Shown piece by piece: positions 1 to 32,058 of a stretch of DNA of 32,058 nucleotides. The translations under genes and the position numbers were made by a program. The notes under the pieces are model-generated. The model saw only the letters and a list, made by a program, of their open reading frames with translations, had not been told where the DNA came from and did no database searches. How positions within the stretch are numbered: position 1 is the stretch's first letter; each line of letters begins with the position of its first letter. Source of the DNA: Gammaproteobacteria bacterium (GTDB lineage: Bacteria > Pseudomonadota > Gammaproteobacteria > Steroidobacterales > Steroidobacteraceae); the NCBI GenBank assembly GCA_004297335.1, contig SCUD01000152.1:1-32058 (forward strand), written 5' to 3'.

Positions 1-1
1 G

Positions 2-850
2 CCTGGCTGGTTGGTACTGGCCATCGATTGCGCGCTGCTGCCGGCGCTGGCCGGGCTGCTGTTCCACACGGTCGCGCCGGCGCGCCAGCGCCTGTTCTGG
101 TGGACACTGCCGCCGCTCGCGGCATTGGCGATCGCCAATGTCCTGTTTCACCTCGCACTCGCGCGCGGGGCCACGGCCGACGCGCAGTGGGCGCTGCTGC
201 TCGGCATCCATGCACTGGTCTTCCTGTTCGCAATGTACGGCGGGTTGTTCATCCCGGCGTTCACCCGCCGCTGGCTGCAGGAGCGCGGCGAGCCGGCGCG
301 GGCGATCTGGATGCCGCTCGAGTATGCGACGGCGCTCGCCATGCTGGCCTTTGCGGTCGCGGACCTCGGCGCCGCGCCGCCCGGCTGGATGCTGGCCGCG
401 GCGCTGGTGGCGGCCGGGATCCACGCCTGGCGCCAGGCGCGCTGGCGGGGCTGGCGCACCGGGTCCGAGCCGCTGCTGTGGAGCATCCATCTGGGCTATG
501 CGTGGTTCATCGTGGCCCTGCTGTTGCGCGCGCTGGCCGAGGTCGTGCCCGCCGTGCCGCGGGAGGCCTGGATCCATGCCTTCACGGTCGGGGCCTACGG
601 CATGCTGAAGATCGGGCTGATGACCCGGGTCGCACTCCGGCACACGGGTCGCCCGCTGCGGGCCTCGCCGGCGATGCAGCTGGCCTTCGGGCTGGTGTTC
701 ATGGCGGCGGTACTCCGCCTGATCTACGCCGTCCAGGCTCCCTCGGCCGGGGTGCTGGCGACCGCCGCGCTGCTCTGGGCGGGGGCCCTGCTGCTGTACC
801 TGGCGGTCCACGGCCGGATGCTGCTGCGCCCGAGCCTGCCGCGCGGCTGA
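2..850 (+). CDS. nnrS: NnrS family membrane protein (5' partial)
   Basis: The frame is open from the left edge in phase with base 2, so the true start lies outside; 282 residues are visible. The protein is strongly hydrophobic with about seven membrane segments. Near the C-terminus a stretch reading HAFTVGAYGMLKIGLM is followed by RHTGRPL, which is characteristic of the NnrS family. NnrS proteins are heme- and copper-containing inner-membrane proteins of denitrifiers, linked to tolerance of nitric oxide stress; their exact reaction is not settled. The nos operon about 10 kb away fits a denitrification setting. The next gene starts 114 bases downstream on the same strand; the gap shows no clear terminator. 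The family call is firm; the function here is inferred from the family. Confidence 0.85.
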   Translation, partial: PGWLVLAIDCALLPALAGLLFHTVAPARQRLFWWTLPPLAALAIANVLFHLALARGATADAQWALLLGIHALVFLFAMYGGLFIPAFTRRWLQERGEPARAIWMPLEYATALAMLAFAVADLGAAPPGWMLAAALVAAGIHAWRQARWRGWRTGSEPLLWSIHLGYAWFIVALLLRALAEVVPAVPREAWIHAFTVGAYGMLKIGLMTRVALRHTGRPLRASPAMQLAFGLVFMAAVLRLIYAVQAPSAGVLATAALLWAGALLLYLAVHGRMLLRPSLPRG

Positions 851-964
851 GAGCCAGGCCGGCCCCGCGCACAGTCGCTTGCCGCGGGCCCGGCGGATCG
901 GGACAATGGTGGTCGCGGGAACCGTGGCCCAGGGATTGGCGCCAGCGCGCCGCTGGAGGATTGA

Positions 965-3715
965 ATGGCTGTACAGGAGTCGCGATCGGTCAGGCGCGTC
1001 CCGACCTACTGCTTCAACTGCGTTGCCGGCCCGGACCTGATGACGGTCAAGGTCGTCGACGGCGTGGCCACCGAGGTCGAGCCGAACTTCGCCGCGGCGG
1101 GCATCCATCCGGCGCATGGGCGCCCCTGCGTCAAGGCCTATGGCCTGGTGCAGAAGACCTACAACCCGCACCGGGTCCTGACGCCGATGAAGCGCACCAA
1201 TCCGCGCAAGGGGCGCCACGAGGATCCGGGCTTCGTGCCGATCTCCTGGGACGAGGCGCTCGACACCGTCGCCGCGAAGCTGCGCGAGATCCGCGCCAAG
1301 GGCCAGCTCGACGAGGTCGGCCTGCCGCGCGTCGCGGCGAGCTTCGGCCACGGCGGCACGCCGGCCCGCTACATGGGGACCTTCCCGGCCTTCCTTTCCG
1401 CCTGGGGGCGGATCGACTACAGCTTCGGCTCCGGCCAGGGCGTCAAGTGCGTGCACTCGGAGCACCTGTACGGCGAGCTGTGGCATCGCGCGTTCACGGT
1501 CGCGGCGGATACGCCGCACTCACGCTACGTGATCTCGATCGGCGCGAATACCGACGTGACCGCCGGGCCGGCCGCGGTGATGCGCCACGCCGATGCCCGC
1601 ATCCGTGGCTACAAGCGGGTGCAGGTCGAGCCGCATCTCTCGGTGACCGGGGCCTGCTCGGCCGAGTGGGTGCCGATCCGGCCGAAGAGCGACCCGGCCT
1701 TCATGTTCGCGCTGATCCACGTGCTGGTCTGCGAGCATCCGCTCGCCGACCTCGATGTGCCGTTCCTGCGCGATCGCACCTCGTCGCCGTACCTGGTCGG
1801 GCCGGACGGGCTGTACCTGCGTGATGCCGCGACCCGCAAGCCGCTGCTGTGGGACGAGAAAGGCGGGCGCGCGGTGGCCTTCGACACGCCGGGCGCGGTG
1901 CCGGCGCTGACTGGCCGCTTTACGGTCAGCGGGGCCATCAGCGTGGACGCCGACGACGAGGTCCACGAGCAGGGCACGGTCGAGGGCACGACCGCGTTCA
2001 CGAAGCTCATCGAGCACATGCGCCGCTATACGCCCGAGTGGGCCGAGGGCATCTGCGACGTGCCGGCGGCGACGATCCGTCGCATCGCCAATGAATATCT
2101 GGCCGCCGCGAGCATCGGCCAGACGATTGAAATCGACGGGCGCACGCTGCCGTATCGCCCGGTCGCGGTCACGCTCGGCAAGTCGGTCAACAACGGCTGG
2201 GGCGCCTACGAGTGCGTGTGGTCGCGCACGCTGCTCGCGGTGCTGGTCGGCGCGCTCGAGGTGCCGGGCGGCACGCTCGGTACGATGGTGCGCATCAACC
2301 GTCCGCACGACGACCGGCTGCGCAGCGTGGAGGTCGGCGAGGACGGTTTCCTCGCGCAGAAGTTCAACCCGACCGACCGCGCGCACTGGGCCGCGCAGCC
2401 GACCGGCCGCAATGTGCACAAGGTGCTGGTGCCGATTGTCGGCGACTCGCCGTGGAGCCAGGCGCTCGGGCCGACGCAACTCGCGTGGATGTTCCAGAAC
2501 GAGCGTCCGGCCGACTTCAACATGCCGGCACCGACGCTGCCGGAGCTGTGGTTCATCTTCCGCTCGAACCCGGCGATCGCGTTCTGGGACACGCATCATC
2601 TGGTCGACACGATTGCGAAGTTTCCGTTCACGGTCGCGTTCGCCTATACGCTCGACGAAACCAACTACATGGCGGACCTGCTGCTGCCCGAGGCCAGCGA
2701 CCTCGAGTCGACGCAGCTGATCCGGATCGGCGGCACCGCCTGCATCGAGCAGTTCTGGAAGACCCGCGGGCTGGCGCTGCGCCAGCCGGTGGTGCCGCCG
2801 CAGGGCGACACGCGCGACTTCACCTGGATCAGCACCGAGATCGCGCGCCGCGCCGGCCTGCTGGACCGCTACGTCGCGGCGCTGAACCGCGGCACCGGTG
2901 GCGTGGCCCCGCTGAAGGGCGAGGGCTATGACTACAGCCTGGATCCGTCGCGCGCGCCCGAGGTCAACGAGATCTGGGACGCGGTATGCAAGGCCGCTAC
3001 AGCGGACCTGAGCAAGGGTCGCGAGGTCCACGACCTCGACTGGTTCCGCGAGCATGGCTTCTGCACGGTGCCGATGTCGCAGCTCGAGTGGTACCTGACG
3101 CCGGTGATGGAGGCGCACGGGCTGCGCTACGAACTGCCCTACCAGGAACGCCTGCTGCGGGTCGGTCGCGAACTGCGCAACCGGCTGCATGAGCACCACA
3201 TGAACTGGTGGGACAAGCAGCTGGCCGAGTACCAGGCGCTGCCCGAGTGGCACGATGCCGCCGGCCACTGGGAGCAGGCGGTGATCAAGTCCGGCGCGAC
3301 GCTCGAGGACTTCCCGCTGTGGCTGCTGGCCAGCAAGAGCATGCAGTACCACGCCAGCGGCAACACCAGCATCGCGCTGATGCGCGAGGTCGCGATGAAC
3401 GTGCGCGGCCACGCCGGCGTGCTGATCAACGCCACGACGGCGCGGCGCTACGGCATCGCCGACGATGACCGCGTCGAAATCCGCTCGCACATCGGCGCGA
3501 CCTACGGCAAGGCCGTGCTGACCCAGGGCATCCGGCCCGACACGATGGTGATCCTCGGGCAGTTCGACCACTGGGCGACACCGTTCGCGAAGGACCTGGG
3601 GCTGCCGAGCCTGAACACGATCGCGCCGATGTCGCTCGACCTGATCGATGCGACTGGTTCCGGCGCCGACCTGGTACGCGTAGCCGTGCGCCGCCTCGCG
3701 GGTGCCGACCAATGA
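965..3715 (+). CDS. Molybdopterin oxidoreductase, PadB-like catalytic subunit
   Basis: A 916-residue protein of the DMSO-reductase (Mo-bisMGD) superfamily. The ATG follows a GGAGGA Shine-Dalgarno at four bases. The N-terminal iron-sulfur region has Cys16 and Cys19 (YCFNC), then Cys55 (GRPC); the cysteine expected four residues after Cys19 is Pro, so the usual four-Cys motif is incomplete. Domains for bis-MGD binding follow, ending in the C-terminal cofactor-binding fold (about residues 780-910). No Tat signal is seen, so a cytoplasmic location is likely. Length, lack of Tat signal and the following FeS and NrfD-type genes resemble PadB of phenylacetyl-CoA:acceptor oxidoreductase, which oxidises phenylacetyl-CoA to phenylglyoxylate. 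The substrate here is inferred; a related thiosulfate, polysulfide or other acyl-CoA oxidoreductase is possible. It overlaps the next gene by four bases (ATGA). Confidence 0.8.
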   Translation: MAVQESRSVRRVPTYCFNCVAGPDLMTVKVVDGVATEVEPNFAAAGIHPAHGRPCVKAYGLVQKTYNPHRVLTPMKRTNPRKGRHEDPGFVPISWDEALDTVAAKLREIRAKGQLDEVGLPRVAASFGHGGTPARYMGTFPAFLSAWGRIDYSFGSGQGVKCVHSEHLYGELWHRAFTVAADTPHSRYVISIGANTDVTAGPAAVMRHADARIRGYKRVQVEPHLSVTGACSAEWVPIRPKSDPAFMFALIHVLVCEHPLADLDVPFLRDRTSSPYLVGPDGLYLRDAATRKPLLWDEKGGRAVAFDTPGAVPALTGRFTVSGAISVDADDEVHEQGTVEGTTAFTKLIEHMRRYTPEWAEGICDVPAATIRRIANEYLAAASIGQTIEIDGRTLPYRPVAVTLGKSVNNGWGAYECVWSRTLLAVLVGALEVPGGTLGTMVRINRPHDDRLRSVEVGEDGFLAQKFNPTDRAHWAAQPTGRNVHKVLVPIVGDSPWSQALGPTQLAWMFQNERPADFNMPAPTLPELWFIFRSNPAIAFWDTHHLVDTIAKFPFTVAFAYTLDETNYMADLLLPEASDLESTQLIRIGGTACIEQFWKTRGLALRQPVVPPQGDTRDFTWISTEIARRAGLLDRYVAALNRGTGGVAPLKGEGYDYSLDPSRAPEVNEIWDAVCKAATADLSKGREVHDLDWFREHGFCTVPMSQLEWYLTPVMEAHGLRYELPYQERLLRVGRELRNRLHEHHMNWWDKQLAEYQALPEWHDAAGHWEQAVIKSGATLEDFPLWLLASKSMQYHASGNTSIALMREVAMNVRGHAGVLINATTARRYGIADDDRVEIRSHIGATYGKAVLTQGIRPDTMVILGQFDHWATPFAKDLGLPSLNTIAPMSLDLIDATGSGADLVRVAVRRLAGADQ

Positions 3716-4359
3716 CCCGCTATGTGATGGCGATCGACCTGCGCCGTTGCGTCGGCTGCCAGACCTGCACGGCCGCCTGCAAGCAGGCCAACGCGACGCC
3801 CCCCGGCGTGCAGTGGCGCCGCGTGCTCGACATCGAGAGCGGCGAATTCCCGGACGTGCACCGGACCTTCGTGCCGGTGGCCTGCATGCACTGCGCGAAC
3901 CCGCCCTGCGAGGACGTCTGTCCAACCACGGCGACCAAGATCCGCGCCGATGGCCTCGTGACCATCGACTACGACCTGTGCATCGGCTGCGCGAACTGCA
4001 TCATGGCCTGCCCGTACGATGCGCGCTCGGTCGTGCACGAGCACAAGTACGCCTATGGCGATGAGCCGATGCCGCCGGAGGCGCTGCGGGCGGACAACAG
4101 CCGCTTGTCGGTGGCGACCAAGTGCACTTTCTGCCAGGACCGCCTCGATGTCGCCGCGGTGACCGGCCAGGTGCCCGGGCGCGACCCGGAGGTCACGCCC
4201 GCCTGCGTGAACTCCTGCATTTCGGGCGCGATGAGCTTTGGCAATATCGAGGATCCGGAGAGCAACGTCAGCCGGCTGCTGAAGCAGACGAAGAGCTACC
4301 GGATGCACGAGGAACTGGGGACCGAGCCCGGCGTGTACTACATATGGGACGAGTCATGA
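3712..4359 (+). CDS. Four-cluster ferredoxin subunit, PadC/DmsB-like
   Basis: A 215-residue electron-transfer subunit. The first cluster motif is Cys13-x2-Cys16-x2-Cys19-x3-Cys23; further Cys groups are CMHCANPPCEDVCP, CIGCANCIMACPYDA and a split CTFC...C..C set, enough for four [4Fe-4S] clusters as in DmsB, NrfC and PadC. It has no signal peptide, matching the untagged catalytic subunit. It would carry electrons between the molybdenum subunit and the membrane subunit encoded next. The start codon overlaps the stop of the upstream gene (ATGA), and its own stop overlaps the start of the downstream gene in the same way, so the three are almost certainly translationally coupled and form one complex. 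Confidence 0.88.
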   Translation: MTRYVMAIDLRRCVGCQTCTAACKQANATPPGVQWRRVLDIESGEFPDVHRTFVPVACMHCANPPCEDVCPTTATKIRADGLVTIDYDLCIGCANCIMACPYDARSVVHEHKYAYGDEPMPPEALRADNSRLSVATKCTFCQDRLDVAAVTGQVPGRDPEVTPACVNSCISGAMSFGNIEDPESNVSRLLKQTKSYRMHEELGTEPGVYYIWDES

Positions 4360-5282
4360 AAACCGCTCCAGCTGGCGGCGTCAATGCGCTCGCGCCGAAA
4401 CGGCAGACGAACTGGGACTGGCGCGCGGCGACGAACTTCATCGCCGGCGGTGCCGGCGGCGGGCTGCTGCTGGCCGCGGCCGCTGCCAGCCTGGGCGGCG
4501 GCGACGTGCGCATCCCCGTGCTGCTCGCGCTCGCGCTGGTGGGACTCGGGCTCACCTGCGTCTGGTTCGAGATCGGCCGGCCCTGGCGCGCGCTCAACGT
4601 GTACCGCCACTTCAAGACCTCGTGGATGACCCGCGAGGCGGCGATCGCGCCGTTCCTGTTCGCGGCCGGCGGTCTCGTGTTGCTGACCGCGCATGTCGCG
4701 CTCGCCGGGCTCGCCGGGCTGCTGGGCGTTGCCTTCCTCTACAGCCAGGCACGCATGCTGCGCGCCGACAAGGGTATCCCCGCCTGGCGGCATCCGCGCT
4801 GCCTGCCGGTCGTCGTCAGCACGGGACTTACCGAGGGTGTCGGCCTGTTCGTCATCCTGCGCTCGTTGACGCTGCCGGAACTCGGCGTCGGCCCGGCGCT
4901 CGCGGCGGACCGTGGCGGCTGGCTGGTGCTGGTCCTGCTGCTGCTGCTCGCCGTGCGGTTGGCACTGTGGCGCGCGTATCTGGGCGGCATCGCCGGGCCG
5001 GGCATTCCGGACGGCACGCGCCGTGCGCTCGCCTCGATCAGCACCGGCTTCGCGGCGGTCGGCCACTGGCTGCCGGCGCTGCTGGCGCTCGCCGCCTGGG
5101 CCGGCGCACCGGCTGCCGAAGCCCTGCTGCTGCTCGCCGGCGCGCTCGCCGTCGCGAGCGGCTGGCACATGAAGTACGCGCTGGTCCGGCGCGCCGCTTT
5201 CACCCCCGGGTTCGACCTCCGCCACCTTCCCGTCCGCGGAAAAGGGGACAGTCCCCTTTTTCCGGCCCCCAGGGAGTCCTGA
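4356..5282 (+). CDS. NrfD/DmsC-type membrane anchor, PadD-like
   Basis: A 308-residue integral membrane protein with about eight hydrophobic segments. It is the expected quinone-interacting anchor of the complex encoded by the two preceding genes. The ATG at 4356 overlaps the upstream stop; an in-frame extension further upstream only shadows the ferredoxin gene. A conserved-looking FEIGRPWRALN stretch follows the second membrane helix. The last 14 or so codons (GKGDSPLF and on) are made by a palindromic repeat inserted at the end of the gene, so the natural C-terminus was probably different. NrfD/DmsC proteins exchange electrons with the quinone pool; the direction here depends on the substrate, which is unknown. 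Confidence 0.82.
   Translation: MKTAPAGGVNALAPKRQTNWDWRAATNFIAGGAGGGLLLAAAAASLGGGDVRIPVLLALALVGLGLTCVWFEIGRPWRALNVYRHFKTSWMTREAAIAPFLFAAGGLVLLTAHVALAGLAGLLGVAFLYSQARMLRADKGIPAWRHPRCLPVVVSTGLTEGVGLFVILRSLTLPELGVGPALAADRGGWLVLVLLLLLAVRLALWRAYLGGIAGPGIPDGTRRALASISTGFAAVGHWLPALLALAAWAGAPAAEALLLLAGALAVASGWHMKYALVRRAAFTPGFDLRHLPVRGKGDSPLFPAPRES
5238..5263. repeat. Palindromic repeat, copy 1 (GGGGACAGTCCCC core)
   Basis: Ten-base perfect arms AAAAGGGGAC and GTCCCCTTTT face each other across one base. A second copy with the same core lies at 11214-11241. This copy falls inside the 3' end of the NrfD-type gene and is translated as GKGDSPLF. The wording resembles dispersed palindromes seen in many high-GC proteobacteria; a link to REP-type elements is an inference. 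Confidence 0.8.
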
Positions 5283-5316
5283 ATGCTATGCAGACATCAA
5301 TGAATGAAGGAAACAC

Positions 5317-7719
5317 ATGAGCGACACAGCGACCATCAACGGCATCTTCCGGACCGCGCACAGCGAGGGGCGGTCCTCGCTGTTCGAGCATGAGGTCTAC
5401 CGGCTGCTCGCCGCGGCCGGCATTGCCTCGACGCCAAGGCACGAGATAGTCGCCGGCGGGGCTGACCCGGCGGACGAACTCCTGGCGTCCTTCGGCGGAA
5501 GCCGGGTGGTTGTGAAGATCGTCTCCAGCGGCATTGCCCACAAGTCGGACGTGGGCGGGGTCGCCATAGTGACCAACCAGCCCGCGGCGGTGCGAGCCGC
5601 CTGCCGGAGCATGCTGGCGGAGCTGCCGGACCGTTATCGTGCCCTGCTGGAGCGCAATCCGCAGTCGGCTCCCGCGGAGTACGGGAAACTCGATGGGGGC
5701 GGCTTGCGGGAGGCAATCGCCCGGGACATTGTCGGGGTGATGATCACGGAGTTCATCGAAGCGGACGCGGGTGCCGCCAGCGAGCTCCTGGTCGGCATCC
5801 GGAACACGCGCGAGTTCGGCATGATCCTCAGTGCCGGGATCGGCGGCGTCGATACCGAGCTCTATGCCGGAAGCGCCCGCCGGGGGCAGGCGGTCGTGTC
5901 GGCCTCGACCGCGCTGACCACTGCCGAGGAATTCCTCGAGCTCTTCAGACCGACGGTTGCCTACCGGAAGATCGCCGGACTGACGCGGGGGCGCGGCCGG
6001 CTGGTGACGGACGAAGCCCTCGTCCGCTGCTTTGGCGCCTTCATCCGCCTCGCGAACGACTGCTCGGCGGGCAACCCCGAGACGGACTTCGTCATCGAGG
6101 AGCTGGAGGTCAACCCCTTCGCGTGCTCGGCCGGCTCGCTCGTCGCGCTGGACGGATTGTGCCGGATCGGCCGGCCGCAGAGCGTCCGCCCGCCGCGGCC
6201 TCAGGCAAAGATCGACCGGCTGCTGCACCCGGATTCGATCGGAATCATCGGTGCATCGGCCACGCGCCTCAACTTCGGCCGGATCACGCTGAAGAACATC
6301 ATCGCATCCGGTTATGACCGGTCGCGGCTGCGCGTCATCAATCCCGACGGCCAGGAGGTCGATGGCGTGAAGTGCGCGCCGGGCCTGGGGGCGCTGGAGC
6401 AGAAGCTGGACCTGCTGATCCTCGCGGTTACCGCCGACGTCGCCTTCGGAATCATCGATGAGGTGATCAAGACCGATGCCGCAGAATCGGTGCTGTTGAT
6501 CCCGGGTGGAATGGGGGAAACCGAGGCGAGCAGGGAGCCTGCCCGGAGGATGCTGGCGACGATCGACGACGCCCGGCGGGCGACCGGCCGCGGACCGGTA
6601 TTCGTCGGTGGGAACTGCCTGGGCATCATCTCGCACCCCGGCAACTTCGATTCCTGGTTCATTCCCGAGGAACGCCTGCCGAGAACCCAGAAGAAGGCAC
6701 GACGCACCTCGGCGCTGATCAGCCAGAGCGGCGCCTTCCTGGTCACGCGGCTCAGCAAGAACGCGTGGCTCGACCCGGCCTACATGGTCGCCGTGGGCAA
6801 CCAGAACGACATCACGCACAGCGACATGGTCGAGAATTTCGTGGATAACCCGAACATCCACGTGATCGGGGCGTACATCGAGGGATTCAAGGACCTTGAC
6901 GGGCTGGCCCTGGCGCGGGCCGTGCGCAAGGCGTCCGTCGCCGGCAAGCAGGTTGTCATCTACAAGGCCGGACAGTCCGCGGCGGGCGGGCGGGCCGCGA
7001 TGGGCCACACGGCCTCGATCGCTGGCGACTACGAGGTATGCCTGTCCGTGCTCACGCAGGCCGGCGCGCTGATCGCGAGCGATGTCAGCGAGTTCAGTGA
7101 CCTGTTCTACATCGCAGACTGCCTGTGCGACAAGGTCGTCGGCGGCAAGCGACTCGCCGGCGTGGCCGGCGCGGGCTACGACACGGTCGCCATCGCCGAC
7201 AGCACCCGGGTGGGCGACTTCTCCATGTCTCTGGCCGAGATCAGTCAGTCGACTCGGGAACGGCTGATAGCGATCCTGGCGGCCAAGAAGCTCGATGCGA
7301 TCATGGAAGTCAGGAACCCGTTCGACATCAACCCGGCGGCGGACGACGAGGCTCACCTGCTCTGCACTGAGGCCATGGCCGGCGATCCGGAGGTCGACTC
7401 CGTAGTCGTCGGACTCGACCCGACTTCGCCCGTGGTCAGGTCACTCAAGCAGAGCGCGCGGCCGGGCTTTGACATTGACAGCCCGGACAGCATCGTCCAG
7501 ACGCTGCCGAAGCTGGTCGCCTCCTGTCCGAAACCCATCATCGGCGTCATCGACGGAGGCCCGCTCTTCGACCCGATGGCCGACAAGCTGATGGAGCAGG
7601 GCGTCTGCATCTTCCGCTCCAGCGAGCGCGCCACGCGGGCGCTCGTCCGCTATACCGAGGCGCGGCTCCGCGCCGCGCGCCTGCGTGGCGAGGCAGTGCC
7701 TGGTGCCGGGCCCGCATAG
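5317..7719 (+). CDS. ADP-forming acyl-CoA synthetase, fused subunits
   Basis: An 800-residue protein of the acetyl-CoA synthetase (ADP-forming) / succinyl-CoA-synthetase superfamily. The ATG follows GAAGGA at five bases. Domain order is swapped relative to many family members: an ATP-grasp domain first (about residues 20-245, with VVVKIVSSGIAHKSDVGG and EELEVNPF), then a CoA-binding Rossmann domain (about 300-420, IGIIGASA), then the ligase domain (about 470-620) with the expected phospho-histidine at His564 in GHTASIAG. The enzymes interconvert acyl-CoA + ADP + Pi and acid + CoA + ATP. It lies 34 bases after the Pad-like genes on the same strand, so it may either charge the acid that feeds the complex or recover ATP from its product; the sequence does not decide. 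An acyltransferase lacking the ATP role is less likely because the His is present. Confidence 0.85.
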   Translation: MSDTATINGIFRTAHSEGRSSLFEHEVYRLLAAAGIASTPRHEIVAGGADPADELLASFGGSRVVVKIVSSGIAHKSDVGGVAIVTNQPAAVRAACRSMLAELPDRYRALLERNPQSAPAEYGKLDGGGLREAIARDIVGVMITEFIEADAGAASELLVGIRNTREFGMILSAGIGGVDTELYAGSARRGQAVVSASTALTTAEEFLELFRPTVAYRKIAGLTRGRGRLVTDEALVRCFGAFIRLANDCSAGNPETDFVIEELEVNPFACSAGSLVALDGLCRIGRPQSVRPPRPQAKIDRLLHPDSIGIIGASATRLNFGRITLKNIIASGYDRSRLRVINPDGQEVDGVKCAPGLGALEQKLDLLILAVTADVAFGIIDEVIKTDAAESVLLIPGGMGETEASREPARRMLATIDDARRATGRGPVFVGGNCLGIISHPGNFDSWFIPEERLPRTQKKARRTSALISQSGAFLVTRLSKNAWLDPAYMVAVGNQNDITHSDMVENFVDNPNIHVIGAYIEGFKDLDGLALARAVRKASVAGKQVVIYKAGQSAAGGRAAMGHTASIAGDYEVCLSVLTQAGALIASDVSEFSDLFYIADCLCDKVVGGKRLAGVAGAGYDTVAIADSTRVGDFSMSLAEISQSTRERLIAILAAKKLDAIMEVRNPFDINPAADDEAHLLCTEAMAGDPEVDSVVVGLDPTSPVVRSLKQSARPGFDIDSPDSIVQTLPKLVASCPKPIIGVIDGGPLFDPMADKLMEQGVCIFRSSERATRALVRYTEARLRAARLRGEAVPGAGPA

Positions 7720-7790
7720 TTTCGGACAGCGGTTTCACCGGCCGCCGTTTGCTGCTGCGGGGCCGGAGCTGCGGGCGCGTGGACCGATCA

Positions 7791-7836
7791 GGTAGGATTC
7801 GCGAGTACGTTCCTACCTGCGGTGTAGTTCAACTAC
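7791..7836. other. Two tandem inverted repeats after the synthetase gene
   Basis: GGTAGGA (7791-7797) pairs with TCCTACC (7811-7817) over a 13-base loop, and GTAGT (7824-7828) pairs with ACTAC (7832-7836). There is no T-run, so a classical terminator is not shown. They sit between the convergent synthetase and hicB genes and may act as a processing or end signal, or be a small mobile-element scar. Confidence 0.4.
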
Positions 7837-7988
7837 TACGCTGACCGGCGCGCGTTCTTTGACACGCGACCGGTCGAGTGTTTAGTCAGACGGCGAGCCT
7901 CAATCGGAGCATCGGCTCGCAAACCGAGGCCCTGTGACACCAGCGCCACGATCAACGTGTTCAGGGAAACTCCGTCCGCGAACAAAGC
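7836..7988 (-). pseudogene. Out-of-frame HicB C-terminal DNA-binding segment
   Basis: In a different minus-strand frame from the HicB reading frame lies GVSLNTLIVALVSQGLG, which is the typical C-terminal DNA-binding helix region of HicB antitoxins. In intact relatives this segment follows the SGRFV-type motif after some 15-20 further residues. Here it directly abuts that motif in another frame, so an internal deletion plus frameshift separated it from its gene. Confidence 0.7.
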
Positions 7989-8211
7989 GCCCACTGACCG
8001 TAGCAAACGGCCCGGGCCCCTTGTCACCAAACTCCTGCGCTACGGCGAGCCAGGACTGCAAGGCATCTCGACCATTCCTGATGGCCTCCTCCGGTGTGGC
8101 ACCGTCTGAGCGGCACCCGGGAAGATCTGGAAAGATAATGGCATAAGCCCCCCCCTCATCCTTCGACAGAGGGCGAATCTCAAACGGATAGTCAATTCTG
8201 GGAGCCTTCAT
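7900..8211 (-). CDS. hicB: HicB-type antitoxin, C-terminus frameshifted
   Basis: The readable frame gives 103 residues. Its N-terminal part (YPFEIRPLSKDEGGAYAIIF then PDLPGCRSDGATPEEA) is a clear HicB fold, the partial RNase-H-like domain that binds and neutralises HicA. After SGRFV the frame departs from the family and ends in unrelated residues, while the family's DNA-binding tail is found in another frame just downstream. The protein may still bind the toxin but should have lost promoter binding. Its start overlaps the hicA stop by four bases, the usual HicAB coupling. A sequencing error could mimic the shift, but the missing 15 or more codons cannot be explained by a single-base error. 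Confidence 0.72.
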   Translation of the reverse strand: MKAPRIDYPFEIRPLSKDEGGAYAIIFPDLPGCRSDGATPEEAIRNGRDALQSWLAVAQEFGDKGPGPFATVSGRFVRGRSFPEHVDRGAGVTGPRFASRCSD

Positions 8212-8447
8212 TCAGCTACTCCGTCTTCCACGAGACGAACGAACTTCTTTACCTGCACGGGCTTGATTGGTCGGCGCGCCGGCACACTGAGCATGGTACC
8301 ATTGGGATGCCTGAAAATCACATGGCTGCCGCCCGGTTGCCGGCATACCAGACCGTACGACCCGGCCACAGATTTCAGACTTTCGATCCGCCAGTCCAGC
8401 GGCTGGCGCGCCGGTTGCGAATGCAAGCCGCGTGACAGATGCGTCAT
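8208..8447 (-). CDS. hicA: HicA-type mRNA interferase
   Basis: A 79-residue protein whose core reads GLVCRQPGGSHVIFRHPNG, with the catalytic histidine at position 42 in the GGSH motif, followed by SVPARRPIKPVQVKKF. HicA is a small double-stranded-RNA-binding-fold toxin that cleaves mRNA. The first 16 or so residues are not family-like, and no good Shine-Dalgarno precedes the ATG; the insertion-sequence relic begins about 12 bases upstream, so the native promoter and perhaps the original start were lost. The toxin core itself looks intact. Confidence 0.75.
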   Translation of the reverse strand: MTHLSRGLHSQPARQPLDWRIESLKSVAGSYGLVCRQPGGSHVIFRHPNGTMLSVPARRPIKPVQVKKFVRLVEDGVAE

Positions 8448-8458
8448 GCGACCGGTGC

Positions 8459-8818
8459 AGTGATGGGATAGACTCCCTCCGACTTGATTCCGGCATCATC
8501 GTGCCAGCTGGCCTCATATGGTGTAGGTGTCAGCACAAACCGGAAGGGGTCCTGACATGAATACTACGACTACGGCGCCCGTGATGGGAGTGGACCTGGC
8601 AAGACACGTCTTTGCGCTGGCGGTGGCCAACGGCGACTGGCGGATTACCGACCGGGCGTGCCCTCTCGCGCCGCCAGTTCGAGCGCTGGTTCGTGAACCG
8701 GCGCGTCGGGCTCGTGGTGATGGAACCCTGCGGCTCGGCCACCACTGGGGCCGCTGGCTGACTGGCCTGGGGATCGGGGTGAAGCTGCTGCCGGCCCGCT
8801 ACGTGCGCGCCTACGTTA
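8459..8818 (+). mobile_element. Truncated IS1111/IS110-family element with transposase remnant
   Basis: The left end (TGATGGGATAGACTCCCTCC) and the following leader match the left end of the complete element at 20483-21937. A transposase start at 8557 gives MNTTTTAPVMGVDLARHVF, against the intact MNTTTAAPVVGVDLAKNVF. Two compensating indels put residues corresponding to SRRQFERWFVNRRVGLVVM out of frame (about 8665-8740); the frame is then restored (HHWGRWL, VKLLPARYVRAYV). Homology stops abruptly at about 8816, just before the second acidic motif, and the rest of the element is absent. It is therefore dead, diverged, and older than the intact copy. Confidence 0.85.
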
Positions 8819-9038
8819 TCACCCGCTCCTCTGTGGACACCCACGAAGGGTGCGGCAGCGGCGCCAGGAAAGGCGGTGTCGATACCCCGGAGTCGCACGG
8901 CAGGACCGCGCAGCAGGGCGGTGGCACGGCGATCGCGCCACCCCGGACGGGTATCCCCGGGAACCAAGGCGAACAGACCAATCTCGATATCGGTGGACCA
9001 CTCCCAAGGTAGGGTTTGAGGCCCGGAATGGCCCCGAC
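8819..9038. other. Unassigned segment between two mobile-element remnants
   Basis: No frame on either strand gives a protein I recognise, and the segment does not match the missing part of the IS1111 element. It lies between the truncated element and the 24-bp repeats, so it may be debris from another element. A weaker repeat-like unit (CCGGAATGG near 9023-9031) may be a degenerate fourth repeat. Confidence 0.35.
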
Positions 9039-9110
9039 GGTGGTCCCCAACTCGCGAAATCAGGTGGTACTCAACTGCCGAAATCGGGTAGGTCTGATCA
9101 AACGAAATCC
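9039..9110. repeat. Three tandem 24-bp repeats, IS21-like terminal array
   Basis: Three consecutive 24-base units (9039-9062, 9063-9086, 9087-9110) start GGTGGTCCCCAACT, GGTGGTACTCAACT and GGTAGGTCTGATCA, and each ends in CGAAATC plus one base. The pattern of adjacent units without spacers, GGTGGTC-type starts and CGAAAT-type ends resembles the multiple terminal repeats of IS21-family elements. No istA or istB gene is nearby, so this would be an orphan end. From 9111 to 9361 I see nothing I can name. Confidence 0.55.
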
Positions 9111-9361
9111 TGCATCAATATCTCGGAGCGCTTCGCGCATAATCCGGGTTAGTGCGTCGTCGCCGCGGTCATGCAAGCAACACGCAAAGCCCGCGGCCGC
9201 AGTTCCAGCGGCGCGGCGGGCGCGGTGGCGGTCCGCAAGGGCCGCCTGCTGCTTGAATTCTTCCCCCGTGCCGGGCGAGGTGCGACAACGATCACCGTCG
9301 CAATCAAGAAGCACTATGGGACGGCCGGCACGTCTCAGAACGTCGATTGGCACGTGTCGGG

Positions 9362-10213
9362 CTAGTGCACTTTCAGCAGGAAGCGCCCACCCGTGGAGAG
9401 CAGATCCTCGCGCGAGTGTTTGCCGAAACAGTCGGCGACCTTGATTCGCTCGAGATCCTCAGCGCACCCCATGATTCTCCGTTGCTCTACTATTTCGAGG
9501 CCGAGATCTTGGAAGATCCGTAAGAAGTCGCTATGCCGCAGCCGGTTTTGATGGTGTCGCGGGGGGTTGTACTTCGCCCACTGCCGTTCGCTGTAGCGAA
9601 GAAAGTTGAGCTTACCGATCGACGAGTCGAAGCCCGCGTAATGGTCGTTATAGTCGATCGCAAAACTCATGAGCCCACCCGGGGAGCTGACGCGGATGCA
9701 CTCACGCAGGATCAACCGGATGTTCGGTTCGTCAATGTGCTCAAGCACGCTCGTCGAGAAGACGAAATCGACGCTCCCAGCGGGCAGCCCCGTGCTGCGC
9801 GCATCTCCTGGGGCGATGTAGCAAATCCGGTAAAGGCGTTGAAGGTCCTCGATGTCCGTGATCTCGCGCCAGTCGGCTCCTGCCACACGAAGCTGGCGCA
9901 GTTGCCGGATGACGTGATTCACCCTTTCGGGCGTGGCTTGGCTGTCGATGTCATACGTGAGCACGCCGCTCGCACCGGCGGCGCTCAGCATAAGAGGCGA
10001 AAGAAGGTGTGGCCCAGCGCCGAACTCCAGAGCACTGCCAGGACAGCCCAGTCGCTGGAAGTTGGCGACGTGCTCCCGTTCGATGGCGAGGCGCTTCTCG
10101 CCAATGGTGAAGAGATATCTGCCGGTGACTCGCCGCTGCAGGGCTCGGTACAAGCAGTCGCCCGGCACGAACGCGAGCATGTGGAATGCGAGGCATTTGA
10201 GGCGCCAGTCCAA
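9362..10213 (-). CDS. Class I SAM-dependent methyltransferase
   Basis: A 283-residue protein starting at TTG (10213), with AGAGG eight bases upstream and an in-frame stop just before, so no longer start exists. Motif I is ALEFGAGPH (about residues 62-70), motif II is VLTYDID, and VDFVFSTSVLEHIDE with the later LRECIRVSSPGGLM form the motifs of the Methyltransf_11 type. It transfers a methyl group from S-adenosylmethionine; the acceptor cannot be told from sequence. The gene stands alone, surrounded by insertion-sequence debris and pseudogenes, and is visibly less G+C-rich than the nos or pad genes, which suggests acquisition by transfer. Confidence 0.75.
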   Translation of the reverse strand: MDWRLKCLAFHMLAFVPGDCLYRALQRRVTGRYLFTIGEKRLAIEREHVANFQRLGCPGSALEFGAGPHLLSPLMLSAAGASGVLTYDIDSQATPERVNHVIRQLRQLRVAGADWREITDIEDLQRLYRICYIAPGDARSTGLPAGSVDFVFSTSVLEHIDEPNIRLILRECIRVSSPGGLMSFAIDYNDHYAGFDSSIGKLNFLRYSERQWAKYNPPRHHQNRLRHSDFLRIFQDLGLEIVEQRRIMGCAEDLERIKVADCFGKHSREDLLSTGGRFLLKVH

Positions 10214-10360
10214 GATTCTATCCTCTCACTTTTCACAAACTTTGCAAACCTCCTATTGAGCAGGCTGAGACGGCACGCAAGGCTGCAAAAGGCTGGGGGT
10301 GCAGCCGTGACTGGCGCCGGTCACGGGCGATGCGGCCGCACGGCCTACCGCGCCCCCCGA

Positions 10361-10602
10361 TCAATCCGCGTAATCCACCCCGCCGCGCAGATCCGCCATG
10401 TTCACGCTGACTTCGATGAACCACAACACCAGACCGCCGGGGTCGCGGGCGAACACGGTGAAGACGGGTTAGCGGCGGATATCGTGCCCGGTAGTGGATG
10501 GCGACCCGTCGTCCGACGCACAGGTGCCGGAACCGTCTGGGCAGTAATGGCCAGAAACGCCAGGACTGCGACTACGGGCCCGAGCCATTCTGGCCGGGTC
10601 AC
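10361..10602 (-). pseudogene. nosL-like pseudogene, core deleted
   Basis: An ATG at 10602 opens a frame with a membrane-targeting start (MTRPEWLGPVVAVLAFLAI), but this frame does not continue into family sequence. In a second frame, bases 10361 to about 10475 encode VFARDPGGLVLWFIEVS and MADLRGGVDYAD, which parallels the last 33 residues of the intact NosL at 11243-11764 (VFAREHGGQVLRFEQVT, DLRGGADHGH). The middle of the protein, including the metal-binding region, is missing. It is a diverged paralogue that lost its core and frame. It begins 12 bases after the HD-protein gene on the same strand. Confidence 0.7.
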
Positions 10603-10614
10603 GGTAGCCCGCCG

Positions 10615-11253
10615 CTATGCCACGGCACGTTCGAGGTTCTGTCTGGCTGCGAATTCATAGAGCCGGCGGAAGTGCTCGGTCGCATAGATGTGCTTGCGGT
10701 GGAGGAACCCGCGCAGCAGCGCCTGGCGCTGGCGGCGGAACAGCCAGCGCGGTACCCAGCCATACTCCTCGCGCACCTGCGCCTCATATTCGGCAAACCT
10801 GGCGGGAGCGGCGCCGAGAATCGCGAGATCGACGTCGACCAGCAGGCGTTCATCGATGGTCGCCGGCTCCGCTGAGTGCTGTGTAGCCATCACCAGCGAA
10901 CAGACCCGCGCTACGACGTCACTGCGGGCGCCTGCCTGTTCCAGCGCACGACCAGCCCGGTCGGCACTGCGCTGTTCATTGTCCTTGCACCTGGGATTGT
11001 AGATCACGTCATGGAACCACAGCGCGATCTCCACCTCGCCAGGACGTTCGGCCAGCGCCAGCGCTGGCTCGAGCCGCTCGATGCACTCGGCCAGGTGCAG
11101 CACCGTGTGATACCGGCGGTGAGCCTCCTGGTAATGACCGACGAGTGTCTCGAACAGTCCGGCCGCAGGTCGCAGGCCCAGGGCATCCCATGCTTTCGTC
11201 CAGGAGCGCTCCAGGGGAAAAGGGGACTGTCCCCATTTTTCGTCAGTGCCCAT
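10615..11253 (-). CDS. HD-superfamily metal-dependent phosphohydrolase
   Basis: A 212-residue protein with RRYHTVLHLAECIE, an ALWFHDVIYNP signature and a later DVDLAILGA stretch, matching the predicted HD-type phosphohydrolases of the COG4339 group. The H, HD and D positions that bind metal are all present. The substrate is unknown. The first 15 or so codons come from a palindromic repeat (KWGQSPFPLE), so the N-terminus is recent. The ATG at 11253 overlaps the end of nosL by 11 bases. No better start follows in frame. It is probably cotranscribed with nos by position only; nothing ties it to N2O reduction. Confidence 0.78.
   Translation of the reverse strand: MGTDEKWGQSPFPLERSWTKAWDALGLRPAAGLFETLVGHYQEAHRRYHTVLHLAECIERLEPALALAERPGEVEIALWFHDVIYNPRCKDNEQRSADRAGRALEQAGARSDVVARVCSLVMATQHSAEPATIDERLLVDVDLAILGAAPARFAEYEAQVREEYGWVPRWLFRRQRQALLRGFLHRKHIYATEHFRRLYEFAARQNLERAVA
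11214..11241. repeat. Palindromic repeat, copy 2 (GGGGACTGTCCCC core)
   Basis: The core GGGGAC-T-GTCCCC spans 11222-11234, with A-rich and T-rich flanks, in the opposite orientation to copy 1 at 5238-5263. It lies inside the 5' end of the HD-protein gene and is translated there as KWGQSPFP. Confidence 0.8.
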
Positions 11254-11764
11254 GATCCGCCCCGCCGCGCAGGTCCACCATGTCTGGCGTGACCTGCTCG
11301 AACCGCAGCACCTGCCCGCCATGCTCGCGCGCGAACACCTCGGCATCCTCGGCGCGTGCGAAGGCGGCGAGCGTCGGGCCCATCGAGCCCTGCATGCGGC
11401 TGCCGTGGACGTACCAGGCGCTCCTCGCGTCGATCCAGTGCCCGCGCGGCTCACGCCAGTCGGCTTTGCCCATGTCCTGCGTGTAGGCGGCGCGGACCGG
11501 GCGCTGCTCATCAGGCCGCAGCAGCAGCGAGAACATCTCCACGGTGTCGCAGAAGTACTCCGGAGGGCCGGAGGCGTAGTGGATCTGGGCCTTCGGGCCC
11601 GGATAGTCGGCGAGCAGCATACCGTCGAGCGCGCAGGCCTCGCCGGCAGCGGGCTCGATCGCTGCCGGCGGCGGGGTGCCGCCGGAACAGGCGCTGAGCA
11701 AGGCCAGCAGCATTGCCGGAGCGCCAGCAGCGAGCAGCCGGTGCAGGAGCCGAAATGCGTCCAT
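11243..11764 (-). CDS. nosL: Nitrous oxide reductase accessory lipoprotein NosL
   Basis: A 173-residue protein with a lipoprotein signal (LLALLSAC, lipid Cys27). The body has the NosL features: a GMLLADYPGPKAQIHY segment, EYFCDTVEMFSLLL, QDMGKADW, and a C-terminal AFARAEDAEVFAREHGG. NosL is an outer-membrane-attached copper-binding chaperone that delivers Cu(I) for assembly of the NosZ copper sites. The ATG at 11764 lies eight bases after the nosY stop, at the distal end of the operon. Two later pieces of the neighbourhood echo it: the overlapping HD gene and a nosL-like pseudogene at 10361-10602. Confidence 0.88.
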   Translation of the reverse strand: MDAFRLLHRLLAAGAPAMLLALLSACSGGTPPPAAIEPAAGEACALDGMLLADYPGPKAQIHYASGPPEYFCDTVEMFSLLLRPDEQRPVRAAYTQDMGKADWREPRGHWIDARSAWYVHGSRMQGSMGPTLAAFARAEDAEVFAREHGGQVLRFEQVTPDMVDLRGGADHGH

Positions 11765-11772
11765 GGTCGTCC

Positions 11773-12615
11773 TCACCTTGCCCTTCGGAAGTGCAGCCAC
11801 GCGGCGGCGAGCGGCACCGCGATCCACAACAACAGCACCGCGCCCTGCAGGCGCGGGTCGGCGAGCCGCGCCGGCATCACCGTCGCGAGCCCGTACAGTG
11901 TCCGCACGTCCTCGAGGCTCATGACGTTGAGTACCCGGAAGACGTCGGCCGGGTTCAGCAGCAGCAGCAGCGGGAAGGCTGCGCCCAGGAAGCTGCCCTC
12001 GGTCGCGACCAGCAGGCCGAGCAGCACCAGGTCGTAGACGAGTACGAACAGGAACCACAGCGCAATCGCGAGGCTGCCGGCCACCACGCGGTTCGCAGCC
12101 AGCGTCGAGATCAGCAGCGCAAGGCTCAGGAACGCGAGCCCAAGCAGCAGCGTGCTCAGCACGAATTCGCTGTAGGCCACGAGCCCGGCACCGCCGAACT
12201 GACGACCGAGCACCAGCCCGGCAAGTCCGAACCCCGCAACGATGGTCGCTGCGAGTGCGGTGCCGAGGCCAAGGAACTTGCCGAGCAGCAGCTCGGCCCG
12301 GGACAAGGGCAGGGCGAGCAGCAAGTCCAGCGAGCCGCGCTCCCGCTCGCCGACGATAGCGTCGTAGCCCAGCAGCAGCGCGATCAGCGGCACGAGGTAG
12401 ATGACCAGGCTGACGAGGCTTGCGATCGTGACGCCAGCGCCACGAAAGCCGACCGCGCCCTGCTGGGCAGCGCCGAACCATGCGATCGCGAGCGCAAAGG
12501 TCGCCAGCACTGCAGCGACCGCGAGCACCCAGCGCGAGCGCAGCCGTTCGCGGAACTCCTTGCGGGCAATCACGATGATCGGGCGGGGCGCGAACATGGA
12601 GCTCGTGTCCCTCAC
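11773..12615 (-). CDS. nosY: ABC transporter permease NosY
   Basis: A 280-residue membrane protein with six hydrophobic segments. An IARKEFRERLRSRW start and GERERGSLDLLLALPLSR after the second helix are typical of NosY and related ABC-2 permeases. With NosF and NosD it forms the transporter needed for maturation of the CuZ site of NosZ. The GTG at 12615 overlaps the nosF stop (GTGA); an ATG six codons later, after GAGGGA, is an alternative start. No frame damage is seen. Confidence 0.9.
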   Translation of the reverse strand: MRDTSSMFAPRPIIVIARKEFRERLRSRWVLAVAAVLATFALAIAWFGAAQQGAVGFRGAGVTIASLVSLVIYLVPLIALLLGYDAIVGERERGSLDLLLALPLSRAELLLGKFLGLGTALAATIVAGFGLAGLVLGRQFGGAGLVAYSEFVLSTLLLGLAFLSLALLISTLAANRVVAGSLAIALWFLFVLVYDLVLLGLLVATEGSFLGAAFPLLLLLNPADVFRVLNVMSLEDVRTLYGLATVMPARLADPRLQGAVLLLWIAVPLAAAWLHFRRAR

Positions 12616-13514
12616 GGTTCAGTGTAGGCGAGGAACAGGTCCTCGAGCGACGGCTCGCGCAGCCGCAGCTCGGTGACGGCGTCGCCGAGTGACGTCAGTA
12701 TGGAGAGCACCGCCATCCGCCGGGCGGGGTCGCAGGTGACCGTGCCGCGGTCGGGGCCGAGATCAACGCGACAGTCGCCGAGTGCTGCCAGCGCCTGCAG
12801 CACGACGTGGCGTGCCCCCGGGCGCAGGCGGAAATCCACCGCGAGCGGCAGGCGCCGTTCCTCGCGCAGCGCCTGGACCGCGCCGACCGCGCGGATACGC
12901 CCGTCGCGGATCAGGCCGACGCGGTCCACTCGGTCCTGGATCTCGGCCAGGTTGTGGGAGGAGAGGACCACCGTCGTCCCGCCGGCCTTCAGCTGGGCGA
13001 GAATCCGGTAGAAGTCGCGGATACCGGCCGGATCGAGGCCGGTGGCGGGCTCATCGAGCACCAGCAGCCGCGGTTCGCCGAGCAGCGCCTGCGCGAAGCC
13101 GAGGCGCTGGCGCATGCCGCGCGAGTAGCCGCGCACCGGCCGGCGCGCAGCCGCGGCGAGTCCGAGCCTTTCAAGCAGCGGGCCGCAGGCCGTCCGTGCA
13201 GTCCCACGCAGGTCGGAGAAGAACTGCAGCGTCTCGAGGCCGCTGAGGTTATCGTAGAAAACGACGTTCTCCGGCAGGTAGCCGATGTGGCGGCGCAGCT
13301 CGCGGAAGCCCGGGCCGCCAGGCGCCACGCCGCCGATCGTAAGGTCGCCGGAGTCCGGCGGAATCAGCCCGAGCAGCAGCCGCAGCAGCGTGCTCTTGCC
13401 GGCGCCATTCGGACCAATCAGGCCGAAGATCTCTCCAGCGCGCACGCTGAGGGTTACGTCGCGAACCGCTGGCACCGGGCCGAAGCTGCGGCTGACACCC
13501 TGCACCTCAATCAT
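12612..13514 (-). CDS. nosF: ABC transporter ATPase NosF
   Basis: A 300-residue ABC ATPase. Walker A is GPNGAGKST (about residues 36-44), the signature region is YSRGMRQRLG, Walker B is LLVLDEPATGLDP, and the H-loop is SSHNLAE. The ATG at 13514 opens MIEVQGVSRSFG; an in-frame extension upstream lies within nosD and is not used. It overlaps the nosD stop by eight bases. It powers the NosDFY assembly transporter at the inner membrane, in copper-sulfur cluster maturation. Confidence 0.92.
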   Translation of the reverse strand: MIEVQGVSRSFGPVPAVRDVTLSVRAGEIFGLIGPNGAGKSTLLRLLLGLIPPDSGDLTIGGVAPGGPGFRELRRHIGYLPENVVFYDNLSGLETLQFFSDLRGTARTACGPLLERLGLAAAARRPVRGYSRGMRQRLGFAQALLGEPRLLVLDEPATGLDPAGIRDFYRILAQLKAGGTTVVLSSHNLAEIQDRVDRVGLIRDGRIRAVGAVQALREERRLPLAVDFRLRPGARHVVLQALAALGDCRVDLGPDRGTVTCDPARRMAVLSILTSLGDAVTELRLREPSLEDLFLAYTEP

Positions 13515-14796
13515 GGCCGGTTCCCAGCCAGTCCGCCCAGTCCGCACGCCACGGCCGCATCCGCGGCTGCTCATCGACGATACTGGTCGGCCGCAGCACC
13601 GGGAACTGCCGGGCGACGAGGCGCAGGGTCTGGATCGCCGGGCTGCCGAGCAGGACCTTCACGGTCGGATGTCGCCAGACCAGGCGGTCGACCAGGTCGT
13701 TGGCCGCATAGGGCAGGTCGCCAAGACCGTCGCCGTCGCGATCCCAGCCGCTGTAATTGCTCCAGAAGTTGCCCCCGTCGCGGCCCCACTGCTGATCGCG
13801 CGCCGCAACGTAGTGGATCTGCCGACGGTTACCGATGAAATCGTTGCGGCTGACCTCGTTGCGGTAGGAACCCGCGGACAGGTGCACGCCGATCTCGTTG
13901 CCGGCGATGAGATTGCCGCGCAGCGTGTTGTATTCGGCGTCATAGACGAAGAAGCCGCGACCGTTGCCGGCGACGACATTGTTCTCGATCACGGAGTCCT
14001 GGATCGTGCGCAGCATGATGCCGTGGTCGCTGTTGTCGCGGGCGACGTTGTCGCGGACGATCTGGTCGCGCACTTCCATCAGCGCGAGGCCACCACGGTT
14101 GCGCCACACCTGGTTCCGCTCCCACAGGTTACGGTAGGAGTTCATGTAGTGCGTGCCGTAACGCAGGTGGTGTATCCGGTTGCCGCGGAACACGGCGTCG
14201 TGTGACACGTCCACGTAGATGCCGTCGCGCGCAAAGCTGATGTGATTGTCGAGCACGCGCGCGCGCTGCGTGTTGTAGAGCTGGATGCCGTTGCCGCGCT
14301 GGGCGCTCTGCAGTTCGCGCTGGCCGGTGATCAGGTTGCCCTCGAGCACGGCATCGTCGACGCCCTCGACCCAGGTGCCGAACAGATTGTGCGCGAGGTC
14401 GTTGTCGCGGATGGTCACGCGGTGCGCGCCGGGCTCGACGTAGATGCCGGCGTTCTGCGCGGTCAGGTCGCTGCCGCTGTCGCGGACGATCAGGCCCTCG
14501 ATCGTGACGTCCTGGGCACGCACGCGGATCACGTCGCCCTGGCCGCCGCCGCTCAGCGTCGGCCGGTTACGGCCGCGCAGGGTCAGCGGCCGGTCGATGA
14601 GCAGATGCTCGTGGTAATCGCCGCGCTCGACGATGATCACGTCGCCGGCCTGCGCATGCTGAATCGCGCTGGCGATCGAGCCACCCGGCGGGACGATCAG
14701 TTCGGCCGCAGCGACCAGACCGGCCAACAGCAGCGCTGCGCCGCCGGCGATGAGCTGGCGGCAGCCGGTCGCAGCCTGCCTTAGCGGTACAGCCAC
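13507..14796 (-). CDS. nosD: Periplasmic copper-site maturation protein NosD
   Basis: A 429-residue protein. The best start is GTG at 14796, with GGAG five bases before it inside the nosR end; this gives a good signal peptide (LIAGGAALLLAGLVAAAE). A longer in-frame reading further upstream is only a shadow of nosR. The rest is a right-handed parallel beta-helix with many short repeats (DNDLAHNLFG, NHISFARDGI, RGNRIHHLRYG, NNVVAGNGRG), as in NosD/CASH-domain proteins. NosD acts in the periplasm with NosFY to build the CuZ cluster. It overlaps nosR by 16 bases and nosF by eight. Confidence 0.9.
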   Translation of the reverse strand: MAVPLRQAATGCRQLIAGGAALLLAGLVAAAELIVPPGGSIASAIQHAQAGDVIIVERGDYHEHLLIDRPLTLRGRNRPTLSGGGQGDVIRVRAQDVTIEGLIVRDSGSDLTAQNAGIYVEPGAHRVTIRDNDLAHNLFGTWVEGVDDAVLEGNLITGQRELQSAQRGNGIQLYNTQRARVLDNHISFARDGIYVDVSHDAVFRGNRIHHLRYGTHYMNSYRNLWERNQVWRNRGGLALMEVRDQIVRDNVARDNSDHGIMLRTIQDSVIENNVVAGNGRGFFVYDAEYNTLRGNLIAGNEIGVHLSAGSYRNEVSRNDFIGNRRQIHYVAARDQQWGRDGGNFWSNYSGWDRDGDGLGDLPYAANDLVDRLVWRHPTVKVLLGSPAIQTLRLVARQFPVLRPTSIVDEQPRMRPWRADWADWLGTGHD

Positions 14797-17333
14797 TCGA
14801 GCTCCGGCAGGCCCTGCAGGAACTGCAGCGCGCCGACCGCCTTCAGGAACAGGAACAGGGCCGCGCCGATCAGCAGGTTCTTCATGCCGACGTAGGCGAT
14901 CATGTCGGCCCACGACGCCGGCCGGTAGTTCCGCTGCCACCACGGCCCTTCCTTGACGCGCGGCTTGCAGTTCATCCGCGCGATGGTCTCGTACACGCTC
15001 CAGGCGAGCCACCAGCCGAGGATGATGCCGGGCCCGAGCTTGCCGGCGGCGCCGAGCAGCCAGGTCCAGGTCACGAGGACGGCGAGCGCGATGCTGCCGG
15101 CCTGCACGACCAGCGGGCGCAGGCGGAAGCGGCCGCCCCACGGGATCAGGTGATCGAAGATCTCCGTGGCAAGCCACATCAGCAGGCCGAGGCGCGGTTC
15201 GGCCGGCGCGGGCGTGGGCGGGACAGGCTGCAATGGCACGAGGTACCCATCGCGGCCGATCAGCGTCAGCGGCTGGCCAGCGCGCTCGCGGCGCTTGCGC
15301 TCGAGCGACAGTGGCGGGCAGGCATGCGCGTCGTAGTAGAGCACCGTGCAGTCGAGGCACAGCAGGCACTCGCGCTGGTCGATGCGCCCGGCCTGGTCGA
15401 TCGCGAGCGAGCCACAGCCTTTGGCGCAGGCCGTGCAGGAGCTGCACTCAGCCTTGCGGCGCAGTCCCCACCAGCGGAAGGTCGAGGGCACCGCGAGGCT
15501 GGCGCCCAGCGGGCACAGGTACTTGCAGAACGGCCGCTCGATGATGAGCGCCGCGGCGAACAGCAGCAGCCAGAACGTCACGAAGGGCCAGGAGCGGTTC
15601 CAGACGCCGACCAGGAACGTGGTCTTGAACGGCTCGACTTCCGCCAGCCGTTCAGCCAGTTCGATCGAGTAGAAGGAAACCGCGAGCAACGCTGCGAACA
15701 CCAGGTACTTCAGCCACTTGAGCCGCTCGTGCAGCCACAGCGGCAGCTGGCGCTGGAAGCGCCGCAGCCCGATCCGGCCCACCAGGCTGTGGGCGAGGGC
15801 GGTCAACGCGCCATAGGGGCAGAGCCAGCCACAGAACAGGCCGCGGCCCCAGAAGAACGTGGTCGCGATGATGAACATCCAGAACAGGAAGATGAAGGGA
15901 TCCGTCAGGAACAGCTCCCACTTCCACTCGAACAGAATCGCGTGGAACCAGGTCAGCACCTGGGTGATCGAGGGCTGCGCCAGCAGCCAGAAACCGAAGC
16001 CGACCGCGCTGATCCACATCAGGTGCTTCGGGGCCGACACCCAGCGGTCATCCTTGTGGCTCGCACGGCGGGCGAGTCGCTCGCGGTTGGCATAGAGCAG
16101 CACCGCGACGGCGAGCCACAGCACGAACAGGCTGATCTCGAGCGCACGGGTTCGCCAGATGCGCAGCCACTGCGGCGGTGGCGGCCGGTAATCGGGGCGG
16201 CCGCCGACCAGGTGACGATCCGCGAGCCAGTATTCCTGGTCGAAGCTCACGAAGCTGCGCTGGCCGGTCTGGCGCTCGATTCGGTTGGCGAGGAACACGA
16301 GGCTCCACGGGTACGCGGCGCTGAAGTTCTCGCCGCGGACGATGAAGATGCCGGTCTCGCGGAATGCCGGTGCGCCGTCGGCACGGATGTCATAGAGATT
16401 CAGGTAGTCGGTATCGCGGAAGGTGTAGCTGTCCGATTCCTGCGTGACCTGGATGCGGTCGTAGATGCCGCCGCGCACGAAGCCCGAGCCCTTGAAGGAG
16501 GCCACGCCGTTGGCGGCGATGAAGATCGCCTGCTCCCCAGGCCGCAGTTCGCCCATCAGCCGGCGGTGTCCCTCCAGCCCCAGCACGCTGATGCCGATCT
16601 CCGGCGCGTTCAACAGGCCGAAGTACATTTCGATGTACGGCTGGCCGCCGGTATCAGCTCCGATCTCGGCGCCGGTGACCGCCAGGCGCCGGACACCTCC
16701 GTCCTGCAGCAGCTGTCTCCAACTGCGGGGTGCGTCTGCAGTAGCAAAATCGGCGGGCGGACGCGCGCGCCCCTGCAGGATGCCAACCTGCCGCGCGATC
16801 TGGTAGCCGCTGCGCAGGATCACCTGGTTCTCGGCGATCACCGTGACCGTGGCGCCACTGATCGCGTCGACGCCGATCCGGCCCTGTTCCGGGTGCCCCC
16901 GGCCGATTTCGATGCGGTCACCGACGAAGCGACCGACATACTGCCTGACGAATCGGGTCAGCTCGGCTTCCGGGATGCCAACCAGCAGGATCGGTTCGCT
17001 GTGCCGCAGGATCCGGATGCCGCTGATGATGCCGTCGAGGTCCATGCCGATCAGCGTGACGACCGGCTTGCCAGAGTAGGCTGGGATGTCTACAACATCC
17101 GTGGACAGGAATACATAGCCGACCCGCTCGCGCGCCGTGCCCTCGCCGCGGTAGCCCTCGACGTACGCCGGGTGACCCATGCGATTGGAGAAGCTGTCCG
17201 CCTGCGGCAGAACCTCACGGCAGGGAACTTCAGCGCAGAGATCCGGGTTGCTGGTCAGCCGGACCGACAGCTGCGCCTCGTAGGAACTGGGCTGTGCTGG
17301 CGCGCCCTGTGCTAGCAACAGCCCGGTCCACAC
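14781..17333 (-). CDS. nosR: Membrane flavin-FeS regulator and electron donor NosR
   Basis: An 850-residue protein. The N-terminal periplasmic FMN-binding domain has the flavin attachment motif ISGATVTV (Thr expected to carry FMN). Central membrane segments contain CGWLCPYGALTALAHS and CKYLCPLGASLA, and the cytoplasmic end has two ferredoxin-type clusters (CSSCTACAKGCG, CLLCLDC). NosR passes electrons from the quinol pool towards NosZ and is needed for nos function. The listed start is GTG at 17333, 27 bases after nosZ; only CTG codons offer longer starts before the in-frame stop, and none has a clear Shine-Dalgarno. It lies downstream of nosZ rather than upstream, which is an uncommon order. 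Confidence 0.93.
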   Translation of the reverse strand: MWTGLLLAQGAPAQPSSYEAQLSVRLTSNPDLCAEVPCREVLPQADSFSNRMGHPAYVEGYRGEGTARERVGYVFLSTDVVDIPAYSGKPVVTLIGMDLDGIISGIRILRHSEPILLVGIPEAELTRFVRQYVGRFVGDRIEIGRGHPEQGRIGVDAISGATVTVIAENQVILRSGYQIARQVGILQGRARPPADFATADAPRSWRQLLQDGGVRRLAVTGAEIGADTGGQPYIEMYFGLLNAPEIGISVLGLEGHRRLMGELRPGEQAIFIAANGVASFKGSGFVRGGIYDRIQVTQESDSYTFRDTDYLNLYDIRADGAPAFRETGIFIVRGENFSAAYPWSLVFLANRIERQTGQRSFVSFDQEYWLADRHLVGGRPDYRPPPPQWLRIWRTRALEISLFVLWLAVAVLLYANRERLARRASHKDDRWVSAPKHLMWISAVGFGFWLLAQPSITQVLTWFHAILFEWKWELFLTDPFIFLFWMFIIATTFFWGRGLFCGWLCPYGALTALAHSLVGRIGLRRFQRQLPLWLHERLKWLKYLVFAALLAVSFYSIELAERLAEVEPFKTTFLVGVWNRSWPFVTFWLLLFAAALIIERPFCKYLCPLGASLAVPSTFRWWGLRRKAECSSCTACAKGCGSLAIDQAGRIDQRECLLCLDCTVLYYDAHACPPLSLERKRRERAGQPLTLIGRDGYLVPLQPVPPTPAPAEPRLGLLMWLATEIFDHLIPWGGRFRLRPLVVQAGSIALAVLVTWTWLLGAAGKLGPGIILGWWLAWSVYETIARMNCKPRVKEGPWWQRNYRPASWADMIAYVGMKNLLIGAALFLFLKAVGALQFLQGLPELEWLYR

Positions 17334-17360
17334 CAGCAGGCTGCGGAGGATCCGCAGGAC

Positions 17361-19298
17361 TCAGGCCCGTTCGACGAACAGACGCCCACGCATTTCCAGA
17401 TGCAGGGCGTGGCAGAAGTGCGTGCAGTAATACCAGTACACGCCGGGCAGGTCGGCCGTGAACGTGACCGAGCGCGTCTGCTGCGGATGCACGATGAAGT
17501 TGATGTCGTACTTCGGGATCGCGAGGCCATGGGTCAGGTCCTCGATCTTGTCGAGGTTGGTCAGGATCAGCGTGACCTCATCGCCCTGCCGGACCCGGAT
17601 CTCGGTCAGCCCGAACGATGGAGCAACCGAGGTCAGGTGGACCGTGACGCGACGGCCGTCGCGGACGATCTTCGAGCCGGTCATGTCGGTCGTCGCATCC
17701 GGGAACTCGGCGAGGTCGTAGATCTGCCGGGTCCGGACCTTGTCGCGCCGGACGATGATGAAGTCGTGCGGTTCCGACCAGACCGGGGCCTCGTGCGCGA
17801 GGCGCATCTTCTCGCCGGAGATGTCGATCAGCTGTTCATTCTCCGGGTGCAGCGGCCCGACCGGCAGGTAGCGGTCCTTCGAGAACTTGTTGCCGCTGAC
17901 CAGCCACTTGCCGTCGGCCTCGCGCGTCTCGCTCATCGAGGCATTGGTATGGCCCGGCTGGTAGTGCACATCGACGCGATCCAGGACCACCGTCGCGGTC
18001 TGGTCGCCACCGAAGGCCTTGATCGCAGCCGCGATGTTCCACTTCACGACCTGGCTGTCGAGGAACAGCGTCGTGTAGGCGTTACCGCGGCCGTCGAAGG
18101 CCGTATGCAGCGGGCCGAGCCCGATTTCCGGCTCGGCGACCACCGCATCGCGTGGGTCGGCCAGCTTGCCGCCGAACCAGTCGAGTACGCGGCTGAGTTC
18201 GATCACGGTGACGGTCGGCGAGAGCTTGCCGGCGCAGATGAAGTACAGGCCGTCGGGGCTCGCATTGACGCCGTGCGGGTTCTTCGGCACTGGCACGTAG
18301 CAGGTCAGCGCGGTAGCCGGGTCGGCGCTGGCGGCGCGGGTGCCGTCCACGACCGGCACGTCGGAGCCTTTGATCTTCGTGAACCGACCGTCGCGGACCG
18401 CCTGCTCGATGCGCTCGATGTTGAAGAACACGCAGGCGTCGCGCTCGGCAGACATCATCTGCGCGAAAACCGTGCCGCCCTCGGTGTTGTACTGGTTGGA
18501 GGCCGCCAGCTTGCCATCGAAGGAAGTCGCGACGAGGTCCATGTTGCCGTCGACCCGGCACTGCCAGCGGACGCGCATGGTCTCCGAGTCCACGCAGGTG
18601 AACAGCGCGTAGTAGGCGCTGGCATCCTCCATGTTGCTGCCGTCGTTGGGCTGCGGAATGTGGAATTCGGAGCCGCAGAAGACGCGGCTGGTGCGGTTCA
18701 GGGCCGGATCGACCGGATCGCGCTTGTCCGGGAACACGCCATGGAATCCCTGCACGTTCGGCAGTTCGGTGATGGCGTCGCACTCCATCGTGTCGCCGCG
18801 GATGCGGGCCAGGCGCGAGTGGATCTTGTCGTTGACCCAGAAGTACTTGCCGTCGTAGGTGCCATCGCTGTACGAGCCGTGCACATGATGCGTATCGCCG
18901 GTCGTGTAGCGGACCCGGCCATCCGGCCTCGTCCCCAGGATCTGCTTCGATTCGTTGGTCTGTCCCCAGCCGCTCATCGGATCGGGATTGAAGACCGGTA
19001 TGCGCTTGATCTCGCGACCGGATGGGACGCCGACGATGCGTACTTCCCCGGAGTGCCCACCGCTGTACATGCCGTAGTACTCATCGAGCTGGCCGGGCGC
19101 TACCTCGTGGGACAGCTGTTCGGCGGCTGCGCCGGCGGTCTCGGCGGTCTCCTTGCCGCAGGCGACAAGTCCGGCCGACAGGCCCGCCCCGGACAAGCCG
19201 ACCAGGGTTGCGGTCCCCAGGAATCTGCGGCGGTCGGGCTGCGCCGGCTCCGTACCATTGCCGGTCGGGCCCGGGATGTTGCTCGGCTGTGTGGTCAT
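17361..19298 (-). CDS. nosZ: Nitrous oxide reductase NosZ (Tat-exported)
   Basis: A 645-residue enzyme that reduces N2O to N2 in the periplasm. The ATG at 19298 follows GGGGAGA at seven bases; an ATG six codons earlier lacks this. A Tat signal (DRRRFLGTATLVGLSGAG) marks a clade I type. The beta-propeller histidines for CuZ are visible in DTHHVHGSYSDG, GFHGVFPD, EFHIPQPND, NPHGVNASPDG, GPLHTAFDG and EPHDFI. The CuA domain ends in CTHFCHALHLEM, giving Cys625, Cys629, His633 and Met636. The residue between the two cysteines that is usually Trp (CxWxC) is His627 here; in known structures it binds CuA through its backbone carbonyl. Head gene of the nos operon. Confidence 0.96.
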   Translation of the reverse strand: MTTQPSNIPGPTGNGTEPAQPDRRRFLGTATLVGLSGAGLSAGLVACGKETAETAGAAAEQLSHEVAPGQLDEYYGMYSGGHSGEVRIVGVPSGREIKRIPVFNPDPMSGWGQTNESKQILGTRPDGRVRYTTGDTHHVHGSYSDGTYDGKYFWVNDKIHSRLARIRGDTMECDAITELPNVQGFHGVFPDKRDPVDPALNRTSRVFCGSEFHIPQPNDGSNMEDASAYYALFTCVDSETMRVRWQCRVDGNMDLVATSFDGKLAASNQYNTEGGTVFAQMMSAERDACVFFNIERIEQAVRDGRFTKIKGSDVPVVDGTRAASADPATALTCYVPVPKNPHGVNASPDGLYFICAGKLSPTVTVIELSRVLDWFGGKLADPRDAVVAEPEIGLGPLHTAFDGRGNAYTTLFLDSQVVKWNIAAAIKAFGGDQTATVVLDRVDVHYQPGHTNASMSETREADGKWLVSGNKFSKDRYLPVGPLHPENEQLIDISGEKMRLAHEAPVWSEPHDFIIVRRDKVRTRQIYDLAEFPDATTDMTGSKIVRDGRRVTVHLTSVAPSFGLTEIRVRQGDEVTLILTNLDKIEDLTHGLAIPKYDINFIVHPQQTRSVTFTADLPGVYWYYCTHFCHALHLEMRGRLFVERA

Positions 19299-19423
19299 GG
19301 CTGAATCTCCCCTCATGTGTCGCCAGAAGACGGAGTTCTACTTCATGATGCTGCAAGGTCTGGAACGACGCCGATCATCATACGACTGCGGCCACAGGGC
19401 GACAAACCGGGGGAAACCGCGAC

Positions 19424-20437
19424 ATGGATAACGGCCGGCGAAGGATGGTTGCATGGCCTGCCGCCACGCTGCTGGCCGTGGCGCTGCTGGCCGTGGCTGG
19501 TTGCCGACCGGCGGTGCCCGCGAAGCGGCAGGACGCGCGCCCGTTGATGGGAACGATGGTGACCATGACCGTCGAGGGGCCCGACGCCAGCCGGCTGGGA
19601 CCGGCGATGGAGGCGGCGTACCGCGAGATGGCGCGGTTGTCCGACATGATGAGCCACTACGACCCGAACAGTGTCGTCAGCTCCATCAATGCCGCGGCCG
19701 GGCTGCGGCCGGTGGCGGCGCCGCCGGAGCTGCTGCAGGTGCTGCGGATGGCCCGCGTCGTATCGGTGGCGACCGGCGGCGCGTTCGATGTCACGGTCGG
19801 CTCGCTGCGGGGCTGGCGCTTCGGTACGGAATCCGCGCCGGTGCCGGCAGCAGTGGAGACGCAGGCACAGCGCGCGCTGGTGGACTACCGGCAGGTGATC
19901 CTGGACGATGCCGCCGGCACGGTATTCCTGGCGCGCGCTGGAATGCGTCTGGATCTCGGTGGGATCGCCAAGCTCTACATTCTCGAGGCCGGCATGCGGA
20001 CGCTGCGCCGGCACGGCATCGACAGCGCGATGATCAACGGGGGCGGCGACGTGCTGGTAGCCGGCACCGGACGGGTCGAACCATGGCTGGTCGGCGTGCG
20101 CGATCCGCGCGCGCCCGACCGGCTGCTCGGGGTGGTCGCGATCCGCGACGGCATCGTGGCCTCGTCCGGTGATTACGAGCGCTTCTTCGAGCACGAGGGC
20201 CGACGCTACCACCATATCCTTGATCCGCGCACCGGCCTCCCCGCGGAAGGGCCGCACGGCGTGACGCTGGTGGCCGACGGCCTGGAGACGCTGAACGGGC
20301 TCGGCGCGGCGATCATGGTGCTGGGCGCCGACCGGGGTCGCGAGCTGATCGGGGGTACCCCGGACCTCGAGGGCCTGATCGTCGATCGCGACGGCAGCGT
20401 GTGGATGTCGCCGGGGTTCCGTCAGCTGTTGCACTGA
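19424..20437 (+). CDS. apbE: FAD:protein FMN transferase (ApbE/NosX-like) lipoprotein
   Basis: A 337-residue protein with a lipoprotein signal (LLAVALLAVAGC, lipid Cys27). ApbE features are MGTMVTMTVEG near the start, DLGGIAKLYILEAGM, INGGGDVLVAG and HHILDPRTGLP. ApbE transfers FMN from FAD to a Thr of target proteins; in denitrifiers the NosX version flavinylates NosR. It is divergent from nosZ with 125 bases between the two start codons, a suitable shared regulatory region. I found no convincing FNR-type site there. No gene follows it directly except the IS1111 element. Confidence 0.9.
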   Translation: MDNGRRRMVAWPAATLLAVALLAVAGCRPAVPAKRQDARPLMGTMVTMTVEGPDASRLGPAMEAAYREMARLSDMMSHYDPNSVVSSINAAAGLRPVAAPPELLQVLRMARVVSVATGGAFDVTVGSLRGWRFGTESAPVPAAVETQAQRALVDYRQVILDDAAGTVFLARAGMRLDLGGIAKLYILEAGMRTLRRHGIDSAMINGGGDVLVAGTGRVEPWLVGVRDPRAPDRLLGVVAIRDGIVASSGDYERFFEHEGRRYHHILDPRTGLPAEGPHGVTLVADGLETLNGLGAAIMVLGADRGRELIGGTPDLEGLIVDRDGSVWMSPGFRQLLH

Positions 20438-20458
20438 TCTGCGCGGCGCGGTCGAGGC

Positions 20459-20482
20459 CGCCGGGGTCCCGCTCGCAAACTC
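20459..20482. repeat. Left arm of 24-bp inverted repeat around the IS element
   Basis: CGCCGGGGTCCCGCTCGC followed by AAACTC is the exact reverse complement of 21938-21961. The two arms are separated only by the IS1111-type element, so before insertion they would have formed one hairpin. Confidence 0.88.
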
Positions 20483-20492
20483 CGATGATGGG

Positions 20493-20506
20493 ATGGACTC
20501 CCCCCG
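20493..20506 (+). repeat. Left subterminal inverted repeat of the IS1111 element
   Basis: ATGGACTCCCCCCG, an exact inverted match to 21911-21924. The remnant copy has ATAGACTCCCTCCG at its left end, 12 of 14 identical. Confidence 0.9.
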
Positions 20507-20577
20507 GTTTACGGCATCATCGTGCCAGCTGGGCTCATGTGGTGTGAGTGCCAGCGCCAACCGGAAGGAGTCCTGAG

Positions 20578-21669
20578 ATGAATACTACGACTGCAGCGCC
20601 CGTTGTGGGAGTGGACCTGGCCAAGAACGTATTCGAGCTGGCCGTCGCCGATGAGAACTGGCGGATCGTGCAGCGACATCGGCTGTCCCGCCGGCAGTTC
20701 GAGCGCTGGTTTGTCAACCGGCAGGTGGGGCTGGTGGTGATGGAAGCCTGCGGTTCGGCGCATCACTGGGGTCGCTGGCTGAGGAGCCTGGGGATTGAGG
20801 TGAAGTTGCTGCCGGCGCGCTATGTGCGCGCCTATGTCCGCCGCAACAAGACCGACGCGGCCGATGCGGCCGCATTGCTGGAGGCGGCGCGTTGCGGCGA
20901 GATCGAGCCGGTGCCGCTCAAGTCGGTCGAGCAGCAGGGCCTGCAGGCGCTGCATCGCATCCGTTCGCGGTGGGTGGCGACGCGCACGGCGCGGATCAAC
21001 GCGCTGCGCGGCTTCTGCCGGGAGTTCGGGATTGCGATCGTGCCGGGCAGCCGGGCCGGGGTCGGGCAGATCGCGCGGCTGCTGGCCGAGCCGGACCCGG
21101 CGATCCCGCTGGTGCTGCGCGGCACGATGGCGCAGCTGCTCGAGGAGATCCGCGCGCTCGAGGCGCGCATCGGCGGGCTGGAGCAGCAGCTGACCGACGT
21201 GGCTCGGCAGTCCCCGGCCTGTGCCACGCTGCTGACGATCCCCGGGGTCGGCCTGTTGACCGCGACCGCGCTGGTGGCCGCCACCGGTGGCGGCATCAGC
21301 CACTTCCGGGATGCCCGCCACTTTGCCTCCTGGTTCGGCCTGACGCCGCGAGAGCATTCCTCCGGCGACACCCGGCGTCTGGGCCGGATCTCGAAGCGCG
21401 GCGATCGATACCTGCGGACGCTGCTGACCCACGGTGCCCGCTCGGTCTTGCGCGCCGCCACGGCGGCCAGCCGGGCCGGCCGGCCGGTCGACCCCTTGCG
21501 CCAGTGGGCTCTCGCCATCCAGGCCCGCGCCAACCACAACAAGGCGACCTGCGCACTGGCCAACAAGCTGGCGCGCATCTGCTTTGCCACGCTGCGTGAC
21601 CAGGAGCCGTTCGGTGTGGCCCGCCTGCGCAGCAAACTGCAGCGCACCAGCTACGCGCTGTCGGCCTGA
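20578..21669 (+). CDS. IS110/IS1111-family DEDD transposase
   Basis: A 363-residue transposase. The ATG at 20578 follows GGAAGGAG; an earlier in-frame ATG lacks a site. The N-terminal DEDD domain shows VGVDLAKNVFELAV and TDAADAAALLEAAR; the C-terminal Transposase_20 domain has IPGVGLLTATALVAATGGG and the catalytic-serine-type region SGDTRRLGRISKRGDRYLR. It is intact, with no frame damage, unlike the remnant at 8459-8818. IS110-type transposases are guided to their target by an element-encoded bridge RNA. Confidence 0.93.
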   Translation: MNTTTAAPVVGVDLAKNVFELAVADENWRIVQRHRLSRRQFERWFVNRQVGLVVMEACGSAHHWGRWLRSLGIEVKLLPARYVRAYVRRNKTDAADAAALLEAARCGEIEPVPLKSVEQQGLQALHRIRSRWVATRTARINALRGFCREFGIAIVPGSRAGVGQIARLLAEPDPAIPLVLRGTMAQLLEEIRALEARIGGLEQQLTDVARQSPACATLLTIPGVGLLTATALVAATGGGISHFRDARHFASWFGLTPREHSSGDTRRLGRISKRGDRYLRTLLTHGARSVLRAATAASRAGRPVDPLRQWALAIQARANHNKATCALANKLARICFATLRDQEPFGVARLRSKLQRTSYALSA

Positions 21670-21937
21670 GACCAGACCCACCCACGCTTGCACGGGAGAG
21701 TGATCGCCCATCATGGCCAACCGGGTTCACCCCACACCGCGTGACGCCGATAAGTTCGTTGGCAGGCCATCTGCCGTTCACGACGATTGGCGCCGCGGTG
21801 CCGCAGATTCCATGTCGGCACGGGCGGCTTCAGCGCCCACTCCAGATGCCGGATATACGACTGCAGGCGATACCCGCACGGCCATTCCTGTCGATCAAAT
21901 CTCCCACTTGCGGGGGGAGTCCATATACAGAACTTAC
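21670..21937 (+). ncRNA. Candidate bridge-RNA region of the IS1111 element
   Basis: A 268-base non-coding right end lies between the transposase stop and the right edge. In the IS1111 subgroup the bridge RNA that pairs with target and donor is reported to come from the right non-coding end, whereas the left leader here is only 93 bases. The location is therefore inferred from family rules; I did not fold it, and the loop sequences are not assigned. Confidence 0.4.
21911..21924 (-). repeat. Right subterminal inverted repeat of the IS1111 element
   Basis: CGGGGGGAGTCCAT, an exact inverted match to 20493-20506. It shows that the element extends about 250 bases past the transposase stop. Confidence 0.9.
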
Positions 21938-21961
21938 GAGTTTGCGAGCGGGACCCCGGCG
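21938..21961. repeat. Right arm of 24-bp inverted repeat around the IS element
   Basis: GAGTTTGCGAGCGGGACC followed by CCGGCG, the exact inverse of 20459-20482. Confidence 0.88.
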
Positions 21962-22007
21962 ACCCCGCCAGCGCCGTTTGACGCCGTGGCTTTGGCTGCG
22001 GCAACGC

Positions 22008-22097
22008 GGCTGGACCGGGGTGGCGGGAGCGTCGCGAGCGAGCGCGTCAGTTCCGGCGGCGCGAGCGAGTGATCGGTCCCGCCACCCCGGTCCAGCC
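22008..22097. repeat. Large hairpin with 21-bp perfect arms
   Basis: Arms 22008-22028 (GGCTGGACCGGGGTGGCGGG then A) and 22077-22097 pair perfectly over a 48-base loop. The loop holds a direct repeat (CGCGAGCGAG twice). There is no T-run, so it is not a classical terminator. It lies just before the promoter of the PLP-enzyme gene and near the other palindrome that took the IS element, so this spot is rich in foldback DNA. Confidence 0.75.
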
Positions 22098-22108
22098 CGC
22101 CGCCCTTC

Positions 22109-22138
22109 TTGAAATGCAATCGCCACTAACTATATACT
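22109..22138 (+). promoter_or_regulatory. Sigma-70-type promoter of the PLP-lyase gene
   Basis: TTGAAA at 22109-22114 and TATACT at 22133-22138 are 18 bases apart, a good match to the -35 and -10 consensus, 54 bases before the start codon. The AT-rich -10 region stands out in this GC-rich DNA. Confidence 0.7.
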
Positions 22139-22148
22139 TATAGGCGAT
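22119..22148. promoter_or_regulatory. 30-bp palindromic operator over the -10 box
   Basis: Left half ATCGCCACTAACTAT and right half (reverse strand) ATCGCCTATAAGTAT agree at 12 of 15 positions. It covers the -10 box, a placement that would block transcription when bound. The TetR gene in the same unit (23468) is the natural candidate for its ligand-responsive repressor; this is inferred from position. Confidence 0.6.
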
Positions 22149-22191
22149 ACAACATCTCTACAAGTTCCGAAACACCGTGAGGGGGTTGCCA

Positions 22192-23442
22192 ATGGAAACC
22201 GAAGTCGTACGCTCGACCAAGTCGATGCCGCAGGGCGGCATGTCCGCGCAGGCCATCCGGGATCACCTTGCCACCCTCGACGTCCCGGAGCCCTATGCGC
22301 ACTTCGCCCGCGCCTTCCGCGGCCCGAAGGACGTGCAGGAGCTCGGCAAGTACGCCTACGACCGCTTCATGTCCGACAACGGCTTCTTCTCGATGTACCT
22401 GCCCTACATGCAGACCATCGAGCAGGAAGTGATCTCGATGGGTGTCAGCCTGCTGCATCCGCGCGAGACCTCGACCGGCAACTTCACCAGCGGCGGTACC
22501 GAGAGCAATTTCTCCTCGATGCACGCCGCCCGCAACTGGGCGCGGGTGCACCTGCCGCGCATCAGGAAGCCGAACGTGGTCGCGCCGCTGACAATCCATC
22601 CCTCGTTCCAGAAAGCGGCCCGCTACCTGGACATGGAGGTAATCACCACCGACCTCGATCCGAACGGCCGCGGCATCGCCGCGAACATTGCCGCCGCGAT
22701 CAACGACAACACGATCATGCTGGCCGCGTCCGCGCCTTCGTGGCACTACGCGAACATCGATCCGATTCCGGAGATCGCGGCGCTCGCGGCGGACGCCGGC
22801 CTGTGGATGCATGTTGATGGCTGCGTCGGCGGCTACATCAATCCGTTCCTCGAGAAGCTCGGCAAGCAGCTGACTCCATGGGATTTTCGCGTTCCCGGCG
22901 TAATGTCCATCTCCGCGGATCTGCACAAGTTCGGCTATTGCCCGAAGCCAGCCTCGACGATCTACTTCCGCGACGCGGCGCTGCAGGAATTCCACTACGT
23001 AGCGGTGCAGGATCCGTTCCTCGGCCAGTACAAGCTGGCCGGTTTCTCCGGATCGAGGTCCGCCGGCCCGATCTTTGCGGCGTGGTCGGTGTTCAACTAC
23101 CTGGGCGTCGATGGCTACCTGCGCCTGACCCGGCGCCTGCTGGAGTTGAAGCAGCGGCTCACCGAGGGCGTGAGCGCCATCGAAGGCCTGAAGGTGTGGG
23201 AGGTGGACGTCATGCCGATGCACTTCCACTCCGAGCGCGCCCCGACCTCGGCCGTGTACCAGGGGCTGTTCGAAAAGGGCTGGCTGATGCTCGGTCTGGT
23301 GCAGCCCGAGGCGATCACGATCTGCGTCGATCCGGCGCTGACCGACGAGGCCGTGGCGCTGTTCCTCAAGGACCTCCGGGAGGTGACGGAGAAGATCCTC
23401 GCCGGCGGTCCGGCCACTGCCGGCAACATCCGCTACAGCTAG
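22192..23442 (+). CDS. PLP-dependent lyase/decarboxylase, sphingosine-phosphate-lyase-like
   Basis: A 416-residue fold-type I PLP enzyme of the group II decarboxylase superfamily. The ATG at 22192 follows GAGGGG at about seven bases; a GTG five codons earlier overlaps that site. Motifs read in family order: NFTSGGTESNFSSMHAARNW (phosphate-binding loop), HVDGCVGGYINPFLEKLG with Asp209 for the PLP ring nitrogen, and SADLHKFGYCPKPAST with Schiff-base Lys246. These match sphingosine-1-phosphate lyase (HVDA..GG, DLHKYGY.PKG) better than glutamate decarboxylase. There is no membrane anchor, so it should be cytoplasmic. The substrate is unknown: a phosphorylated long-chain amino alcohol or an amino acid are both possible. 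Followed after 25 bases by a TetR gene. Confidence 0.8.
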   Translation: METEVVRSTKSMPQGGMSAQAIRDHLATLDVPEPYAHFARAFRGPKDVQELGKYAYDRFMSDNGFFSMYLPYMQTIEQEVISMGVSLLHPRETSTGNFTSGGTESNFSSMHAARNWARVHLPRIRKPNVVAPLTIHPSFQKAARYLDMEVITTDLDPNGRGIAANIAAAINDNTIMLAASAPSWHYANIDPIPEIAALAADAGLWMHVDGCVGGYINPFLEKLGKQLTPWDFRVPGVMSISADLHKFGYCPKPASTIYFRDAALQEFHYVAVQDPFLGQYKLAGFSGSRSAGPIFAAWSVFNYLGVDGYLRLTRRLLELKQRLTEGVSAIEGLKVWEVDVMPMHFHSERAPTSAVYQGLFEKGWLMLGLVQPEAITICVDPALTDEAVALFLKDLREVTEKILAGGPATAGNIRYS

Positions 23443-23467
23443 ACCCGGCTCCCAAGGGCCGCCGCTG

Positions 23468-24088
23468 ATGGCCGGGACGGGCAGTCTCCGGGACAAGCAC
23501 AAGTCCCGCCGCCGGGCGCAGTTGCTGGTGCTGGGCAAGGAGCTGTTCGTGCGGCAGGGCTACGCCGCGACCAGCATGCAGGCCATCGCCGAGGCGGCCG
23601 AGGTCGGCGTCGCCACCGTTTACAACTATTTCGGCGGCAAGGGCCGGCTGCTGGCCGAGATTCTGCGCGAGGATTTCGCCGGGCTGTACCGGCGCGGCGA
23701 TGCGCTGCTCGCCGAGCCGCCGGCAGATCCGGTCCGTGGGGTTCTGGCGCTGATCAAGCTGTACCAGCGGTTCGAAGGCAACTGGCAGGCGAAGCACCTG
23801 CTCGCGGCGGTGCTGGGGCCGGGTCTGGCGGCCGATCCGGCGCTCGACGAGGTCGCCCGCGAGGCGGAACGCCAGGTCAAGGACCAGCTCGCGGCGCTGT
23901 TGACGCACTACCAGCAGGCCGGCCGGGTCCGCCGTGAAGTCAACATCCGCGATGCCGCCATGGTGCTGTTCTACGTGTTCAACCAGCACTTCATCGAGTA
24001 CGTGACCGGGCAGTCCACCGACTTCGCGCGCATGAAAGCGGTGATGAACCGTCAGTTGCGCTTCATCGTCACCGCGATCCAGGCCTAA
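23468..24088 (+). CDS. TetR-family transcriptional regulator
   Basis: A 206-residue repressor. The N-terminal helix-turn-helix reads KELFVRQGYAATSMQAIAEA then VGVATVYNYFGGKGRLLAEI, the standard TetR_N pattern. The C-terminal helical domain (about residues 75-206) is the ligand-binding and dimer part and cannot be matched to a ligand. It is cotranscribed with the PLP-enzyme gene and probably acts at the palindrome at 22119-22148, giving autoregulation. Confidence 0.88.
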   Translation: MAGTGSLRDKHKSRRRAQLLVLGKELFVRQGYAATSMQAIAEAAEVGVATVYNYFGGKGRLLAEILREDFAGLYRRGDALLAEPPADPVRGVLALIKLYQRFEGNWQAKHLLAAVLGPGLAADPALDEVAREAERQVKDQLAALLTHYQQAGRVRREVNIRDAAMVLFYVFNQHFIEYVTGQSTDFARMKAVMNRQLRFIVTAIQA

Positions 24089-24162
24089 CGGACCGGGAGT
24101 GCCGCCAGGACGCGATGGCGGCGCGCTGCTGCTCCGGCGGCTGCGCAACTGGCAGGTGTCTT

Positions 24163-24186
24163 GTAACCCGTAACGTTATGGGTTAC
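24163..24186. promoter_or_regulatory. Palindromic hig operator
   Basis: GTAACCC and GGGTTAC flank a GTAACGTTAT centre, a 24-base palindrome broken at one symmetric pair. It ends 10 bases before the higB remnant, the place where HigA binds to autoregulate higBA. The site looks well kept although higB is ruined. Confidence 0.65.
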
Positions 24187-24196
24187 GCTGTGCAGC

Positions 24197-24303
24197 GTGA
24201 TCCGATCATTCCATCACAAGGGCCTGGCGGGCCTGAAACTTCATCCCTTGAAGGGCGGCCGCAGCGGTACTTGATCGGTAACAGTTCGCGCCAACTGAGG
24301 TAG
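24197..24303 (+). pseudogene. higB toxin pseudogene, internal deletion and two TGA codons
   Basis: GTG at 24197 opens V-I-R-S-F-H-H-K-G-L, the typical HigB/RelE-type start, and then jumps straight to GLKLHPLKGGRSGT, which in intact HigB lies near residues 50-65. About 40 codons are missing between them. The following family sequence, normally TWSVTVxxNWR, is still readable as T-stop-S-V-T-V-R-A-N-stop: both Trp codons are TGA. No functional toxin can be made in the standard code. Confidence 0.75.
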
Positions 24304-24306
24304 CCC

Positions 24307-24591
24307 ATGAGGATGCACAACCCCCCTCACCCTGGCGAGATCATCCGCAAGCTCTGTCTCGAGCCGCTGGAGCTCTCGGTCACGGACGCAGCCGAGGCCT
24401 TGGGCATCAGCCGCAAGACACTTTCGGCTGTGCTGAATGGCCGTTCCGGCATTAGCCCGGAAATGGCGGTGCGTCTGTCGATTGCTTTTGGCACCAGCTC
24501 CGAGAGTTGGATGAATCAGCAGACGCAGTATGATTTGTGGCACGCCGAAAAGCGGCGCAAGGACCTGCGGGTCTCTCGCGTGGCCGCCTGA
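24307..24591 (+). CDS. higA: HigA-type antitoxin (orphan)
   Basis: A 94-residue XRE-type DNA-binding protein. It opens with [20 protein letters not shown], followed by the helix-turn-helix [20 protein letters not shown] and [19 protein letters not shown], then the usual [18 protein letters not shown] tail. This is the HigA/VapI pattern in full, with no damage. It lies just after the ruined higB and the intact operator, so it may persist as a plain repressor. GAGG six bases before the ATG is a usable ribosome site. Confidence 0.88.
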
Positions 24592-24687
24592 CAGGACACC
24601 TGCTGTCGCAACGCGGCAAGGATTGTCCGAACCCGATCGGCATCACCGCCGTAGAGATTGTCAAAGTCGGGGATGCCAGCTTGGTGG

Positions 24688-25572
24688 TCAGTCGGCGGCG
24701 GGCGGATTCAGTGCGCGCTCCAGCAGCTCGCGGCTCTCCGGCCGCGCGTACGGCGTGTCGAAGAACTTCGCTACCAGTGCGTTGAAGTGATCCGGTTCGT
24801 TCATCGGCGCCCAGTGCGTCTGGCCGGGCAGGATCGCCAGGTGCGCGCGCGGCAGGTTGTCGAAGATCTCGAGCGTGTGCTCGTTGCGGATGATGTCGCG
24901 GTCGCCAGCCATTACGAGTACCGGCGCCTGGATCCGTCCCAGGTCCTCGACCGGGATGTCCGGCTGGGTCATCAGCAGGTCCATGAGCTGGCGGCTCCGG
25001 TGCCAGTCCTGCGAGGTGTCGCCACTCCGGATCTTCTCGTCGATCATCGCGCTGACTGGTGCCAGCAGCGGTGCGGTCCAGGGGTTCACCGCAGTCTCAT
25101 CGGGGCGCAGGTTGGCGCCCATGATCGCCAGCTTGCCGACCTTGTCGGGGTGATGGATCGCGAGCAGCAGGCCGAGGATGCCACCGTCGCTCCAGCCGAT
25201 GACATTGACGCTCTTGAGCTGGAGCTGCTCCAGCAGTGAGTTGTAGTCCTCCATCATCTGTACGTAGTTCAGGCGGTCGGTGTCGAGCCCGGACTTGCCA
25301 TGGCCGCGGCTGTCAACGGCGATTACGCGATGCCGCGCGGCGAAATGCGCGATCTGGAAGTGCATCGACGCGAGCGTCTCGCCGTTGCCATGGATCACGA
25401 GAAGCGGTTCGCCGCTGCCATAGCTCTCGTAGTACATGCGGATGCCGTTGACCTCGGCCCAGCCGCCGGCCGCGGCGTTGTCGCCGTACGCTACCGGCGC
25501 TGGCTCCGCCGCCAGCAGCGGCATCGTCAGCGTCAGCAGACAGGCGACGGTCGCGAGCGGGCGCAAGTGCAT
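24688..25572 (-). CDS. Exported alpha/beta hydrolase
   Basis: A 294-residue hydrolase starting at ATG 25572 after GGAGGAG at seven bases. It has a signal peptide (LATVACLLTLTMPLLAAE), so it works in the periplasm. The fold is marked by HGNGE (oxyanion hole, residues 61-65), GWSDGG with nucleophile Ser128, MAGDRD with the acid residue at 224 or 226, and GQTHW with His253. The substrate is probably an ester or lactone but is not fixed. It is last in an operon after the PQQ dehydrogenase (20 bases apart) and the TonB receptor, so it likely acts in the same uptake or degradation route. Confidence 0.85.
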   Translation of the reverse strand: MHLRPLATVACLLTLTMPLLAAEPAPVAYGDNAAAGGWAEVNGIRMYYESYGSGEPLLVIHGNGETLASMHFQIAHFAARHRVIAVDSRGHGKSGLDTDRLNYVQMMEDYNSLLEQLQLKSVNVIGWSDGGILGLLLAIHHPDKVGKLAIMGANLRPDETAVNPWTAPLLAPVSAMIDEKIRSGDTSQDWHRSRQLMDLLMTQPDIPVEDLGRIQAPVLVMAGDRDIIRNEHTLEIFDNLPRAHLAILPGQTHWAPMNEPDHFNALVAKFFDTPYARPESRELLERALNPPAAD

Positions 25573-25592
25573 GACGATACTCCTCCGGGGAC

Positions 25593-27851
25593 TCACTCGG
25601 CTCCGGCGGCCGCCGGCTGGTGGAACTGGCCGCTGGCCTTGCTGGTTTCCCAGGTCTTCCAGGCCAGGTCGATCAGGTAGCTGTGCACGGCTTCGGCCTC
25701 GGCCGCCGACAGCACCTCGCTGAAGCTGCCCATGCCCTTCGCCGCCCGCGTACCGCCGAGCACGATTTCGGCGAAGGCGGCGTGCGTCTCCGCGCTCATG
25801 CGCCGCAGATCGGGGATACCGGAGCTGCGCCCGTCCATGTTCGAATGGCACTGGGTGCAGTGGCGCACGTACAGTTCGGCGCCGCGATCGAGCTCGGCCG
25901 CACTGCCGCGCCGTTCGACGGCCGGCTGCGGGAAATCCAGGCTCGCATGCTGCAGCTCCGGCCGCTGCGGTACCGGGCCGCCACCGAGCTTGAAGGCGAC
26001 AATGCGGCCCTTGTTGCCGAACTTGTAGGCCGCTGTGCCAGGTACGTGCTCCTGGCCGGCTGCGCCGCCGAGGCCGGCCATGATCGCGACGTATTGTTCG
26101 CCATCGACCGTGTAGGTCATTGGCCCGGCCATCATGCTGGTGCCGACATCGATGCGGTGCAGCTGCTTGCCAGTGGCGGCATCCATGGCCACGAACTCCC
26201 CGGTGCCACGGCCCTGGAAAACCAGGCCGCCCGCGGTAGTCATCAGCCCGCCACCATTCCAGGTGGAGAACAGCTCCCCGACCCATGGATCGGAGACGTC
26301 GACTTCCCAGGCGAGCTTCTGCGTCACCGGATTCCAGGCCCGCACGAAACCGCGGATCGTCGTATCAGGCTGGCCGCGCGCCAGCTTCTCGAGCGGCGGA
26401 AGATTCCGGGCTGCCGCGCCGTCGAGGCCCCACTCGCCGCGCATCGGGAAGATGTAGATCGAAGTCGAGTTGAGCGCGCCCTTCTGGTACTCGAAGGGAC
26501 CCTTTGGCATGACCCAGATCGAGCTCGCCTCGATGACGGGGATGTAGACCAGGCCGGTCTGCGGGTTGAAGGCCATCGGCTGCCAGTTATGGCCGCCGGC
26601 CGGGCTCGGGAACACGAGCTTCGGCTCATCGAAATACTCGCCCTGTCCGGTCTCGACCGGCTTGCCCGTGCGCTTGTCGACGTGACTCGCCCAGTTGACC
26701 TGCACGTACGGCTCCGCCGAGATCAGCTCGCCCGTGCGCCGGTCGAGCACATAGAAGAAGCCGTTCTTCGGCGCCTGCATCAGCACCTGGCGCAGCTTCC
26801 CGTCGATCTCGAGGTCGGCGAGGATCATTTTCTGGGTCGCGGTGAAGTCCCAGTTGTCAGCCGGCGTGGTCTGGTAGTACCAGACCATCCGCCCGTCCCT
26901 GGGATCGAGCGCGAGGATCGAGGCCAGGTACAGGTTGTCGCCGCCGGCGGGACTGCGCAGTTTGCGCGGGTAGGGTGCCGCATTGCCGGTGCCGACATAG
27001 AGCAGGTCGAGTTCCGGGTCGTAAGCCATCGCGTCCCAGACTGTGCCGCCGAGTCCGACCTGCCAGAGGCTCTGCGGATCCCAGGTGGCTGCCGCCTTCT
27101 CGAGTTCCGGATGCTCGAAGCCGAGCTTCGGATCCCCCGGCACCGTGAAGAAGCGCCAGCGCTGCTCGCCGGTCGCCTGGTCGTAGGCGGTGACATAGCC
27201 GCGGGCGTCGAACTCAGCCCCGGAGTTGCCGATGATCACCAGGTCACGCGCGATGTACGGCGCGCCGGTGATCGTGTAGCCACGCTCCCGGTCGGTGAAC
27301 GTGTCCACCTTCCAGGCGACCGAGCCATCGGCGGCGCGCAATGCGTACAGGTAGCCGTCCAGCGTGCCGACGTAGACGAGGCCGCGCCAGACGGCGACGC
27401 CGCGATTCACGACGCCGCAGCAGGCCTTGCGCATGAAGTCCGGGTCGAGCACTGGCTCGAACTTCCACTTCTCCGCGCCGGTCGCGGCATCGACCGCATA
27501 GACCGCACCGCCGGCGCCGCTCGTGTACATCACGTCATCGACGACAATTGGCGTCGCCTCGAAGCCGTGCTCGCTGCCGATCTCATACTGCCAGGCGAAG
27601 CCCAGCCGACTGACGTTGGCGCGATTGATCTGGTCGAGCGGCGAGTAATAGCTCTGCTGCTGATCGCGACCGCCGGTCAGCCAGGCGCCCGGTTCGGCGT
27701 CGATGCCAGCCAGCCGGCCGGCATCGATCCAGCCGGCCGGGCGGGCGTCCGCTTCGGCCGGAGGATCAGCCGTTCTTGCGCAACCGGACAGCAGCGGCAG
27801 GCAGGCTGCCGCTGCTGTCAGTACAGTCCAGCGTGGCGCGACGCTCCTCAA
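25593..27851 (-). CDS. PQQ-dependent quinohemoprotein dehydrogenase
   Basis: A 752-residue dehydrogenase. A TTG at 27851 starts a signal peptide ending in LPLLSGC (lipoprotein-like); no ATG or GTG alternative precedes it, and the ribosome site is weak. Eight-bladed propeller features include repeated AxDxxTGxxxW motifs, adjacent cysteines in KACCGV (the vicinal disulfide of PQQ alcohol dehydrogenases) and TTPADNWDFTATQ. The C-terminus carries a heme c domain with CTQCH (Cys665, Cys668, His669) and Met707 as the probable sixth ligand. It oxidises an alcohol or related compound in the periplasm and passes electrons on through heme. The substrate is unknown. It lies 21 bases after the TonB receptor. 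Confidence 0.9.
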   Translation of the reverse strand: MRSVAPRWTVLTAAAACLPLLSGCARTADPPAEADARPAGWIDAGRLAGIDAEPGAWLTGGRDQQQSYYSPLDQINRANVSRLGFAWQYEIGSEHGFEATPIVVDDVMYTSGAGGAVYAVDAATGAEKWKFEPVLDPDFMRKACCGVVNRGVAVWRGLVYVGTLDGYLYALRAADGSVAWKVDTFTDRERGYTITGAPYIARDLVIIGNSGAEFDARGYVTAYDQATGEQRWRFFTVPGDPKLGFEHPELEKAAATWDPQSLWQVGLGGTVWDAMAYDPELDLLYVGTGNAAPYPRKLRSPAGGDNLYLASILALDPRDGRMVWYYQTTPADNWDFTATQKMILADLEIDGKLRQVLMQAPKNGFFYVLDRRTGELISAEPYVQVNWASHVDKRTGKPVETGQGEYFDEPKLVFPSPAGGHNWQPMAFNPQTGLVYIPVIEASSIWVMPKGPFEYQKGALNSTSIYIFPMRGEWGLDGAAARNLPPLEKLARGQPDTTIRGFVRAWNPVTQKLAWEVDVSDPWVGELFSTWNGGGLMTTAGGLVFQGRGTGEFVAMDAATGKQLHRIDVGTSMMAGPMTYTVDGEQYVAIMAGLGGAAGQEHVPGTAAYKFGNKGRIVAFKLGGGPVPQRPELQHASLDFPQPAVERRGSAAELDRGAELYVRHCTQCHSNMDGRSSGIPDLRRMSAETHAAFAEIVLGGTRAAKGMGSFSEVLSAAEAEAVHSYLIDLAWKTWETSKASGQFHQPAAAGAE

Positions 27852-27872
27852 TGGATCACTGATCCGCGCCGG

Positions 27873-30197
27873 TCAGAACCGCATCCGCGCCTCGAGGCCG
27901 ATGGTGCGCGGACGGTTGACCACCAGCCTCGGCCGCGTCGGCGTCTCGGCGGCGATCGAGCGACTGTCGGCGAGGTTGGCGCGCTCGTCGGTCACGTTGT
28001 CGACGAACAGCAGCAGCTCCCAGCGCTCATCGACCAGTCCGGCTCGCAGGTTTAGCGCGGTCCAAGCCTCGCGCAGCCGCTGCTCGTCCGATGAGGTCGC
28101 GTTGTTGGCGCTGAAGCTGTCGCCATAGTAGTTGAAGTCCCCGCGCACCATGCCTTGCCGGCCCGAGGCCAGCGGCCACTGGTACTGGGCGCTGCTGGTG
28201 AAGGTCCAGTCGGGCACGCCCTGGATCTTGTCTCCCTTGTTGACACCCGGCACGCTACCCGCGTCGGTGATCTCCGCATCGGTGTAGCCGACTCCAGCCG
28301 ACAGTGTCAGGCCGTCCATCGGTGCCGCCATCAGCTCGAGCTCGAAGCCCTGGCTGCGGGCCTGGCCGGCATTCGACGTGAACTGGAAGCCGCAGGCCAG
28401 CCGGTGCATCTGCTGGATATCCGACCAGTCGATGTAGAACAGCGCGCCGTTCAGCGTCATGCGGTTGTCGGCAAGCGTCGACTTCATCCCCAGCTCATAG
28501 CTCCACAGGCTGTCCGAGTCGTAGGTCGTCGCATTCGACGGCTCGATGCCGAGCTCATCGAGCTCCGGGCCGCACAGCAGCTCCGGCACGTTGCCGTTGA
28601 CGCCGCCGATGCGGAAGCCCTTGGCTGCGCTGGCGTAGACGTTGACGTTGTCGGTAGCGTCGACCTGCAGCAGCGCCTTCGGGTTGAAGCCCGACTCGCT
28701 CTGCGTCCGGTCAAACATGCTCGGCCCGCTGTTCGCGAAGCCATCGCCGAAGTTCACCGCGTCGACCTCGTTGTCGTACCAGCGGCCGCCGAGCGTCAGC
28801 GCCCAGCGCTCGCCAAACTCCCAAGTCGCCTCGCCAAAGAACGCGAGCTCCTTGGTCTTGTGGACCATGTGGTCGCTGTAGATCAGGTCGTCGTCGGTCA
28901 GGCAGAAGCCGTACTCGCAGTTCTGGCCGAGACCCGGCGTCTCGGTGAACGCGTCGATCGCGTCGGCGAGGCCGGTCTGCACCGCGGGCGGGTACAGGTG
29001 ATCCCACTCCAGGTCCTGATAGAACGCGCCGGCGATGAAGTTGAACGCGCCGTCGAATTGGCTGCTGTAGCGGATTTCCTGGACGAAACTCTCGTACTTC
29101 TCCGTCGTGTTGATCACCGACTCCAGCGGGTCGATCGGGATGCCGATCACCTGGTCGAACAGGAAGTGCAGGAAATGGGCCTCTTCCTCCCACTCGCTGG
29201 TCTTGCGGTTGTACCAAGAGGTCGCGGACACGATCTCGCCCGAAGCCACGTCCCAGTTCAGTGTGCCGCTGAGCACGTACCAGCGGTCCGAGCCTGGTTC
29301 CGGGGAGTCGAAGAAGCGCAGCTGGGTCGTGTTGTCAGGGTCGATGTCGGCGAACGGCATGCCGTCGGCCTCGACCTTCTGGCCCATCACCCGCAGGCTC
29401 AGGCTCACGTTGTCGGTCAGCGTGAACTTGCCGACGACCTGCCCACCGTAGAACTCCTCGTCGTCCACGTTCTCCTTGGTGGCGAACGCGGGGCCAGAAT
29501 TCTGCCGGGGCGCGCCGGTGAAATCCACCCAGTCCGACTGGTATTCGCGGTCGAAGATGCCGGAGTTCTGGCCGAAGTACGCCGCCACCCGCAGCGCCGA
29601 GCGGCCCTCGACCAGCGGGATATTGAAGCTGCCGTCGAAGCCCCAGTTCTGGTCGCCCTCCTTGACCGTCGACAGCGTCGTGTGCACGGCGCTCTCGCTC
29701 TCGTGCAGGTCCGGCTGCTTGGTGATGAAGCGGATCGTGCCGCCCATCGACTTGGCGCCGTACAGCGTGCCCTGCGGCCCGCGCAGCACCTCGATCCGGT
29801 CGAGGTCCATGACCCGCGGCAGGATCGAGGCGTTGACCGGCGTGTCATCAAAGTAGACGCCGGTGGTGTTGGAGCCGAAAACTCCGCGCACGGATGGGGA
29901 ACTCGAGTCGAAGCGCCCGTCCGCCTCATAGGCCATGCCCAGGTTCGGCACGCGCACGGCGAAATCCAGGAAGTCGGTAGCGCCCATCTGCTCGAGATCG
30001 ACACTGCTGACCGCCGTGATCGACAGGCCGACGTCCTGCAGCGACTCAGCCTGCTTGGTCGCGGTGACGATGATCTCGCCCAGCCCAGTGAAGACCTCGC
30101 GTTCCTGCGCCGATGCGGCCGCCGCCGCCAGCGTGGCGCCGCAGGCCAGGGTCAGCAGAAGTGACGGTCCGCAACGACTGTGTTCATGATGCTTCAC
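27873..30197 (-). CDS. TonB-dependent outer-membrane receptor
   Basis: A 774-residue receptor. The GTG at 30197 follows AGGAG at eight bases. It has a signal peptide ending AAAAASAQ, a TonB box-like GEIIVTATK, a plug domain (about 55-165, with SVRGVFGSNTTGVYFDD and RIEVLRGPQGTLYGAKSMGG) and a 22-strand-type barrel ending in GLEARMRF, with the C-terminal Phe of outer-membrane proteins. It belongs to the broad group of receptors for aromatic, sterol or other organic ligands rather than a recognisable siderophore type; the ligand is unknown. It heads the operon with the PQQ dehydrogenase and hydrolase and diverges from marR, with a MarR-type palindrome between them. Confidence 0.9.
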   Translation of the reverse strand: MKHHEHSRCGPSLLLTLACGATLAAAAASAQEREVFTGLGEIIVTATKQAESLQDVGLSITAVSSVDLEQMGATDFLDFAVRVPNLGMAYEADGRFDSSSPSVRGVFGSNTTGVYFDDTPVNASILPRVMDLDRIEVLRGPQGTLYGAKSMGGTIRFITKQPDLHESESAVHTTLSTVKEGDQNWGFDGSFNIPLVEGRSALRVAAYFGQNSGIFDREYQSDWVDFTGAPRQNSGPAFATKENVDDEEFYGGQVVGKFTLTDNVSLSLRVMGQKVEADGMPFADIDPDNTTQLRFFDSPEPGSDRWYVLSGTLNWDVASGEIVSATSWYNRKTSEWEEEAHFLHFLFDQVIGIPIDPLESVINTTEKYESFVQEIRYSSQFDGAFNFIAGAFYQDLEWDHLYPPAVQTGLADAIDAFTETPGLGQNCEYGFCLTDDDLIYSDHMVHKTKELAFFGEATWEFGERWALTLGGRWYDNEVDAVNFGDGFANSGPSMFDRTQSESGFNPKALLQVDATDNVNVYASAAKGFRIGGVNGNVPELLCGPELDELGIEPSNATTYDSDSLWSYELGMKSTLADNRMTLNGALFYIDWSDIQQMHRLACGFQFTSNAGQARSQGFELELMAAPMDGLTLSAGVGYTDAEITDAGSVPGVNKGDKIQGVPDWTFTSSAQYQWPLASGRQGMVRGDFNYYGDSFSANNATSSDEQRLREAWTALNLRAGLVDERWELLLFVDNVTDERANLADSRSIAAETPTRPRLVVNRPRTIGLEARMRF

Positions 30198-30305
30198 GAG
30201 AGGTTCTCCTGGTGTTGTGCCGAAACAACGCTATTCCATAGCGTCGGCTAGGGACTGTGGTGATGGCGGATCGTGTCTGAAACCTCGCAGCCCGTCAAGC
30301 GTTAT

Positions 30306-30321
30306 TGTTGTCGTGACAACA
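30306..30321. promoter_or_regulatory. MarR-type operator, copy 1
   Basis: TGTTGTC-GT-GACAACA, a perfect inverted repeat in the 181-base gap between the divergent TonB-receptor and marR start codons. It matches copy 2 (30948-30963) at 14 of 16 positions. Size and symmetry suit a MarR dimer. Confidence 0.7.
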
Positions 30322-30378
30322 GAAACCATTCTCGCCACAATCAACCGCTCCAGGACCCGCTTTCGTCAGGGAACTCCG

Positions 30379-30876
30379 ATGCCACTTGCGCCAATACCAC
30401 GATGGACCAAAACGCAGCTGACGGAGGACATGAGTCCGGCGGTGCACATCAGTTACCAGATTACGATCGCAGCAAACCTGATGGCATTTGGCAGCAGCGC
30501 GAGCAACGTGAGGCGATTCGGTGTCAGGACGCGAGAGTGGCGCGTGCTGGGCTGTCTCAACCAGATGGGCCCGACGACTGCCGCTGATATCGTGCGCCTT
30601 GTCCGGCAGGACAAGGGGAGCGTCAGCCGCGCCATCGCCGGATTGGAGCGGGAGGGCCTGGTCGCGAAGATTCCCAACAAGGTACACAAGAACAGCCCGC
30701 ATGTCTGGTTGACCGACAAAGGCATGAAACTCGTTGAGCGGATATACCCTGTATTCCTGCAACAGGCTGAGCTGTTTACCGGAGTCCTGAGCCAGAGAGA
30801 GAAACATGAATTGTGTCGCCTGCTGGACAAGCTGAAAGTCCACGTCGAACTCGTGCGCGCCGAGCAGGGGATCTAG
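30379..30876 (+). CDS. MarR-family transcriptional regulator
   Basis: A 165-residue regulator. The ATG at 30379 follows AGGGA at six bases; a longer in-frame reading upstream would run through the operator and is not family-like. The winged helix reads TREWRVLGCLNQMGPTTAAD, then QDKGSVSRAIAGLEREGLVA and a wing with HVWLTDKG. Dimerisation helices lie on both sides. It stands between the receptor operon and the amidohydrolase, with one likely binding site on each side, so it probably controls both and itself. The effector is probably the imported or degraded compound. Confidence 0.88.
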   Translation: MPLAPIPRWTKTQLTEDMSPAVHISYQITIAANLMAFGSSASNVRRFGVRTREWRVLGCLNQMGPTTAADIVRLVRQDKGSVSRAIAGLEREGLVAKIPNKVHKNSPHVWLTDKGMKLVERIYPVFLQQAELFTGVLSQREKHELCRLLDKLKVHVELVRAEQGI

Positions 30877-30947
30877 GGCCGGTCGGGCCCGGCGGGCTGT
30901 GGCGGGCTTCCGCCGCCCCCTGCGTGTTCTTGTCCGCGCCCCTAGAT

Positions 30948-30963
30948 CGTTGTCATGACAACA
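30948..30963. promoter_or_regulatory. MarR-type operator, copy 2
   Basis: CGTTGTC-AT-GACAACA; the central 14 bases are a perfect palindrome. It lies 93 bases before the amidohydrolase start and overlaps a possible -35 box. Confidence 0.7.
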
Positions 30964-30978
30964 TCTGTATGCTACCTT
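30950..30978 (+). promoter_or_regulatory. Possible promoter of the amidohydrolase gene
   Basis: TTGTCA (30950-30955) is one base from the -35 consensus; 17 bases on is TACCTT (30973-30978), a weak -10. The -35 lies inside the operator, so binding of the MarR protein would exclude RNA polymerase. Confidence 0.45.
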
Positions 30979-31056
30979 GGCCCGGGTAGCTGTGGCAGCC
31001 AATTGCTCTTCGGGCGCCGGTCGAAGCTGCCTGCAGGCCAGGACCAGGGGAAAGAC

Positions 31057-32058
31057 GTGTGCGATCAAGTCTCTTGGGAAACGCGAAATGCCTCCATGAG
31101 CTGCATGTGCAGGCGATGGCTGCGGCAGAGCGGGGTGATCGCGCTGGCCGTAGCGTCGCTGTCGCTGGTCCTCTCCGCCATAACGCCGGTAGCCGGCGCC
31201 GCTTTCGACCCCTATGACCTTGTGATCCTGAATGGCCGGGTGATGGATCCGGAATCAGGGCTGGATGCAGTGCGGAACGTGGGCATCAGCGACGGCAGGA
31301 TTCAAGTGATCTCGCCGGAGGGGTTGCAGGGAAGACAGACGATTGACGCTCGCGGGCTGGTCGTCGCTCCGGGATTCATCGATATGCATGAGCATGGGCA
31401 GGAACCGCGCAATTACCAGTTCCAGGCGCGCGACGGCGTTACCTCCTCACTGGAACTCGAGTTGGGCGCTGCGGATGTCGATGAATGGTACGCGCAGCGG
31501 GAAGGCAAGGCGCTGATCAACTTCGGCGTCGGCGTCGGCCACATACCGGTGCGGATGCGGGTGCTTGGTGATCCCGGTGATCCTTTTCCGAGCGGTGCCG
31601 CGCTGAGCGCGGCGGCGACGGACGAGCAGATCGCGCTGATGCGGGAACTGATCGAGCAGGGGCTGCAGCGCGGCGCGCTCGCCGTAGGGATGGGGATCAA
31701 CTACACGGCCGCGGCCTCGCACGGAGAAGTCGTCGAGATGTTCCGTGCGGCGGCCAGGTACCGGGCCGCCGTGCACGTACACCTTCGCTATGGCGGGATC
31801 CAAGAGCCGGCCACGGGGCTGGCGGGGCTGGAGGAAGTGATTGCAGCGGCCGCCTCGACCGGAGCCCCATTGCATGTGGTCCACATCACCAGCATGGGCG
31901 TACGGGATTCCGCGCAGCTGATTGCGATGGTGGAGGGCGCGCGCAGGAACGGCCTGGATGTGACCACGGAATGTTATCCGTATACGGCAGCGAGCACGGG
32001 ACTGGAGTCGGCGATCTTTGCTCCTGGCTGGCAGGAGCGACTGGGGATCACCTATTCG
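31057..32058 (+). CDS. Exported amidohydrolase, D-aminoacylase-like (3' partial)
   Basis: The frame runs off the right edge without a stop; 334 residues are visible. GTG at 31057 has AGGGG about six bases upstream; ATG at 31096 gives a shorter start but no ribosome site. A signal sequence (GVIALAVASLSLVLSAITPV) follows. The family pattern is DLVILNGRVMDPESG, VAPGFIDMHEHG with metal ligands His111 and His113, HVHLRYGG and HVVHITSMG. This is the amidohydrolase group with N-acyl-D-amino-acid deacylases; it cleaves an amide or related bond with a metal centre. The true substrate is not known. The neighbouring MarR box suggests joint control with the receptor operon. Confidence 0.82.
   Translation, partial: MCDQVSWETRNASMSCMCRRWLRQSGVIALAVASLSLVLSAITPVAGAAFDPYDLVILNGRVMDPESGLDAVRNVGISDGRIQVISPEGLQGRQTIDARGLVVAPGFIDMHEHGQEPRNYQFQARDGVTSSLELELGAADVDEWYAQREGKALINFGVGVGHIPVRMRVLGDPGDPFPSGAALSAAATDEQIALMRELIEQGLQRGALAVGMGINYTAAASHGEVVEMFRAAARYRAAVHVHLRYGGIQEPATGLAGLEEVIAAAASTGAPLHVVHITSMGVRDSAQLIAMVEGARRNGLDVTTECYPYTAASTGLESAIFAPGWQERLGITYS

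What the first reader, a model, noticed from the sequence alone, without database searches (positions are those of the whole stretch)
20459..21961. IS1111 element nested exactly in the loop of a 24-bp palindrome
The element with 14-bp subterminal repeats is bordered on both sides by perfectly matching 24-bp inverted arms. Without it the site would be one long hairpin after apbE. Some IS1111-type elements home on foldback targets such as attC sites or REP palindromes; this may be another targeted hairpin family.
Basis: seen in the sequence. Interest (0 to 1): 0.6.

Follow-up and report, generated by a model that had tools for sequence, protein, structure and literature searches.

The report
Jumping gene retargeted to hairpin loop
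A small RNA-guided jumping gene whose known relatives mostly land in integron sites has here landed in the loop of a long DNA hairpin that is repeated in this bacterium and its close relatives, and its predicted guide RNA differs from theirs in a way that matches that loop.

Summary
A 1,442-bp IS1111-type element (20486-21927) sits in the loop of a long hairpin; the 24-bp perfect arms are the inner part of a 39-nt arm pair (35 of 39 match). The hairpin is not part of the element: the same genome has 17 exact copies of its uninterrupted loop motif, and a hairpin model finds it in 6 of 7 genomes of the genus and 0 of 91 outside. Three empty copies carry the loop CGACAGAACTTAC, split here as CGA|CAGAACTTAC without target duplication. 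Most relatives (about 70% protein identity) whose flanks could be read sit in integron attC sites (IS1111-attC group), and the tree nests this element among them. The guide-RNA region keeps the group's scaffold, but its two target-matching strands differ and fit the hairpin loop. By guide score the occupied site ranks first of 61,188 positions in the element-free window. Guides track their own targets across relatives (34 elements for one strand, 28 for the other; 0 of 5,000 shuffles as good). Best reading: natural guide-RNA retargeting from attC to a genus-restricted hairpin repeat. Only one such insertion is known; nothing was tested experimentally.

The parts
20444..20482 (+). 5' arm of hairpin H1 (inner 24 nt, 20459-20482, pair perfectly)
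   Evidence: repeated in empty copies
20483..20485 (+). left part of the split H1 loop (CGA)
   Evidence: empty copies C158, C101, C172 read CGACAGAACTTAC
20486..21927 (+). IS1111-type element, 1442 bp, LE TGATGGGATGGACTCC, RE GGAGTCCATATA
   Evidence: ends from empty sites and from relatives
20493..20506 (+). left subterminal inverted repeat (14 bp)
20578..21669 (+). intact transposase gene (363 aa; PF01548 + PF02371; GL-P----SG motif)
   Evidence: motif as described in PMC11187229
21743..21792 (+). predicted target-recognition domain of the seekRNA/bridge RNA: stem P1, internal loop, stem P2
21751..21759 (+). T-guide TAAGTTCGT: 7 nt complementary to the top strand of the right target (8 nt to the CCGAACTTAC loop variants)
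21781..21785 (+). B-guide core CGACG: fits the top strand across the insertion point (CGA|CA, last base a wobble)
21911..21924 (+). right subterminal inverted repeat (14 bp)
21928..21937 (+). right part of the split H1 loop (CAGAACTTAC)
21938..21976 (+). 3' arm of hairpin H1
22006..22098 (-). second hairpin H2 of the same repeat unit, inverted relative to H1
   Evidence: I2; model R1 hit on the - strand
8461..8816 (+). truncated relic of a related element (81% DNA identity, left end only)

Best explanation
The feature is a complete IS1111-family insertion sequence of the IS1111-attC clade whose non-coding guide RNA (seekRNA/bridge RNA, encoded between the transposase gene and the right end) has been naturally reprogrammed. 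Its relatives' guides read attC. Here the 5' strand of the target-binding internal loop (TAAGTTCGT) pairs with the right half of the hairpin loop, and the 3' strand (CGACG) fits the bases across the insertion point. The element therefore inserted, without target duplication, into the loop of a long-hairpin repeat. Shown by sequence: element ends, empty sites, guide-target match, position in the tree. Inferred: that the RNA is made and guides insertion, and that attC was the ancestral target. The hairpin offers a multi-copy target with a shared loop; whether the transposase needs the fold is unknown.
For: Empty copies give the ends and the uninterrupted loop. 17 exact loop motifs in the genome. 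27 of 34 elements with a readable guide and right flank have GTTA within 12 nt right of the element; further attC-like flanks in L058 and L166 and in the ISPa25-family element. The window transposase falls in a 31-row group (95/90 support) whose readable other members sit in attC-like sites, with attC-sited L166 and L073 just outside. The guide scaffold is conserved while the guides differ. Guides track their own targets: T sum 236 vs shuffle mean 203.6 and maximum 223 (34 elements), B sum 95.5 vs mean 81.3 and maximum 90.5 (28 elements), 0 of 5000 each; still 0 of 5000 with one row per distinct guide (17 and 15 rows). The window T-guide fits its own flank (7.0) better than those of the 33 others (maximum 6.0), and the occupied site ranks first of 61,188 positions by T+B score (10.5, next 10.0).
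Against: One insertion only: no second copy in this genome, and the left-end pattern (up to 1 mismatch) is absent from the 6 other genus genomes held. The T match to this loop is 7 nt; the two positions nearest the insertion point mismatch, and T alone reaches 7 or more at 72 of 61,188 positions. The pairing register is one base off from that of most attC relatives. Some attC rows fit other rows' flanks as well as or better than their own (for example L055, L062, L068). The genome encodes two integron integrases, so attC sites may be present, and the relic at 8461 has a left flank I read as attC-like. RNA expression is untested. The 131-nt local fold is no better than shuffles (z 0.18), although the 259-nt region is (z -4.49). 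The stem count on 24 guide loops beats shuffles on pairing and covariation score (0 of 500) but not on the number of pairs with two-sided change (217 of 500) or of pair types (80 of 500), and RNAalifold drew the second stem differently. Guide-target shuffles treat related elements as independent.
Confidence: 0.85

Rival explanations
1. The element recognises a folded hairpin (foldback) as such, as the first reader supposed for attC and REP targets, and the guide match is secondary.
For: attC sites (recalled) and this repeat are both foldback structures. The insertion point is in the apical loop of a stem of about 40 bp, and the stem is strongly constrained.
Against: The guide match alone ranks the site first in the window. 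Relatives' guides track target sequence. In relatives the insertion lies beside the GTTAGRC core, not at an obviously homologous place in a fold.
Confidence: 0.11
2. Chance or non-specific insertion into a hairpin, with a coincidental partial guide match.
For: Only one insertion is known, and the T match is 7 nt.
Against: The guide positions are homologous to those that covary with target in relatives; the site ranks 1 of 61,188 by T+B; the window T-guide fits its own flank better than those of all 33 other elements.
Confidence: 0.03
3. The arms belong to the element (a composite with long terminal hairpins).
For: In the window alone the arms look like long terminal inverted repeats.
Against: Empty hairpins without the element, relatives whose flanks lack these arms, and arms that differ from copy to copy.
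Confidence: 0.01

Closest known systems
IS1111-attC group (ISPa25, ISKpn4, ISPst6; Post & Hall 2009 and Tetu & Holmes 2008, not read, known here through PMC11187229)
   Same: transposase 48% identical to an annotated ISPa25-family element on NZ_CP137509.1 and about 70% to unnamed attC-sited relatives; same ends TGATGG(G/A)ATGGACTCC ... GGAGTCCATATA; same guide scaffold downstream of tnp
   Different: target is a genus-restricted hairpin loop instead of attC; T-guide TAAGTTCGT instead of TAAC..., B-guide CGACG instead of mostly A(N)CG
ISPa11 (IS1111) and IS621 (IS110) in REP palindromes
   Same: guide-RNA elements that insert at a specific place in a repeated extragenic palindrome (passages of PMC11187229, PMC11208160, PMC1525189)
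   Different: other elements of the families (not compared by sequence here); REPs are short (recalled), whereas this repeat is a pair of inverted hairpins with stems of about 40 bp; here the insertion is in the apical loop
ISEc11 / ISXne4 natural re-direction (PMC11187229, section read)
   Same: close transposases whose guide segments differ to match different targets
   Different: here the shift is from integron attC sites to a chromosomal hairpin repeat, with a tree placing the retargeted element among attC users

Membership tests
IS1111 family | transposase with the IS110/IS1111 domains PF01548 and PF02371 | tested here: met
IS1111 family | subterminal inverted repeats (7-17 bp) | tested here: met
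   14 bp; range from a passage of PMC11208160
IS1111 family | longer non-coding region downstream of tnp with guide-RNA features | tested here: met
   258 nt, conserved among relatives; transcription not testable
IS1111 family | circular intermediate and RNA-bound transposase | not testable with these tools
   needs experiment
IS1111-attC group | transposase and ends related to attC-targeting elements | tested here: met
IS1111-attC group | inserted in attC next to the GTTRRRY core (core motif recalled) | tested here: not met
   flank is CAGAACTTACGAG in a hairpin loop
Target repeat as REP/REPIN-like | dispersed palindrome in inverted pairs | tested here: met
   that copies are extragenic was not tested one by one
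Target repeat as REP/REPIN-like | linked to a RAYT (Y1) transposase (recalled) | tested here: not met
   two PF01797 genes in this genome, neither with the motif GAACTTAC in the fetched flanks of up to 1.5 kb; other genomes not examined

The most novel reading that the evidence does not exclude
An attC-specific IS1111 element switched, through coordinated changes in both strands of its guide loop, to a genus-restricted long-hairpin repeat whose shared loop (CCGNCNGAACTTAC) is itself an undescribed recognition site, for example of an unknown hairpin-mobilising enzyme. This would be a natural record of how a two-part RNA guide is rewritten to exploit another element's conserved tip.
Probability: 0.4. 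Interest if true: 0.65.

Novelty: new variant of a known kind. Interest (0 to 1): 0.5.

Why it matters
Guide-RNA recombinases of the IS110/IS1111 type are being developed as programmable DNA-insertion tools, but few natural changes of their two-strand guides have been described in what I could read. Here some 30 related elements with readable guides and flanks form a set in which guide and target covary, and one element has moved to a new class of site. That makes target-register rules and the order of guide changes testable. The hairpin repeat is also a strongly constrained genus-level element for which I found no description.

Tried and rejected
Arms as element ends: rejected by empty copies. 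Chance palindrome: rejected. Known RNA family: no Rfam match in the window at gathering thresholds. REP/RAYT link: two Y1 transposase genes lack the loop motif in their fetched flanks. attC sites: a strict scan of the window and of three integrase loci found attC-like repeats only in L188 (G002), none in the window or in the two own-genome integrase loci L187 and L194. The own-genome attC pattern was written in the wrong order (R' before R'') and says nothing. Same guide elsewhere: one exact 20-mer had 0 matches in viral contigs; no plasmid DNA match to the non-coding region. Guide table: 36 rows; L077 and L132 dropped for missing right flanks; six rows lack a left flank and are not in the 28-row B test; other fetched relatives had no readable guide or end. 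L074 has a misread right end; dropping it leaves 0 of 5000 for both guides. For L130 I moved the right end by one base by hand before the test. In one search a loose pattern picked wrong stretches for many rows; I picked the 24 rows by hand and left out the others. One search was a translation in the wrong frame. The near-invariance of the loop among the 16 aligned copies is partly by construction, as they were chosen by the motif; congener copies found by the model show a GAACT tip in 14 of 16 loci read, but the model includes the tip. Tetu & Holmes 2008 is not held.

Full report
WHAT IS THERE. The window holds a complete IS1111-type element at 20486-21927 (1,442 bp) with 14-bp subterminal inverted repeats (20493-20506 / 21911-21924) and one intact transposase gene (20578-21669, 363 aa, PF01548 and PF02371). 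It lies downstream of apbE (PF02424), in what I read from the ORFs as a nitrous-oxide-reductase gene cluster (names recalled). On both sides are inverted arms: 24 nt perfect, 39 nt with 35 matches. This is the longest exact inverted repeat (spacing under 2.5 kb) in the window; the runner-up, 21 nt, is the second hairpin next door.

EMPTY SITES. A search of the window's own draft genome (187 contigs) found the palindrome without the element in several contigs. Three copies (C158, C101, C172) have the loop CGACAGAACTTAC; C72, C108 and C119 have CGCCCGAACTTAC; one C16 copy has CGTCCGAACTTAC. The occupied site reads CTCCGA|element|CAGAACTTAC, so the element went between CGA and CAG with no duplication (one base ambiguous). 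Exact matches to CCGNCNGAACTTAC number 17 in the genome, none in the window, where the H1 copy is split (with one mismatch allowed 39 in all, including H2-type tips, against 14 for the reversed-pattern control). At least one of the 17 (C51:34613) is itself a second, inverted hairpin.

THE REPEAT. A hairpin model built from 16 copies finds the repeat at E 1e-5 or better in 6 of 7 genomes of the genus and in 0 of 91 others (strict filters, 43 or fewer candidates scored per genome). The unit is a pair of hairpins in inverted orientation (H1 and H2). Over the 16 copies, 22 of 34 stem pairs have changes on both sides that keep pairing (0 of 500 shuffles). The loop bases are nearly invariant, but these copies were picked by a loop motif. 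Among 16 congener loci found by the model, 14 show a GAACT-containing tip on a strong hairpin and 2 (L170, L184) do not in the scan made. Some own-genome hairpins have another tip.

RELATIVES SIT IN attC. A scan of genome contigs returned 51 loci. Searches of whole genomes gave matches in 11 of 98 relatives (E 1e-60), 8 of 217 of the family (1e-90) and 7 of 396 of the order (1e-120), the own genome counted. Their ends are the same (TGATGGGATGGACTCC ... GGAGTCCATATA), and the right flank is typically CGANNGGTTAGRC, which I recognise as the integron attC core (motif recalled). Of 34 elements with a readable guide and right flank, 27 have GTTA within 12 nt. The seven without are this one; L038 and L130 (GGATA); L062, L086 and L133 (near variants); and L074, whose right end was misread by my script and whose flank reads ACTGGTTAGAG. 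The only plasmid match at E 1e-60 is an ISPa25-family element (48% identity), which shows the same ends, guide scaffold and an attC-like flank. PMC11187229 (abstract, sections 6, 9, 10, 13, 14 and passages read) says that ISKpn4, ISPst6 and ISPa25 target attC and ISPa11 targets REP. In the transposase tree (46 rows) the window falls in a 31-row group (95/90) with attC-sited relatives; attC-sited L166 and L073 branch just outside, and the GGATA-sited L038 and L130 outside those. The order within the 31-row group is partly open, and the tool warned of long branches elsewhere. That attC is the ancestral target is an inference from this one tree.

THE GUIDE. In IS1111 elements a seekRNA downstream of tnp carries a segment complementary to the top strand of the target, followed by one complementary to the bottom strand (PMC11187229). 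Aligning the non-coding regions shows a conserved scaffold with two variable strands between GCCGAT and ATTGGC, which can fold as stem, internal loop, stem. The structure count over 24 rows supports pairing (85% of cells, covariation score 0 of 500 shuffles; one outer pair is C-G in 17 and A-U in 7) but not on two of five measures (217 and 80 of 500). Guides track targets: L038 (TATCCTGCG against CGCAGGATA), L131, and L130 (after I moved its right end by one base) match 9 of 9. Over 34 elements the T sum is 236 against a shuffle maximum of 223; over 28, the B sum is 95.5 against 90.5; 0 of 5,000 each. The base at position -1 agrees in 19 of 28 (shuffle mean 9.4). With L074 dropped, without the window, or with one row per distinct guide, the count stays 0 of 5,000 in each variant run. 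Single rows vary: several attC elements fit another's flank better than their own, and related rows are not independent, so these are not exact probabilities.

In the window the T-guide is TAAGTTCGT: 7 nt pair with GAACTTA, and 8 nt with the CCGAACTTAC variants; the B-guide CGACG fits CGA|CA. With the element removed, the occupied site is the single best of 61,188 positions on both strands (10.5; next 10.0), whereas the attC flank of L060 scores T 2.5 (4.5 in the other register) plus B 2.5. Weak points: the T-guide alone reaches 7 at 72 positions, the register is one base off from most attC relatives, and there is only one insertion.

MECHANISM. Most likely the transposase-RNA complex of a circular element located the loop by base pairing to both strands and recombined there, as shown experimentally for other family members (PMC11187229, PMC11208160). 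The fold may help by exposing the loop, but nothing here requires it.

COMPARISON AND NOVELTY. Palindromic repeats as targets are known: IS621 and ISPa11 in REPs (passages of PMC11208160 and PMC11187229); ISPsy8 (IS3 family) inserts at the symmetry axis of a predicted REP hairpin (passage of PMC1525189). Natural re-direction is known for ISEc11 and ISXne4 (PMC11187229, section 10). In six literature searches (listings only, with passages or sections read in three papers) I saw no report of an attC-clade IS1111 moved to another site or of this hairpin repeat; the library holds only open-licence papers. I file it as a new variant of a known kind.

Noticed in passing
22006-22098 and own-genome contigs C5, C16, C30, C43, C51, C72, C90, C101, C108, C112, C119, C158, C161, C172: A repeat restricted, among the genomes searched, to this genus: two inverted long hairpins with strongly covarying stems and an apical motif CCGNCNGAACT(T/G/C)AC; what mobilises or uses it is unknown.
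   Followed up: partly
8461-8816: Truncated relic of a related IS1111 element (81% DNA identity), left end only, with a left flank (ACCGGTGCAG) that I read as attC-like.
   Followed up: partly
L187 (own genome C121:14067-15008) and L194 (C103:296-1228): Two integron integrase genes over the TIGR02249 cut-off in the same genome; a strict scan found no attC repeats in these two loci.
   Followed up: partly
L188:134-263 and 742-871: In congener G002, attC-like 130-bp repeats (GTTAGAT/C ends) lie beside an integron integrase.
   Followed up: no
L020 (own genome C104 end): The contig end carries AGATCGGAAGAGCG, which I recognise (recalled) as sequencing-adapter sequence, right after a degenerate hairpin copy: probably an assembly artefact.
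   Followed up: no
L108 (own genome C95:12678-12911) and the C16:40132-40381 copy: Some hairpins carry a different tip (GAATTCAGGATCG type), as if tips were exchanged between stems.
   Followed up: no
L038 and L130: A sister branch (about 59% identity) whose guide and flank both read GCAGGATA rather than attC: another natural difference in target.
   Followed up: partly
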